Source of the DNA: Nocardioides pocheonensis
Lineage (GTDB): Bacteria > Actinomycetota > Actinomycetes > Propionibacteriales > Nocardioidaceae
Length of the DNA: 64,000 nt
Assembly: GCF_003725535.1 (NCBI RefSeq)
Contig: NZ_RJSF01000040.1
Span: 65,582 to 129,581 of the forward strand
Direction of reading: 5' to 3'
The notes beneath the pieces are model-generated. The model was given only the letters and a program-made list of their open reading frames with translations. It did not search any database and was not told where the DNA came from. The position numbers were made by a program, and so were the translations under genes. Below are positions 1 to 64,000 of the stretch, in pieces (the stretch's first letter is position 1; every line of letters starts with the position of its first letter).

Positions 1-466
1 CGCAGATGTTCACCAGGTGGTCGAGCCCGAAGGGCCTCATCGCCTCGACCCCGAGCTCCTTCCGGGCGAGCTGGAGCAGCGTGAACGCGTCGGGTGGCTT
101 GGTGGTCCCCTCGTCCGCACGCAGCCGCAGGCGAGCGACGCTGAGCTCCTGGCGGTGCTGAGGGACCTCGTCGCTGCGGGCGTGCGACGTGTCGAGCTCC
201 CAGCCCAGCCGCTCGGCGATCTCCGCCAGCCGCTCGAGGAGATCCGCGTTCGCGCGGGCGAAGTCGTGGCTGACCAGGAGCCGGTTGCCGGAATATGCCG
301 TCGGCAACGGGGTGATGTCGTCGACGGGCGTGGCCGTCGCCGGGTCCAGGAAACGAGGGGCCACGTCCTTCAGCCGCTCCGCCCACTGCTTCTCCTGCAG
401 CGCTCTGATCGCATTGAGCTTCTCCTGCGAGGGTCGTGGGGAGGGGTTTTCGTTGCGCTGTGCCAT
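1..466 (-). CDS. Partial hypothetical protein cut by the left edge; possibly the N-terminus of a peptidase
   Basis: This is the first 155 residues of a minus-strand gene that continues beyond the left edge. It starts at ATG 464-466 (MAQRNENPSPRPSQ). The visible part is charged and helical, with a short conserved-looking patch around residues 65-90 (AYSGNRLLVSHDFARA), and has no signal peptide or membrane segment. It lies 91 bp downstream of the sigma-factor pair and may belong to the same unit, but a strong hairpin separates them. From memory, similar actinobacterial loci pair a sigma factor and a small protein with an S8 peptidase carrying an N-terminal extension of this kind. No catalytic motif is visible here, so that function is inference only. 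Confidence 0.5.
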   Translation of the reverse strand, partial: MAQRNENPSPRPSQEKLNAIRALQEKQWAERLKDVAPRFLDPATATPVDDITPLPTAYSGNRLLVSHDFARANADLLERLAEIAERLGWELDTSHARSDEVPQHRQELSVARLRLRADEGTTKPPDAFTLLQLARKELGVEAMRPFGLDHLVNIC

Positions 467-520
467 GGGGTCTCCAGTTGTTGACGCCTACGCGCGTATG
501 AGCCCGAGCTCGTCCTACAC

Positions 521-552
521 ATACCGCACCGGCGAGATCGCCGGTGCGGTAT
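521..552 (-). terminator. Perfect 15-bp hairpin between minus-strand genes
   Basis: ATACCGCACCGGCGA (521-535) is exactly complementary to 538-552, with only 2 nt between the arms (or 14 bp around a 4-nt loop). It sits just after the stop of the 558-1055 gene and before the start of the partial gene. There is no clear U-tract, so it could be a terminator, an attenuator that lowers expression of the downstream gene, or a protein-binding palindrome. Confidence 0.6.
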
Positions 553-557
553 TCGCC

Positions 558-1055
558 TCAGATCCAGAAGGGCGGCGTGGCCTGCGGGCGGCCACCGGTC
601 TCGGTCACGAACGTCATCCGGCACGCGCCGGCGGGGGCGACCGGGAACTCGAAGCGGCCGGAGTCGCTGACCTGGGCCTCGAGCACGGAGCCCTTGCGCA
701 GCACCGAGGAGAGCATCACGGTCATCGGCTGCGGCGGGGAGACCCAGCCGTCGAGCCGGGCCTGGCGACCGCGGCGGGAGATCCGCAGCTGCACGCGGAA
801 GCCGGGGCCGAGGTACTCCAGCGACCAGGTGCCGGTCTCGTCGGGGGCGCGCAGCATCGTCGCGCTGCGTACGCCGGCCAGGGCCTCGTCGCTCTCGACG
901 AGGGTGAGCAGCTCGTACTCGAGGTCCTGCGCCGCGAGCCGGGCGAGGACGCCGTCGGCGAGGTCCTCCGGCGGCGGGTCGATCTTCTCCCACAGGCGAG
1001 CCACGGAGTCGAGCAGCTCGTCGTCCGACCGGGGTGCACCAGTCGCTTCGTTCAT
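558..1055 (-). CDS. Small conserved protein coupled to the sigma factor
   Basis: This is a 165-residue soluble protein. Its ATG (1053-1055) overlaps the sigma-factor stop codon (ATGA), so the two are translationally coupled. The N-terminal ~75 residues are acidic and helical (DSVARLWEKIDPPPEDLADGV). The rest looks like a beta-rich domain ending in a hydrophobic FWI tail. There are no membrane segments, zinc ligands or catalytic motifs, so it is not a standard membrane anti-sigma factor. The coupling suggests a regulator or partner of the sigma factor. I do not recognise a named family. Confidence 0.8.
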   Translation of the reverse strand: MNEATGAPRSDDELLDSVARLWEKIDPPPEDLADGVLARLAAQDLEYELLTLVESDEALAGVRSATMLRAPDETGTWSLEYLGPGFRVQLRISRRGRQARLDGWVSPPQPMTVMLSSVLRKGSVLEAQVSDSGRFEFPVAPAGACRMTFVTETGGRPQATPPFWI

Positions 1056-1657
1056 CGGATTCCCCCTGCCTGCACCAGCTCCTGGCGCAGCTTGTCGAGG
1101 CACCGGCCGCGGGTGGGACCGATGCTGCCGACCGGCATCCCGAGGGTGCTGGCGACGTCGTTGTAGTTGGGCCGGGGCCCGGCCGCCACGATCCGCAGCA
1201 GCTTCTGGCAACGTTCGGGGAGCTTCTCGAGGCACGAGCGCACCATCGCGGCCTCGTCGTCGAGCACCACCTGGTGCTCGGGTGACTCGTGGTCGGGCAG
1301 CCCGTGCGCGAGCACCTGGTCCTCGACCGGCCGCTCGCGGCTGGCCTGCCGGCCGGCGCGCCACGCCTCGCGGCGGGCGGAGGTGCACAGCCACGCGGCG
1401 ATGCCCTGCGGGCTCGTGATCGCGTCGGCGTGGTCGACCAGCGCGATCCAGGTCGTCTGGACGACGTCCTCCGCACGCTCGCGGTCGAGGCCGGTGGCGC
1501 GGACCACCTGCCAGAGCACAGGGCTCAGCAGGCGCACCAGGTCGTCGAGCCCCTGGTCGTCGCCCTCACGCCACCGCGTGAAGGCGGCCGCAGCGGCGCC
1601 CCAGGGTGCGCCGGACCCCGTGCTGGTCGTCGACTCGGGGACCTCGGACACAGTCAT
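1052..1657 (-). CDS. ECF-like RNA polymerase sigma factor
   Basis: This is a 201-residue protein with the two-domain layout of ECF sigma factors. Region 2 lies at roughly 35-100 (LDDLVRLLSPVLWQVVR ... AEDVVQTTWIALVDHAD). Region 4 lies at roughly 140-195 (LPERCQKLLRIVAAGP, then the helix-turn-helix DVASTLGMPVGSIGPTR). It directs RNA polymerase to specific promoters. ATG 1657 is preferred over the adjacent GTG 1660. The coupled downstream gene at 558 is its likely partner, and two tandem 10-bp repeats lie just upstream. Its regulon cannot be read from the sequence. Confidence 0.9.
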   Translation of the reverse strand: MTVSEVPESTTSTGSGAPWGAAAAAFTRWREGDDQGLDDLVRLLSPVLWQVVRATGLDRERAEDVVQTTWIALVDHADAITSPQGIAAWLCTSARREAWRAGRQASRERPVEDQVLAHGLPDHESPEHQVVLDDEAAMVRSCLEKLPERCQKLLRIVAAGPRPNYNDVASTLGMPVGSIGPTRGRCLDKLRQELVQAGGIR

Positions 1658-1665
1658 CACACCCC

Positions 1666-1707
1666 ATCAGAGACGCCCCCGTGCCGTCTGATACGAACTG
1701 ATGCGAA
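1666..1707. promoter_or_regulatory. Tandem CTGATRCGAA repeats upstream of the sigma factor
   Basis: CTGATACGAA (1688-1697) is followed directly by CTGATGCGAA (1698-1707). An imperfect inverted repeat (ATCAGAGACG 1666-1675 with CGTCTGAT 1685-1692) lies next to the sigma-factor start. The arrangement suits an autoregulatory promoter or a direct-repeat binding site. No function is demonstrated. Confidence 0.4.
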
Positions 1708-1737
1708 TCTAGTGCCGCGAGGCCCCCGCCGGAAGCA

Positions 1738-2277
1738 TTACCGCGCGAACAGCTCCAGCGCCTCGCGGTTGAACGCCGGCAGGTCGTCGGGCTTGCGGCT
1801 GGTCACGAGGTTGCCGTCGACGACGACCTCCTCGTCCACCCAGGTCGCGCCGGCGTTGCGCAGGTCGGTCTGCAGGCTCGGCCAGGACGTGAGCGTCCGG
1901 CCCTTCACGACGTCCGCCTCGACGAGCGTCCACGGCGCGTGGCAGATCGCCGCGACCGGACGGCCGCTGTCGAAGAACGACCGCACGAAGTCCACCGCCT
2001 GCTTGTCCATCCGCAGCGCATCCGGATTGGCGACGCCGCCGGGCAGCACCAGGCCGTCGTACGACGAGGGGTCGGCGTCCGCAACCGTCTCGTCGACCTC
2101 GAACGTGTCGCCCTTGTCGAGGTGGTGGAAGGCCTGGACCCGGCCGGACTTCGTCGAGACCAGGCGTGGCGTGCCGCCCGCCTCCTCGACCGCCTGCCAC
2201 GGCTCGGTGAGCTCGATCTGCTCGATGCCCTCCGGCGCCACCAGAAAGGCCACCGTCTTGCCACTCAGGTCAGCCAT
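1738..2277 (-). CDS. DJ-1/PfpI family protein (type 1 glutamine amidotransferase fold)
   Basis: This is a 179-residue cytosolic protein of the usual PfpI length. It has the conserved nucleophile elbow AAICHAPW with Cys112, the GLVLPGGVANPDALR loop before it, and DLPAFNRE near the end. Members act as glyoxalase III/deglycase-like or protease-like stress proteins on damaged, glycated molecules. The exact substrate here is unknown. It starts at ATG 2275-2277 behind a GGAG ribosome-binding site, and is divergent from the DUF5709 gene. Confidence 0.93.
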   Translation of the reverse strand: MADLSGKTVAFLVAPEGIEQIELTEPWQAVEEAGGTPRLVSTKSGRVQAFHHLDKGDTFEVDETVADADPSSYDGLVLPGGVANPDALRMDKQAVDFVRSFFDSGRPVAAICHAPWTLVEADVVKGRTLTSWPSLQTDLRNAGATWVDEEVVVDGNLVTSRKPDDLPAFNREALELFAR

Positions 2278-2410
2278 GCCTGCTCCTCACATCGATCCGT
2301 TCGTTGATGGGTATGTCGGGGGTCGTACCCTCGGGCGAAGGACGGATTCACCGACACCGCATCCGTCCCGTTCCGCCCAGCACGCCGACGACGAGCCACA
2401 GGAGGCCCCC

Positions 2411-2902
2411 ATGTCAGAGATGCCCGGCGAGGGTGACCGCGAGGTCTACGGCGAGCAGAGCGTCGACGACGAGGACCAGCCCGGCGCCGAGGACTGGATG
2501 AGCGACCGCGGCCTCGAGGACCCGCTGGACGAGGGCTACTCGCCGCCGGAGTTCGAGCCGGCGCACCTGCGTCACGGGGTGACCCGCGAGGAGATGCGCG
2601 CGGGCGAGACGCTCGAGGAGCGGCTGGCCGAGGAGGAGCCCGAGCCCGACCCGTACGCCGACGAGACCGACTACGGCACCGCCGACCCGCGTGCCGGGCG
2701 TCTGGTCGCTCCCGACGAGGGGTTCGGCGAGGACGAGGAGAAGGACGAGGTCGCCGAGGACGTCGGCATCGCCGGAGGTGCCGCCAGCGCGGAGGAGGCG
2801 GCGGTCCACGTGATCGACTCCGAGGACGGGCCGGAGACCGAGCCCGACTACGACCTCAGCGACTTCGACGAGGACGCCGACCCCGAGACCCGTCCCTGGT
2901 GA
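2411..2902 (+). CDS. DUF5709 domain-containing acidic protein
   Basis: This is a 163-residue, very acidic protein, rich in Glu, Asp and Pro and probably largely disordered. It carries the actinobacterial DUF5709 pattern (DPLDEGYSPPE, GVTREEMRAGETLEERL, PRAGRLVAPDEG). ATG 2411 has a good ribosome-binding site (AGGAGG about 6 nt upstream). Function is unknown. Its stop codon overlaps the GTG start of the dienelactone hydrolase (GTGA, 2899-2902), so the two are co-translated. Confidence 0.85.
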   Translation: MSEMPGEGDREVYGEQSVDDEDQPGAEDWMSDRGLEDPLDEGYSPPEFEPAHLRHGVTREEMRAGETLEERLAEEEPEPDPYADETDYGTADPRAGRLVAPDEGFGEDEEKDEVAEDVGIAGGAASAEEAAVHVIDSEDGPETEPDYDLSDFDEDADPETRPW

Positions 2903-3669
2903 CCGACCAGCGCGACGGGCTGGTCACCGTCGCGGTGCCCGACGGCACCGCCGAGGCCTGGGTGAGCCGGCCCGCTGACGACGCACCCCACCCGGGCGTG
3001 CTGCTGTTCATGGACGCGTTCGGCATCCGGCCGCAGATCGAGCAGATGGCCGACCGGATCGCCGGCTGGGGCTACGTCGTGCTCGCGCCCAACGTCTTCC
3101 ACCGCGACGGCACGATCGAGGAGCTGGCGCCCACGGTCGACCTGCGCGCACCGGAGGCGCGGGAGCAGGCGATCGCCGAGGCGATGGGCCGCGTGCGGGG
3201 TCTGACGGCGCGGCTCGCCGAGCGGGACATCCCGGCGTACGTGGACGCGCTCCGCGCGCTGCCGGACGTCGCGGACGGGCCGATCGGCGTCACCGGGTAC
3301 TGCATGGGCGCGCGGCTCGCCGTGCGTGCGGCCTGTCTGAGGCCCGACGACGTCGCGGCCTGTGCCGGCTTCCACGGCGGCGGCCTGGCCAACCAGGACG
3401 CCGACAGCCCGCACCACGGCTTGCCGCGGGCGCGCGCAGAGTTCTACTTCGGGCACGCCGACGGTGACCGCTCGATGACGCCGGAGGCGATCGAGAGGCT
3501 GGACGCGGCGCTGGCCGACGCGGGCCTCACCCACACCTCGGAGGTGTACGAGGGGGCTCCTCACGGCTACACGATGGCGGACACGTCGAGCTACCAGGAG
3601 GCGGGCGCGGAGCGGCACTACGTGACCCTGCGCGACCTCCTGGACCGCACGCTCCGACCGGCCGGCTAG
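2899..3669 (+). CDS. Dienelactone hydrolase family protein
   Basis: This is a 256-residue alpha/beta hydrolase with the Cys-His-Asp triad of dienelactone hydrolases: Cys135 in GYCMGAR, Asp188 in FGHADGDR and His222 in GAPHGY. Family members hydrolyse dienelactone or related esters in the cytosol, and many have broader carboxylesterase activity. No aromatic-degradation genes are nearby, so the physiological substrate is open. GTG 2899 overlaps the DUF5709 stop. Its own stop shares the palindrome CTAG (3666-3669) with the convergent enoyl-CoA hydratase, so the two genes interlock end to end. Confidence 0.93.
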   Translation: MTDQRDGLVTVAVPDGTAEAWVSRPADDAPHPGVLLFMDAFGIRPQIEQMADRIAGWGYVVLAPNVFHRDGTIEELAPTVDLRAPEAREQAIAEAMGRVRGLTARLAERDIPAYVDALRALPDVADGPIGVTGYCMGARLAVRAACLRPDDVAACAGFHGGGLANQDADSPHHGLPRARAEFYFGHADGDRSMTPEAIERLDAALADAGLTHTSEVYEGAPHGYTMADTSSYQEAGAERHYVTLRDLLDRTLRPAG

Positions 3670-4547
3670 AAGATCTCGGGCAGCTCGCTGGCCCGGCCGG
3701 TGAACTCCGGCTCACGCTTCTCCAGGAACGCCGCCACGCCCTCCTTGCCGTCGCCCACGGACGTGTGCCACATCGCCAGGCTGTCGGCCCGATGCGCCTC
3801 GAGCGGGTTCGGCACGGCGGCATTGCGGTAGAGCAGCTGCTTGGCCAGGCCGAGGGCCACGGGAGAGCGCCCCACCACGAACGACCGCGCCAGTGCGTAC
3901 GCCGCGTCGAGCAGCTCCTCGGGCTCGTGCACCGAGCGGACCAGCCGGCCGGCCAGCGCCTGCTCGGCGGTGAGGATCTCCGCGGAGTAGACCCACTCCA
4001 GCGCCTGCTGGATCCCCACGATGCGGGGGAGGAACCAGGTCGACGCCGCCTCGGGCACGATGCCGAGCCTGCCGAACACGAAGCCGATCCGCGCCTTCGT
4101 GGAGGCCAGCCGGAGGTCCATGGCGAGGGTCATGGTGGCGCCGATGCCGACGGCAGGACCGTTGATCGCGGCGATCACCGGCTTCGGGCAGGCGTGGATC
4201 GCCAGGGTCACCTTGCCGCCGGTGTCGCGTACCCCGCTCTGGAAGGGCTCCTCGGTGAGTCGCTCGCGAAGGTCGGCGGGCGTGGGCGCGGCGTCCTCGT
4301 CGAGGCCGAAGACGTTGCCCTCGGCGGAGAGGTCCATGCCGGCGCAGAACGCACGGCCTGCGCCGGTGACCACGATCGCGCGGATCGTGTCGTCGCGCGC
4401 GGCGTCGAGGAAGAACTGCTCGAGCTCGTGGGCCATCGTCACCGTGAACGCGTTGAGCGCGTCGGGCCGGTGGAGCGTGAGCGTGGCGATGCCGTCGTCG
4501 TCGATCGCGACCGTCAGGGTCTCGAGGCCGGCGTAGGAGGAGGTCAC
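3666..4547 (-). CDS. Enoyl-CoA hydratase/isomerase family protein (crotonase fold)
   Basis: This is a 293-residue crotonase-fold enzyme. It has the oxyanion-hole segments GAGRAFCAGMDLSAEG and GPAVGIGATMTLAMDLRLAS and an acidic residue in RLGIVPEAAST. The family hydrates enoyl-CoA thioesters in fatty-acid beta-oxidation or related acyl-CoA chemistry. GTG 4547 overlaps the stop of the upstream LCP gene (GTGA), an odd pairing of wall assembly with acyl-CoA metabolism. Confidence 0.93.
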   Translation of the reverse strand: MTSSYAGLETLTVAIDDDGIATLTLHRPDALNAFTVTMAHELEQFFLDAARDDTIRAIVVTGAGRAFCAGMDLSAEGNVFGLDEDAAPTPADLRERLTEEPFQSGVRDTGGKVTLAIHACPKPVIAAINGPAVGIGATMTLAMDLRLASTKARIGFVFGRLGIVPEAASTWFLPRIVGIQQALEWVYSAEILTAEQALAGRLVRSVHEPEELLDAAYALARSFVVGRSPVALGLAKQLLYRNAAVPNPLEAHRADSLAMWHTSVGDGKEGVAAFLEKREPEFTGRASELPEIF

Positions 4548-5674
4548 GGGTTCGTCATTCCTGTCGGTTGGCACAGGCTCTTCGGGATGTCGCCGGTGCG
4601 GTCGGTCTTGATCAGCTTCATCAGCGCGAGCGCGCGCTGGGTGTCCCAGTGGACGGCGAGGTCGCGGATCGGCATCGAGCAGGTGAGGCCGTCCTTGCCG
4701 TTGACCCGGGTCATCGCCCAGGCGAACCGCGCCAGGTCGACGACGCCGCTGTCCTTGTCGACCTTGAGCGACGAGGTCGCGGCCATGTTCACCCTCCAGT
4801 AGCGGAAGGGGTTCAGGACGGTCCAGGGCGACTTCACCTCGGAGCCGATCGCGCTGACCACCTCGCGCTGGTGCTTCGCCCGGTCGATGTCGCCGATGCC
4901 CGAGGTGTGCCGGGAGCGGGCGTAGCCGAGGGCCGTGATGCCGTTGACGTGCTGGCACCCCTTCTTGATGTTCAGGTTCGCTCGACGGTCGACCATCCGC
5001 TGCGTCGGGCAGATCTCCACGCCGCCGACCGCGTCCACGGAGTTCACGAAGCCGCCGAACCCGATCTCGACGTAGTGGTCGATCCGGACGCCTGTCGTCT
5101 GCTCGAGGGTCTGCACCAGGAGCGGCGCGCCGCCGTACGCGAACGCGGCGTTGATCTTCGTGGTGCCGTGACCGGGGATCGGCACGATCGAGTCGCGCGG
5201 GATCGACAGCAGCAGGCTGGGGCCGGAGCCGGTGTGCAGCAGCATGATCGTGTCGGTGCGCTGCCCGACGTCGCCGACGCCGCCGGTGCCGAGCCGGCGG
5301 TTCTCGGCCTTGGTCAGGCCCTTGCGGCTGTCGGAGCCGACGAGCAGGTACGTCGTGCCGGGCTGCTCGGCCGGCCGCTGCCCGCTGGGGGTGTCGTTGA
5401 CCTGGTCGATGCGCTTCCAGGCCAGGATCGGGACGACCACCAGGTAGGCGATCCAGGCCACGAGCAGCAGGATCACGAGCTTCCCGTACGGGAAGCGTCG
5501 CCTCTTCCTCGGGGTGACGGTGGGGGCGACCGGCGGTGGGGTCGGGCGCTGGGGCGCGCGCGCGAAGTGGTCGCCCCTCGGCGCACGCGGCATCACCCGG
5601 GTCGGCTCCGGGTCGGGAGGGGCGTCCTTGCCGTAGAGCCAGTCGAACTCCGGCGGATCGTGACGGTCCGGCAT
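4544..5674 (-). CDS. LCP (LytR-CpsA-Psr) family cell-wall polymer ligase
   Basis: This is a 376-residue membrane protein with a proline-rich cytoplasmic N-terminus, one membrane segment (about 72-95, KLVILLLVAWIAYLVVVPIL) and an extracellular LCP domain from about residue 106. Conserved LCP features are TTYLLVGSDSR, GQRTDTIMLLH, LLSIPRDSIVPIPGHG and ALGYARSRHTSGIGDIDR. LCP proteins move lipid-linked glycopolymers onto peptidoglycan. The galactan genes lie nearby. A minus-strand TACCGT box (5682-5687) lies 7 nt before the ATG, which suggests a leaderless transcript. Confidence 0.93.
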   Translation of the reverse strand: MPDRHDPPEFDWLYGKDAPPDPEPTRVMPRAPRGDHFARAPQRPTPPPVAPTVTPRKRRRFPYGKLVILLLVAWIAYLVVVPILAWKRIDQVNDTPSGQRPAEQPGTTYLLVGSDSRKGLTKAENRRLGTGGVGDVGQRTDTIMLLHTGSGPSLLLSIPRDSIVPIPGHGTTKINAAFAYGGAPLLVQTLEQTTGVRIDHYVEIGFGGFVNSVDAVGGVEICPTQRMVDRRANLNIKKGCQHVNGITALGYARSRHTSGIGDIDRAKHQREVVSAIGSEVKSPWTVLNPFRYWRVNMAATSSLKVDKDSGVVDLARFAWAMTRVNGKDGLTCSMPIRDLAVHWDTQRALALMKLIKTDRTGDIPKSLCQPTGMTNP

Positions 5675-5681
5675 GGCCGAG

Positions 5682-5712
5682 ACGGTACAGGGCTCACCTT
5701 CGCCGCTACGGT
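5682..5712. promoter_or_regulatory. Divergent leaderless -10 boxes
   Basis: TACCGT on the minus strand (5682-5687) and TACGGT on the plus strand (5707-5712) each stand exactly 7 nt before the start codon of the LCP gene (5674) and the thioesterase gene (5720). This geometry places transcription initiation at or next to the start codons. Confidence 0.55.
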
Positions 5713-5719
5713 CGTGCCC

Positions 5720-6214
5720 ATGGAGTCGCTGCCGCCGTCGTACGGACGGGTGTCGCTCAGCCTGCTCGCGAGCCAGACCCACGTGAACCTGCTCGGCAAC
5801 ATCCATGGGGGCGAGGTGATGCGCCTGGTCGACTCGGCCGCGGGCGCGGCGGCAGGCCGGCACAGCGGCGGCCCGGCCGTGACCGCGGCCATGGACGAGA
5901 TGGCGTTCCTGGCTCCGGTGCACGTCGGCGACATCCTGCGCGCGGAGGCACAGGTCAACTGGGCCGGTCGCACGTCGATGGAGGTCGGCGTCCGCGTCGA
6001 GACCGAGCCGTGGAACCGCGCCGGCACCGAGCCCGTGCACGTCGCCTCGGCGTACCTCGTCTTCGTCGCGATCGACGAGAGCGGCGCACCGCGGCAGGTG
6101 CCGCCGCTCGCGCCGCAGACCCCTGACGAGGTACGGCGGGCGCGCGAGGCCGGGATCCGCCGGGCCCACCGGCTCGCGCGGAAGGAGGAGATCCTCGCGG
6201 CGCGCCGCACCTGA
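5720..6214 (+). CDS. Acyl-CoA thioesterase (YciA/BFIT-like hotdog fold)
   Basis: This is a 164-residue single-hotdog protein. The motif HVNLLGNIHGGEVMRLVDSAA contains the Asn-Gly-Gly helix start and Asp38, which matches the catalytic Asp of cytosolic acyl-CoA hydrolases. AFLAPVHVGDILRAEAQV completes the sheet. It probably hydrolyses medium- or long-chain acyl-CoA in the cytosol. ATG 5720 is preferred because the upstream reading frame lies inside the LCP promoter and TACGGT sits 7 nt before it. Confidence 0.92.
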   Translation: MESLPPSYGRVSLSLLASQTHVNLLGNIHGGEVMRLVDSAAGAAAGRHSGGPAVTAAMDEMAFLAPVHVGDILRAEAQVNWAGRTSMEVGVRVETEPWNRAGTEPVHVASAYLVFVAIDESGAPRQVPPLAPQTPDEVRRAREAGIRRAHRLARKEEILAARRT

Positions 6215-6245
6215 GTGACGCATGTGACTGGTGATACTTGGCGCC

Positions 6246-7712
6246 ATGCATGCGCAGGATGCCCGGGTGGAGCTCGGCCGGATCCGCTTCCGCCGCGCCC
6301 TGGCGCTCATGGTGATGACCCTCGTGCTGCCCGGCTCGGCCCAGCTGGTGGCCGGTCGCAAGGAGGTCGGCCGGATCGCGATGCGGATCTGGTTCGGTCT
6401 GATCCTCACCGGCGTGTGCCTCCTGCTGCTCGCGGTGATCTCGAAGAGCTTCGTGTTCTGGTTCGCCTCGAACCCGTTCTGGCTCGGGCTCGTGCGCTTC
6501 GGGCTGATGGCGCTCGCGGTCGGCTGGGCGTTCCTGCTGGTGGACGCCTGGCGCATCGGCGAGCCGCTGGCGCTGCGCCAGCGGCAGCGCCTCGCGATGG
6601 TGGGCATCAACGGGGTGCTGTGCTTCTCCGTGGCCGGGAGCCTGCTGTTCGCCTCGCACGTGGTCAGCGTGCAGAAGGACTTCCTCGCCGCGATGTTCTC
6701 CAGCGGCCCGGCCAGCGGCTCCCACGACGGGCGCTACAACATCCTGCTGCTCGGCGGTGACTCCGGCGCCGACCGCTGGGGCCTGCGACCGGACAGCATC
6801 ACCGTCGCCAGCATCGACGAGCAGACCGGCAAGACGGTGCTCTTCGGCCTGCCGCGCAACATGCTGAACTTCCCGTTCGCCAAGGGCTCGATCATGGCCG
6901 AGCAGTTCCCCCGCGGCTACAACTGCGGGACGACCTGCGAGCTGAACTCCCTGGCCACCTGGGCGGCCGACCACAAGGCGCTGTTCACAGGCGTGCAGAA
7001 CCCCGGGGTCGAGGCCACCACCGAGGCGGTCGAGGGCATCACGGGTCTGAAGATCAACTACTACGCGATGGTGAACCTCAAGGGGTTCCAGAAGATGGTG
7101 GACGCGGTCGGCGGAGTGACCCTGAACGTGCGCGACCGGATCCCGATCGGCGGCGTCGGCGGCCCGGTGACCGGCTACATCAAGCCCGGGAAGCGCAAGC
7201 TGAACGGCTTCCAGACACTGTGGTTCGCGCGGTCGCGTGAGTCGGCCGACGACTACTCGCGGATGGCCCGGCAGAAGTGCGTGATGAACGCGATGCTGCA
7301 GCAGCTGAGCCCGCAGAAGGTCGTGCTGAAGTTCGAGAAGATCGCCAAGGCCAGCGAGGACCTCATCTCCACCGACGTGCCGCTCTCCGAGGTCGACCAC
7401 TTCATCGACCTGGCGCTCAAGGCGCGCAGCCAGCCGGTGCGCACCGTCTCGTTCGTGCCCCCGCTGGTGAACACCTCCCACCCGGACATCGCCCAGATCC
7501 AGGAGATCGTGCAGACGGCGCTGAAGGCCAAGAACGCGACCAGGGCGGTCTCGGCCGGCAAGGCCGCGAAGGGCACGCAGTCGACCGGGTCCACCCCGCC
7601 GAGCGGCGCGCCCAAGCAGCCGGCCAGCCAGGGCACCACCGGCGGCGCGATCGGCAGCATGCACGCCGGGTACGCCGCGAACCAGGCCGACGACCTCGGC
7701 TCTGCCTGCTGA
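6246..7712 (+). CDS. LCP family protein with a multi-span N-terminus
   Basis: This is a 488-residue protein. It has three or four membrane segments in the first ~145 residues, an extracellular LCP domain from about 163 (YNILLLGGDSGADRWGLRPDS, VLFGLPRNM, LWFARSRESADDYSRMARQ), and a low-complexity Ser/Thr/Gly tail ending in Cys. Most LCP proteins have one membrane segment, so the extra ones mark a distinct subfamily. It stands directly before the galactan glycosyltransferase genes, consistent with attaching that polymer to the wall. GATACT (6233-6238) lies 7 nt before ATG 6246. Confidence 0.92.
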   Translation: MHAQDARVELGRIRFRRALALMVMTLVLPGSAQLVAGRKEVGRIAMRIWFGLILTGVCLLLLAVISKSFVFWFASNPFWLGLVRFGLMALAVGWAFLLVDAWRIGEPLALRQRQRLAMVGINGVLCFSVAGSLLFASHVVSVQKDFLAAMFSSGPASGSHDGRYNILLLGGDSGADRWGLRPDSITVASIDEQTGKTVLFGLPRNMLNFPFAKGSIMAEQFPRGYNCGTTCELNSLATWAADHKALFTGVQNPGVEATTEAVEGITGLKINYYAMVNLKGFQKMVDAVGGVTLNVRDRIPIGGVGGPVTGYIKPGKRKLNGFQTLWFARSRESADDYSRMARQKCVMNAMLQQLSPQKVVLKFEKIAKASEDLISTDVPLSEVDHFIDLALKARSQPVRTVSFVPPLVNTSHPDIAQIQEIVQTALKAKNATRAVSAGKAAKGTQSTGSTPPSGAPKQPASQGTTGGAIGSMHAGYAANQADDLGSAC

Positions 7713-7745
7713 CTCGGCGCCTGCGAGCCGGACTAGGGTTCTGGC

Positions 7746-9530
7746 GTGCCCTCCCCAGCCAGCGTCGTCGCCGTCGTCGTGACGTGGAACCGGCTCGCGC
7801 TCCTGCAGGAGTCGCTCGCCGCGGTCCACGGGCAGACCCACGCGCCGAGTGCGATCGTCGTGGTCGACAACGACTCGACCGACGGCACGCGTGAGCTGCT
7901 CGACTCGTCGTACGGCGCCGAGCTGGGCCTCGACGTCGTCCACCTCCGCCGGAACACCGGGGGAGCGGGCGGCTTCGCCGTCGGGATCGAGCAGGCCCTG
8001 CTGCACCACCCGGACCTGATCTGGCTGCTCGACGACGACACCGTGCCGACGCCGACGGCTGCGGAGGAGCTGGTGCGCGCCTGGACCGGCTATGCCGCGG
8101 ACGGGGGCGGGCGCCCGGCCGTGCTGGCCAGCAAGGTGGTGTGGACCGACGGTCGCGACCACCCGATGAACACCCCCCGGCGCAAGCCGGGTGCGAACGC
8201 GGCCGAGTCCGCCGCGGCTGAGCGGGTCGGCGCCGTGCCGATCCGGTCGGCGTCGTTCGTCTCGCTCATGTGCGACGCCGACCGCGTGCGTGAGCGGGGC
8301 CTGCCCGTCGCCGACTACTTCCTCTGGAACGACGACTTCGAGTACTCCACGCGCCTGGTGCGCGGCGGCGTGGGGCTGTACTGCCCGGCGAGCGTCGTCG
8401 TGCACAAGACGCGGGCGTTCGGCTCGACCGACGCCGACCCGGGCGACCGCTTCTTCTACGAGGTCCGCAACAAGGTCTGGATGTTCTCCCGGTCGCGCAG
8501 CCTCACCGTCCCGGAGAAGGCGCTGTACGGCGCCGCCACCGCCCGCCGCTGGGCCCGGACGTTCGCCCGCTCCTCGAACCGTCTGGTGCTGCGCCGCGCG
8601 CTCGCCCGCGGGCTCGGGGCAGGGCTGCGGCGCCCGCGGCCGAACGCCGTCGTGCTCTCCGAGGCCCGTCCGCCGCGCCCGGAGACCGGCCGACACCAGC
8701 CGTTCACGCTCCTGGTCAGCACCTATGCCCAGGACGACCCCGGGTTCCTGCACGAGGCGGTGCTGTCCTCGACGACGGCCCAGACGCGGCCGCCCGACGA
8801 GGTGGTGCTCGTGCAGGACGGACCGGTGCCCGAGGCGCTGGCGGCCGAGATCAAGCACCTGGTCGCGACCCTGCCGATGCCGGTGCAGCACCTCGCGCTC
8901 CCGCAGAACATCGGCCTCGGGCCCGCGCTCGACGCCGGCCTGGCGGCGAGCAGCCACGAGATCGTGGCCCGGATGGACGCCGACGACGTCAGTCTCCCCG
9001 AGCGCTTCGAGCGGCAGCTCGCGGTGATCGAGGCGGGTGCGGACATCGTCGGCTCGGGGCTGCTGGAGTTCGGGCGCTCGATCGAGGACGTCGTCGGGCG
9101 TCGTACGCCGCCCACGGACCCGGACGAGATCCGCCGCGTGATCCGGTTCCGCGACCCCTTCAACCACCCGACCGTGGTCTACCGGCGCAGCGCGGTGCTC
9201 GCGGCCGGCGGCTACACCGACATGGCCCTGCTCGAGGACTACCTGCTCTTCGCCCGGATGGTCGACGCGGGCGCCGCGCCGGCCAACCTCGCCGAGCCGC
9301 TGGTCTACTACCGGGTGGGGGCCGGGGCCTACGCCCGGCGCGGCGGCACCGCCCTGCTGCGCAGCGAGCTGCGGCTGCAGCGGCGGTTCCGGGAGCTCGG
9401 GATCACGTCACGGGCGGAGTACCTGCGCAACGTCGCGGTGCGTGGCGGGTACCGGCTGGTCCCCGAGGGTGTGAGAAAGGTCGCGTACCGCCGCCTGCTC
9501 GCGAACAGGACGGGTTCGGCTCGCGGCTAG
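7746..9530 (+). CDS. Two-domain glycosyltransferase: GlfT1-like domain fused to a second GT2 domain
   Basis: This is a 594-residue protein. Residues 5-290 resemble GlfT1, the galactofuranosyltransferase that starts galactan: VVTWNRLALLQESL, NTGGAGGFAVGIEQAL, LLDDDTVP (metal-binding DDD near 97) and FLWNDDFEYSTRL. Residues 319-590 form a separate GT-A family 2 domain: LLVSTYAQDDPGF, ARMDADDVSLPERF (DXD near 411) and GGYTDMALLEDYLLFARM. GlfT1 is about 300 residues in mycobacteria, so this is a fusion. The second activity could add another sugar of the linker or a side chain; this is inference. GTG 7746 is 6 nt after TAGGGT. Confidence 0.9.
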   Translation: MPSPASVVAVVVTWNRLALLQESLAAVHGQTHAPSAIVVVDNDSTDGTRELLDSSYGAELGLDVVHLRRNTGGAGGFAVGIEQALLHHPDLIWLLDDDTVPTPTAAEELVRAWTGYAADGGGRPAVLASKVVWTDGRDHPMNTPRRKPGANAAESAAAERVGAVPIRSASFVSLMCDADRVRERGLPVADYFLWNDDFEYSTRLVRGGVGLYCPASVVVHKTRAFGSTDADPGDRFFYEVRNKVWMFSRSRSLTVPEKALYGAATARRWARTFARSSNRLVLRRALARGLGAGLRRPRPNAVVLSEARPPRPETGRHQPFTLLVSTYAQDDPGFLHEAVLSSTTAQTRPPDEVVLVQDGPVPEALAAEIKHLVATLPMPVQHLALPQNIGLGPALDAGLAASSHEIVARMDADDVSLPERFERQLAVIEAGADIVGSGLLEFGRSIEDVVGRRTPPTDPDEIRRVIRFRDPFNHPTVVYRRSAVLAAGGYTDMALLEDYLLFARMVDAGAAPANLAEPLVYYRVGAGAYARRGGTALLRSELRLQRRFRELGITSRAEYLRNVAVRGGYRLVPEGVRKVAYRRLLANRTGSARG

Positions 9531-12752
<3,222 letters not shown>

Positions 12753-12756
<4 letters not shown>

Positions 12757-13778
12757 GGGCCGCGAACAAGGCCGCAACAGCGGCGGCCAGGCAGGCGAAG
12801 GTCGACGAGCGCGGACGCCGTCGCAACGCGGCGCGCAAGGCGCGCCGGCTGATGGAGAAGAAGGCCGACTCGATGCCCGTCGTCGAGCTGCGCGGACCCA
12901 AGCAGGAGCGCGTCGTCGACGCCGAGCTCGTGGATCCCTCGCCCCACGGAGGGCTCGTCGAGGTCTTCCAGCAGCGCTACCTGCTCAGGCTGATCGTCAC
13001 CCGTCAGCTCGCCCAGATGTACGCCGCCTCGCTGCTCGGCCTGCTGTGGTCGTACATCCAGCCGGCGCTGCGGTTCGTGGTCTACTTCGCGGTCTTCGGC
13101 ATCATCCTCAGGACCCATGACTCCACCCCGAACTTCGCGCTCCACCTGTTCACCGGCATGGTGTTCGTGCACTACTTCACCGAGACGTGGAGCGGCGGCA
13201 CGCACTCGATCTGGAACAACCGCACGCTGGTGCTGAAGATGCGCGTTCCGCGCGAGATCTTCCCGGTGGCCTCGATGGTCGTGGCGGCGTACCACACCGG
13301 GCCGCAGGTGCTGATCCTCGGGATCGCCTGCGCGCTGCTCGGCTGGCACTTCACGCTGGTCGGCCTGGCCGCCGGGGCCCTCGGCATGGCGATCCTGATC
13401 TGCTTCTCGATGGCGCTGTCGCTGACCTTCTCGGCGCTGAACGTGTTCTTCAAGGACTTCCAGAACATCGTCTCGACGTTCACGCAGTTCCTGCACTTCC
13501 TCGTCCCGATGATGTACTCGTACTCCTACATCGCGCGGATGGGCCAGGACCACCCGTGGGCCTACCAGCTCTACTTCGCCGATCCCCTGGCCGAGGCGGT
13601 CATGCTGATGCAGCGCCTGTTCTGGGCGCCCACCCTCAAGCCCAGCCAGTACGCCCATGAGTTCCCACCGGACCTGTGGGAGCGCGGCTTCATCATGCTG
13701 GCGGTCTGCGCCGTCATGCTCGTGCTGGCGCAGAGGTTCTTCTCGCGCCTCGAAGGAAAGTTCCCGGAGCGTCTCTGA
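12753..13778 (+). CDS. wzm: Polysaccharide ABC exporter permease (Wzm-like)
   Basis: This is a 341-residue protein with a basic ~80-residue N-terminal extension and then six membrane segments of the ABC-2 type (LGLLWSYIQPALRFVVYFAVFG, LTFSALNVFFKDFQNIVSTF). With the following ATPase it forms the exporter that moves the completed lipid-linked galactan outwards, as Rv3783/Rv3781 do in mycobacteria. GTG 12753 overlaps the glfT2 stop and has a GGAGGG site (12741-12746). Only 1 bp separates it from the ATPase gene. Confidence 0.94.
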
Positions 13779-13779
13779 C

Positions 13780-14559
13780 ATGGCTTCCGAATCGATCGTC
13801 GTGGACCACGTGTCCAAGGACTTCACCATGCAGTACCACCGCACCCTGAAGCAGATGGCGGTGGCCACCATCCGCGGCCTGCCGCTGAAGGAGCACTTCC
13901 GCGCGGTCAACGACGTGTCGTTCACCGTCGAGCAGGGTGAGTCGATCGGCCTGATGGGCCTCAACGGCAGCGGCAAGAGCACACTGCTGAAGCTGATCAA
14001 CGGCGTGATGCGTCCCGACGAGGGTCGTATCCTCACGCGGGGCCGGATCGCCGGCCTGATCGCCACCGGGGCCGGCTTCCACCCGCAGCTGAGCGGCCGC
14101 GACAACCTGTACCTCAACGGCGCGATCCTCGGGATGAGCGAGCCGGAGATCAAGCGCAAGTTCGACGAGATCGTGGACTTCGCCGACATCGGGAAGTTCC
14201 TCGACACCCCGGTCTCGCACTACTCCTCGGGCATGTTCGCCCGGCTGGGCTTCGCCATCGCGATCCACGTCGACGCCGACATCTTCCTGGCCGACGAGGT
14301 GCTCGCGGTGGGGGACAAGCCGTTCAAGAAGAAGTGCATGGCGAAGATGCAGGAGATCCGCCAGCAGGGCACGACGATCTTCTACGTCAGCCACGCCTCC
14401 TCCTCGGTGCGGGCGATGTGCGACCGGGTGCTCGTGCTCGAGTCCGGTCACCTCAACTTCGACGGCGACGTCGAGCAGGGCATCCACTACCTGCAGTACG
14501 ACGACGACGAGGAGACGAAGGAAGCCCTCGCCGACGGCGAGCTCGGCGCAGACGTCTGA
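13780..14559 (+). CDS. wzt: Polysaccharide ABC exporter ATPase (Wzt-like)
   Basis: This is a 259-residue ATPase with Walker A GLNGSGKST, signature YSSGMFARLGFAIA, Walker B DIFLADEVLAVGD and switch histidine YVSHASSS. The GRIAGLIATGAGFHPQLSGRDN stretch is typical of polysaccharide and teichoic-acid exporters. It has no C-terminal carbohydrate-binding domain, so it belongs to the short Wzt class that does not read a terminal sugar modification. ATG 13780 follows the permease stop by 1 bp. A strong terminator hairpin follows the stop. Confidence 0.95.
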   Translation: MASESIVVDHVSKDFTMQYHRTLKQMAVATIRGLPLKEHFRAVNDVSFTVEQGESIGLMGLNGSGKSTLLKLINGVMRPDEGRILTRGRIAGLIATGAGFHPQLSGRDNLYLNGAILGMSEPEIKRKFDEIVDFADIGKFLDTPVSHYSSGMFARLGFAIAIHVDADIFLADEVLAVGDKPFKKKCMAKMQEIRQQGTTIFYVSHASSSVRAMCDRVLVLESGHLNFDGDVEQGIHYLQYDDDEETKEALADGELGADV

Positions 14560-14561
14560 GG

Positions 14562-14592
14562 GTTGACCCTGCGAGGCACGAGCAGGGTCAAC
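14562..14592 (+). terminator. Terminator hairpin after the galactan exporter
   Basis: GTTGACCCTGC (14562-14572) pairs perfectly with 14582-14592 around a 9-nt loop, directly after the wzt stop. It has no T-run, as is usual in high-GC actinobacteria. Confidence 0.7.
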
Positions 14593-14601
14593 ACCCGAAG
14601 A

Positions 14602-14653
14602 GGTTGAGCAAGGCCGCGGCTGAGGGACGAAGCCGCGACGCCGGGCCGAAACC
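14602..14653. repeat. Dispersed GGTTGAGC...CCGAAACC repeat, copy A
   Basis: This copy starts with GGTTGAGC, contains GCTGAGGGACGAAGCC and ends with CCGAAACC. It shares this plan with copy B at 46884-46938 and with the compact copy C inside the HNH gene (56258-56276). Copies A and B both sit directly behind a hairpin after a coding region. Confidence 0.7.
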
Positions 14654-14796
14654 TTCGTCCGAGCGACCGCGACGAGCAGCGGCGGGGCCAGAGAGATCGA
14701 GCGACGCCGGGGCTGGACCTCGGCGTGTCGCGACACTGTCGCACGTCCCGGTGTGGATTATGGAATGCGCCTTTCCCGGCATTTAAATAACACCGT

Positions 14797-14826
14797 TGTA
14801 ATTCCCGAATTACAGGTCTGTAATTA
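14797..14826. promoter_or_regulatory. AT-rich palindrome with an extra half-site before the PGRP gene
   Basis: TGTAATTC-CC-GAATTACA (14797-14814) is a perfect 8-bp inverted repeat. A third half-site TGTAATTA begins at 14819, exactly 22 bp (about two helix turns) after the first. This AT-rich patch stands out in very GC-rich DNA, about 100 bp before the amidase start, and looks like an operator. The regulator is unknown. Confidence 0.5.
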
Positions 14827-14853
14827 GGACGAAACGGTTGCGCACACCCCTGT

Positions 14854-14883
14854 TACTGGTGTGAAACTTGGTACTCGTGTGAA
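14854..14883. promoter_or_regulatory. Direct repeats TACTSGTGTGAA upstream of the PGRP amidase
   Basis: TACTGGTGTGAA (14854-14865) and TACTCGTGTGAA (14872-14883) match at 11 of 12 positions with an 18-bp period. Paired direct repeats are typical sites of OmpR-type response regulators. MtrA, encoded in this window, controls wall hydrolases in other actinobacteria, so it is one candidate (inference). Confidence 0.4.
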
Positions 14884-14911
14884 TCCTTCCCCCTCACATG
14901 GAGACCTTTTG

Positions 14912-17902
14912 ATGGGTATTTCCCGAAGTCGTTACGTCACCATCTGCCAGCAATTCCTGGTCACGGCGGTGGTGCTCGTGGTCGGGCTGTCCGCTGCCGG
15001 TGTCATGACGCTGCAGATCGTCGCCCCGGACGCCGGCGAGCCCCGAGCGACCGGGCTGGCCCCCGCCATCAACGTCTCCGACGCCTACGCGGACACCGCC
15101 CCGGTGAGCCCCAAGGTGCACGAGGTCAAGGTCGCCGGCATCGACGCCCAGGCGGCCAAGGAGATCCCGGGCGTCGTGACCACGCCCAAGGCGCCGGCCG
15201 CCGGCTCCGCTCGCACGGGGAAGGCAGCGGAACCGGACCAGCTGGTCGCCCTCTCGGCGCCGACCCCGGTGCACGGCTACGGCACCGTCGGCGTGACCTG
15301 GAGCCCCTCGACCCACCTCGCCGACGGCCAGATCAAGGTGCAGGTGCGCACCCTCAAGGACGGCACCTGGTCGGGCTGGACGAACGTGAAGTACGACGCG
15401 GAGGAGGGCCCGAGCACGGACGGGAAGGCCGAGGGTGGCCGTCAGGTCCGCCCCGGCACCGACCCGCTGCTGATCGGTGAGGTCGACGAGGTCCAGATGA
15501 AGGCCGAGACCGTCGACGGGAAGCTCCCCGCCGACCTGCAGCTCGCCGTGATCGACCCGGGCACCGGCAAGGTCACCAAGCAGGCCGCGGCGATCGACAC
15601 CTCCAAGCTCCCGGCCAGTGACCGCACCGCGACGAGCGCCGCGCCGATCGAGCAGACCGCGCCGGCCGAGACCACCAGCACCAGCACGACGGCGTCGGGG
15701 GACACCGCGACCCTGGCGGCGATGACCGTGGCCCCGAAGCCGGTCATCTACTCGCGCGCCCAGTGGGGCGCGAACGAGGCGCTGCGCGACAAGAGCTCGC
15801 TGCGCTACGGCACGATCCAGACGGGCTTCATCCACCACACCGTCAACGCGAACGACTACACGGCCGAGCAGGTGCCGGCACTGATCCGCGGCATCTACGC
15901 GTACCACACGCAGACCCGCGGCTGGAGCGACATCGGCTACAACTTCCTGGTCGACCGGTTCGGCCGGATCTGGGAGGGCCGGTACGGCGGTGTCGACCGC
16001 CCGGTCGTCGGCGCCCACACCCTCGGCTACAACGAGTACTCCTTCGCGATGTCCGCGATCGGGAACTACGAGATCGCGCAGCCGCCGCAGGCCGTGCTCG
16101 ACGCCTACGCGTCGCTGTTCGCCTGGAAGCTGTCGATGTACAACATCCGCGCCGACGCGAGCCACCTGTGGGTGAAGGACCGCTACCTCAACGCGATCAA
16201 CGGCCACCGCGACGTCGGCCAGACGGCGTGTCCCGGCAAGTACCTCTACGCCAAGATCCCGGGCATCCGGGTCGCCGCACAGACCATCCAGAACAACGCG
16301 CAGACGCCGATCGACCCGGTGACCCTGCCGAAGATCCCGCCGCCTGCCGGCCTGCCGTCACCGACGCAGGCCCCGGCAGCGGCCCCGGCCCAGCCGGCGA
16401 TCTCGTTCCCCCAGCGCTCGAGCGTCGTCGGATCGGGATGGCCCGACATGTTCGGCATGGCGCCCAACGGGACGATCCAGGTGGTCCCGACCGAGGGCGT
16501 CGCGGACTTCACGACCCGGGTCACCAACGGTGCCGGCTGGAACAACATGGACCAGATCGCCGCGGTCGGCGACGTCACCGGCGACGGCAGGTCCGACGTG
16601 CTCGCGAGGAGCGCGAAGACCGGCGTCACCCGGGTCTACCCGGGGGACGGCGCCGGCCGGATCGGCCGCGGCATCGCCGCCACCAAGGCCTTCGCCAACG
16701 TCCAGATGTTCGTCGGCGCACGCGACTTCAACCGCGACCGGCACCTCGACGTGGTCGCTCGCAACAAGGCGGGCGCCCTCCTGCTCTTCCGCGGCGCCGG
16801 CAACGGTGTTTTCAAGAAGCCGATCGTGCTCCGCAGGAACTGGCCGTTCACCAAGATGGTCGGTGTCGGCGACCTCAACGGCGACCACCAGCCCGACCTG
16901 GTGGCCACCACGGACGGCCGCTCGCTGTACCTGGTGCCGGGCGCGTCGCGAGGCACGTCCGTCGGTCGGCCGACCCGGCTGATCACACTGCCCAAGGCCG
17001 CGAACGCGCTCCTCGGCTGGGGCGACGTGAACAACGACGGCCGCACCGACGTCCTCGCCCGGGTGGGGTCCCTCACGACCGGCTACTCCGGCAACGGTGC
17101 CTCCAAGCTGGGACAGGGCTTCGGCCCCTTCGACGCCCTCGCCGGGCTGAAGAAGGTGACCCTCGCGCCGATGATGGGCTCCTACGCTCCCGACGTCGTG
17201 GGACGCGACGCCGCCGGACACCTCGTGGTGATCGCCAACAACGGGCTGCGTACGGCGTCCGCGCCGCTCGCCTCGAACCTCGCGGTCGCGGGGGTCAGCC
17301 AGCTGCTCAACGTGGGCGACTGGGACCGTGACGGGAACGCCGACGTGGTCGTGCGAGTCGGTGGCGGCGACCAGCTGGTGCTGTACCCGGGCCTGGGCAA
17401 CGGGAAGTTCGGCCGGTCGCGCTCGCTGGGCGCCGGCTGGAAGAACGTGACCCGTCTCGCCGCGGTCGGCGACGTCACCGGCGACGGTGCTCCCGACCTG
17501 CTCGGCGCGACCGCGAACGGACCCATGACGATCTACCCGGGCGCCGGCACCAACGGCTTCGCGGCGCCCGTCCTCGCTCCGGCATCCATGCGGACCTACA
17601 ACCAGATCGGCGCGCCCTCGTGGTCGCCCGGTGGGGCTGTGTTCGCTTCCGCCGACGGCAGTTTCGTGCCGTCGACGGGCACGGATCCGGCCTCAGCCCT
17701 GCGGATGGCAAACGGCACGGTGGCCCCCGCCTACGACACCTACATCGGCGTCGGTGACGTCAACGGTGACGGGGTGGCGGACCTCCTGGCCAGGGAAAGT
17801 GGTACCGGAATCATGTGGTTGCTCCCGGGGAAGACATCCGGCGGCTTCGGCTCGCGGATGTGGGTGGCAAACGGATTCGCCGGGTATCAGCTGGTCGGCT
17901 GA
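14912..17902 (+). CDS. Secreted PGRP/amidase_2 domain protein with FG-GAP (VCBS) repeats
   Basis: This 996-residue exported protein has a signal segment (about 10-35, QQFLVTAVVLVVGLSAAGVM), a Thr/Ala-rich spacer, then a peptidoglycan-recognition/N-acetylmuramoyl-L-alanine amidase domain (about 278-453) with zinc ligands His308 or His309, His432 and Cys440. The C-terminal half carries at least seven Ca-binding-like repeats (DVTGDGRSDVL, DLNGDHQPDL, DVNNDGRTDVL and others), probably a beta-propeller. It should cut or bind peptidoglycan. ATG 14912 is chosen for its GGAGA site; GTG 14861 lies in frame inside a repeat. Mycobacteria also keep a PGRP gene (Rv3811) next to glf. Confidence 0.92.
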   Translation: MGISRSRYVTICQQFLVTAVVLVVGLSAAGVMTLQIVAPDAGEPRATGLAPAINVSDAYADTAPVSPKVHEVKVAGIDAQAAKEIPGVVTTPKAPAAGSARTGKAAEPDQLVALSAPTPVHGYGTVGVTWSPSTHLADGQIKVQVRTLKDGTWSGWTNVKYDAEEGPSTDGKAEGGRQVRPGTDPLLIGEVDEVQMKAETVDGKLPADLQLAVIDPGTGKVTKQAAAIDTSKLPASDRTATSAAPIEQTAPAETTSTSTTASGDTATLAAMTVAPKPVIYSRAQWGANEALRDKSSLRYGTIQTGFIHHTVNANDYTAEQVPALIRGIYAYHTQTRGWSDIGYNFLVDRFGRIWEGRYGGVDRPVVGAHTLGYNEYSFAMSAIGNYEIAQPPQAVLDAYASLFAWKLSMYNIRADASHLWVKDRYLNAINGHRDVGQTACPGKYLYAKIPGIRVAAQTIQNNAQTPIDPVTLPKIPPPAGLPSPTQAPAAAPAQPAISFPQRSSVVGSGWPDMFGMAPNGTIQVVPTEGVADFTTRVTNGAGWNNMDQIAAVGDVTGDGRSDVLARSAKTGVTRVYPGDGAGRIGRGIAATKAFANVQMFVGARDFNRDRHLDVVARNKAGALLLFRGAGNGVFKKPIVLRRNWPFTKMVGVGDLNGDHQPDLVATTDGRSLYLVPGASRGTSVGRPTRLITLPKAANALLGWGDVNNDGRTDVLARVGSLTTGYSGNGASKLGQGFGPFDALAGLKKVTLAPMMGSYAPDVVGRDAAGHLVVIANNGLRTASAPLASNLAVAGVSQLLNVGDWDRDGNADVVVRVGGGDQLVLYPGLGNGKFGRSRSLGAGWKNVTRLAAVGDVTGDGAPDLLGATANGPMTIYPGAGTNGFAAPVLAPASMRTYNQIGAPSWSPGGAVFASADGSFVPSTGTDPASALRMANGTVAPAYDTYIGVGDVNGDGVADLLARESGTGIMWLLPGKTSGGFGSRMWVANGFAGYQLVG

Positions 17903-18534
17903 GCCGTCCGCACGGAATCGGTGGCCCGCTCACTCTCGGAGTGAGCGGGCCACCGTCGTTCGTCCGGGTGCGCCACCAGCACCAGCGACCCGTGTCCCGC
18001 CACCAGGCCGAGGAACAGCCGGCTGCCCTCCGGTGACAGCGGGTCGAGGTCGGTGAGGACCCGACGGTCGTCGGGCGCCGGGACCTCGAGCTCCGTGGGC
18101 TCGAGCGGCGAGAAGACGTCGCTCTGGCCCGGCCACAGCACGCCGTGGTCCAGGACTCCCTCGGGGAGGTCGGTGGTGAACCGCGTCGCGAAGGGCGCCA
18201 GCGCGCACGCGACGGTGGTGCCGGCCCGTCGGTCGAGCCCGTCGGGCCCGACCACCGCGACGTCGGCCTCCGCGCTGACCCGGAGTCCGCAGGCCCACGC
18301 CGCGGCCAGGAACACAGGACCCAGCGAGTGCGGCGGCAGGTCGATCCGGACGGCGTCGCCGGGGTCGAGCATGAGCTCCTCGGCGTACAGGTTCGCGGTC
18401 TTGCTGACCCAGTTCGCGAACGTCTTGACCGACAGCTCGGTGCGCTCCCCGGTCGCGTCGTCGTAGAACGTCACGAGCGGCTGGCCGGGATCGGCCGCCA
18501 ACCGGCGGGCCAGGAGGTCGGGGAAGGTGGGCAT
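17887..18534 (-). CDS. TIGR03089 family protein
   Basis: This is a 215-residue protein resembling the N-terminal part of AMP-binding enzymes (TFYDDATGERTELSVKTFANWVSKTANLY, then LPPHSLGPVFLAAAWACGLR). This is the pattern of the actinobacterial TIGR03089 family. It lacks the AMP-binding core, so a ligase activity is unlikely and its function is unknown. The last ~20 residues are encoded by the terminator hairpin at 17920-17954, and the stop lies inside the convergent amidase gene. It is divergent from manC with only 17 bp between the starts. Confidence 0.88.
   Translation of the reverse strand: MPTFPDLLARRLAADPGQPLVTFYDDATGERTELSVKTFANWVSKTANLYAEELMLDPGDAVRIDLPPHSLGPVFLAAAWACGLRVSAEADVAVVGPDGLDRRAGTTVACALAPFATRFTTDLPEGVLDHGVLWPGQSDVFSPLEPTELEVPAPDDRRVLTDLDPLSPEGSRLFLGLVAGHGSLVLVAHPDERRWPAHSESERATDSVRTAQPTS
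17920..17954. terminator. Bidirectional terminator: perfect 16-bp stem
   Basis: GGTGGCCCGCTCACTC (17920-17935) is exactly complementary to 17939-17954 around a TCG loop. It follows the amidase stop (17902) and lies inside the 3' end of the convergent TIGR03089 reading frame. It can serve both converging transcripts. Confidence 0.8.
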
Positions 18535-18539
18535 GCTGC

Positions 18540-18546
18540 CATGATG
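18540..18546. promoter_or_regulatory. Overlapping divergent -10 boxes
   Basis: CATGAT (plus strand, 18540-18545) is 6 nt before the manC ATG. CATCAT on the minus strand (18541-18546) is 6 nt before the TIGR03089 ATG. Two leaderless promoters would use nearly the same six base pairs, so they should compete. Confidence 0.4.
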
Positions 18547-18551
18547 CCCCC

Positions 18552-19652
18552 ATGACCGAGACGTCGTCCGCGTCCTCCGCCGATGGACAGCTGTGGGCCG
18601 TGGTGCCGGCCGGTGGGGCCGGGACCCGGCTCTGGCCGCTGTCGCGCGCCGGATCCCCGAAGTTCCTGCACGACCTGACCGGGTCGGGCCGCACGCTCCT
18701 GCAGGCGACCCTCGACCGGCTCGAGCCGCTCGTGGGGGAGAGGGTGCTGGTGGTCACCGGCGTGGCCCACCAGGACGCCGTACGCCGCCAGCTCCACGCC
18801 CTTCCCGGCGACCGGGTCGTGGCCGAGCCGAGCCCGCGGGACTCGATGGCCGCGATCGGCCTGGCGGCCGCGATGGTCGAGCGCACCGACCCGGACGCGC
18901 TGATCGGCTCGTTCGCCGCCGACCACGTGATCGCCGACCCCGAGGCCTTCCGCGCCTGCGTCGAGGAGGCCGCGGAGGTCGCCCGGACCGGGCTGCTGGT
19001 GACCATCGGCATCGAGCCGGCGCGACCCTCGACCGGGTTCGGCTACATCCACCTCGGAGAGCGCCTGCCCGGCTTCCCGACCGCCTGCGCGGTGGAGGAG
19101 TTCGTCGAGAAGCCCGACTCCGCCCGCGCCCGCGCCTACGTCGACTCCGGTGAGTACCGGTGGAACGCGGGGATGTTCGTCGCCCGCGCGGGGGTGCTGC
19201 TGGACCTGCTCGCGGTCGAGCACCCCGACCTCGCCTCCGGGTTGCGGGCGATCGCGGCCGACCCGTCGCGGCTGGAGGAGATCTGGCCCGGGCTGACGAA
19301 GATCGCGATCGACCACGCCGTCGCCGAGCCGGCGGCGGCCGCAGGCAAGGTCGCGGTGGTGCCCGGAGGCTTCGGCTGGGAGGACATCGGCGACTTCGCC
19401 GCCCTGGCCGACCTGCTGCCGGACGCCGCCCCGGGACTGAAGGTGCTGGGCGACGCCGACGTCGTGCTGGCCAGCGGGAGCACCGGTCTGGTCGTGCCCG
19501 GGAGCGGGCGGACGGTGGCGGTCCTCGGTCTGGACGACGTGGTCGTCGTCGACACCGGGGACGCGCTCCTGGTCACGACGACCGCGCACGCGCAGGACGT
19601 GAAGTCGATCGTGGAGGCGCTGAAATCCTCCGGCCGCTCAGCCCTGACCTGA
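18552..19652 (+). CDS. manC: Mannose-1-phosphate guanylyltransferase
   Basis: This is a 366-residue nucleotidyltransferase that makes GDP-mannose from mannose-1-phosphate and GTP. It has the signature PAGGAGTRLWPLSR followed by the lysine in GSPK, FAADHVI, FVEKPD and WNAGMFV. It has no C-terminal phosphomannose isomerase domain. GDP-mannose feeds mannosylated lipids, glycans and glycoproteins. manB and the SIS isomerase nearby provide the earlier steps. It ends 2 bp before the convergent DUF3105 gene. Confidence 0.95.
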   Translation: MTETSSASSADGQLWAVVPAGGAGTRLWPLSRAGSPKFLHDLTGSGRTLLQATLDRLEPLVGERVLVVTGVAHQDAVRRQLHALPGDRVVAEPSPRDSMAAIGLAAAMVERTDPDALIGSFAADHVIADPEAFRACVEEAAEVARTGLLVTIGIEPARPSTGFGYIHLGERLPGFPTACAVEEFVEKPDSARARAYVDSGEYRWNAGMFVARAGVLLDLLAVEHPDLASGLRAIAADPSRLEEIWPGLTKIAIDHAVAEPAAAAGKVAVVPGGFGWEDIGDFAALADLLPDAAPGLKVLGDADVVLASGSTGLVVPGSGRTVAVLGLDDVVVVDTGDALLVTTTAHAQDVKSIVEALKSSGRSALT

Positions 19653-19654
19653 CC

Positions 19655-20395
19655 TCACATGATCCCGGGCTCGGGGGACTCCTGGTTGGGCCACTTGCTC
19701 ACGAAGTCGGCGACCGCGGAGCCGCTGACGCTGCCGCAGTACTGCCAGTTGCCGCGCTGCTTGGACTGGTCCGCCGGCGTCTTGGCGTCGGCGCTCCAGC
19801 GGGTGAGCGCGATGTGCTTGCCGTCCGGGAACGCGGAGCCGTCCTGTGAGGTCCAGGGCGCGGCGATGAAGCGGACGTTGTCGTCCTGGTACTTCTTCGC
19901 GATCGCCTCGAGGGCGTTCATCTCGGTCCGATCCTTGGCCGCGGTCTCGTCGTACCAGGCGATCGTGTAGCCGTGCTCCTCGTTGTGCACCAGCTGGGCG
20001 ACCTCGGGCCGGTCGGCCGCGGTGTAGAAGGGCCGCCCGAAGGAGGCTGCCTGCGGCCGGTGCTCCCCGAACGCCGGGGGAGCGTCCTTGTAGGTGATCG
20101 CGGTGCCCTCGGGGATGTGGTTCTGGTTCTTGTCCGTCGGCTTCGTCTCGATCGGGTTGCAGGCGGCCGCGGACGCGGACACACCGATGCTCGTGATCTT
20201 CTTGCTCGCCAGGGCGGTCTTGTCGCGCTGGTCGCCGACGTACTTCCACACCGCGACGCCGAGCAGGCCGACGACGATCAGCACGGAGACGCCCAGGATG
20301 GACATGCTGCGGATGCGCTCCTTGCGAGCCTGCTCCTGGCGCATCTTCTCGACCATGGCGCGACGCTCGACGTTCTTCGGGTTCTTCTTGGCCAC
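19655..20395 (-). CDS. DUF3105 domain-containing membrane-anchored protein
   Basis: This is a 246-residue protein with a basic cytoplasmic N-terminus (AKKNPKNVERRAMVEKMRQEQARK), one membrane anchor (about 33-53) and an extracellular DUF3105 domain. The domain contains PPAFGEHRP, LVHNEEHGYTIAWYDE and NWQYCGS. The HNEEHG motif and scattered His and Cys residues suggest a metal site, but no activity is established. GTG 20395 gives the family-like N-terminus. It is convergent with manC with no room for a terminator. Confidence 0.87.
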   Translation of the reverse strand: MAKKNPKNVERRAMVEKMRQEQARKERIRSMSILGVSVLIVVGLLGVAVWKYVGDQRDKTALASKKITSIGVSASAAACNPIETKPTDKNQNHIPEGTAITYKDAPPAFGEHRPQAASFGRPFYTAADRPEVAQLVHNEEHGYTIAWYDETAAKDRTEMNALEAIAKKYQDDNVRFIAAPWTSQDGSAFPDGKHIALTRWSADAKTPADQSKQRGNWQYCGSVSGSAVADFVSKWPNQESPEPGIM

Positions 20396-20432
20396 GATCT
20401 GCTCTCTGTCCGGTCGACGGGGCGGGGGAAGT

Positions 20433-21371
20433 CTACGAAAGCGGCACAAGGACCGTGGCAGAGTCCCCGGAATCGTCGACGACCCGCCAGGCGTGCGCGA
20501 AGGCGAGCACCGCGATGCGCAGGTCGTCCGGCTGTGCTGCGACGGTGACCCGGCCGTCACCGGGGGACGCGGGCAGCCCGCACTCGGTCAGGGCGCGGGC
20601 GAGGTCGTCGGCCGTCGCGGGGGCCCCGAACGCGTCCTGGTCGCGGCCGCTCAGCGCGGCCACGACGGCTTCCCTGCTGCCGAGGCCGAACATGTCGGTG
20701 CCGGTCTCGCGCACGAGCGCCCGCGCGCCGGGCCCGTGCTCGCCGGGCGCGAGCACCCGGTCGGAGAGGCCGCGCACGACGGTCACGGGGCGGTGGCCCA
20801 GCTTGCCCGTGGCGACCTCGGCGATGCCGGCGACCTCGTCGGCCACGGCAGGCGCGGTGACGGCGAGCGGGTTGCCGTAGGCGTCGGTGCGGCCCTCGAA
20901 GGACTCGAACGGCAGCATGCCCGCCAGCCCGATCGCCAGGTCGGTCTGGCCGTGCCGCCACGCCCGGCCCGCGGTGTCGCTGACCACGACCGCGACGTTG
21001 ATGCCGTCGCGCGCGGCCAGGTCCGCGCGGATCCGTCGGGCACTCGCGTCAGGGTCCTCGGGCAGCAGGACGATCGACCCGGGCGCGACGTTCGAGGCGT
21101 CGACCCCTGCCGCCGCCAGCACCACGCCGATCCGCGACTCGACGATGCGGGTCGGCCCCCGCCGGGCCACGACCCGGACGGTCTCGTCGAGCACGGCCTG
21201 GTCCCGATCGCCGACGCGGACCCGGCCCTCGGCCTTGCTGACCACCTTGCTGGTCACCACGACGACGTCGCCGTCGGCCAGGTACGGCGCGACCAGCGCC
21301 GCCAGGTCGGTCCCCTCGACCACCTCCCCGATCCCGTCGGGTGCGAACACCTCGATCCGGTCGGCCGGCAT
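20433..21371 (-). CDS. fbiB: Coenzyme F420-0:L-glutamate ligase (CofE domain)
   Basis: This is a 312-residue enzyme that adds glutamates to F420-0. The CofE domain (about 1-245) shows GDVVVVTSKVVSKAEGR, ARRGPTRIVESRIGVVLAAAGVDASN, VVVSDTAGRAWRHGQTD and GMLPFESFEGRTDAYG. The mycobacterial FbiB of ~448 residues has a C-terminal FMN/nitroreductase domain. Here only ~65 unrelated residues follow, so that activity must come from another gene or be absent. Its ATG is 5 bp after the fbiA stop, forming an fbiA-fbiB operon. Confidence 0.93.
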   Translation of the reverse strand: MPADRIEVFAPDGIGEVVEGTDLAALVAPYLADGDVVVVTSKVVSKAEGRVRVGDRDQAVLDETVRVVARRGPTRIVESRIGVVLAAAGVDASNVAPGSIVLLPEDPDASARRIRADLAARDGINVAVVVSDTAGRAWRHGQTDLAIGLAGMLPFESFEGRTDAYGNPLAVTAPAVADEVAGIAEVATGKLGHRPVTVVRGLSDRVLAPGEHGPGARALVRETGTDMFGLGSREAVVAALSGRDQDAFGAPATADDLARALTECGLPASPGDGRVTVAAQPDDLRIAVLAFAHAWRVVDDSGDSATVLVPLS

Positions 21372-21376
21372 CGGCC

Positions 21377-22402
21377 TCAGAGCCCGGCCAGGTCGAGCGC
21401 CGCGACGACCATGTCGGCGGTCGCGTCGTGGTCGGTCATCATCAGCGGCACGGCACGGCAGCGGATCCCCGCCGCCTCCACGCGCGGAACCAGCGGTTCG
21501 TCGACGGTGTCGACCAGCCAGCCGTCGATCACGCCGCCGTGCTCGCCGTTCCGGGCGCCGTAGTGCTCGGCGACGCCCGCCGCCGACACCTCGACGCCGA
21601 TCGTGCCGAGGAGCTGGCGCGCCATCCCGCGCACGTGGTCGTTCCCGACGATCCCGGAGACGCCGATGACGGGCGCCGCGGTCTTGGCCAGCGCGTCGCG
21701 GACACCGGGGACGGCCAGGATGGTCCCGACCGAGACGACCGGGTTGGAGGGCGGCAGGATCACCAGGTCGGCGTCGGTGATCGCCTCGAGCACACCGGGC
21801 GCCGGCGTGGCCCGGTCTGCGCCGATCGGGACCACCGAGTGGGCCGGGATGGCGGCCTGGTGCCGGATCCAGTACTCCTGGAAGTGCACCGCCCGGCGCT
21901 CGCCGGACTCGGGGTCGTCGATCACGACGTGCGTCTCGATCCGGTCGTCGCTCATCGGCAGCAGGCGCAGCGCGTGGCCGAACAGCGGAGCCAGCCAGCG
22001 TCGGCACAGCGCCTCGGTGACCGCGGAGAGCGGGTAGCCGGCCTCGAGCATCTGGGTGCGGACCAGGTGGGTCGCCAGGTCGCGGTCGCCCAGGCCGAAC
22101 CAGGTCGGCTCCACGCCGTACGCCGCCAGCTCCTCCTTGGCGTGCCAGGTCTCACCCTTGCGGCCCCAGCCCCGCTCGGTGTCGATGCCGTCGCCGAGGG
22201 TGTACATGACCGTGTCCAGGTCGGGGCACACCTTGAGGCCGTGCACCCAGATGTCGTCACCGGTGTTCGCGACCACGGTGACCTCGGTCGTCGAACCGGT
22301 CCGCTCGCGATGCCGGAGGACGCCCTGGAGGAAGCGGGCGCCGCCCACTCCGCCGGACAGCACGGTCACCTTCGGGGGGAGCCCCCGCGCCTGATCGCTC
22401 AT
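21377..22402 (-). CDS. fbiA: 2-phospho-L-lactate transferase (CofD/FbiA)
   Basis: This is a 341-residue enzyme that joins the lactyl-type phosphate side chain to the deazaflavin Fo to give F420-0 or its dehydro form. It has VTVLSGGVGGARFLQG at the N-terminus, VVANTGDDIWVHGLKVCPDLDTVMY, GLGDRDLATHL and ILPPSNPVVSVGTIL. It is divergent from whiB, as in mycobacteria (Rv3261 and whiB2). A GATAGT box lies about 27 nt before the ATG. Confidence 0.95.
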   Translation of the reverse strand: MSDQARGLPPKVTVLSGGVGGARFLQGVLRHRERTGSTTEVTVVANTGDDIWVHGLKVCPDLDTVMYTLGDGIDTERGWGRKGETWHAKEELAAYGVEPTWFGLGDRDLATHLVRTQMLEAGYPLSAVTEALCRRWLAPLFGHALRLLPMSDDRIETHVVIDDPESGERRAVHFQEYWIRHQAAIPAHSVVPIGADRATPAPGVLEAITDADLVILPPSNPVVSVGTILAVPGVRDALAKTAAPVIGVSGIVGNDHVRGMARQLLGTIGVEVSAAGVAEHYGARNGEHGGVIDGWLVDTVDEPLVPRVEAAGIRCRAVPLMMTDHDATADMVVAALDLAGL

Positions 22403-22445
22403 GGGAGCAGTGTGACTTCCCGGTTCTCCACTATCAGATCCGGGC

Positions 22446-22475
22446 TTGACTTAGGCTGTACGACAGGCATGTAAT
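22446..22475 (+). promoter_or_regulatory. Promoter for whiB
   Basis: TTGACT (22446-22451), an 18-bp spacer and TGTAAT (22470-22475) form the best housekeeping-type promoter in the window. It would give a ~97-nt leader before the whiB ATG at 22579. A purine-rich site (GGGGAAG) lies just before the ATG. Confidence 0.6.
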
Positions 22476-22578
22476 CACATCAGTGTGGTTTTCAACTCCG
22501 ACGCACATCGGTGAGGAAGATCACTCTCACACAGGAATCGCGGTCCGTCAGGGTCGCAGGGGTCGATAGGGGAAGACT

Positions 22579-22833
22579 ATGCGTGAGCTGTACCTGCTCG
22601 AGGGGGACACCGAGGAGAGCGGTTGGCAGGAGCGCGCACTCTGCGCCCAGACCGACCCTGAGGCGTTCTTCCCGGAGAAGGGCGGTTCGACCCGTGAGGC
22701 CAAGCGCGTCTGCCTGACGTGCGAGGTCCGCGACGACTGCCTGGAGTACGCCCTGATGAACGACGAGCGCTTCGGGATCTGGGGCGGACTCTCCGAGCGC
22801 GAGCGGCGCAAGCTCAAGAAGCGCGCCGTCTGA
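22579..22833 (+). CDS. whiB2: WhiB-family iron-sulfur transcription factor (WhiB2/WhmD-like)
   Basis: This is an 84-residue protein with four cysteines for a [4Fe-4S] cluster (Cys22, Cys45, Cys48, Cys54, spacing 22-2-5), the GIWGG turn (67-71) and a basic tail SERERRKLKKR that contacts DNA. WhiB proteins bind region 4 of the main sigma factor and act as redox-sensitive regulators. The position between fbiA and the manB block matches whiB2 (whmD) of mycobacteria, which controls septation. The subtype assignment rests on this gene order. Confidence 0.93.
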   Translation: MRELYLLEGDTEESGWQERALCAQTDPEAFFPEKGGSTREAKRVCLTCEVRDDCLEYALMNDERFGIWGGLSERERRKLKKRAV

Positions 22834-22912
22834 TCCTTGGGCAGTGAGGCGGGTCGCACCGCCCGCAGCGCGTGGCGGATGAGGCTTTCCCCACCCCCTA
22901 GGCTGGCCCGTC

Positions 22913-25687
22913 GTGAAGGTCACCGCGCTCCTGGTCAGCCACAACGGTGGCCGCTGGCTGCCCGCGGTGCTCGCCGGGCTCGAGCGGTCCACCCGGCTGC
23001 CCGACGAGATCATCCGGGTCGACACCGGGTCGACCGACGACTCGGTCGCCCTGCTGGAGCAGACCTTCGGGCCGGGAGTCCTCCGGCTCGACGACCGCAC
23101 GACGTACGCCGCGGCGGTCCGCGCCGGCCTGGAGCATGCTCCGGCCGCCGAGCCCGACGAGTGGGTCTGGCTGCTCCACGACGACGCCAACCCCGCACCG
23201 GACGCCCTCGCGGCCCTGGCCGCGGTCGCCGAGGCCGCCCCCCGTGAGGTCGCCGTCCTGGGGCCGAAGATCCGGGAGTGGCCGTCGCTGAAGCGCCTCC
23301 TCGAGGTCGGGGTGACGCTGACCGGCACGGGTCGCCGGGAGACCGGGCTCGAGCGCGGGGAGTACGACCAGGGCCAGCACGACGAGTCCCACCGCGTGCT
23401 CGCCGTGAACACCGCCGGGATGCTCGTGCGCCGCGACGTGCTCGAGTCGGTCGGCCTGGACGACTACCTGCCCGTCCTCGGCACCGACCTGGACTTCGGT
23501 TGGCGGGTGGCGCGTGCCGGCGGAACCACGATGGTGGTGCCCGAGGCCGTCGTCTTCCACGTCGAGGCGTCGCGCCGGGGCCGCCGGGACTCCCGCCTGG
23601 TGCACCACCCCGGTCGTCAGGACCGCGAAGGCGCGCAGTACACCCTGCTGGTCAACAGCCCGGCGTGGACGATCCCCTTCCGGTCGGCCCGCATGGTCAT
23701 CGGCGCGCTGCTCCGTGCGCTGGGACTGCTCCTCGTGCGGGCTCCGCGCGAGGCGGTGGACGAGATCGTCGCGCTGCTCAGCGTGTTCGGCCATCCCGGG
23801 CGCGCGTTCAAGGCCCGCCGCGCGCGGGCGGGCGCCGCGGTGGTCCCGCACGCCGACGTGCGTCCCCTGCTCGCGCCGTTCTGGCTGCCCTACCGGCACG
23901 GCCTGGACTACGTGAGCGACGTCGGTGTCGCGATCGCGGACAGCGTCCGTGAGGAGGCCGAGCGGCGGCGCCCGCCCGGTCGCGAGGACGAGGGCATCGC
24001 CTTCCGCGTGCTCCGCTCGCCGACGTTCTGGTCCCTCGTAGCGAGCCTCGTGCTCGCGGTGGTCGCCGGTCGTGCGCTGCTCAGCGGCGGCCCGCTGCAG
24101 GGCGGAGCGCTGCTGCCCGCGCCGGACGGTGTCGGTCACTGGTGGCGGGTGTGGGCGGCGAGCCACCAGAGCCTCGGCACCGGGTCGGCCGCTCCCGGAC
24201 CCGCGTACCTGCTGCCCCTGGCGGTGGTCGGGACGCTGTTCCTCGGGCACGCCGGCCTGGTCGTCGACCTGCTCTTCGTGCTCGCGGTGCCGCTGGCGTT
24301 GCTCGGCGCGCTCCGGTTCTTCCGGCGCGTCACCACCGGCCGATGGGCGCCCCTGTGGGGTGCGGCGGCGTACGGGCTGCTGCCGGTCGTCTCCGGTGCC
24401 GTGGCGCAGGGCCGGATCGGGACCGTCGCGGGCGCGGCGATCCTGCCCTGGCTGGCGACGGCCGCCCTCGGCCTGGCGGCGAGCGGTCCCGACGCCGCCG
24501 TACGCCGGTGGCGGGCGGCCTGGCGCACGGCGCTCGCCGCGGGCCTCCTGGTGTCGTTCGTCCCGCCGGCCGCGCCGGTGATCGTGCTGCTCGTGCTGTT
24601 CGCCGCCGTGACCGGCGCCGCCCGAGGCCGGGCTCGCGAGCTCGTCGTGGTGGTGGCGATGCCGATCCTGCTCGTCCTGCCCTGGGCCGTCGCCACACTG
24701 TCCGCCCCCGGGGCCTGGCTCGTCGAGGCGGGCCGCGCCGGCGCGATCGCCACCGACCCCGGTGTGTGGGACCTGCTGCTCGGCCGGGGCGGCGGACCCG
24801 GCGATGCGCCGGCCTGGCTCACCGCCGGCCTCCCGCTCGCCGGCCTCGTCGCGCTGGTCCGGCCGGACACCCGCGCGCGGGTGCTCCGGGTGTGGGTCGT
24901 GATCCTCGCGGCTGCGATCGTCATCGCCGCCGAGTCCCGGGTGCCGGTGTCGCTGCCCGGCGTACCGGTGGAGTTCCGGCCGTGGCCGGGGTTCCTGCTC
25001 CTGCTCATGCAGGCAGGGTTCGTGCTCGCCGCGGTGATCGCCGCCGACGGCGCCGTGAAGGTCGCCTCGGAGGCCAGCTTCGGCTGGCGGCAGCCGGTGG
25101 CGGCGGTGGCCACGGTCGCTGCCCTGGCCGCTCCGGTGGCCGGCGCGGTCTGGTGGGTCGGGCACGGTGACGACGGTCCGGTCGCCCGTGAGGAGCCGCG
25201 CGACGTGCCGACGTACATGCAGGAGCTGGCGAGCGGCAAGGACACCAGTGGCGTGCTCGTGGTCACCGGTGGGCTGCGCCAGGGCATCGACTACCGCGTG
25301 CTGCGCTCCGGTGTCCAGCAGCTCGGCGACGACGGCGTGCTCGCCCTGACCACGCCGAGCCGCTCGTTCACCGAGCTCGTCGCGCGGTTGCTCTCCTCCG
25401 CTCGGTCCGACGACGGCCAGCTGCTCGCGTCGTACGGCGTGCGCTACGTCTACGCGCCGGCACCGGTCGCGGGCCCCGTGATCGGGGCGCTCGACTCGGC
25501 GAACGGCTTCGGCGGAGCCAGTGCACCCGGCCGCGGCTCGCGCGCATGGGTCGTCCAGGGACGGACCACGCTGAGCTCGCTCGACCACGACCGTGCGTTC
25601 CTCCGGCCCGTGCTCGTGCTGGTCGACCTCCTCGCGCTGGCCAGCTGCCTCGTCCTCGCCGCACCGGAGAGGAGGCGCCGCCGATGA
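22913..25687 (+). CDS. Family 2 glycosyltransferase fused to a multi-span membrane region
   Basis: This is a 924-residue protein. Residues 1-230 form a GT-A domain (LLVSHNGGRWLPAVLAGL, VDTGSTDDS, LLHDDANPAPDAL, VLGTDLDFGWRVARAGG). After a linker, a long region from about 365 to 760 holds around ten membrane segments, followed by an extracellular domain (RDVPTYMQELASGKD) and a last membrane segment near 905. The layout suggests transfer of sugar to a lipid or protein at the membrane. The acceptor is unknown. GTG 22913 is 8 nt after TAGGCT. It overlaps the DUF5719 gene by 4 bp (ATGA). Confidence 0.88.
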   Translation: MKVTALLVSHNGGRWLPAVLAGLERSTRLPDEIIRVDTGSTDDSVALLEQTFGPGVLRLDDRTTYAAAVRAGLEHAPAAEPDEWVWLLHDDANPAPDALAALAAVAEAAPREVAVLGPKIREWPSLKRLLEVGVTLTGTGRRETGLERGEYDQGQHDESHRVLAVNTAGMLVRRDVLESVGLDDYLPVLGTDLDFGWRVARAGGTTMVVPEAVVFHVEASRRGRRDSRLVHHPGRQDREGAQYTLLVNSPAWTIPFRSARMVIGALLRALGLLLVRAPREAVDEIVALLSVFGHPGRAFKARRARAGAAVVPHADVRPLLAPFWLPYRHGLDYVSDVGVAIADSVREEAERRRPPGREDEGIAFRVLRSPTFWSLVASLVLAVVAGRALLSGGPLQGGALLPAPDGVGHWWRVWAASHQSLGTGSAAPGPAYLLPLAVVGTLFLGHAGLVVDLLFVLAVPLALLGALRFFRRVTTGRWAPLWGAAAYGLLPVVSGAVAQGRIGTVAGAAILPWLATAALGLAASGPDAAVRRWRAAWRTALAAGLLVSFVPPAAPVIVLLVLFAAVTGAARGRARELVVVVAMPILLVLPWAVATLSAPGAWLVEAGRAGAIATDPGVWDLLLGRGGGPGDAPAWLTAGLPLAGLVALVRPDTRARVLRVWVVILAAAIVIAAESRVPVSLPGVPVEFRPWPGFLLLLMQAGFVLAAVIAADGAVKVASEASFGWRQPVAAVATVAALAAPVAGAVWWVGHGDDGPVAREEPRDVPTYMQELASGKDTSGVLVVTGGLRQGIDYRVLRSGVQQLGDDGVLALTTPSRSFTELVARLLSSARSDDGQLLASYGVRYVYAPAPVAGPVIGALDSANGFGGASAPGRGSRAWVVQGRTTLSSLDHDRAFLRPVLVLVDLLALASCLVLAAPERRRRR

Positions 25688-27021
25688 GTGCACGCACGAG
25701 CCGACGCATCCCGGGCCGCCGGACGATGACCGACCGCCCGACGAGCGACGGACGCACGACCGTCACCGCGCTGATGCTGGTGGCCCTGACCGCGGCGGTC
25801 CTCACCCTGGCCGGCACGACTCCTCACGGTGTCGGCGCGCCCGCGCAGACCTACAAGCGGGTGGACCTGGAGCAGCGCACGTTCTCGTGCGGAGGCGGCA
25901 TCGACGGAGCCACCGCGGTCCAGGGCGACGCGGGCGCCAAGCTCGCCGCCCCGGTGCCCGTCGGCGAGCAGCCCCGCCAGTTCGACATCGACCACGGCGC
26001 GGCCCTGTCCTTCGCTGCCCAGGAGTCGCGGTCGAAGAGCTGGCTGGCCTGGGGCCCGTGCCCGGAGCCCAGACCGCGCTGGTGGTTCGTCGGAGCCGGA
26101 GCCGCGACGGTCGCGCACGACACGGTGCTCACCATCTCGAACCCGCGCCCGGGCCAGGCCGACGTCGACATCGACGTGTTCGGGCCGAACGGCCCGGTGG
26201 CCGCGCCGGGTCTGCACGGAATCACGGTGCCCTCCGGCGCCACCAAGGTCGTGGACCTCGCCAGGTCGGCCCCGGCGGTCGGCGACCTCGCCGTCAACGT
26301 GGTGGCGACGCGGGGGCTGGTCGCGATCACGGCGGCCGACCGGTTCGCGCCGGGCGTGGTCGGCAAGGCCGTGCAGGAGTGGCTGCCCGGACAGCCGTTG
26401 CCCTCACGTGCCCTCACGATCGCGGGTCTGCCGGCCAAGCCGGAACGCGCCTCGCTCGTCGTCGTGAACCCGCGCAAGGTCGAGGCGATCGTCTCCGTCG
26501 AGGTGATCGGCGCGACCGGCACCTTCACGCCCAAGGACAACGCCACCGTGACCGTCCCTCCCGGCTCGGTCGCCACGGTGCCGGTCCAGTCGGTCTTCGA
26601 CGGGGGACCGGTGGCTCTCCGCATCACATCACCACAACCGGTGACCGCCACGGTCCGCGCGGTGGCGGGCGGGGACGTGGCCTTCGGCACCGGCTCCGGC
26701 CCGCTCCAGGGCGCCACGGGCTTCGCGGTGCCGCAGGGGAGCGGGCAGCTGGTGCTGTCCTCCGCCGGGGACAAGAGCTCGGTCCAGGTCACCGCCTTCG
26801 ACCGCTCCGGGAAGCAGCTGCTCGACCGGTCGGTCACGGTCGCGAAGGCGTCCAGTGTGGCGATCCCGCTGCCGGCCGGGACCGCCGACGTCCGGCTCAC
26901 CGCGGCGACGCCGGCCGTGTACGCCGGCTTCTCGGTGACCGACACGGCCGGGGTGGCGACGGCGGGCGTGGTCCCCTCGATCCGGTCGGTGCTGCTCCCG
27001 GTGGTCCGCCCCGCCTGGTGA
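25684..27021 (+). CDS. DUF5719 family secreted or anchored protein
   Basis: This is a 445-residue protein with an N-terminal membrane/signal segment (about 25-45, TALMLVALTAAVLTLAG) and a long beta-rich extracellular part built of repeated sandwich-like units (LTISNPRPGQADVDIDVFGPNG, LVVVNPRKVEAIVSVEVIG, VQVTAFDRSGKQLLDRSV). It matches the DUF5719 family found beside this type of glycosyltransferase in actinobacteria. It is translationally coupled to that gene, so it may act with it outside the membrane. No catalytic residues are recognised. Confidence 0.87.
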   Translation: MSARTSRRIPGRRTMTDRPTSDGRTTVTALMLVALTAAVLTLAGTTPHGVGAPAQTYKRVDLEQRTFSCGGGIDGATAVQGDAGAKLAAPVPVGEQPRQFDIDHGAALSFAAQESRSKSWLAWGPCPEPRPRWWFVGAGAATVAHDTVLTISNPRPGQADVDIDVFGPNGPVAAPGLHGITVPSGATKVVDLARSAPAVGDLAVNVVATRGLVAITAADRFAPGVVGKAVQEWLPGQPLPSRALTIAGLPAKPERASLVVVNPRKVEAIVSVEVIGATGTFTPKDNATVTVPPGSVATVPVQSVFDGGPVALRITSPQPVTATVRAVAGGDVAFGTGSGPLQGATGFAVPQGSGQLVLSSAGDKSSVQVTAFDRSGKQLLDRSVTVAKASSVAIPLPAGTADVRLTAATPAVYAGFSVTDTAGVATAGVVPSIRSVLLPVVRPAW

Positions 27022-27045
27022 GGCGGTCCCGGTGACGGGCCGGGC

Positions 27046-27480
27046 TCAGTCCTCCTCGTAACCGGGGAGCACGTCCTCGACGGGGAGCCCGAGGACCTCG
27101 GCGAGCTGCTCGACGATCACGGTGAGCAGGAGGGCTTCGAGCTCGGCGAGGTTCTCGGCCCGGTGCTCGATCGGCCGCCGGAACAGCACGAGCCGGGGTC
27201 GGCCCGAGCCGGTCGCCTCGACGTACGAGGACAGCGGGACGGTCGGCGAGGCCCAGTGCTGGGGGATGACCGGCACCTCCTCGACGGCCAGCTCGACGTC
27301 GCCGAGCTCGCCGGTCCAGCGGCCGACCACGGCCCGCATGATCCGCAGCGCCATCTGGTCGAAGCGCTCGGCCGGGGTGCGTCGCGCCGGCACGCCTCCG
27401 GGCGCCAGCGGGCTGTCGCCGAAGGCCGGTCCGCGCATGCCGCGACCGTGACGATCACGGGTGCGGGAACGCGGGGCCAC
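27046..27480 (-). CDS. Metallopeptidase-family (zincin-like) protein lacking HExxH
   Basis: This is a 144-residue protein of the small actinobacterial family annotated as metallopeptidase (Rv3259-like). It has FDQMALRIMRAVVGRW, ELAVEEVPVIP and LVLFRRPIEHRA. Where zincin relatives have HExxH, this protein reads VIVEQLAEVLGL, so both zinc histidines are missing. It probably keeps the fold without protease activity. GTG 27480 is 7 nt after a minus-strand TAGGCT. It is divergent from DUF3499. Confidence 0.85.
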   Translation of the reverse strand: MAPRSRTRDRHGRGMRGPAFGDSPLAPGGVPARRTPAERFDQMALRIMRAVVGRWTGELGDVELAVEEVPVIPQHWASPTVPLSSYVEATGSGRPRLVLFRRPIEHRAENLAELEALLLTVIVEQLAEVLGLPVEDVLPGYEED

Positions 27481-27487
27481 GCCCGCG

Positions 27488-27524
27488 AGCCTAGCCCCGG
27501 CGCGCGGCCCCCAGCGGATACCCT
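27488..27524. promoter_or_regulatory. Divergent leaderless -10 boxes
   Basis: TAGGCT on the minus strand (27488-27493) stands 7 nt before GTG 27480. TACCCT on the plus strand (27519-27524) stands 6 nt before GTG 27531. No ribosome-binding site precedes either start. Confidence 0.55.
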
Positions 27525-27530
27525 CAGGCC

Positions 27531-27896
27531 GTGTCCCTGCTCCGTCGCTGTTCGCGCACCGCCTGCGGGCGGCCGGCCACGACCACGCTCACCTACGTGT
27601 ACGCCGACCAGACCGCCGTGCTCGGGCCTCTGGCGACGTACGCCGAGCCGCACGCCTACGACCTGTGCGAGGTGCACAGCGAGCGGCTGAGCGCCCCCCG
27701 CGGCTGGGAAGTGCTGCGCCTGGTGCAGGACGACCCGCACGCCCACTCCAGCGACGACCTGCTCGCCCTCGCCGACGCCGTCCGCGAGGCTGCCCAGCCC
27801 CGGCCGCCGCGTGACGACGCGACCGAACGCGCGCCGTACGAGATGCGCGAGGTCGGGCGCAAGGGCCACCTGAGGGTGCTGCGCTCCGAGGACTGA
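27531..27896 (+). CDS. DUF3499 family protein
   Basis: This is a 121-residue protein with a possible zinc site: CSRTACGRPATTTLTYVYADQ near the N-terminus and DLCEVHSERL near 45. These Cys and His residues are the conserved core of the actinobacterial DUF3499 family (Rv3258c). Function is unknown. Its place just before manB is conserved in mycobacteria, which hints at a link to envelope sugar metabolism. GTG 27531 follows the divergent leaderless promoter. Confidence 0.9.
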   Translation: MSLLRRCSRTACGRPATTTLTYVYADQTAVLGPLATYAEPHAYDLCEVHSERLSAPRGWEVLRLVQDDPHAHSSDDLLALADAVREAAQPRPPRDDATERAPYEMREVGRKGHLRVLRSED

Positions 27897-27919
27897 GGCT
27901 CTCCTCTAGGGTTCGGCCC

Positions 27920-29284
27920 ATGGCCACGGACCTCTCCATCTTCAAGGCGTACGACGTGCGCGGCACCGTCCCCGACCAGGTCAACCCCGACCTCGCCCGT
28001 CGGGTCGGCAACGCGTTCGTGGCGGTGACGGGCGCGGCCGCGGTGGTCGTGGGCCACGACATGCGGCCGTCCTCCCCGGAGCTCTCCCGGGCGTTCGCCG
28101 AGGGCGCCGCGGCCGCGGGTGCCGACGTCACGCTGATCGGGCTGGCGTCGACCGACCAGCTCTACTTCGCCTCGGGCCACCTCGGACAGCCGGGGGCGAT
28201 GTTCACCGCGAGCCACAACCCTGCGCAGTACAACGGGATCAAGATGTGCCGTGCGCATGCCCAGCCGATCGGGATGGAGACCGGCCTCGCGGACATCCGC
28301 GACCGGGTCGCGTCCGGCGAGACCCTGGCCGCCGAGCGGCCGGGGTCCATCGGCGAGCGTGACCTGCTCGAGGCCTACGCGACCTATCTGCTCGCGCTGG
28401 CGCCGGTCCGCGGACGCCACCTGACCGTGGTCGTCGACGCCGGCAACGGCATGGCCGGCATGACCGCGCCCGCGGTGCTCGGCCAGCTCGACGTCGACGT
28501 GGTCCCGCTCTACTTCGAGCTCGACGGCACGTTCCCCAACCACGAGGCGAACCCGATCGAGCCGGCCAACCTCGTCGACCTGCAGGCGAAGGTGCGCGAG
28601 ACCGGCGCCGACATCGGCCTGGCCTTCGACGGCGACGCCGACCGGTGCTTCCTCGTCGACGAGCGCGGCGAGCTGGTGAGCCCGAGCGTGCTGACCGCGC
28701 TGATCGCGGCCCGCGAGCTGGCCAAGCAGCCCGGGGCGACGATCATCCACAACCTGATCACCTCGCGGGCGGTGCCGGAGATCGTGGAGGAGCTGGGCGG
28801 CAAGCCGGTGCGCACTCGGGTCGGGCACTCCTTCATCAAGGCGACGATGGCCGAGACCGACGCGATCTTCGGCGGGGAGCACTCGGGGCACTTCTACTTC
28901 CGCGACTTCTGGCGCGCCGACTCGGGCATGCTCGCGGCGCTGCACGCGCTCGCCGCGCTGGCCGAGCACGACGGGCCCCTCTCGCAGGTGCTCGCGCCGT
29001 ACTCTCGTCACGTGGCCAGTGGCGAGATCAACAGCGAGGTCGCCGACCAGGCGGCCATGCTCGCGCAGGTCGAGGCGGAGTGGGGTGCGCGCCCGGGCGT
29101 CACGCTGGACCACCTCGACGGGCTCACCGTGCTGCACGACGACTGGTGGTTCAATGTCCGCGCGTCGAACACCGAGCCGCTGCTGCGGCTCAACGCGGAG
29201 GGCAAGGACACCGAGACGATGCACCGGATCCGCGACGAGGTGCTCGCGATGATCCGGTCGGACCAGGAGGGAGTGCGCCGATGA
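27920..29284 (+). CDS. manB: Phosphomannomutase/phosphoglucomutase
   Basis: This is a 454-residue alpha-D-phosphohexomutase that interconverts mannose-6-phosphate and mannose-1-phosphate. The catalytic phosphoserine is Ser98 in TASHNP. The metal loop is DGDADR (237-242), the sugar-specificity loop GGEHSGH and the phosphate loop RASNTEP. It is the precursor step to manC. TAGGGT (27907-27912) lies 7 nt before the ATG. The stop overlaps the Trm112-like start by 4 bp. Confidence 0.95.
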   Translation: MATDLSIFKAYDVRGTVPDQVNPDLARRVGNAFVAVTGAAAVVVGHDMRPSSPELSRAFAEGAAAAGADVTLIGLASTDQLYFASGHLGQPGAMFTASHNPAQYNGIKMCRAHAQPIGMETGLADIRDRVASGETLAAERPGSIGERDLLEAYATYLLALAPVRGRHLTVVVDAGNGMAGMTAPAVLGQLDVDVVPLYFELDGTFPNHEANPIEPANLVDLQAKVRETGADIGLAFDGDADRCFLVDERGELVSPSVLTALIAARELAKQPGATIIHNLITSRAVPEIVEELGGKPVRTRVGHSFIKATMAETDAIFGGEHSGHFYFRDFWRADSGMLAALHALAALAEHDGPLSQVLAPYSRHVASGEINSEVADQAAMLAQVEAEWGARPGVTLDHLDGLTVLHDDWWFNVRASNTEPLLRLNAEGKDTETMHRIRDEVLAMIRSDQEGVRR

Positions 29285-29460
29285 ACCTCGACCAGGAACT
29301 GCTCGACCTCATCGTCTGCCCGGCGTGCCATGCCGCGCTCGCCGTCGACGAGGCGGCCGAGGAGCTGGTGTGCACCGGGTGCGGCCTGGCCTACCCGGTT
29401 CGCGACGACATCCCGGTGCTCCTCGTCGACGAGGCGCGTCGCCCCGACTCACCGGCCTGA
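29281..29460 (+). CDS. Trm112/YcaR-like small zinc protein
   Basis: This is a 59-residue protein with two CxxC pairs (Cys13/Cys16 and Cys31/Cys34) that form a zinc ribbon, followed by AYPVRDDIPVLLVDEAR. This matches the Trm112 family. In bacteria these small proteins accompany methyltransferases or lipid/sugar genes and probably act as activators. ATG 29281 overlaps the manB stop (ATGA), so it is co-translated with manB. Confidence 0.9.
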   Translation: MNLDQELLDLIVCPACHAALAVDEAAEELVCTGCGLAYPVRDDIPVLLVDEARRPDSPA

Positions 29461-29473
29461 GCGCGGACACGTG

Positions 29474-30505
29474 ATGGCGCCCCCGTTCGACGACGGCCTC
29501 CTCGACGACGAGTCGGCCCTCGCACGCGCCGACCCCGACCTGCGCCAGATCGCCGAGGCCGGTGCCCGGGTGCGGCTGGAGTCCGTCACGTCGGCCGAGC
29601 CGCTCGCGCAGGCCGTCGCCCGGCTCGCCGAGTCGCGTCCGCGCGCGGTCGTGGCCGCGGGTCCCGACTCCCGACTGCTCCGGGCGGTGCTCGAGCCGAC
29701 CTGTCCCGTGCCGTTCGTGGCCTGGCCGGGTCCGGGCCTTCCCGGCTGGGCGGGTGCCCTCGACCTCATCGTCGTCCTCGCGCCCGACGGCACCGACCCC
29801 GGCACCGCGGCAGGCGTGGCCGAAGCGGTACGCCGCGGCTGCCAGCTCGTCGTGGCCACGCCGGCGGAGTCCCTCGTCGGCCGGCACGTGCCGGGTCGCT
29901 ACTCCACGTTGCTGCCCACGGTGACGGGCGACCAGCTCGCCACCGCGGTGGTCATGCTCGACCTGCTCGACCGGCTCGACCTCGGCCCGTCCGCCGACCC
30001 GGAGGTCGTGGCGGCAGCCCTCGACGACGTCGCGATCTCGTGCAGCCCGTTCCGCGACCTGGCGGTCAACCCGGCGAAGCTGCTCGCCAGCGGGATCGCC
30101 GAGACCAGCCCGCTGCTGTGGGGCGGCACGGTGCTGGCGGCGCGCGCCGCCCGCCGCATCGCCGAGTCGGTACGCCGGGCCACCGGCCGCGCCGCCCTCG
30201 CCGCGGACGCCGAGCACCTGCTCCCGGTCCTCGCGGCGGCGCCGCTCGCGGATGTCTTCGCCGACCCGTTCGCCGACGAGGACGGCGATCCCCGCCCCTC
30301 CCTCGTCGTGCTCGACGACGGCTCGCTCGACCCTGTCGTCGCCGAGACCCGCAAGCGCCTGGTCGACCAGGCCGAGGGCCGCGGGGTCCGGGTCGAGACG
30401 GTGACCACCGAGGCCGACGGCGCCGTCGCCCGCTACGCCGCGCTGCTGGAGACCGGCACCTTCGCGGCCCGCTACCTGCGGATCGGCCGCGTCGACACGG
30501 ACTGA
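29474..30505 (+). CDS. SIS-domain phosphosugar isomerase-like protein (phosphomannose isomerase type)
   Basis: This is a 343-residue protein with the layout of bifunctional phosphoglucose/phosphomannose isomerase relatives (Rv3256c type). SIS-like segments include LIVVLAPDGTDPGTAAGVAEAVRRG and CQLVVATPAESLVG. TSPLLWGGTVLAARAARRIAES resembles the isomerase dimer region. It lies between manB and other envelope genes and may supply mannose-6-phosphate. Catalytic residues cannot be assigned confidently from sequence alone. ATG 29474 is used; GTG 29471 is equally possible. Confidence 0.83.
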   Translation: MAPPFDDGLLDDESALARADPDLRQIAEAGARVRLESVTSAEPLAQAVARLAESRPRAVVAAGPDSRLLRAVLEPTCPVPFVAWPGPGLPGWAGALDLIVVLAPDGTDPGTAAGVAEAVRRGCQLVVATPAESLVGRHVPGRYSTLLPTVTGDQLATAVVMLDLLDRLDLGPSADPEVVAAALDDVAISCSPFRDLAVNPAKLLASGIAETSPLLWGGTVLAARAARRIAESVRRATGRAALAADAEHLLPVLAAAPLADVFADPFADEDGDPRPSLVVLDDGSLDPVVAETRKRLVDQAEGRGVRVETVTTEADGAVARYAALLETGTFAARYLRIGRVDTD

Positions 30506-30588
30506 CCCGCGCCCTGCGCCTCGAAGCCCTGCGCTCCGAGCCCTGCCACTCCGAGCCCGTTGGCGCCCGCCCACTAGGCTCCACGGTC

Positions 30589-31554
30589 ATGTCGACCGAA
30601 GGTGGCACCAAGGCCGTCGTCGCTGCCCTGCTGGCCAACCTGGGCATCGCCGTCACGAAGTTCGTCGCGTTCTTCCTGACCGGCTTCTCCTCGATGCTGG
30701 CCGAGGCGATTCACTCCGTGGCCGACTCCGGCAACCAGGGACTGCTGCTGCTGGGCGGGCGCCGCTCGCGCAAGGAGGCCACCGAGGAGCACCCGTTCGG
30801 CTACGGCCGCGAGCGCTACATCTACTCGTTCATCGTCGCGATCGTGCTGTTCAGCGTCGGCGGCCTGTTCGCGCTCTACGAGGCCTACCACAAGGCGCAC
30901 GAGGTGCACGCCGGTCACTCCGAGGTGGGTGACGACTGGAAGCGCTTCGTGCCGATCGTGGTGCTCGGGGTGGCGATCGTCCTCGAGGCGCTGTCCTTCC
31001 GGACCGCGATCCGCGAGACCAGCAAGATCCGCGGGAGCGCGTCGTACGCGCAGTTCATCCGACGCGCCAAGCAGCCCGAGCTCCCGGTCATCCTGCTCGA
31101 GGACTTCGCCGCGCTGGTCGGCCTGGTCGTGGCCTTCCTGGGCGTGAGCCTGACGCTGATCACCGGCAACCAGTACTTCGACGCCGCCGGCACCGGGCTG
31201 ATCGGTGCGCTCCTGGTCGTCGTGGCGGTGATCCTGGCCGTCGAGACCAAGAGCCTGCTGCTCGGCGAGTCGGCCGCCGAGGACGCCCAGCGGCAGATCC
31301 GGGACGCGCTGACGGCCACCGACGGCATCGAGCGGGTCATCCACATGAAGACCATGCACCTCGGTCCGGAGGAGCTGCTGGTCGCGGTGAAGGTCGGCGT
31401 CCGGCCGACCGACTCAGCTGCCGAGGTCGCGGCGGCGATCGACCGCGCGGAGGTCGCCGTGCGCGCCGCCGAGCCGACGGCGTCGTCGATCTACATCGAG
31501 CCGGACCTCTACCGCGCCGACTACTCGCCCGCCGAGCGTCCGGCGTCTGGTTAG
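30589..31554 (+). CDS. Cation diffusion facilitator family metal transporter
   Basis: This is a 321-residue membrane protein with six membrane segments and a cytoplasmic C-terminal domain. Metal-site motifs are EAIHSVADSGNQ in TM2 and LLEDFAALVGL in TM5. ERYIYSFIVAIVLFSVGGLF matches the CDF core. It exports divalent cations such as Zn(II), Fe(II) or Mn(II) using the proton gradient. HPFGYGRERY follows TM2. TAGGCT (30575-30580) is 8 nt before ATG 30589. Three ~16-bp degenerate repeats (CGARCCCTGC...) lie at 30524-30560. Confidence 0.92.
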   Translation: MSTEGGTKAVVAALLANLGIAVTKFVAFFLTGFSSMLAEAIHSVADSGNQGLLLLGGRRSRKEATEEHPFGYGRERYIYSFIVAIVLFSVGGLFALYEAYHKAHEVHAGHSEVGDDWKRFVPIVVLGVAIVLEALSFRTAIRETSKIRGSASYAQFIRRAKQPELPVILLEDFAALVGLVVAFLGVSLTLITGNQYFDAAGTGLIGALLVVVAVILAVETKSLLLGESAAEDAQRQIRDALTATDGIERVIHMKTMHLGPEELLVAVKVGVRPTDSAAEVAAAIDRAEVAVRAAEPTASSIYIEPDLYRADYSPAERPASG

Positions 31555-31680
31555 TATTGACCCGCGCCTTTCGCACGAGATCGTGGCCAGACGCCCTGAA
31601 CAGACTCGTGGCCGGTGACGGCCGCTCCTGTCTGCCTTCAGCCTCGCCCGAATCCCTCGACACACCTGCAAGGAACCTTC

Positions 31681-33108
<1,428 letters not shown>

Positions 33109-33112
33109 TCCG

Positions 33113-33871
33113 TTGACCCAACCGGACCAGGCCGCGCGGGGCCGCATCCTCGTCGTCGACGACGATGCGGCCCTTGCGGAGATGCTCACGCTCGTCCTCC
33201 AGAACGAGGGCCTGCGCAGCCGAATCGTCGCGCGCGGCGACGAGGCGCTCGGAGCGTTCCGCGACTACAAGCCCGACCTGGTCCTGCTCGACCTGATGCT
33301 GCCCGGCACCGACGGGATCGAGGTGTGCCGGCAGATCCGCGCCGAGTCCGGCGTACCGATCGTCATGCTGACGGCGAAGAGCGACACCGTCGACGTGGTC
33401 GTCGGCCTCGAGTCCGGGGCCGACGACTACATCGCGAAGCCGTTCAAGCCCAAGGAGCTGGTGGCCCGCATCCGCGCGCGCATGCGGCACTTCGAGCCAC
33501 CGGCGCCCGAGGTGATCGCGGTGTCGGACCTCCGCATCGACGTCGCCGGCCACAGCGTGACCCGGGGCGGCCGGCCGATCCAGCTCACGCCGCTCGAGTT
33601 CGACCTGCTGGTCTGCCTTGCCCGGCGGCCCTGGCAGGTGTTCACTCGCGAGATGCTGCTCGAGCAGGTCTGGGGCTACCGGCACGCCGCCGACACCCGG
33701 CTGGTCAACGTGCACGTCCAGCGGCTGCGCGCCAAGGTGGAGCACGACCCCGAGCACCCCGCGATCGTGCTGACCGTGCGCGGCGTGGGCTACAAGGCAG
33801 GCGGCACGGACCCGGACCTCGGGGCCGGCCCCGCAGAGGGCGACGCCGGTGGCGAGCCCGTCCCCAGCTGA
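33113..33871 (+). CDS. mtrA: Response regulator MtrA
   Basis: This is a 252-residue OmpR-type regulator. The receiver domain has the acidic pocket VVDDD and phospho-acceptor Asp60 in LLDLMLPG. YIAKPFKPKEL follows. The winged-helix output domain (about 140-235) includes LTPLEFDLLVCLARRPWQVFTREMLLEQVWGY. MtrA controls division, wall turnover and dnaA in actinobacteria. The start is the rare codon TTG 33113; no ATG or GTG lies upstream that keeps the domain intact, and the next ATG would remove the acidic pocket. A 20-residue Gly/Pro-rich tail follows the domain. Confidence 0.95.
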   Translation: MTQPDQAARGRILVVDDDAALAEMLTLVLQNEGLRSRIVARGDEALGAFRDYKPDLVLLDLMLPGTDGIEVCRQIRAESGVPIVMLTAKSDTVDVVVGLESGADDYIAKPFKPKELVARIRARMRHFEPPAPEVIAVSDLRIDVAGHSVTRGGRPIQLTPLEFDLLVCLARRPWQVFTREMLLEQVWGYRHAADTRLVNVHVQRLRAKVEHDPEHPAIVLTVRGVGYKAGGTDPDLGAGPAEGDAGGEPVPS

Positions 33872-35531
33872 GACCCGGGTCGGCCCGCCGGTCCCGCTCT
33901 GGCAGCGCGCCCGCCGGGCGGTCGGCGACGTCCTCACCTACTGGCGGCGCTCGATCCGCACGCGCGTGGTGGTCACCATCGTGCTCCTCGGCGCGGTGGT
34001 CGCCGGGTCCGTCGGCTGGTTGCTCGTCCGGCAGATCTCCGACGGCCTGGTGCAGAGCCGGCTGAGCGCCTCGCGCGCCGAGGCCGTCAGCCAGACCGCG
34101 TCCGCACGTGAGCTGCTCGGCTCGGCAGGCAGCTCCGACTTCGACCCCGCGACCCAGCTGCGCCAGGTCGCCGAGGCGCTCGTGGCGCGCGGCAAGCTCC
34201 GCGGGTACGCCGTGGTCGTGATGGGCCCGATCGGCCCGCGGGCGGGTGGGAGCCCCGCCACCGGGATCAGGACCACGCCCGGCGTCTCGGCCACCAGCGT
34301 GCCCGCGAGGCTCCAGCGGGTGGTCGCCGCGCGGACGTCGGGCACCTCGTGGACCTACACGCGCCTGCGCCGGCTGGCCGATCCTCCGGGCACGGGCACG
34401 CCCTCCGTCGTGGTCGGCTCGCGCATCGTGCTGCCCTCGGACGGCGGCACCTACGCGCTCTACTACGTGTTCCCGATGACCGAGGAGCAGCGCACGCTGA
34501 ACCTGGTCCGCCAGTCGTTGCTCACCTCCGGGGTGCTCCTCCTCGTGCTCACCGCAGGCATAGTCCTGCTGGTGACACGCCAGGTGATCACGCCGGTGCG
34601 GCTGGCCCGCCGGGTGGCCGAGCGGATCGCCTCGGGTCGTCTCGAGGAGCGCATGCACGTGCACGGTGAGGACGACATCGCCCGGCTGGCGACGTCGTTC
34701 AACCAGATGACCGACGCGCTCCAGCAGCAGATCCGCCAGCTCGTCGAGCTCTCCCGGGCGCAGCGCCAGTTCGTCTCCGACGTGTCGCACGAGCTGCGGA
34801 CGCCGCTGACCACCGTCCGGATGGCCGGGGACGTCCTCCACGACTCGCGGGGGTCGTTCGAGCCGGTCGCCGCCCGCGCCGCCGAGCTGCTGCAGAAGGA
34901 GCTCGACCGGTTCGAGAACCTCCTGGCCGACCTGCTCGAGATCAGCCGCTTCGACGCCGGTGCCGCCGGACTGGAGCTGTCCGAGGTCAACCTCGCCGAC
35001 GTCGCGCGGCGGGTCGTCGACCAGGCGGCCGCGGTCGCCCGGCAGCGCGGCGTACGGATCGTCGTCGAGGCGTCCCAGCCCTGCGTCGCGGAGGTCGACG
35101 AGCGCCGGATCGAGCGCGTCCTGCGCAACCTGGTCTCGAACGCGATCGACCATGCGAACGTGCGCGACGACGCCCGCGTCGTCGTACGGGTGGCGTGCGA
35201 CGAGCAGGCCGTCGCGGTCACGGTCCGCGACTACGGCGTCGGCCTCAAGCCGGGGCAGTCGGCGATGGTGTTCAACCGGTTCTGGCGCGCCGACCCGGCT
35301 CGGGCGCGGACGACCGGGGGCACCGGCCTGGGCCTGGCGATCTCGCTCGAGGACGCCCAGCTGCACGGCGGCTGGCTCCAGGTGTGGGGCGCCCCGGACG
35401 CCGGTGCGCAGTTCCGGTTGACCGTCCCGCTGCGCGCCGGCGACCCGCTGGCCCACAGCCCCCTCCCGCTGGTGCCGGACGACTGGGCCGGCGAGAGCAC
35501 GGCGCCGCACGAAGTGGGAGGAGTGCGATGA
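33849..35531 (+). CDS. mtrB: Sensor histidine kinase MtrB
   Basis: This is a 560-residue membrane kinase with TM1 (about 38-60), an extracellular sensor region, TM2 (about 220-240), HAMP, HisKA with His314 in FVSDVSHELRTPLT, and an ATPase domain with NLVSNAIDHA, DYGVGL and GGTGLGLAI. It phosphorylates MtrA. GTG 33849 overlaps mtrA by 23 bp. The lpqB start overlaps its stop (ATGA), so the three genes are one operon. Confidence 0.95.
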   Translation: MASPSPAETRVGPPVPLWQRARRAVGDVLTYWRRSIRTRVVVTIVLLGAVVAGSVGWLLVRQISDGLVQSRLSASRAEAVSQTASARELLGSAGSSDFDPATQLRQVAEALVARGKLRGYAVVVMGPIGPRAGGSPATGIRTTPGVSATSVPARLQRVVAARTSGTSWTYTRLRRLADPPGTGTPSVVVGSRIVLPSDGGTYALYYVFPMTEEQRTLNLVRQSLLTSGVLLLVLTAGIVLLVTRQVITPVRLARRVAERIASGRLEERMHVHGEDDIARLATSFNQMTDALQQQIRQLVELSRAQRQFVSDVSHELRTPLTTVRMAGDVLHDSRGSFEPVAARAAELLQKELDRFENLLADLLEISRFDAGAAGLELSEVNLADVARRVVDQAAAVARQRGVRIVVEASQPCVAEVDERRIERVLRNLVSNAIDHANVRDDARVVVRVACDEQAVAVTVRDYGVGLKPGQSAMVFNRFWRADPARARTTGGTGLGLAISLEDAQLHGGWLQVWGAPDAGAQFRLTVPLRAGDPLAHSPLPLVPDDWAGESTAPHEVGGVR

Positions 35532-37285
35532 GCACCCTGCGGCTGCGACTGGCAGCGCTGGCCCTGCTGGCCGCGGCCCTGTGCGCCTGCTCCACCCTGC
35601 CGGTGACCGGTGACGTGCACAGTGATCCGGCCGGTTCGGAGGAGACCAGCGACCAGGCGCCCTACTTCGCGCCGCCCGGTCCCGGTAGGGACGACTCGCC
35701 CGAGGAGATCGTGCGTGGCTTCCTGCTCGCGATGCAGGCGAACCCACCGAGCACGGCGGTCGCGCGCAGCTTCCTCTCGAGCCGGGCCAAGGCGACCTGG
35801 CGCCCCGGCCAGGGCACGATCGTGTACGACGCACCGACGATCGAGTCCGCCGACGGGCAGGTGATCGCCCGGCTGCGCGGCGCCCACCAGCTCTCGCCGC
35901 ACGGCGTCTGGCTCGACGGGACGACGTCGACGACCGCGACGTACCCGCTGTCGCTGGTCCAGGAGGGCGGCCAGTGGCGGATCGACAACCCGCCGAACGT
36001 CCTGGCGGTGCCGACGTCCTACTTCTCGAGCCTGTTCGTGCCCTTCGACATCTACTGGTTCGACCACACCGGCACGGTGCTCGTGCCGACGACCGTCTAC
36101 GTGCCGCGCGGCGAGGAGACCGCCACGAACCTGGTGCGAGGACTGCTGGCCGGGCCACCGCCCTCCCAGCGCGACGTCACGGTGAGCGCCTTCCCCCCGC
36201 GGGCCGACCTCGACTTCGCCGTGGTGGTCAACGACGCCGGCATCGCCGAGGTGCCGCTCAGCTCCGAGGTCCTGCTCCTCCCGCCCGCCGACCTCAACCG
36301 GCTGGTGGTACAGCTGGCGTGGACGCTGCGGCAGGTGCCCGGCATCGACCGCTTGCGGATCACGGTCGACGGAGCCCCGTTGGCGCTGTCGGACGGACGC
36401 ACCGACGTGAGCGTGTCCGCGGGCGCGGACTACGACCCGGTGGCCTCCCGCCAGCGCGACCTCCTCGTGATCAGCGGTGGCCGGGTCGTGCGCGACGACG
36501 GCGACCGCGGCGTGCCGATCGCCGGGCCGTTCGGCCAGGTCGGATACGCCCTTCGCTCCCTGGCCTGGAACACGCACGACCACCTGGTGGCCGCGGTCGC
36601 GGACAACGGCCGCCGCGCGTACGTCGCTCCCGACCGCGGCAGCAGCGCGCAGAACCGGGTCCAGACCGTCCTGGACGGCGCGACCGACCTGCAGCGGCCG
36701 ACCTACGACCGGTTCGGTGGCCTGTGGCTGGTCGACAACGCGAAGTCCGGAGCGGTCGTGCACGTCGTGCGCCACGGTCGCGACCGGGTGCTCACCGTGC
36801 CCGGCATCTCCGGCCACCGGATCAGCGCCTTCACCGTGACCCGCGACGGCACGTCCCTGGTCGCGGTGCTCGCCGGCGGGACCAACCCGACGCTGGAGGT
36901 GAGCGGCCTGGTCCGGCAGCCCAACGGCCGCGTCGACCGGGCGACGCCGGCCCGTGCACTGCAGCTCAGCGGCGCCGACCTCGGCCCGGGCCGGGACATC
37001 GGCCAGAACGGAGCGACGTCGGTGGCCCTGCTCACCCGGCCCGCCAGCGGGCCGGACCAGGTCACCTACGTCCAGCTCGACGGCTCGCCGGGTCCCCAGT
37101 TGCCCGAGGGCGCCGGCGCCCCGGGCACGGTGCCCTCGCCGCTCGGTGGCATCGTCACCAGCCCCGACCCGGCGCTGCCGCTGCGGGTGCTGGGCGCCGA
37201 CGGCCGGTTGTTCACCTACTCCGACACCGGGAGCTGGGCGCGCTCCGCGCTTCCCGACGTGGTCGCCGCGGCCTACGGCCAGTAG
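35528..37285 (+). CDS. lpqB: Lipoprotein LpqB
   Basis: This is a 585-residue lipoprotein with a signal peptide ending in the lipobox LCAC (lipidated Cys21). A conserved N-terminal LpqB domain and a GerMN domain (about 190-290, LVPTTVYVPRGEETATNLVRGLLAG) follow, then a beta-propeller-like C-terminal half. In mycobacteria LpqB binds the MtrB sensor region and modulates signalling. Coupling to mtrB supports the same role here. Confidence 0.95.
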   Translation: MSTLRLRLAALALLAAALCACSTLPVTGDVHSDPAGSEETSDQAPYFAPPGPGRDDSPEEIVRGFLLAMQANPPSTAVARSFLSSRAKATWRPGQGTIVYDAPTIESADGQVIARLRGAHQLSPHGVWLDGTTSTTATYPLSLVQEGGQWRIDNPPNVLAVPTSYFSSLFVPFDIYWFDHTGTVLVPTTVYVPRGEETATNLVRGLLAGPPPSQRDVTVSAFPPRADLDFAVVVNDAGIAEVPLSSEVLLLPPADLNRLVVQLAWTLRQVPGIDRLRITVDGAPLALSDGRTDVSVSAGADYDPVASRQRDLLVISGGRVVRDDGDRGVPIAGPFGQVGYALRSLAWNTHDHLVAAVADNGRRAYVAPDRGSSAQNRVQTVLDGATDLQRPTYDRFGGLWLVDNAKSGAVVHVVRHGRDRVLTVPGISGHRISAFTVTRDGTSLVAVLAGGTNPTLEVSGLVRQPNGRVDRATPARALQLSGADLGPGRDIGQNGATSVALLTRPASGPDQVTYVQLDGSPGPQLPEGAGAPGTVPSPLGGIVTSPDPALPLRVLGADGRLFTYSDTGSWARSALPDVVAAAYGQ

Positions 37286-37384
37286 CGGGCCGGTCGGCAG
37301 CCCCAGCGCCACGGACCCGACCGCTCTCCACAGGGCACCCGGGGCAGACCTGGCCGGGGAGTCCCACGCCGGGACGATGAGGGC

Positions 37385-38077
37385 GTGCTCGACGCCTGCC
37401 TCGACCTCGCCCTCGGCGGCGCCTGCGTCGCCTGCGCTCGTCCGGGCCGGCTGCTCTGTCGCCCCTGCCACGACTCCCTGCCGTGGGCGGTGCGCATGGT
37501 CCGCCCCGACCCGTGCCCGTCGGGGCTGGCTCCGGCGTACGTCGCCGCGGAGTACGCCGATCCCGTACGACGGATGATCCTGCTCCACAAGGAGCACGCG
37601 GCGTACGGGCTCGCAGGCCCGCTGGGGGAGGCGCTGGCCGGGGCGATCCGCGTCGGGTTGCGACGCGGTGGCCGCACCATCCTGGTGCCGGTCCCGTCCC
37701 GCCCGGCGGTCGTGCGGGCGCGCGGGCACGACCCCACGGCTCGGCTCACGCGGGCGGCGGCCGCCGTCCTCAGGTCGCTCGACGAGGACGTCGCCGTGCG
37801 GCCGCTCCTCCGGCAGCGGGACGTCGTGGCGGACCAGGCGGGCCTCACCGCGGCCGAGCGGGCGGCCAACCTCGCCGACCGGATGGCCGTGCGCGTCGGG
37901 CCGCTGCGCCGCCTGGCCCGCCGGGGTCGGCCCCTGACCGCGGTCGTCTGCGACGACGTCCTCACCACGGGCTCGACCGCGCGGGAGGCTCAGCGTGCGC
38001 TGGAGTCGGTGGGGCTCGGCGTCGCCGCGATCTGCTGCGTGGCGGCCACGCGCCGTCGCGTGCCGCTACCGAAATGA
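37385..38077 (+). CDS. comF: ComF family phosphoribosyltransferase-like protein
   Basis: This is a 230-residue protein with an N-terminal zinc-finger-like cluster (CVACARPGRLLCRPC) and a type I phosphoribosyltransferase domain with PRPP motif VVCDDVLTTGSTA. Relatives are linked to DNA uptake in naturally competent bacteria, but most actinobacterial members have no proven role. The site between lpqB and hpf is conserved in mycobacteria (Rv3242c). GTG 37385 is the start used. Confidence 0.9.
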   Translation: MLDACLDLALGGACVACARPGRLLCRPCHDSLPWAVRMVRPDPCPSGLAPAYVAAEYADPVRRMILLHKEHAAYGLAGPLGEALAGAIRVGLRRGGRTILVPVPSRPAVVRARGHDPTARLTRAAAAVLRSLDEDVAVRPLLRQRDVVADQAGLTAAERAANLADRMAVRVGPLRRLARRGRPLTAVVCDDVLTTGSTAREAQRALESVGLGVAAICCVAATRRRVPLPK

Positions 38078-38101
38078 GGGGGTGGCGGCTAACGTCTGTG
38101 T

Positions 38102-38482
38102 ATGGAGTCCGTCCGGGTCCGTGGTTGCGTCAGGCAGGTCACGGGCCGGACATGTCCCGCAAGTGGACACCGGCACGGGACCGCCCGGCAAGCCGATGCC
38201 AGTCGCAGGCGAAACGGTCCACGTAAGGCGATCACCACCCTCGTGGTGGGTGCTCGCCGATCACGGTGCGGCTTAGTCGTAAGTCCTGCCCCTCGCTCCA
38301 CGCCAGATGCGTGGACGCGGGGGAGAAGGCCAGTAGTGGCAGAGAAGCTGCGAACGTCTCAGCAGGCGGGTGTGGGGTCGAAGACCAGGTCGGCCGGACG
38401 GACTCCTCTTCTCGTGCCGGTGTCGCAGCACGTGCCGGTGTAGCCAACGGGCGGTTCGCCGCCCCGATAGTGGGAGGTCTGC
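38102..38482 (+). ncRNA. Long structured leader of hpf; candidate raiA-type RNA
   Basis: This 381-nt stretch has no convincing gene and several strong helices: 38111-38123 with 38140-38151; GGCGA 38227-38231 with 38254-38258 enclosing CACCAC 38233-38238 with 38243-38248; CTTA-GTCG-TAAG 38272-38283; a 14-bp hairpin 38290-38323 with one bulge; GCCA 38329-38332 with 38337-38340; and GGGCGG-TTCG-CCGCCC 38449-38464. An 11-bp direct repeat CGTGCCGGTGT occurs at 38413 and 38431. A ribosome site GGGAGG (38472-38477) follows. A -10-like TAACGT (38090-38095) could start it. raiA-motif RNAs are known upstream of hpf/raiA in Actinobacteria; this assignment is inference. Confidence 0.5.
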
Positions 38483-39109
38483 ATGGACGTTGTGGTCAGC
38501 AGTCGGCAGTGCGAGGTCTCGGAGCGGTTCCGTGAGCACGTGGAGGACAAGCTCGCCCGACTCGAGAAGCACGACCATCGGATCATCCGGGTCGAGGTGC
38601 TGCTCGAGCGGGAGCGCAACGCCCGCCAGCCTGAGCGCCAGGTGCGGGTCGAGCTCACCGCGAAGTCCAAGGGACCCGTCTTGCGCGCCGAGGCTGCCGC
38701 AGAGGACAAGATGGCCGCGCTCGATCTCGCCCTCGACAAGATGTCCGCGCAGATGCGCCGCGCTGCAGACCGCCGCAAGGTCCACCGCGGCCAGCGCACG
38801 CCCGAGTCCGTCCACCAGGCGATGACCCGTGCCGGCAACGGCAACGGCGCGGTGACGGAGGCCGAGCCCGGCGAGGTCGCCGAGCACCAGGTCGGCCCGG
38901 TGGCCGTCGACGGCGACGGCCCGCTCGTCGTGCGCGAGAAGACCCATCCCGCCACCCCGATCACGCTCGAACAGGCGCTCTACGAGATGGAGCTCGTCGG
39001 TCACGACTTCTACCTCTTCGTCGACAAGGAGAGCGAGCGGCCGTCCGTGGTCTACCGGCGCCGCGGCTACGACTACGGCGTGATCTCGCTCGACCTCGAC
39101 CGCGCCTGA
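38483..39109 (+). CDS. hpf: Long-form ribosome hibernation promoting factor
   Basis: This is a 208-residue protein. The N-terminal S30AE domain (about 1-100, VVVSSRQCEVSERFREHVEDKLARLEKHD) binds the decoding centre of the 30S subunit. A variable acidic linker and a C-terminal dimerisation domain (about 150-205, PITLEQALYEMELVGHDFYLFVD) follow. The long form joins two ribosomes into inactive 100S particles in stationary phase or stress. ATG 38483 has a strong GGGAGG site and a long structured leader that may control it. Confidence 0.95.
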   Translation: MDVVVSSRQCEVSERFREHVEDKLARLEKHDHRIIRVEVLLERERNARQPERQVRVELTAKSKGPVLRAEAAAEDKMAALDLALDKMSAQMRRAADRRKVHRGQRTPESVHQAMTRAGNGNGAVTEAEPGEVAEHQVGPVAVDGDGPLVVREKTHPATPITLEQALYEMELVGHDFYLFVDKESERPSVVYRRRGYDYGVISLDLDRA

Positions 39110-39164
39110 GCTCGGCGCGGCTCCCGCCGCACATGGCCCGATGCCCTCCGGGGTACCGGCTGCC

Positions 39165-39623
39165 ATGCACGACGACACGCACGAGCGCATCCCGGGGTAC
39201 GCCGGTGTGCTGGCGACCTACGGGACCACCGTGGTCGCGGCGGGTGTCGCGCTGCTCGCACGAGGTGACCGGCTTCCGGGGGCCTACCGCACCAGCGACC
39301 TCGTGCTCGGCGCGCTGGCCACCCAGAAGTTCACGCGCATCCTCGCCAAGGACGCCGTGATGACGCCGTTGCGGGCGCCGTTCACGGAGTTCGAGAAGCC
39401 GCTCGGTTCCGGCGAGGTCGACGACCGGCCCCGTGAGGGCCCGGCGCACGCCGTCGGTGAGCTGCTCACCTGCCCGTTCTGCCTGGCTCCGTGGACCGCG
39501 ACCGCGTACGTCGTGGCGCTCGCCCTCGCGCCACGCGCGGCGCGTGCATGGGCGGCCGTGTTCTCGATCGTCGGCGCAGCCGACGCGCTCCAGCACGTCT
39601 ACGCCCGCGTCCGGACGGACTGA
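39165..39623 (+). CDS. DUF1360 domain-containing membrane protein
   Basis: This is a 152-residue protein with about three membrane segments (GYAGVLATYGTTVVAAGVALLA, then two in the C-terminal part). The DUF1360 core is LGALATQKFTRILAKDAVMTPLRAPFTEFE and GELLTCPFCLAPWTATAYVVAL. The CPFC pair may bind metal or form a disulfide. Function is unknown. ATG 39165 gives the usual family start; ATG 39141 is in frame and possible. Confidence 0.82.
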   Translation: MHDDTHERIPGYAGVLATYGTTVVAAGVALLARGDRLPGAYRTSDLVLGALATQKFTRILAKDAVMTPLRAPFTEFEKPLGSGEVDDRPREGPAHAVGELLTCPFCLAPWTATAYVVALALAPRAARAWAAVFSIVGAADALQHVYARVRTD

Positions 39624-39701
39624 GCAGCCGTGAAGGACCCAGTTTCCGGCCACGCTGGCCGAAGCGGTCTGCCCGAGGGTCTGATCTGTCATGATTCATG
39701 G

Positions 39702-40379
39702 GTGCCAGAACTGAACTCCCACGCGGAGGCCGTGCGCGTGGTCGTGGTGGACGACCAGGAGCTCTTCCGACGCGGACTGACGATGCTGCTCGGCGTCGAG
39801 CCGGACATCGAGGTCGTCGGGGAGGCCGGGGACGGCAACAGCGCGATCGAGCTGGCGCTCGAGACCGTGCCGGACGTGGTGCTGCTCGACGTACGCATGC
39901 CCAAGCGGAGCGGGCTCGAGGCGTGCATGCGGATCAAGGAGCAGGTGCCGTCGACCCGCATCATCATGCTCACCGTCAGCGACGAGGAGGGGGACCTCTA
40001 CGAGGCGGTGAAGAACGGCGCGTCCGGCTACCTGCTCAAGGACTCCTCGATCGACGAGGTCGCCCAGGCGATCCGCGTGGTGGCCGAGGGGCAGTCGCTG
40101 ATCAGCCCGTCGATGGCCGCGAAGCTGATCGACGAGTTCAAGGAGATCTCGCGCTCGGACCGCGAGGCCGGAGCCGCCCCTCGCCTCACCGACCGCGAGC
40201 TCGAGGTGCTGCGCCTGGTGGCGAAGGGCCTGAACAACCGCGAGGTCGCCAAGCAGCTGTTCATCAGCGAGAACACCGTGAAGAACCACGTCCGCAACAT
40301 CCTCGACAAGCTCCAGCTGCACTCCCGCATGGAGGCCGTCATGTACGCAGTACGCGAGAAGCTCCTCGACATTCCGTAG
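39702..40379 (+). CDS. NarL/LuxR-family response regulator
   Basis: This is a 225-residue regulator. Its receiver domain has VVVDDQELFRRGL and phospho-acceptor Asp63 in VLLDVRMPKRSG. The LuxR-type HTH output domain (about 155-215) contains LTDRELEVLRLVAKGLNNREVAK and ISENTVKNHVRNIL. No histidine kinase gene is adjacent, so it is an orphan. Its target genes are unknown. GTG 39702 is preferred to the longer frame because CATGAT (39690-39695) lies 6 nt upstream, matching other starts in the window. Confidence 0.92.
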   Translation: MPELNSHAEAVRVVVVDDQELFRRGLTMLLGVEPDIEVVGEAGDGNSAIELALETVPDVVLLDVRMPKRSGLEACMRIKEQVPSTRIIMLTVSDEEGDLYEAVKNGASGYLLKDSSIDEVAQAIRVVAEGQSLISPSMAAKLIDEFKEISRSDREAGAAPRLTDRELEVLRLVAKGLNNREVAKQLFISENTVKNHVRNILDKLQLHSRMEAVMYAVREKLLDIP

Positions 40380-40413
40380 CGGGTCCGTCGGAGCCTCCCT
40401 CTAGCCTCACGGC

Positions 40414-41607
40414 ATGCAGTCGCTGAGCCGCGCCCAGGCGCGCCGGATCGCGGTCGCGGCCCAGGGCTTCCTGGACCCGCGTCACGCCACGCCCGACCTG
40501 CGCACGCTCAACCGCACCGTCGCGCGCACCGGGGTGCTGCAGATCGACTCGGTCAACGTGCTCCAGCGGGCCCACTACATGCCGCTGTTCAGCCGGATGG
40601 GTCCCTACGACATGGCACTGCTGGACCGGGCCTCGGGCAGGGCGCCGCGCCGCCTGGTCGAGTACTGGGCGCACGTCGCCGCGTTCATGCCCGTCGACCT
40701 CTGGCCGCACATGCAGCACCGGATGCGGCACTACCGCGACCGCGGACACCCGTGGATGGCCGGCGTCGACTTCGAGCTCGCCTCGTCGCTGCTGGGCGAG
40801 CTCGACGGCCGCGGTCGCCGGACGGCGCGCGACCTCGACGACGGCCTCCCACGCGACAAGCAGCACTGGGGCTGGAACTGGTCGGAGGCGAAGAAGGCAC
40901 TCGAGTACCTCTTCCTCGCCGGAGAGGTGGCCGTGGCCGGTCGCAACGCGCAGTTCGAGCGGGTCTACGACCTGCCCGAGCGGGTGATCCCGCGCGCGGT
41001 CCTGGAGCTGCCGGTGCCGTCCGACGAGGAGGCGCACCGGGAGCTGGTCAGGCGGGCCGCTGTGTCCCACGGGGTGGCCACCGCTCGCGACCTCCGCGAC
41101 TACTACCGGATGCCGGTCGCGCAGGCCGGCCCTGCGATCGCCACGCTCGTCGACGACGGCGAGCTCGTGCCGGTCGAGGTGGAGGGATGGCGGCAGCCGG
41201 CGTACCTGCATCGCGACGCCCGCATCCCGCGCCGGGTCGCGGCGCGGGCCCTGCTGAGCCCGTTCGACCCGCTGGTGTGGGAGCGCGCCCGCACCGAGGC
41301 GCTCTTCGACTTCCACTACCGCATCGAGATCTACGTGCCCGAGGAGAAGCGGGTCCACGGCTACTACGTGCTGCCGTTCCTGCTCGGTGACCGGATCGTC
41401 GGCCGGGTCGACCTCAAGGCCGACCGCAAGGTGGGGGTGCTCCGCGTGCACGCCGCGTACGCCGAGCCCGGCGCCCCGCCCGAGACCGCGACCGAGCTCG
41501 CCGCCGAGCTCCGGTCGATGGCCGGTTGGCTCGGGCTCGCCGACGTCGTGGTCGCGCGACGCGGCGACCTGGCAGCCAGTCTGCGCGGGGCGTTGCAGGT
41601 GGGCTGA
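40414..41607 (+). CDS. AlkZ/YcaQ-like DNA glycosylase (winged helix protein)
   Basis: This is a 397-residue protein of the HTH_42 family. LQIDSVNVLQRAHYM contains the catalytic QxD motif (Gln43, Asp45) of the E. coli interstrand-crosslink glycosylase YcaQ and Streptomyces AlkZ. Further family marks are YWAHVAAFMPVDLWP, KKALEYLFLAGEV and LLSPFDPLVWERAR. It should remove alkylated or crosslinked bases and help tolerate genotoxic metabolites. It is a single gene with TAGCCT (40402-40407) 6 nt before the ATG. Confidence 0.9.
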   Translation: MQSLSRAQARRIAVAAQGFLDPRHATPDLRTLNRTVARTGVLQIDSVNVLQRAHYMPLFSRMGPYDMALLDRASGRAPRRLVEYWAHVAAFMPVDLWPHMQHRMRHYRDRGHPWMAGVDFELASSLLGELDGRGRRTARDLDDGLPRDKQHWGWNWSEAKKALEYLFLAGEVAVAGRNAQFERVYDLPERVIPRAVLELPVPSDEEAHRELVRRAAVSHGVATARDLRDYYRMPVAQAGPAIATLVDDGELVPVEVEGWRQPAYLHRDARIPRRVAARALLSPFDPLVWERARTEALFDFHYRIEIYVPEEKRVHGYYVLPFLLGDRIVGRVDLKADRKVGVLRVHAAYAEPGAPPETATELAAELRSMAGWLGLADVVVARRGDLAASLRGALQVG

Positions 41608-41702
41608 TCCCGGACGACGGGGAATCCGATTTCCCGGACCTGACGGGCCCTTGCATCCTAGGATCCGCGGAGGCCCGTTGACCCAGCTCGGAGGAGGCCG
41701 AC

Positions 41703-42080
41703 GTGATCCGTGTCGAGGGCGGGATGTTCCTGCTGCTGCTCGCGCTGGACGTCTTCTGCGTGATCGACGTGATCCAGTCGCGCGAGGACGAGGTCCGCAA
41801 CCTGCCGAAGATCGCCTGGCTGGTACTGATCCTGCTGTTCCCGCCGATCGGGTCGATCGCCTGGCTGGCGGCGGGCAGGCCGCAGTCCGGGCCGGCGCGG
41901 TACTCGGCGTACGAGCGCGCGGTGCCGGCCTACCCGGAGTACGACCGCCCGGGGCGTGCCGCGGGCCTCACGCCGGAGTCCGACGAGGAGTTCCTGCGCC
42001 GGGTGCGCGAGCGCGCCGAGGAGCAGCGGCGCAGGGCCGCCGAGGAGAAGAAGCGCCGCGAGCAGCTGGGCGACGCTTAG
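41703..42080 (+). CDS. PLDc_N domain membrane protein
   Basis: This is a 125-residue protein with two membrane segments (about 7-25 and 38-58). They frame the PLDc_N pattern DVFCVIDVIQSREDEVRNLPKIAWLVLILLFPPIG. A charged coiled-coil tail follows (FLRRVRERAEEQRRRAAEEKKRREQ). It has no phospholipase domain. GTG 41703 has a strong GGAGGAGG site. Its stop overlaps that of the convergent glycosyltransferase by 4 bp. Function is unknown. Confidence 0.85.
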   Translation: MIRVEGGMFLLLLALDVFCVIDVIQSREDEVRNLPKIAWLVLILLFPPIGSIAWLAAGRPQSGPARYSAYERAVPAYPEYDRPGRAAGLTPESDEEFLRRVRERAEEQRRRAAEEKKRREQLGDA

Positions 42081-43198
42081 CCCAGCCGCGACGCCGGACG
42101 CGCGCCGTTCGGGACCACCTCGAGGATCCGGTCGGCGGCGGTGGCCGTGCCGCGACTCTCCCGGATCAGGGCGCCGAGGCGAGCGGCGGCGGTCCGGTGC
42201 GGACCGTCGGCGAGCATCGCCGCGATGACCGGGCGCAGCTGCTCGGCCGAGGCGCCCTTCTTCACCGTCCGCCCCGCGCCCGCCGCCTCCACCTGGCGCC
42301 CGACCACGGGCTGGTCCAGCAGCGGGTGCATCGGCATCACCACGAGCGGGAGATCGTGCGCGAGCGCGCGCATCGTCGTGGCGTGGCCACCGTGACCGAC
42401 GACCAGTGACATCTCCGGCATCAGGTCGTCGTGCGGCACGAACCGGTGGACCTCGTGGTTGGCCGACGTGTGCAGCTCGGCCGGGTCGACGACCGGCCCG
42501 GTGGTGACCACCACGCGGGCGGCTAGTCCCGCAGTCGCGTCGAGGATGTTCTGCAGGGACCTGGCCATGTCCGGGAAGTTGTAGGTGCTCAGGCTCACCA
42601 GGACGGCCGGGTCGTGACTGCTGAGGTCGTGCGGCGCCGGCGGGGTCAGGACCGGGCCGGTCCAGAGCGTCGTCACCGGACGAGTCAACGAGTAACCCGG
42701 GTCGAGCTCGCCGAGGGACGCGACCACGGTGAGTGCCGCCGAGTCCCACGCGGCCCGGGGCCGCAGCCGCTTCGCCTTCGCCGCGAGCCCCATCGGCCCC
42801 TTCAGCCAGCTGCCGCGCAGGTACCCGTCGAAGAGGTGCTCGAGGGTGACATAGGGGAGCCCGGCGTCCGCACAGGCGCGCAGCGCGCCGATCAGCAGGC
42901 AGTCGACGACGACCACGTCCGTCGGCAGCCGCCGGGCTTCGGCCACGGCGTCGGCGCCGATCGCCTTGTCCGAGAACAGCGCCATCATCCGGGGCGGTGA
43001 GTTGCTCTCGAGGGAGCTGAACGGCTTCGCGGTGGCGAACGCGGAGAACTCGAACCCCGCCGCGGTGAGCGCCTCGCGCTGGGTCTCGTGACCCAGGAAG
43101 CGGACGCCGTGGCCTCGCCGCTGGAGCTCGGCGCCGATGCCGACGGCAGGAGGCACGTTGCCGCCGCCGTCCCACGTGACGAACAGGATGTCGGTCAT
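42077..43198 (-). CDS. GT1-family (UGT/MGT-like) glycosyltransferase
   Basis: This is a 373-residue GT-B enzyme. The N-terminal domain starts ILFVTWDGGGNVPPAVGIGAELQRRGHGVRFLG. The C-terminal nucleotide-sugar signature is VVGHGGHATTMRALAHDLPLVVMPMHPLLDQPVV. Relatives glycosylate small lipophilic molecules such as macrolides or flavonoids. It is 1 bp downstream of a TetR regulator, a pairing that suits inducible modification of a toxic or signalling compound. The substrate is unknown. Confidence 0.9.
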   Translation of the reverse strand: MTDILFVTWDGGGNVPPAVGIGAELQRRGHGVRFLGHETQREALTAAGFEFSAFATAKPFSSLESNSPPRMMALFSDKAIGADAVAEARRLPTDVVVVDCLLIGALRACADAGLPYVTLEHLFDGYLRGSWLKGPMGLAAKAKRLRPRAAWDSAALTVVASLGELDPGYSLTRPVTTLWTGPVLTPPAPHDLSSHDPAVLVSLSTYNFPDMARSLQNILDATAGLAARVVVTTGPVVDPAELHTSANHEVHRFVPHDDLMPEMSLVVGHGGHATTMRALAHDLPLVVMPMHPLLDQPVVGRQVEAAGAGRTVKKGASAEQLRPVIAAMLADGPHRTAAARLGALIRESRGTATAADRILEVVPNGARPASRLG

Positions 43199-43199
43199 C

Positions 43200-43802
43200 T
43201 CAGGTGTCCTTCCGGTCGGCGGCCGTCAGGATGGCGGTCACCAGGGTGTTGAGGCGTTGCTCGGTCTGGATGCGGGAGAGCCCGCGGTCGCGGCGCAGCA
43301 GCTTCCACGCGTAGACGTCGGTCGCCACGACGAGCAGGTCGGTGGTCTCCTCGCGCTGCGCCGGCGTGAGGGGCGCGAGCTGGGGGGAGAAGACCTCGGT
43401 GACCCAGGTCCGGTGCGTCGCCTTCCCGGCGTCTGACATCCGGCGTACGTGCTCGTAGGTGGTCTCCTGCGCGAGCATCATCAGGGCGAAGTCACCGCGT
43501 CGCTCGTAGTGCTCGACGATCACGTGCAGCGCTCCGGCCACGTCCCCGACCGGCGCCCGCCGCTCCTCCGTGACCGTCTCGTTCGCGTGCCGGATCGCCT
43601 CGTCGAAGAGGCCGTCGCGGCTGCCGAACCGCCGCAGGATCGTCTGCACGCTCACGCCCGCGGCCTGGGCCACCGCCGCCAGCCCGATGTCGGAGGCGAG
43701 GCTCTGGCTCTGCAGGTCGAACGCCGCGCGCAGGATGCGCAGCCGGGTCTCCTCCGCTGCCTTGGCCCGGCTCGCCATCGTGTACGTCCGCTTGGTTTTC
43801 AT
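43200..43802 (-). CDS. TetR-family transcriptional regulator
   Basis: This is a 200-residue regulator. The N-terminal HTH (about 17-62) contains ETRLRILRAAFDLQ, GLAAVAQAAGVSVQTILRRFGSRDGLFDEAI. The C-terminal ligand-binding domain is helical. It probably represses itself and the glycosyltransferase from two near-identical upstream operators, one overlapping its own start codon. ATG 43802 is used; an in-frame ATG at 43778 would also keep the whole HTH. Confidence 0.92.
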   Translation of the reverse strand: MKTKRTYTMASRAKAAEETRLRILRAAFDLQSQSLASDIGLAAVAQAAGVSVQTILRRFGSRDGLFDEAIRHANETVTEERRAPVGDVAGALHVIVEHYERRGDFALMMLAQETTYEHVRRMSDAGKATHRTWVTEVFSPQLAPLTPAQREETTDLLVVATDVYAWKLLRRDRGLSRIQTEQRLNTLVTAILTAADRKDT

Positions 43803-43856
43803 GTGAATGACAGTTCACATCAATATTGATTTGATGTCAATGACTATTCACATCAA
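43801..43856. promoter_or_regulatory. Tandem 20-bp operators of the TetR/glycosyltransferase pair
   Basis: ATGTGAATGACAGTTCACAT (43801-43820) and ATGTCAATGACTATTCACAT (43834-43853) agree at 17 of 20 positions and are 33 bp apart. Each has TTCACAT-type inverted ends. Between them is the palindrome ATCAATATTGAT (43819-43830). A minus-strand TTGACA (RC of 43835-43840) lies within the second operator, so repressor binding should block transcription. Confidence 0.65.
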
Positions 43857-43923
43857 TATCCCGGACCCGCGGCCGGTCCGCCGCCTGTTCTCGGTGGGGG
43901 CCACCGGGTGCCCGCGCGCTGGG

Positions 43924-43929
43924 TAGAGT
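43924..43929 (+). promoter_or_regulatory. Probable -10 box for secA
   Basis: TAGAGT lies 51 bp before the secA GTG, giving a leader of about 45 nt with the GGGAGT ribosome site just before the start. Confidence 0.4.
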
Positions 43930-43980
43930 TGGCGGCTGCATCACCCCTACCGCGGAACCACTTCCTGGGAGTCCCACACC

Positions 43981-46848
<2,868 letters not shown>

Positions 46849-46851
<3 letters not shown>

Positions 46852-46995
46852 TCAAGGACGCGTCAGCGGCCTTGATCGATGGTGGTTGAGCAGCGAGTTC
46901 GGCTGAGGAACGAAGCCGAAACCGAGCGTGCCGAAACCTGGTGAGATGCGAGCGCGACCCAGCCACGGTCCGCGCCGCTGACGCGTCCTTGATCA
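46849..46995. repeat. 147-bp element with perfect 22-bp terminal inverted repeats (MITE-like)
   Basis: The arm at 46849-46870 (TGATCAAGGACG...) is exactly repeated in reverse at 46974-46995. Its first three bases are the secA stop on one strand and the Rv3235-like stop on the other. The left arm also folds on itself (GATCAAGG 46850-46857 with 46870-46877), a likely terminator. Repeat copy B lies inside. Size and ends resemble a small non-autonomous element, but no target-site duplication is evident. Confidence 0.65.
46884..46938. repeat. Dispersed GGTTGAGC...CCGAAACC repeat, copy B
   Basis: This copy runs from GGTTGAGC (46884) through GCTGAGGAACGAAGCC to GCCGAAACC (46938). It has the same plan as copy A at 14602-14653 but a different variable segment. 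It is nested inside the 147-bp inverted-repeat element. Confidence 0.7.
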
Positions 46996-47565
46996 CCCGA
47001 AATCGAGCACGGAGCAGCGCCAGCGTCCTTCGATCCGCTCGATCCGGGCGGCGATGGCGCGCGACCGCTGCCCGTGGCGGACGTGGATGCTCAGCTCGGC
47101 GGCGTCGTCGTGGGGGCGGAAGAGGTGCACGCTGCGGACGGTGGCGCGCACCCGCCGCAGTCGCTGGTCGCCCGGCGTGGCGCGCTGCAACGCGTGGCTG
47201 CGGTGCATCAGGTCGGTGTAGACATCCTCGGTCGTCCAGCGCATCAGCTGGTGGACTCCCCGGTCGCCACCGATCACCTCGACCACGGCCTGCGCGAACC
47301 GTGTGGAGAAGGCGTCGAGCTCGCGGTCGACCCCGGTGACGAGGCGTAGACCCGGTCGGACCGAGGGACCGCGGTCACCGTCGAGGTCGAGCGCGAGCAG
47401 GCCCTGCGGCTGGGCGACCGGCATGGTGTCGCCAGCGACGCGGGGCGCCGCGATCCTGCGCACCTCGGCGACGCCGCGGGGGTGCGAGCGTCGCACGGGC
47501 GGCTGGGCCTGCGGATGAGCCTGCGGGGGGACGTGCGGTTCGAGGCTCGTGGCGATCGCGGTCAT
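46993..47565 (-). CDS. Rv3235-like protein
   Basis: This is a 190-residue protein with a Pro/Gln-rich N-terminus and a conserved C-terminal domain (about 80-190, FAQAVVEVIGGDRGVHQLMRWTTEDVYTDLMHR ... SVHLFRPHDDAAELSIHVRHGQRSRAIAARIERIEGRWRC). This is the pattern of the Rv3235 family found downstream of secA in actinobacteria. Function is unknown. Its ATG overlaps the stop of the LysM gene by 4 bp and has a GGAGG site. Its stop codon lies in the inverted-repeat element. Confidence 0.85.
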   Translation of the reverse strand: MTAIATSLEPHVPPQAHPQAQPPVRRSHPRGVAEVRRIAAPRVAGDTMPVAQPQGLLALDLDGDRGPSVRPGLRLVTGVDRELDAFSTRFAQAVVEVIGGDRGVHQLMRWTTEDVYTDLMHRSHALQRATPGDQRLRRVRATVRSVHLFRPHDDAAELSIHVRHGQRSRAIAARIERIEGRWRCSVLDFG

Positions 47566-48095
47566 GGTTCCTCCGAGAGAGTGGGCGGACTGGGGAAGAC
47601 GAGGTGCTGGCCGGGCCGGACCAGGTCGGGGTCGGGGCCGATCGAGCGACGGTTCGCGGCGTACGTCGCGGCGACCGCGCGGGACAGCTCGGGGTCCGTC
47701 GCCTCGGGGAGCTGCTCGCGGGCGATCTGCCAGAGCGAGTCGCCCGGCTGGACCACGACGCGGGCCGGACGCCGCGCGGACGGGGGCTCCGCCGCCGCAC
47801 GGCCCGGCAGCGGCAGGCCGTCGAGCGCTGCACCGAGCGTCCCGGGACCGGTCTGGGACCCCGAGTCGCTGGCCTCCGCAGGTGAGACGCCGGCGAGGAG
47901 GGCGACGAACAACCCGAGCAGCCACCAGCGCACGACGGGAGGGCACCCGGTGCGCTCGGCCAGGCGGACCCGGCCCGCAGTGCGGGCCTCGAGGGCGACC
48001 GCGGCGACGACGACCACCACCCACGTGGTCGCGAGAGCCAGTGCGGCGAGGGCGCCGCGGGTCAGGGCGGTGTCGAAGTCGGTCCCGAGAGTCAT
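47562..48095 (-). CDS. LysM-domain membrane protein
   Basis: This is a 177-residue protein with two membrane segments in the first ~75 residues (ALAALALATTWVVVVVAAVAL and WWLLGLFVALLAGV). A Pro/Arg-rich linker and a C-terminal LysM domain (about 113-168, VVVQPGDSLWQIAREQLPEATD ... VRPGQHLVFP) follow. LysM binds peptidoglycan sugars, so it may tether the membrane to the wall. ATG 48095 has an AAGGAT ribosome site and is preferred to TTG 48101. It is coupled to the Rv3235-like gene. Confidence 0.87.
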   Translation of the reverse strand: MTLGTDFDTALTRGALAALALATTWVVVVVAAVALEARTAGRVRLAERTGCPPVVRWWLLGLFVALLAGVSPAEASDSGSQTGPGTLGAALDGLPLPGRAAAEPPSARRPARVVVQPGDSLWQIAREQLPEATDPELSRAVAATYAANRRSIGPDPDLVRPGQHLVFPSPPTLSEEP

Positions 48096-48151
48096 GCGCA
48101 ATCCTTGCGTTTGCGTTCGTTTACGTTTTGTAGCCCTCGGATGGAGTCGTG

Positions 48152-48182
48152 GTCAACCACATGTCCACAGATGTGGTTTGAC
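48152..48182. promoter_or_regulatory. Inverted repeat between the LysM gene and its divergent neighbour
   Basis: GTCAACCACAT (48152-48162) pairs with ATGTGGTTTGAC (48171-48182), one bulge, around GTCCACAG. The centre contains ATGTCCACA, one mismatch from the Streptomyces DnaA box TTGTCCACA. It is a plausible operator for the divergent promoters. A second role as a DnaA site is possible but unsupported. Confidence 0.4.
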
Positions 48183-48211
48183 TCGTACCAGCGGCGGGCA
48201 AGGATGGGGGC

Positions 48212-48775
48212 ATGCCGCCGGACAACCGCGAGGACGACTCGGTCCTCGGCCTGCTCGAGGACCTGGAGATGCAAGCCGAGGGTCTCCAGCTGGCCGATCG
48301 CGCGGTGGAGGTCGGCGAGCTCACCGTCGCCCAGTACGCCGAGGTCGAGCTGGTCGGCCGGCTGCACGCCACGGTCGGGCGGACGGTGCGCGTGGGCACG
48401 GTCGGCGGCCTGGACCTGCACGGGCGCCTCACCGGCACCGGCGCGGACTGGATGCTGATCAGCGACGGTCACGGGCGAGCGTCGTTCGTGCGCCTGCCGG
48501 CGGTGACACTCGTCGGCGGGCTGGCGCTGGGCACGATGCCGGCCGAGGCGAGGCCGCTCACCTCACGGCTGACCTTCCGCTCAGCACTGCGCGGGCTCGC
48601 CGAGGACCGGCGCCCGTGCACGCTCCACCTCGCGGGCGGCCGGGTGCTGCAGGGCAACCTGGTGCGCGTGGGCGCCGACTTCGCCGTCGTACGGCAAGGG
48701 GAGACCCACGACCAGCTGACCGTCCCGCTGACGGCGATCGACGTGGTGCAGTCGCAGGCGGTCGACTCGCCGTGA
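48212..48775 (+). CDS. Conserved hypothetical protein with a predicted beta-barrel core
   Basis: This is a 187-residue soluble protein. Residues 1-45 are acidic and helical. The rest is beta-rich, with two similar halves (VGRTVRVGTVGGLDLHGRLTGTGADWMLI and RPCTLHLAGGRVLQGNLVRVGADFAVVR), which suggests an internal duplication of a small barrel or Sm-like unit. No named family is recognised. ATG 48212 has AAGGAT 6 nt upstream that could be a ribosome site or a -10 box. It is convergent with the HTH gene. Confidence 0.75.
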   Translation: MPPDNREDDSVLGLLEDLEMQAEGLQLADRAVEVGELTVAQYAEVELVGRLHATVGRTVRVGTVGGLDLHGRLTGTGADWMLISDGHGRASFVRLPAVTLVGGLALGTMPAEARPLTSRLTFRSALRGLAEDRRPCTLHLAGGRVLQGNLVRVGADFAVVRQGETHDQLTVPLTAIDVVQSQAVDSP

Positions 48776-48789
48776 CCCGGAGGAGCGGA

Positions 48790-49014
48790 TCAGCCCTCGA
48801 CGTACGGGTGCTCCTGGACGAACTCCCGCGTCTGGGCGTACGCCCGCTCGATGTAGGCCTCGAGCTCGCTGGCCTCCACCCGCCACTGCCCGCGACCACC
48901 GATCTTGATCGCCGGCAGGTCGCCGCGCCGGACGAGCGCGTAGACCTGCGCGCTGGAGGTGTTCAGGATCTCCGCGACGTCGGCGAGCTGGAGGAACCTC
49001 GGGGACGCGGCCAT
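48790..49014 (-). CDS. Excisionase/BldC-type helix-turn-helix protein
   Basis: This is a 74-residue protein with a MerR-like winged HTH (LQLADVAEILNTSSAQVYALVRRGDLPAIKIGGRGQWRVEASELEAYIERAY). This is the single-domain form shared by excisionases and the developmental regulator BldC. No integrase is nearby, so a transcription role is more likely. ATG 49014 is preferred to GTG 49023. It may control the divergent SAF/CpaE-like operon. Confidence 0.9.
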   Translation of the reverse strand: MAASPRFLQLADVAEILNTSSAQVYALVRRGDLPAIKIGGRGQWRVEASELEAYIERAYAQTREFVQEHPYVEG

Positions 49015-49111
49015 GCGCCCCACTCTGCCACCATGCGCGTGCGGGTGCGAAGGGTTGCGCCCGGTGTCTTGTGGATCGCCTCAACAGCACCATCTCGGGA
49101 AGGCACTGCCG

Positions 49112-49807
49112 ATGAGCACCATGCGGACCGTTCCGGTCTCGTCCGAAGCCCGTCCCACCAGCCCTCCGGCCGTTCGCGCCCAGACTGCGGGGTGGCGCGA
49201 CCCGCGCCTGGTGGTCGGCGTGGTGATCGTCGCGGTCTGCGTGCTCGTGGGCGCGCGTGTGCTCGCCGGTGCCGACGACACGGTGGCCGTGTGGAGCCTG
49301 CGTCACGACGTGGCGGCGGGCGCGACGCTCGGTGCGGGTGACCTGGTCCCCGTCCGGGTGCACTTCGCCGGTGACGGGGCCGGGCACTACCTGCCCGCGG
49401 GCAGCGGGCCTGCGCCGGGAGGCGTGGCCGCGCACGACCTGACCGCAGGAGAGCTGTTGCCGCGGTCGGGGCTGGCGTCCGAGTCGCGTGCGGCGCTCGT
49501 GGAGGTCCCGCTCAGCGTGGCGCCTGACGACCTCCCCGCCAGCGTGGGCCGGGGTGCGGTCGTGGACGTCTGGGTGACCCCGAAGGTCGCGGCCGCCGGC
49601 GACGAGCGCGTCCGCGCGCGGTTGGCGCTCGACGACGTCGTGGTGCTCGCCGTCCCCGAGAGTGGCGACGGTCTGGCGCCGAGCACGACGCAGCAGGTCA
49701 TCGTCGGCGTCGACGCGGCGCAGGCCCACGGTCCGGACGCCGAGCTCGCGGACGCGCTCGGACAGCTCGCGGACGGTCGGGTCGTGATCACCCGGCAGGC
49801 GTCGTGA
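49112..49807 (+). CDS. SAF-domain membrane protein (CpaB/RcpC-like)
   Basis: This is a 231-residue protein with one membrane segment (about 32-50, LVVGVVIVAVCVLVGARVLAG) and a SAF domain (about 55-130, RHDVAAGATLGAGDLVPVRVHF). This is the layout of CpaB/RcpC, the pilus or secretion assembly proteins of Tad systems. No CpaF, TadB/C or pilin gene is present. ATG 49112 has GGGAAGG upstream. Its stop overlaps the GTG of the ATPase gene. Confidence 0.85.
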   Translation: MSTMRTVPVSSEARPTSPPAVRAQTAGWRDPRLVVGVVIVAVCVLVGARVLAGADDTVAVWSLRHDVAAGATLGAGDLVPVRVHFAGDGAGHYLPAGSGPAPGGVAAHDLTAGELLPRSGLASESRAALVEVPLSVAPDDLPASVGRGAVVDVWVTPKVAAAGDERVRARLALDDVVVLAVPESGDGLAPSTTQQVIVGVDAAQAHGPDAELADALGQLADGRVVITRQAS

Positions 49808-51072
49808 ACGGGCCGTCGCCCGAGCGCCTGTGCGTCGTGCTGCTGGCCGGGGGAGCGCCTTGGGAGGCGGGAGTGCTCCAGGCACTCGGCGAGGCGCGCA
49901 TCGTGGTGACCAAGCGGTGCGTCGACGTGCCCGACCTGATGGCCTCGGCCGCGTCCGGGGCCGCGGCCGTCGCGGTGGTCTCCGGTGACCTCCCGCGTCT
50001 CGATGCCGAGGCGGTCATGCACCTGCTCCGGTACGACGTGCGCACCCTGGGCGTCTCCGCCGATCCGTCCGCCGGCGAGCGTCTCGCCCGCCTGGGCGTG
50101 GTCGAGACGACCGCGCCCGACCCCGCCGCCGTCGTCGCGGCCGTCCTGAGGGTCGCCGCGCGCGACGTCGTGGCGGATCCGGACGGCGACGACGGAAGGG
50201 CAACCGGACGGCACCTCGACGAGGGCCGGCCGTCGGCGCGCGGCCGCGTGCTGGCTGTCTGGGGTCCGGCGGGGTCGCCCGGCCGCACCACCGTCGCCGT
50301 CGGGCTGGCCGACGCGCTGGCGGCGGCGGGCCGTCCGGTGCTGCTGGTGGACGCCGATCCCTACGGAGGCACGATCGCCCAGCAGCTCGGGGTCCTCGAC
50401 GAGATCTCCGGCCTGCTCGCGGTGGCCCGGATGGCCAACCTCGGCACGCTGGACGGGGAGGCCCTCGCCCGGGCCTGCCGCCGGGTGGGCGACCGGTTCG
50501 ACCTGGTCACCGGGCTGCCGCGGGCCGACCGCAGGGTCGAGGTGCGTCCCGACGTGCTCGGCACGGTGCTCGCGACCGCGGCCGACGGGAGCGACGTGGT
50601 GGTCGACTGCGGGTTCTGCCTGGAGGACCCCGACGTGCCGCTCGCCCGCGACCGGATGACTCTGGACGCGCTCGCCGCGGCCGACGAGGTAGTCGTGGTC
50701 GGCACCGCCGAACCCGCCGGCCTGGCCCGGCTGGCCCGCGGACTGGTCGAGCTGCGCGACGTGGCGGGCGGCGTTCCGCTGCGGGTGGTCGTCAACCGGA
50801 TGCGGCCCACGCTCGGCTGGAGCGAGCGCGACATCGTCGGGATGATCGAGGGCTACGCCCGGCCGCTCGGCGTGCACTTCCTGCCCGAGGACCGGGCCGC
50901 CGTCGATCGTGCACTCGTGGCCGGTCGCGCCCTCTCCGAGCTGGGGGAGTCCCACCTCCGCGCCGCGCTGACCGAGCTGGCGACCGCGCTCGATCCCTCG
51001 GCGCCGGTGCTCTCCCGGGCCGCCGCCCGGCCGGCGGGTCGGCGGGGCCTCAGGCGGCGCCTCGCCGGGTAG
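49804..51072 (+). CDS. CpaE/MinD-like P-loop ATPase with a variant Walker A
   Basis: This is a 422-residue protein with an N-terminal receiver-like domain (about 1-120) and a MinD/ParA-type ATPase domain (about 150-400). The P-loop reads WGPAGSPGRTTVAVGLA, with Arg where GKT ATPases have Lys. LLVDADPYGGTIAQQLG and VVVDCGF are the following Walker motifs. CpaE proteins position Tad pili. It is co-translated with the SAF protein. A C-terminal Arg-rich tail (RPAGRRGLRRRLAG) could contact membrane or DNA. Confidence 0.85.
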   Translation: MNGPSPERLCVVLLAGGAPWEAGVLQALGEARIVVTKRCVDVPDLMASAASGAAAVAVVSGDLPRLDAEAVMHLLRYDVRTLGVSADPSAGERLARLGVVETTAPDPAAVVAAVLRVAARDVVADPDGDDGRATGRHLDEGRPSARGRVLAVWGPAGSPGRTTVAVGLADALAAAGRPVLLVDADPYGGTIAQQLGVLDEISGLLAVARMANLGTLDGEALARACRRVGDRFDLVTGLPRADRRVEVRPDVLGTVLATAADGSDVVVDCGFCLEDPDVPLARDRMTLDALAAADEVVVVGTAEPAGLARLARGLVELRDVAGGVPLRVVVNRMRPTLGWSERDIVGMIEGYARPLGVHFLPEDRAAVDRALVAGRALSELGESHLRAALTELATALDPSAPVLSRAAARPAGRRGLRRRLAG

Positions 51073-51098
51073 CGGCGAGCGACCCTCCCCGCCTCGAC

Positions 51099-52454
51099 TC
51101 AGGACCCGAAGAGCAGGTACAGACCCGTCGCGGTGTAGGCGACCATGATCAGGAGCAGGCCCAGCTGTCCGACGACCTGGTGCCGCTTCGGCAGCAGCTC
51201 GAGGGCGCGGTCGTGGGCCGCGACCACGCCGACGATGTGGCCGCAGACGACGGCGAGCACCTTGATGTCGGCCAGGGCGGTCGGGTGGTAGGAGAGCCAG
51301 TAGTTCACCGACCAGTTCGCCGTACCGAGCATGTTCTGGCCCTTGACCATCGGGTCGCTGAGCTGGATGAGGGTCATCTGGCCCTGCTCGACGAAGTAGC
51401 TGAGGTAGTGGGCGGTCATGTAGCCGACGATGATCGGGACCACCGAGTGGGCCAGCAGGCGCGGCAGCGCCCGGTGCTCGGGCCCGGTCTCCGGATCGAC
51501 GCTGGTGGTGCGGGTGGCGATCGTGAAGGACACGCCGATCACGGCGCAGAAGCCGAGGAGAGCCGCGGTGTTCAGCAGCTGCACGTTGCCGTTGAGGTCG
51601 TTGACGAACCTCACCCAGCGCGTCGTGTCCTTGTAGGAGTCGAAGGCGGTGGAGCCGAAGAGCACGGCGACGGTCGCGACCAGGCCGGGACCCGGAGGCA
51701 GCGTGGCCAGGTTGGCGAGCGGGCTGCGGAAGACCAGGGTGCCGTCGGAGCGCCGGGCCCAGGGCGAGAGCTTGGCGAGGAGGTCGGAGTAGGCCTCGAA
51801 CGGGTCGGCCATCGACAGCCAGGTGTCACCGAAGACGGCGGCACCGATGAGCATCACGGCGAAGTACGCCGCGAGCCAGGTGCGCACCGGACCGAGGTAC
51901 GCCGAGTGCGGGTCGACCAGCTCGAGCCAGACGAACGCGAAGAGCCCGATCGCGGCCGGCCAGCGGCCCAGCCACGCCGGGTACGCCGTGACCCCGCGAC
52001 CCGGGTCGCCACCGGTCGCCTTCGCGAAGAGCAGGTTGAGCGTGCGCACGGGGCTCATCGCCCGGAAGATCCGACCGAACAGCACCGAGGCCGGCACGAT
52101 CCCGACCCACAGGAGCACGTAGAACGACCCGAAGACGGGGTTGGTGACCAGGTCGGGTCCGGCGACCAGCGCCCACACGAACCAGCCCGTCACCAGCACG
52201 CCCAGCAGCCGCAGCAGCCAGGCCCAGGCATCGCTGTCCACGACGCGCGCGATGCCGGCCGGGACGGGCCGCCCCGCGCGCGGACCGGCGGGGTCGGCGT
52301 ACCGGGGCTTGCGCCACGCGAGGACGAGCACGCAGAACGAGACGATCAGCGCCGCGGTGCCGCCGGCGATGGCCAGCGAGGCGGGCACGGGAAGGTCCTT
52401 CGCGCCGCCGAGCCCGTGCATCGGGGCGACGGGGCCGACGATTCCCGGAAGCAC
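51099..52454 (-). CDS. Large polytopic membrane protein of unknown function
   Basis: This is a 451-residue protein with about ten membrane segments. It opens with PMHGLGGAKDLPVPASLAIAGG and contains several charged or aromatic loops (FVWLELVDPHSAYLGPV, SMADPFEAYSDLLAKLSPWAR, VRFVNDLNGNVQLLN). From memory, close actinobacterial relatives carry the name fenitrothion hydrolase, which is poorly founded. It starts at GTG 52454, immediately after the stop of a cupredoxin-like lipoprotein, so the two are co-expressed and probably work together at the membrane. Confidence 0.82.
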   Translation of the reverse strand: MLPGIVGPVAPMHGLGGAKDLPVPASLAIAGGTAALIVSFCVLVLAWRKPRYADPAGPRAGRPVPAGIARVVDSDAWAWLLRLLGVLVTGWFVWALVAGPDLVTNPVFGSFYVLLWVGIVPASVLFGRIFRAMSPVRTLNLLFAKATGGDPGRGVTAYPAWLGRWPAAIGLFAFVWLELVDPHSAYLGPVRTWLAAYFAVMLIGAAVFGDTWLSMADPFEAYSDLLAKLSPWARRSDGTLVFRSPLANLATLPPGPGLVATVAVLFGSTAFDSYKDTTRWVRFVNDLNGNVQLLNTAALLGFCAVIGVSFTIATRTTSVDPETGPEHRALPRLLAHSVVPIIVGYMTAHYLSYFVEQGQMTLIQLSDPMVKGQNMLGTANWSVNYWLSYHPTALADIKVLAVVCGHIVGVVAAHDRALELLPKRHQVVGQLGLLLIMVAYTATGLYLLFGS

Positions 52455-52883
52455 CTACTTCACCTCGAGCTGCACGACCTGCTTGCCGAGCTGCTCGATC
52501 TCGACCTCGATCACGCCGGGCTGGTCGATCGAGATCTGCACGACGGACTTGCCGGCGGGGTACTCGATCGCCTTGGCGGGGGTGCTGTGCACGTGCAGCT
52601 CGCCGTCGGTGTCGGCGTCGATCTGGAACACCACCGGCTGGTCCCGCTTCACCGAGACGCGCGTGCCGCTCGGGGAGACGGTGTCGCCCTTGACGGTCAC
52701 GGCGATCACCTTGGCGTCGGCGGGTGGTGTCGCCGTCGCCTGGGCCGCCGGCGTCGCGGACAGTGACTCGTCCGCGGACGTGGGCTTCGCGGTGCCGCCG
52801 CTGCCGCCGCACCCGGCGAGCAGCACGATCAGCACGGTGAGCAGGGCTGCAGCCGCCTGCGCACGTCGCGAGCGAGACTCCAT
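52455..52883 (-). CDS. Cupredoxin-like lipoprotein
   Basis: This is a 142-residue lipoprotein with lipobox LAGC (lipidated Cys25), a Ser/Thr/Ala linker and a ~80-residue beta-sandwich domain (VIAVTVKGDTVSPSGTRVSVKRDQPVVFQIDADTDGELHVHS) ending in HVHS. It looks like a cupredoxin fold, but the usual C-terminal Cys/His/Met copper ligands are absent. It may bind another metal or only interact with the membrane partner. ATG 52883 has a GGAGG site. No gap separates it from the downstream membrane gene. Confidence 0.85.
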   Translation of the reverse strand: MESRSRRAQAAAALLTVLIVLLAGCGGSGGTAKPTSADESLSATPAAQATATPPADAKVIAVTVKGDTVSPSGTRVSVKRDQPVVFQIDADTDGELHVHSTPAKAIEYPAGKSVVQISIDQPGVIEVEIEQLGKQVVQLEVK

Positions 52884-53018
52884 GCTTCCTCCAGCGAGCA
52901 AGACGGGCGGCGCTCGCCACCCGTGCTCTGCCAGAATCCCATGGCGGCGGAGGCGCCCGGGAACCGGGCCCCGTAGGGTCGCCCCACGAGCACGACGACG
53001 GGAGAGAGGCCGGCGACG

Positions 53019-54443
53019 ATGACTGAGCGGTTGCGGCCGAGCGACCTGGCGCTCCTGGGCCAGGACACCTCGCGCACGCCGATGCACAGCGCGACGCTCG
53101 AGATCTTCGACCCGGCGGAGTCGGGCTTCGACCACGACGCCCTGATGGCGCACATCGAGGACCGGATCACCTTCGTCCCGCGCTACCGCCAGCACCTCCG
53201 TCGGGTGCCCGGGCGGCTGGCGAGCCCGGTCTGGGTCGACGACACCGCCTTCGACCTCGCGTACCACGTACGCCGCTCGGCGCTGCCGCGCCCGGGCAAC
53301 CTCGACCAGCTGCGCGAGCTCACCGCGCGGATCATGTCGCGTCGCCTCGACCCGACTCGCCCGCTGTGGGAGATGTACTTCGTCGAGGGCCTCGAGGGTG
53401 GACGCGTGGCGCTGCTCTCGAAGTCCCACCAGATCCTCGTCGACGGCATCTCCACCGTGGACCTCAACCAGGTGCTGCTCGACGTCGACCCCGGTCCGAG
53501 GCAGGTCGTGCCCGAGGACTGGCGACCGGCGCCCGAGCCGTCCCCGGCCAGCCTGGTGCTCGACGCCCTGGCCGAGAACGCCCGCAACCCCCGGACGCTC
53601 CTGACCACGAGCCGCGGGACCGCCGACGCTGCGCTCCGCACGGCCGGCGACCTCGCCGGCAGGCTGGGCTCGGTGGCCGGCGCCCTCTCGAACCGGCGGG
53701 CCACCCCCGACAGCCCGTTCAACTTCGACCCGTCGGAGCAGCGCCGGGTCGTGCTCGTGCGCACGGCGCTCAAGTCCTACCGGCGGGTGAAGCGGGTCCA
53801 TGGCGGGACGGTCAACGACGTGATCCTCTCCACGCTCACCGGCGCGATCCGGGCCTGGCTGATGACCCGCGGCGAGCCGGTCGGCACCGGCCGCAAGATC
53901 AAGGCGCTCGTCCCGATGAGCGTGATCGACGACGAGCTCGAGCCGACCTCGCTGGGCTCGCAGGTGATCGGTCACCGGCTCAGCCTGCCGATCGGCGAGT
54001 CCTCGCCGGTGGTGCGGCTCCACCAGGTCTCCTACGCGCTGCGGGCGCACAGCGAGACCGGACGCGCGGTGGCGGCCGACCGGATCGCCGGCGTGGCCGG
54101 TTTCGCCCCGACCACCTTCCACGCGCTCGGTGCGCGCGTGGCCGCGGAGGAGGCGCAGGGGGTGAACGTCGTCATCACCAACGTGCCCGGCCCGCAGTTC
54201 CCGATGTACCTCGCCGGGGCGGAGATGGTCGAGACCTACCCCGTGCCGCCGCTCCAGCCGGGCTTCGGCGTGGCGATCGGCGTCACGTCGTACGACGGCG
54301 GGGTCTACTACGGCATCACCGCCGACCGTGACGCACTGCCGGACATCGACGTGTTCGGCCAGTGTGTGCGCGAGGCCCTCGACGAGCTGGTCGACAGCGC
54401 CAGCGACTCGCGGCCGCGGGCGCCCCGGGGTCGCAAGAAGTGA
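53019..54443 (+). CDS. Wax ester synthase/diacylglycerol acyltransferase-like protein
   Basis: This is a 474-residue WS/DGAT family protein: LRPSDLALLGQDTSRTPMHSATL at the start, KSHQILVDGISTVDL at the active site and NVPGPQFPMYLAGAEM near the C-terminus. The canonical motif is HHxxxDG, in which the second His is catalytic. Here it reads HQxxVDG, so ordinary transfer of acyl-CoA to alcohol or diacylglycerol is doubtful. TAGGGT (52974-52979) and GGGAGAGAGG form its signals. It overlaps the next gene by 4 bp. Confidence 0.9.
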   Translation: MTERLRPSDLALLGQDTSRTPMHSATLEIFDPAESGFDHDALMAHIEDRITFVPRYRQHLRRVPGRLASPVWVDDTAFDLAYHVRRSALPRPGNLDQLRELTARIMSRRLDPTRPLWEMYFVEGLEGGRVALLSKSHQILVDGISTVDLNQVLLDVDPGPRQVVPEDWRPAPEPSPASLVLDALAENARNPRTLLTTSRGTADAALRTAGDLAGRLGSVAGALSNRRATPDSPFNFDPSEQRRVVLVRTALKSYRRVKRVHGGTVNDVILSTLTGAIRAWLMTRGEPVGTGRKIKALVPMSVIDDELEPTSLGSQVIGHRLSLPIGESSPVVRLHQVSYALRAHSETGRAVAADRIAGVAGFAPTTFHALGARVAAEEAQGVNVVITNVPGPQFPMYLAGAEMVETYPVPPLQPGFGVAIGVTSYDGGVYYGITADRDALPDIDVFGQCVREALDELVDSASDSRPRAPRGRKK

Positions 54444-54775
54444 GGGTCTACGTCCCCGCCTCGCTCACGGCGCTGGCCGAGCTCGCCGCCCGTGGTGAGC
54501 TCCCTGCCTCGACGGACCGCTTCGTCGCGGCCGACGAGTCCGAAGAGGCCGAGTACGACGCGTTGACCGAGGCCGCCGCCGCGTCGGCGGCCCAGCTCGG
54601 CGGCGCCGGCCGGCGTGTGGTCGTCGTCGCCGAGCTGCCCGATCCCGACGGCCCGGTGCCCGTCACGCTGGTCGAGGCCGTGCACGCCGACACCGACGAC
54701 GTCGACGCCACGGCGCTCGACCTGCCCGACCTCGCCTGGTACGCCGTGCAGGAGATCCCCGACCTGCTGGGGTGA
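54440..54775 (+). CDS. DUF6912 family protein
   Basis: This is a 111-residue cytosolic protein starting VYVPASLTALAELAARGELP, with the pattern AYDALTEAAAASAAQL and a C-terminal PDLAWYAVQEIPDLL. It matches the actinobacterial DUF6912 family from memory. Function is unknown. GTG 54440 overlaps the acyltransferase stop (GTGA), so both come from one message. A 6-bp hairpin (54776-54781 with 54889-proximal bases 54789-54794) follows the stop. Confidence 0.8.
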   Translation: MRVYVPASLTALAELAARGELPASTDRFVAADESEEAEYDALTEAAAASAAQLGGAGRRVVVVAELPDPDGPVPVTLVEAVHADTDDVDATALDLPDLAWYAVQEIPDLLG

Positions 54776-54942
54776 GTGGGCAGGGCGGGCCCACACGATG
54801 CGCGTGGGAGCCCGAGAGGGGAGACCCCGAGTCTCGCGTCGTGGCTCCGGCCAAGGGTCAGAGGCGCGCGCAAATGCGCGAGAACGGCGGCACGAACGAA
54901 CGGCTCCCTCGGATACCGCCGCGCTCCTCTACGTTGTGCCGT

Positions 54943-55278
54943 GTGCGCGATGCGTTGAATCGACTGATACCCGGTGTCATCTTCGGCGGCGCCGGCGTCG
55001 CACTCATCTGGTACGTGGCGAGTTCCTGCTTGCAGTGGAAGCGCACCGGATCAATGCGCGTGAGCGTCAGCCTGAGCTGGTCACCTCTCGGGGAGTGGGC
55101 GCCGCTCGCTCGGTTGTTCAGGTCGGCGCTCAGTCAACGCGACGAACCCGCAAAGAGCCGCGAGCTTCGCAGCGCCTCGGCCGTCATCTCGTTCCTCGGC
55201 GTGTGTGTGGTGGTTGCGACGGTCCTGCTGATCGTCGGATATCACTACCTGCGCTTTGGCCACGGCTTCGGAAACTGA
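54943..55278 (+). CDS. Small two-span membrane protein of unknown function
   Basis: This is a 111-residue protein with two membrane segments (GVIFGGAGVALIWYVASSCL near 10-30 and AVISFLGVCVVVATVLLIVGYHYL near 80-103). Codon use and base composition are less GC-rich than its neighbours, and no homologous family is recognised. GTG 54943 is preferred to the longer frame at 54772 because TACGTT (54930-54935) sits 7 nt before it and the longer N-terminus looks non-coding. Both flanks lack conserved genes, so it may be a recent acquisition. Confidence 0.55.
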   Translation: MRDALNRLIPGVIFGGAGVALIWYVASSCLQWKRTGSMRVSVSLSWSPLGEWAPLARLFRSALSQRDEPAKSRELRSASAVISFLGVCVVVATVLLIVGYHYLRFGHGFGN

Positions 55279-55565
55279 GATGTGAGGAGCTGTTCCGACT
55301 TCGTGGCCTGGACGGAGGATTCAGCGAGCTCTCTCGCTCCCGGCGCGAATCCGCCCGCTGCCCCGGGGCCAGCGCCAGCCCTGTGCACAATAGAACATAC
55401 AGACGGTTGTGTGCTATGCTGGTCTCAGCTCGTTCGGCCGAGGTGCTCCGTGATCGGTAGCGAAGGTCGAGGGAGCGAGCCTCGCGAAGCGGTGACGTGA
55501 TAGCACCAGACGTGGTGCCTCCGGCGAGACGACTGGCCTGACGACCTGTCGACCCGGAGCGAGCG
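55279..55565. other. Gene-poor spacer before the HNH gene
   Basis: I see no gene in these 287 bp. The stretch 55387-55420 is AT-rich (ATAGAACATACAGACGG), and TATGCT near 55415 is a plausible -10 for the HNH gene. The segment 55430-55500 is rich in GAGCGAGC-type words also common in dispersed repeats. Confidence 0.4.
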
Positions 55566-56837
55566 ATGACCGCACTTCCCGTGCCACGGCACCCGATCCT
55601 CGGGTGCCTCGCGGACATCGGCCGTGCGCTCGACGACGTCGCCGGCGCCCAGCCGCTCTACCTGTCGACGGCGGAGAAGGCGGCAGCCCTCCGCGAGCTC
55701 GCGGTGCTGGAAGCCAGGATGGCCGGCCTGCGCCTGCGTGTGATGGCGGCAGCGGGCGACGTGGCCGAAGCCGAGGGCGCACGGGACGTCGCGGCCTGGT
55801 GGTCCCACCACACCCTGGCCGAGCCCGAGACCGCGCGCGCGGATGCCCGGCTGGCCGCCAGCCTCGACGGTCCTCGCCCGCAGGTCGCGCAAGCGCTCGC
55901 AGCGGGCCGTTGCTCGGTCGCGCAGGCGCAGGTGATCGTGCGCTGCCTCGACGAGCTGCCCGACCGGGTCGGGGCCGACGTCGTCGAGCGCGCAGAGGCC
56001 ACCCTGGTCGGGTACGCCGAGCACTTCCGTCCCATCCAGCTGCGGCGGCTCGGGCGGCACATCCTCGAGGTGGTTGCCCCGGAGGTCGCCGAGGCCGAGG
56101 AAGCCCGGCGGTGGGCATCCGAGGAGCGGCACGCCCGCGAGAAGACCCGGATCAGCCTGCGAACCCTGGGGGACGGCACCTCCCGGCTCACCGGTCGCCT
56201 GCCGGATGCGGCGGCGAGCCGGCTCAAGACCTACCTGGAGGCGTTCACCTCGCCCCGGGTTTCGGCAGGCTCAACCACCGCGAGCGCCCAGCGCTCTCTT
56301 GCCCCGGTCGACCGGGTGCCCTACCCGCGCCGCCTGGGTCAGGCCTTCTGCGCGCTGCTGGAGCATCTGGACCCGGCGACGCTGCCGCACCACGGTGGGG
56401 ATGCGACCACGGTGATCGTGACGGTCGGGCTCGACCAGCTCCGCGCCGAACTAGCGACCGCCGGCATCCTGGGCGGAGCGGACGAGACGGTCCTCAGCGC
56501 CGGCGAGCTCCGCCGCCTCGCGTGCAACGCCCACGTGATCCCGGCCGTGCTCGGCGGGAAGTCCGAGGTGCTCGACCTCGGCCGTGCCCAGCGGCTCTTC
56601 AGCGCAGCGCAGCGCAGGGCGATGCGACTGCGCGACCAGGAGTGTCGCGCCGAGGGGTGCAGGGTTCCCGCGACCTGGTGCGAGGCCCACCACGTCAGAC
56701 CGTGGGCACGGGGCGGTCGCACCGACGTGGCCGACGGCGTGCTGCTCTGCAGCCACCACCATCACCGCGCCCACGACGACCGGTACGCCGCCGACCGCCT
56801 CCCCAACGGCGACGTCCGGTTCCGTCGACGCACGTGA
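55566..56837 (+). CDS. DUF222/HNH endonuclease domain protein (13E12-type)
   Basis: This is a 423-residue protein with an N-terminal helical DUF222 domain (about 20-300) and a C-terminal HNH nuclease domain. The HNH motif lies in CRVPATWCEAHHVRPWARGGRTD ... CSHHHHRAHDD. Such genes occur in many copies in mycobacteria and relatives and are linked to mobile or repeated DNA. About ten residues near 230 (VSAGSTTAS) are encoded by repeat copy C, read in frame. ATG 55566 follows a GGAGCGAG sequence. Confidence 0.92.
   Translation: MTALPVPRHPILGCLADIGRALDDVAGAQPLYLSTAEKAAALRELAVLEARMAGLRLRVMAAAGDVAEAEGARDVAAWWSHHTLAEPETARADARLAASLDGPRPQVAQALAAGRCSVAQAQVIVRCLDELPDRVGADVVERAEATLVGYAEHFRPIQLRRLGRHILEVVAPEVAEAEEARRWASEERHAREKTRISLRTLGDGTSRLTGRLPDAAASRLKTYLEAFTSPRVSAGSTTASAQRSLAPVDRVPYPRRLGQAFCALLEHLDPATLPHHGGDATTVIVTVGLDQLRAELATAGILGGADETVLSAGELRRLACNAHVIPAVLGGKSEVLDLGRAQRLFSAAQRRAMRLRDQECRAEGCRVPATWCEAHHVRPWARGGRTDVADGVLLCSHHHHRAHDDRYAADRLPNGDVRFRRRT
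56258..56276. repeat. Dispersed repeat copy C inside the HNH gene
   Basis: GGTTTCGGCAGGCTCAACC is the inverted, compact form of the dispersed repeat (its complement runs GGTTGAGCCTGCCGAAACC). It is 19 bp long and is translated in frame within the DUF222 part of the HNH protein. Confidence 0.65.
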
Positions 56838-56859
56838 CGGCGGACTCGATGCGCGCGGA

Positions 56860-56872
56860 GTTGTCTGACAAC
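56860..56872. promoter_or_regulatory. FadR-type GntR operator before pruA
   Basis: GTTGTCTGACAAC is a perfect 5-bp inverted repeat with a 3-nt centre and fits the TNGTNNNACNA consensus of the FadR group of GntR regulators. It lies 9 bp before the pruA ATG, where bound protein would block initiation. The regulator gene is not in the window. Confidence 0.55.
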
Positions 56873-56881
56873 ATCGCAGCC

Positions 56882-58510
<1,629 letters not shown>

Positions 58511-58536
58511 CGGCCGGGGCTTGCGACAATGAGCCC

Positions 58537-58680
58537 GTGATCCCCGTGATGCCCGAGCACATGGGCCGGCTGCACCCCTACGAGCAGCTCATCGTGCTCG
58601 TGCTCGCGTTCGGCCCGCTGCTGCTGCTCGCCGTCACGATCCGGATCGCGCGGAAGCGCGCGGACCACGAGCCGGACTGA
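58537..58680 (+). CDS. Small single-span membrane protein
   Basis: This is a 47-residue protein (VIPVMPEHMGRLHPYEQ...) with one membrane segment (about 18-36, LIVLVLAFGPLLLLAVTI) and a basic tail RIARKRADHEPD. GTG 58537 is 6 nt after GACAAT (58525-58530), which suggests leaderless expression. Similar short proteins are common beside DUF2505 and pruA genes in related genomes (recollection, not checked). Function is unknown. Confidence 0.65.
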   Translation: MIPVMPEHMGRLHPYEQLIVLVLAFGPLLLLAVTIRIARKRADHEPD

Positions 58681-58695
58681 GCAGGACGCAGCCCG

Positions 58696-59184
58696 CTAGC
58701 CCTGCTTCGCCAGCCACTCCCGGCCGACGGTGTGCTCGGCGCGCAGCGCCTTGCCGAGCATGTCGGCGATGAGCCCTTCCACCTTGCCGCCGATGAGGGG
58801 GAGCCGGACGGTCACGGTCATGTCGACCTTCTCGGTCACGCCGCCGGCGTCGGGCACGAGCGTCGCGGTCCCGGTCATCTCTCCGGGCTTGCCCGGCACC
58901 GTGACGGTGATCTGGCCGTGCGAACCGTCGGTCCAGGCTTCCTTCTGCACCATCACGATGTGCTCGCCCACGATCTTCTGGGCGAAGCCCGGGAGCCGGT
59001 CGGTGGCGTGCCCCTGGTCGATGGTGACGTGCACGGTGCCGCCGGTGTCCTCGACGGTGACCGTGCGGTGGGTCACCCGCTGGTAGTCGCAGACCGCCTC
59101 GCGGAAGGACTGGTCACTGAGCATCCCGAAGACCTGCTCGACGGTCGCGCCGTCGTACCGGAGATCCTGCTGGACCCGCTTCAC
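58696..59184 (-). CDS. DUF2505 domain-containing protein (second of a pair)
   Basis: This is a 162-residue protein of the DUF2505 family, related to the START/polyketide-cyclase (SRPBCC) fold, which binds hydrophobic ligands. Marks are FAQKIVGEHIVMVQ and RLPLIGGKVEGLIADML. It shares FAxKIVGE and PLIGGK with its upstream neighbour, so the pair arose by duplication. GTG 59184 overlaps the stop of that gene (GTGA), giving tight co-translation. The ligand is unknown. Confidence 0.88.
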   Translation of the reverse strand: MKRVQQDLRYDGATVEQVFGMLSDQSFREAVCDYQRVTHRTVTVEDTGGTVHVTIDQGHATDRLPGFAQKIVGEHIVMVQKEAWTDGSHGQITVTVPGKPGEMTGTATLVPDAGGVTEKVDMTVTVRLPLIGGKVEGLIADMLGKALRAEHTVGREWLAKQG

Positions 59185-59663
59185 CGGCCCTCACCCGCCA
59201 ACCAGGCCGCGCCGACTGCCTGCTCCTTGTCGAAGCCTTCCTTGGTCAGGTCGACCACGAGCTTCTCCAGCTTGCCGCCGATCAGCGGCACGCTCGCCTT
59301 CACCTCGAGGTCGTAGACCAGCACGCTGCCGGTGCCGTTCTCGGAGAGCGTCGCGGTGCCGTGCACGTGGGTCGGCTTGCCGGGAGTCTCGATCTCGTAG
59401 CTGGCCTCCTGGCCGCGCCAGACCTGCGTGATGATCACGCGGGTCGACTCGCCGACGATCTTCTTGGCGAAGGACGGTACGCCGGCGGTGCGCTGCTCCT
59501 CGTCGATGACGACCCGCACGGTGCCGGCCTCGGTGCCGACCGTCGGGGTCCAGGAGATGACGTCGTTGGCCTTGCCGACCCGGTCCCAGAACAGGGGGTC
59601 GCCGATCATGGCGAGCACGTCGGCGGGCGGCGCGTCGTAGGCGAGTTCGTGGCGCAGTCTCAT
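59181..59663 (-). CDS. DUF2505 domain-containing protein (first of a pair)
   Basis: This is a 160-residue DUF2505 protein (LRHELAYDAPPADVLAMIGDPLFWDRVGK, FAKKIVGESTRVIITQVWRG, VPLIGGKLEKLVVDLTKEGF). ATG 59663 is chosen over 59672/59675 because a minus-strand CATGAT (RC of 59671-59676) stands 7 nt before it, the leaderless spacing seen throughout the window. It is divergent from kynA. Confidence 0.88.
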   Translation of the reverse strand: MRLRHELAYDAPPADVLAMIGDPLFWDRVGKANDVISWTPTVGTEAGTVRVVIDEEQRTAGVPSFAKKIVGESTRVIITQVWRGQEASYEIETPGKPTHVHGTATLSENGTGSVLVYDLEVKASVPLIGGKLEKLVVDLTKEGFDKEQAVGAAWLAGEGR

Positions 59664-59670
59664 GGGGGTC

Positions 59671-59687
59671 ATCATGCCCGGTACGTT
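59671..59687. promoter_or_regulatory. Divergent leaderless -10 boxes between the DUF2505 pair and kynA
   Basis: CATGAT on the minus strand (59671-59676) precedes ATG 59663 by 7 nt. TACGTT on the plus strand (59682-59687) precedes the kynA ATG 59695 by 7 nt. Confidence 0.5.
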
Positions 59688-59694
59688 CGGATCC

Positions 59695-60513
59695 ATGAGC
59701 GATCCGTCCAGCGACATCCGGTTCGGTGAGCAGGGAGCGCTGCTGACCTACGGCAGCTACCTCCGGCTCGAGCAGCTGCTCGACGCCCAGCACCTCGAGT
59801 CCGAGCCGCCTGCCCACGACGAGCTGCTGTTCATCACGATCCACCAGGTCTACGAGCTGTGGTTCCAGCAGCTGCTCCACGAGGCGCAGACGGTGCGGGA
59901 CGCGCTGATGTCCACCGACGCGGCGAGCGGGGGCCGCGACCTGTGGTTCGCCCGCCACCTGCTCACCCGGATGCACGTGATCGAGCGTGTGCTCGTGCAG
60001 CAGATCGATGTGCTGGAGACCATGACGCCGCAGGACTTCCTGCAGTTCCGGCAGCGGCTCGCGCCGGCGAGCGGGTTCCAGTCGGTGCAGTTCCGCGAGC
60101 TCGAGTTCCTCTCGGGCGCGAAGGACCCCGGCTACGTGCACCGCTTCAAGGGGCTGAGCGAGCCCGAGAAGGAGCGGCTGGCGCGCCGGCTGGCCGAGCC
60201 CACGCTCTGGGACGGCTTCCTCCACGTGCTCGCCGAGGCCGGCCTCGACACCTCCACCGACGAGGCGATCACCGCGTCGCTGCGGAACGTGGCGCACGAC
60301 CGCTCGGCGTACGCCGACATCTGGGGCCTCGCCGAGGGTCTCCTCCAGCACGACGAGCTCGCGTCCGCCTGGCGGGCCCGGCACGTCGTCATGGTCGAGC
60401 GGATGATCGGTGCGAAGACCGGCACCGGCGGGTCGACCGGGGCCGAGTACCTCCGCAGCCGGCTGGACCTGAAGTACTACCCGTTGCTGTGGGGGCTGCG
60501 CTCGGCGCTGTGA
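59695..60513 (+). CDS. kynA: Tryptophan 2,3-dioxygenase
   Basis: This is a 272-residue haem enzyme that opens the indole ring of L-tryptophan to N-formylkynurenine. FITIHQVYELWFQQLLHE contains the substrate-contacting His, FQSVQFRELEFLSG matches the dimer core, and WRARHVVMVERMIGAKTGTGGSTGAEYL includes the axial haem His and the flexible TGGSTG loop. Length is normal for bacteria. No kynureninase or formamidase gene is adjacent. ATG 59695 is 7 nt after TACGTT. Confidence 0.96.
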   Translation: MSDPSSDIRFGEQGALLTYGSYLRLEQLLDAQHLESEPPAHDELLFITIHQVYELWFQQLLHEAQTVRDALMSTDAASGGRDLWFARHLLTRMHVIERVLVQQIDVLETMTPQDFLQFRQRLAPASGFQSVQFRELEFLSGAKDPGYVHRFKGLSEPEKERLARRLAEPTLWDGFLHVLAEAGLDTSTDEAITASLRNVAHDRSAYADIWGLAEGLLQHDELASAWRARHVVMVERMIGAKTGTGGSTGAEYLRSRLDLKYYPLLWGLRSAL

Positions 60514-60573
60514 GCGGCGTCCGTGGCAGGAACCCTCGTCTCGCATCCGAGATCATTCCCGGCGCGTCGCTTG

Positions 60574-60651
60574 TTGTGAGGCGCCTGTCGGCGGTCCTAG
60601 TCTCGAACGGGTGGCACCAGCCACGCGGGTGAGACCGCGGGCGTGCCCGCG
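60574..60651 (+). promoter_or_regulatory. Promoter and hairpins in the NAD-GDH leader
   Basis: TTGTGA (60574-60579), an 18-bp spacer and TAGTCT (60598-60603) form a plausible promoter. The leader then contains TGGC-ACCA-GCCA (60613-60624) and CGCGGGC-GT-GCCCGCG (60636-60651), two strong hairpins before the GTG at 60673. Confidence 0.4.
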
Positions 60652-60672
60652 ACGTGACGAAGGTGGGACTGA

Positions 60673-63600
60673 GTGCCGACGACGCTGGAGGACAGCAAGG
60701 CCGAGCTGCTGACCAGGCTCTGCGAGCACGCGGAGCGGCGTGCGGCCGAGAAGCATCCGGGTGGCTTCGTCGACGGCCCGTCGATCCCGACGCTGCTGCG
60801 TGAGTACTACAAGCACGCAGCTCCCGAGGATCTGCTCGACCGCAACGAGGCCGACCTGTACGGCGCGGTGATGCACCACCTGAAGTCCGGCATCGAGCGT
60901 CCGCAGGGCACCGCGACCGTGCGGATCTTCACCCCGACCGTGGACTCCGAGGGCTGGTCGGCGGAGGGTCACACGGTCGTCGAGGTGGTCACCGACGACA
61001 TGCCGTTCCTGGTCGACTCCGTGACGATGGCGCTCGACGAGATCGGCCACGACGTGCACCTGGTGCTCCACCCCCAGCTCGTCGTACGCCGTGACGTGGC
61101 CGGGCACCTCCAGGAAGTGCTCGACGACCATGCCGACGTGAGCCCGCACGACATCGGTCGCGAGTCGTGGATGCACCTGGAGATCGACCGGATCCCCGCC
61201 GAGGAGATCACACCGGTCCAGCAGCAGCTCGAGAAGGTGCTCAGCGACGTGCGCGAGGCGGTCGAGGACTGGCCCCGCATGCACGACCGGGTGCAGGTGA
61301 TCCTCGACGACCTCGACGAGCACCCGCCACCGCTGCCGCCAGGAGAGCTCGAGGAGGGCAAGGCCTTCCTGCGCTGGCTCGCCGACAACCACTTCACCTT
61401 CCTCGGCTACCGCGAGTACCGCCTGGAGCGGCACGGTGAGCACGAGGTGCTGATCGCGCTGCCCGGCACCGGCTTCGGCATCCTGCGCGCCGACCCGGGG
61501 GAGGCCACGGCGCTGCCCCAGCCGGCCGCGGACAAGGCGCGCGAGAAGACCTTGCTCGTGCTGGCCAAGGCGAACTCCCGCGCGACGGTGCACCGTCCGG
61601 TGCACCTGGACTACATCGGCGTGAAGCGGTTCGACGACAAGGGCGACGTGGTCGGCGAGCGTCGCTTCCTCGGGCTGTTCTCGTCCGCGGCGTACACCGA
61701 GTCCGTCACGCGCATCCCGCTCGCCCGCGAGAAGGCCCGCAGGGTGCTCGAGATCGCCGGCTACGAGCCGATGAGCCACGCGGGCAAGGCGATGATGGAC
61801 GTCCTGGAGACCTACCCGCGGGACGAGATCTTCCAGACCTCGGTCGAGGAGCTCGCCCCGATCGCCTCGTCGGTGATGCACGCGCGCGAGCGTCGCCAGC
61901 TGAAGCTGTTCCTGCGCAAGGACGTCTACAACCGGTTCTGGTCCTGCCTGGTCTACCTCCCGCGCGACCGCTACAACACCACGGTGCGCGAGCGGATCGC
62001 CGCGATCCTCAAGGAGCACCTGCACGGCGACTCGCTCGAGTACACCGCCAACATCGGCGCCTCGTCGGCTGCCCGCCTGCACTTCGTGGTGCGGCCGGCG
62101 CCCGGGGAGGCGATCGCCGAGCCGGACGTCGCCGACCTGGAGCGGCGCTGCGTCGAGGCCGCGCGGTCCTGGCGCGACGACTTCACCAGTGCCGTGATCG
62201 CGGAGTACGGCGAGGAGCAGGGCAGCCGCCTCGCCCGGCGCTACGCGCACAGCTTCCCCGAGGCCTACAAGGAGGACTACCCTCCGCGCACCGGCGCCGC
62301 CGACCTCGGCCGCCTGGAGGAGATCGAGGACGAGCGCGTCATCGGGCTCTCCCTCTACGAGACCCCCGACTCCGCGCCGGGCGAGGCGCGGCTGAAGATC
62401 TACCGGGTCGGGTCCCCGCTGTCGCTCTCCCAGGTGCTGCCGACGCTCTCCGCCATGGGCGTCGAGGTGGTCGACGAGCGTCCCTACGAGCTCGAGGACC
62501 TGCCCCGGGCGTCGTACATCTACGACTTCGGGCTGCGGTACGCCGGCGGACTGCCCCCCAACGCGCGCGACCTCTTCCAGGACACCGTGCTCTCGGTCTG
62601 GGACGGGCGCAACGAGAGCGACGGATTCAACGCCCTCGTGCTCGCCGTCGGCCTGACCTGGCGGCAGGCGCTCCTCCTCCGTGCCTACGCGCGGCACATG
62701 CGCCAGGGCGGCACGCCGTTCGCGCAGGACTACATCGAGGACGCGCTGCGGATCAACGTCGACATCACCCGGCTGCTGGTCCGGCTCTTCGAGGCCCGCT
62801 TCGACCCCGGCCGCAACGGCGACCTCGCGGCCGACAACGAGTCACGCACGGCCAAGTGCGCCGACCTGGAGGAGCGGATCCTCCGCTCGCTCGACGACGT
62901 CTCCAGCCTCGACCACGACCGGATCCTGCGGTCCTACCTGACCGCGATCAAGGCGACGCTGCGCACGAACTTCTTCCAGGAGGCCAAGGAGGGCGGCGAC
63001 CACCCGTACGTCGCGCTGAAGCTGGATCCCTCTGCCATGCCGGACCTCCCCGAGCCGCGCCCGAAGTTCGAGATCTTCGTCTACTCGCCACGCGTCGAGG
63101 GCGTGCACCTGCGGTTCGGCCCGGTCGCGCGTGGCGGGCTGCGCTGGTCGGACCGACGCGACGACTTCCGCTCCGAGGTGCTGGGCCTGGTCAAGGCGCA
63201 GATGGTGAAGAACACCGTGATCGTGCCGGTGGGCGCGAAGGGCGGGTTCTTCGCGAAGATGCTGCCCGACCCCGCTGATCGCGAGGCGTGGATGGCCGAG
63301 GGCATCGCCTGCTACAAGACCTTCATCTCCGCGCTGCTCGACGTCACCGACAACCTCGTCGGCGGTGAGGTCGTGCCGCCCCGGCAGGTGGTGCGCCACG
63401 ACGGCGACGACACCTACCTGGTCGTCGCCGCCGACAAGGGCACCGCGACGTTCAGCGACATCGCCAACGCCGTCTCCGCGGAGTACGGGTTCTGGCTCGG
63501 TGACGCGTTCGCCTCCGGCGGGTCGGTCGGCTACGACCACAAGGCGATGGGCATCACCGCCCGGGGCGCCTGGGTCTCCGTGCGCCGGCACTTCCGCGAG

Positions 63601-64000
63601 ATGGGCATCGACTGCCAGAAGGAGGACTTCACCTGCGTCGGCGTCGGCGACATGTCCGGCGACGTGTTCGGCAACGGCATGCTGTGCTCCGAGCACATCC
63701 GGCTGGTCGCCGCGTTCGACCACCGCGACATCTTCCTCGACCCGAACCCCGACCCGGCCACGTCGTACGCCGAGCGCAAGCGGCTGTTCGACCTGCCGCG
63801 CTCGTCGTGGCGCGACTACGACGCCTCGCTGATCTCCGAGGGCGGCGGCGTGTACGCGCGCAGCGCGAAGTCGATCCCGCTCAGCGAGCAGGTGCGCAAG
63901 GCCCTGGGCGTGGAGGCGACCGCCATGACACCGGCCGAGCTGATGCACGCGATTCTGCTGGCTCCGGTCGACCTGCTCTGGAACGGCGGCATCGGCACCT
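60673..64000 (+). CDS. gdh: NAD-specific glutamate dehydrogenase (large ~180 kDa type), 3' end cut
   Basis: This shows the first ~1109 residues of the large bacterial NAD-glutamate dehydrogenase, normally about 1,600 residues. It deaminates glutamate to 2-oxoglutarate. N-terminal ACT-like regions (VVEVVTDDMPFLVDSVTMALDEIGHDVHL) are followed by linker domains. The catalytic domain starts near residue 800, with RGGLRWSDRRDDFRSEVLGLVKAQMVKN and VPVGAKGGFF, then GDMSGDVFGNGML and LLWNGGIGT at the window end. GTG 60673 is the start. With pruA it completes proline-to-2-oxoglutarate catabolism. Confidence 0.94.
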   Translation, partial: MPTTLEDSKAELLTRLCEHAERRAAEKHPGGFVDGPSIPTLLREYYKHAAPEDLLDRNEADLYGAVMHHLKSGIERPQGTATVRIFTPTVDSEGWSAEGHTVVEVVTDDMPFLVDSVTMALDEIGHDVHLVLHPQLVVRRDVAGHLQEVLDDHADVSPHDIGRESWMHLEIDRIPAEEITPVQQQLEKVLSDVREAVEDWPRMHDRVQVILDDLDEHPPPLPPGELEEGKAFLRWLADNHFTFLGYREYRLERHGEHEVLIALPGTGFGILRADPGEATALPQPAADKAREKTLLVLAKANSRATVHRPVHLDYIGVKRFDDKGDVVGERRFLGLFSSAAYTESVTRIPLAREKARRVLEIAGYEPMSHAGKAMMDVLETYPRDEIFQTSVEELAPIASSVMHARERRQLKLFLRKDVYNRFWSCLVYLPRDRYNTTVRERIAAILKEHLHGDSLEYTANIGASSAARLHFVVRPAPGEAIAEPDVADLERRCVEAARSWRDDFTSAVIAEYGEEQGSRLARRYAHSFPEAYKEDYPPRTGAADLGRLEEIEDERVIGLSLYETPDSAPGEARLKIYRVGSPLSLSQVLPTLSAMGVEVVDERPYELEDLPRASYIYDFGLRYAGGLPPNARDLFQDTVLSVWDGRNESDGFNALVLAVGLTWRQALLLRAYARHMRQGGTPFAQDYIEDALRINVDITRLLVRLFEARFDPGRNGDLAADNESRTAKCADLEERILRSLDDVSSLDHDRILRSYLTAIKATLRTNFFQEAKEGGDHPYVALKLDPSAMPDLPEPRPKFEIFVYSPRVEGVHLRFGPVARGGLRWSDRRDDFRSEVLGLVKAQMVKNTVIVPVGAKGGFFAKMLPDPADREAWMAEGIACYKTFISALLDVTDNLVGGEVVPPRQVVRHDGDDTYLVVAADKGTATFSDIANAVSAEYGFWLGDAFASGGSVGYDHKAMGITARGAWVSVRRHFREMGIDCQKEDFTCVGVGDMSGDVFGNGMLCSEHIRLVAAFDHRDIFLDPNPDPATSYAERKRLFDLPRSSWRDYDASLISEGGGVYARSAKSIPLSEQVRKALGVEATAMTPAELMHAILLAPVDLLWNGGIGT

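Follow-up and report, generated by a model that had tools for sequence, protein, structure and literature searches.

The galactan cluster of Nocardioides pocheonensis contains a single open frame that encodes two complete GT2 glycosyltransferase domains in one chain, a real fusion of a GlfT1-like domain (D1) with a domain of an uncharacterised GT2 family (D2). The frame lies in a stretch of 64,000 nucleotides, here called the window, and its features are collected in Table 1. Among relatives, this conserved D1/D2 partnership has switched repeatedly between fused and split forms. The pair is quite probably a two-site module that starts galactan or builds its linker.

Two glycosyltransferase domains in one open frame

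Pfam Glycos_transf_2 matches the 594-residue chain twice, once in each half, and both halves exceed the Pfam cut-off of 23.3 bits when scanned singly (66.4 bits for residues 1–300 and 64.6 bits for residues 315–594). Because 18 of the 24 genomes of the genus show the full-length match in one frame, and the fused form accounts for 43 of the 79 named loci, the fusion is not an assembly accident. Judged from their sequences, both halves are GT2 enzymes of the GT-A type that retain a DxD and a putative acidic catalytic motif. By analogy with GT2 enzymes, the WNDDFE motif of D1 is presumed to be catalytic, and the ED motif of D2 is likewise presumed to supply the catalytic base.

The motifs are well conserved. 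In an alignment of 36 fused proteins, of which the other 35 are 47–87% identical to the window protein, the invariant positions include D96–D98, W194-N195-D196-D197 and E199 in D1, and D411, D413-D414, E497-D498 and an additional DG (D358-G359) in D2. A wider set that includes split genes keeps the D1 motif residues in 70–71 of 71 rows and D358, G359, D411, D413, D414, E497 and D498 in all 74 D2 rows, which indicates that the second domain retains its donor-binding residues. The preliminary description, which had proposed a complete second GT-A domain with its own DxD in the same chain, is thus borne out. A PR motif, located in 42 of the 43 fused loci, is separated there from D2 by 11–52 residues. 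The C-terminal stretches of both domains are basic (R or K make up 8 of the 29 residues for D2 and 11 of the 34 for D1), which fits work at the membrane surface on a lipid-linked acceptor.

Table 1. Positions in the window of the fused gene, its domains and motifs, and the neighbouring galactan genes
Feature	Position	Strand	Basis
LCP family glycopolymer ligase, directly upstream of the fusion	6267..7712	+	PF03816 87.1 bits (longer ORF from 6231 scanned)
Fused two-domain GT2 glycosyltransferase	7746..9530	+	594 aa; one open frame, GTG start, no internal stop
D1, GlfT1-like GT-A domain, aa 1-300	7746..8645	+	NF050113 83.4 bits, below cut-off 330; fold like 9nj0
D1 DDD metal/donor motif, aa 96-98	8031..8039	+	70 of 71 D1 rows, 1 gap
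D1 WNDDFE motif, aa 194-199, presumed catalytic	8325..8342	+	W194, N195, D196, D197, E199 in 71 of 71 rows
Linker between D1 and D2, aa ~301-317	8646..8696	+	lowest in-chain model confidence at 312-314
D2, second GT-A domain, aa 318-594	8697..9527	+	Pfam Glycos_transf_2; model of aa 315-594
D2 DADD (DxD) motif, aa 411-414	8976..8987	+	D411, D413, D414 in 74 of 74 rows; A412 is S in 2
D2 ED motif, aa 497-498, presumed catalytic base	9234..9239	+	74 of 74 rows
Glf, UDP-galactopyranose mutase	9567..10751	+	TIGR00031 340.7 bits, above cut-off 303.75 (ORF from 9546 scanned)
GlfT2, galactan polymerase	10741..12756	+	PF19320 167.2 bits, PF17994 104.4 bits
Wzm-like ABC permease	12753..13778	+	PF01061; NF050109 31.3 bits, below cut-off 380 (longer ORF from 12513 scanned)
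Wzt-like ABC ATPase	13801..14559	+	PF00005; NF050108 151.8 bits, below cut-off 400 (longer ORF from 13657 scanned)

Genomic context

The fused gene starts 33 nt after the end of the LCP gene and is followed on the same strand by the genes for Glf, GlfT2, Wzm and Wzt. The mycobacterial-type set for galactan synthesis and export (Glf, GlfT2, Wzm, Wzt and LCP) is therefore found together, with Wzm and Wzt scoring under the NCBIfam galactan cut-offs. The order LCP-fusion-Glf-GlfT2-Wzm-Wzt-amidase-ManC is also found in Nocardioides marmoriginsengisoli (L060). In a mycobacterial-type genome, RmlD (identified by a scan) and WbbL are neighbours of an LCP-like gene, and the block they belong to terminates with FbiB-FbiA-like genes; the names in that block other than RmlD are our assignments from similarity by eye and from synteny. 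The galactan cluster thus seems to occupy the position that RmlD-WbbL have in that genome.

Several other genes of the window can be mentioned here. A second LCP family gene lies near the galactan cluster on the opposite strand (4544-5674, −; PF03816 144.7 bits). Adjoining Wzt is a gene for an Amidase_2 protein with FG-GAP repeats (14969-17902, +), and genes resembling it come after Wzt in several galactan clusters. Further downstream, a 924-residue protein (22913-25687, +) has an N-terminal GT2 domain and is distantly similar to D1 and to WbbL.

Identity and structure of the two domains

The preliminary description had named the first half GlfT1. The family resemblance holds, with 83.4 bits against the NCBIfam GlfT1 profile NF050113, over profile positions 1–195 of 290 only, and an hhalign probability of 99.85%; orthology does not, as the curated cut-off of 330 bits was missed and D1 has a clade of its own. 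In a quick tree of 80 rows, which included a hand-chosen 25 of the 71 D1 rows and drew a long-branch warning from the program, four groups formed one clade each: D1, mycobacterial-type GlfT1, and the groups A and B described below; the 25 D1 rows were split off by a branch with SH-aLRT 100 and the 18 GlfT1 rows by another (98). The cut-off and this long-branched tree led us to reject D1 as a strict GlfT1 and to assign it to a GlfT1-like family. D2 is an uncharacterised GT2 family, whose profile scores 6.2 bits to GlfT1 and 6.7 bits to WbbL. A relationship of D2 to WbbL was rejected on the latter score. By eye, D2 has ED where the GlfT1-like group has a motif of the W/F-x-DD-x-E type.

Structure prediction, also proposed in the preliminary description, gave a two-domain AlphaFold2 model of the whole fusion from the 36-protein alignment (mean pLDDT 89.4, pTM 0.63); D2 alone (residues 315–594) was modelled with mean pLDDT 92.5 and pTM 0.89. 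D1 superposes on Nocardia brasiliensis GlfT2 with a bound Galf trisaccharide (9nj0) with Z 22.9 and rmsd 3.4 over 280 residues (VIA-align). D2 fits many GT-A enzymes about equally well (VIA-align; 6p61, Z 23.8 over 186 residues; AvpGT, 23.6 over 254; WrtF, 23.5 over 227), and its structural neighbours include WrtF, TarP and RmlT, which we take to be enzymes that extend or decorate glycans. The neighbours of D2 use differing donors and the GT-A fold does not give sugar specificity, so an assignment of the donor from the fold was dropped and no donor is claimed; two of the fold-match lists used cover 50 of 1506 and 50 of 1562 matches. K4 chondroitin polymerase (K4CP, 2z86), which spans both domains, ranked first in the VIA-align comparison; its Z is 23.8 but its rmsd is 14.2 over 425 residues, so that the relative placement of D1 and D2 differs or is unsure.

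A search of the PDB with a profile of the fusion family matched 27 sequences, whereas a phmmer search of the PDB with the single fusion protein returned nothing at 0.001. The best profile match falls in D2 and is 9jma (AvpGT), an entry named undecaprenyl-PP-oligosaccharide glucosyltransferase; the enzyme is also named GalNAc(5)-diNAcBac-PP-undecaprenol beta-1,3-glucosyltransferase. It is the best PDB match of D2 both by sequence and among the Foldseek matches listed (best 50 of 1562), but the identity is about 20% and the pathway is a different one.

Distribution of fused and split forms

A survey of fusions in the Nocardioidaceae had been proposed as well. In a sample of 196 genomes of the family, 26 encode a one-frame fusion and 13 carry the halves as neighbouring separate matches; one genome has D1 only (G041) and another has the halves on two contigs (G066), for a total of 41 of 196 genomes with any form. 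Absences in the family and class searches are soft because few candidates were scored per genome (six first-look candidates in the family search, and 11–12 in the class searches for GlfT1-like and D2 proteins).

The 79 named loci comprise 43 in which D1 and D2 are fused, 24 with adjacent genes, nine with separate genes within the locus and three with one half only (L097, L099 and L117). The adjacent class includes L094 and L095, whose frames are interrupted; damage or sequencing error, and not a true split, may explain these two. Open frames served as the basis for the architectures, since the GC-based gene caller predicted nothing in the low-GC locus L078 and elsewhere overlooked genes or placed their starts wrongly. 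The preliminary description had considered that most relatives might encode the halves as separate unrelated genes. This is not the case: where the halves are separate (33 loci), 24 pairs are adjacent on one strand and the other nine lie elsewhere in the same locus, two of them as divergent neighbours. Hosts of the fused form include Nocardioides, Marmoricola, Arsenicicoccus piscis, Paenarthrobacter, Sinomonas, Psychromicrobium, Isoptericola, Cryobacterium and Actinomyces, and those of the split form Leucobacter, Oerskovia, Arsenicicoccus cauae, Actinomadura and Thermomonospora. Glf or GlfT2 is present in 55 of the 79 loci. Fifty of these loci span 20 kb of sequence or more; among them, 38 have Glf and/or GlfT2, and 12 have neither within about 10 kb.

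Split genes mostly overlap. Among 15 split junctions, read as called, the overlap is 4 nt in four, 8 nt in six, 23 nt in one and 107 nt in one, and the remaining three have gaps of 1, 6 and 54 nt; in L101, L102 and L192 the DNA contains an alternative start codon from which an 8-nt overlap would likewise result. In a tree built from 68 pairs (24 split and, with the window, 44 fused), the fused or split state needs six changes, a count that does not separate gains from losses and may be affected by frame errors in drafts and metagenome bins. At least five of the changes are forced by starred branches, the 5–95% range over 200 bootstrap trees is 6–7 changes, and a single fused clade is rejected (p-AU 4.6e-52). 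The tree covers rows that have both halves, a D1 longer than 250 residues and a D2 longer than 230; L189 (from G326, which has a true GlfT1) was omitted. The six changes suggest that the state is easily gained or lost. In the clade of the window, all 23 rows are fused.

A second pair of transferases in the same slot

In three genomes of the genus (G003, G004 and G015), two genes designated A and B replace D1-D2 between LCP and Glf. An A+B pair before Glf is also found outside the genus, where three were mapped, with 1–3 extra genes after LCP in G144 and G065 and none in G042. The two genes share a 4-nt overlap in each of the five loci read. Both are GlfT1-like, and A is the nearer to GlfT1, with 112–156 bits, below the cut-off. 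In one draft genome (G021), A and B form a single open frame of 652 residues (L147 8469-10346, −), which is a second joining of two slot transferases. Two adjacent matches were likewise seen in G022, whereas the search of the 24 genus genomes gave no match in G006. The A+B pair of the sister genomes and of genus g6 resembles D1-D2 in its slot between LCP and Glf, its two GT2 genes and its one-frame joining in G021, but differs from it in that A and B are both GlfT1-like whereas D2 comes from another GT2 family.

Co-occurrence with galactan and linker-sugar genes

In a class sample of 197 genomes, for which the three counts were treated as one sample by matching genome handles, GlfT2 (PF19320, E ≤ 1e-20) was found in 41, GlfT1-like proteins (E ≤ 1e-30) in 30, of which 18 were over the curated cut-off, and D2 (E ≤ 1e-25) in seven. 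All 30 GlfT1-like genomes and all seven D2 genomes are GlfT2-positive. The association of D2 with GlfT2 is significant by Fisher's exact test with the window genome (p = 1.1e-5) and without it (p = 5.3e-5), uncorrected for shared ancestry. Six GlfT2-positive genomes (G038, G286, G310, G318, G334 and G350) had neither a GlfT1-like nor a D2 match at the cut-offs used, and other starters may therefore exist. In G326, the D2 gene stands first on the strand of Glf-GlfT2-Wzm-Wzt, and a bona fide GlfT1 gene (378 bits) is its divergent neighbour; in G065, a D2-like gene lies outside the galactan cluster (L195 9396-10241, −).

WbbL was found at E ≤ 2.7e-119 (63–74% identity) in four of four mycobacterial-type genomes. 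The D2 genomes G229, G269, G271, G278 and G326 gave no close WbbL (best match 1.0e-33, 35%); G271 and G278 have WbbL-like proteins of 35–36% identity, and G326 has a weak WbbL-like gene in two pieces (E 1.3e-17) together with an RmlD over the cut-off. Because G326 has D2, a true GlfT1, a WbbL-like gene and RmlD, its D2 may not be a counterpart of WbbL. Among the 24 genus genomes no close WbbL was found either: 13 had a match at 1e-10, the best being 2.1e-28 (30%), and the best match of the window genome (5.4e-11) is the gene for the 924-residue protein.

For the dTDP-rhamnose pathway, the search covered RmlD. At E ≤ 1e-50, RmlD was found in nine of the 18 fused genus genomes, including that of the window, where an RmlD over the cut-off lies about 17 kb upstream of the window. 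G002, G007, G012, G016, G019 and G020 had no RmlD match at 1e-10, and the match was weak in G014, G017 and G018; G002, G007, G019 and G020 are all rated 100% complete. RmlD frequencies in fused (9 of 18) and A+B genus genomes (4 of 5) are not significantly different (Fisher p = 0.34). Since the D1-D2 genomes tested yielded no close WbbL, and nine of the 18 fused genus genomes lack a strong RmlD, a rhamnose linker appears doubtful. The same observations lend indirect support to the suggestion, made in the preliminary description, that the fusion sets a different linker structure. WecA-type proteins (PF00953) gave two or three matches in each of 11 genomes. Compared with the WecA-like protein of the mycobacterial-type reference G270, nine of the ten other genomes have a protein 41–46% identical, a comparison made without the candidate of the window genome.

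Possible role of the fusion

We see an even chance that the fusion is a two-active-site starter enzyme for a galactofuranan exported by Wzm/Wzt, in which D2 adds the second sugar of the linker and D1 the first Galf. In this scheme, a WecA-type enzyme would make lipid-PP-HexNAc, D2 would attach the linker's second sugar, its donor probably being a UDP-hexose and not dTDP-rhamnose, and D1 would follow with one or two initial Galf residues. The chain would then be polymerised by GlfT2, exported by Wzm/Wzt and attached to the wall by an LCP enzyme. Fusion would fix a 1:1 dosage of D1 and D2 and may allow a lipid-bound intermediate to be handed between the sites. The parts of the scheme differ in strength: D1 is rather likely to be the Galf initiator, and the chance that D2 provides the linker sugar before D1 falls just short of even, the order of action being one that we infer. 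The scheme draws on the cluster context, the confinement of D2 to GlfT2-positive genomes in the class sample, the gene order in G326, the fit of D1 to GlfT2, the best PDB match of D2, the WecA-type genes, the WbbL and RmlD results and the short overlaps of split genes. Weighing against it are the gene content of G326, the WbbL-like proteins of G271 and G278, the strong RmlD of nine fused genus genomes, the 12 loci with neither Glf nor GlfT2, the six GlfT2-positive genomes without a GlfT1-like or D2 match at the cut-offs used, and the placing of the D2-like gene in G065.

Alternatively, D1 could place the initial Galf while D2 contributes a branch, a cap or a second residue to the nascent galactan, in which case the fusion would serve decoration and not linker assembly. 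The presence of D2 beside a true GlfT1 in G326, the D2-like gene away from the galactan cluster in G065, and the presumed glycan extension and decoration roles of its structural neighbours WrtF, TarP and RmlT are consistent with this; the finding that the D1-D2 slot between LCP and Glf holds two GlfT1-like genes in sister genomes, and that no close WbbL was found for the linker step, point the other way, and we regard decoration as rather unlikely. The GlfT1-like nature of both slot genes A and B, together with the two linkages that GlfT1 makes according to PMC10951656, would agree with D1 and D2 both being Galf transferases that share the linkages (to the linker sugar, then 1-5) made by GlfT1 alone in mycobacteria. 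The 6.2 bits of the D2 profile to GlfT1 and the ED in place of a W/F-x-DD-x-E type motif make such sharing improbable. Least probable is a D2 that acts as a rhamnosyltransferase equivalent to WbbL: it would be consistent with the missing close WbbL in D1-D2 genomes tested and with the RmlD upstream of the window, but a strong RmlD is lacking in nine of the 18 fused genus genomes, of which four are rated 100% complete, and the D2 profile reaches 6.7 bits to WbbL.

A further explanation, compatible with all of these, is that the fusion is a trivial joining of overlapping operon genes whose effect is equal dosage only. The 4–8-nt overlaps of most split genes and the six state changes on the tree speak for it and the fused state kept in 23 of 23 rows of the window's clade speaks against it; on balance we consider it plausible, if somewhat short of even. 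A more far-reaching reading, which we hold to be less likely than not, is that in galactan-walled actinobacteria interchangeable two-enzyme starters (WbbL + GlfT1, A + B, D1 + D2) precede a conserved GlfT2-Wzm-Wzt core, and that D1-D2 is a bifunctional protein making a linker free of rhamnose, which would be a new primer chemistry for wall galactan.

Comparison with known systems

Mycobacterial and corynebacterial GlfT1 (NF050113) resemble D1 in having a GT2 GT-A domain and a GlfT2 partner in galactan clusters. Mycobacterial GlfT1 is a single-domain protein, however, whereas D1, which has a clade to itself (SH-aLRT 100), comes either fused to D2 or paired with it. According to PMC10951656, the mycobacterial galactan-peptidoglycan linker is GlcNAc-Rha, and GlfT1 adds two Galf after WbbL; two GT2 enzymes thus act there between WecA and GlfT2, as is proposed for D1-D2. 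The difference is that D2 is not WbbL-like and that D1 and D2 are in one chain or in linked genes. A two-hybrid map of galactan enzymes (PMC4213368) marks WbbL-GlfT1 as no interaction, and GlfT1 and GlfT2 are reviewed in PMC7278926.

Two transferase domains per chain are also found in K4CP, other tandem GT-A fusions and Klebsiella WbbM, a Galf/Galp enzyme combining GT111 and GT8 (PMC12269835, on galactan synthases), and polymerase modules occur in one or several polypeptides according to PMC11231755. The tandem enzymes and WbbM are polymerases, whereas D1-D2 has a separate GlfT2 polymerase next door; alternating polymerisation in the style of K4CP is unlikely for D1-D2 given the adjoining GlfT2 gene. 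In open-licence PubMed Central, we found no paper on GlfT1 or GlfT2 together with Nocardioides, and no title among the matches listed names such a fusion.

If D1-D2 makes another linker, the starter step would be a swappable module, and natural fused and split pairs, such as those of Arsenicicoccus piscis and A. cauae, would allow a test of the effect of the fusion on galactan assembly. Near the split D1-D2 pair of A. cauae lies a D2-like paralogue (L105 14314-15180, +). In three other loci, the gene just upstream of the split D1 looks by eye like a sulfotransferase gene (L100 8598-9989, L110 8739-9986 and L107 8680-9939).
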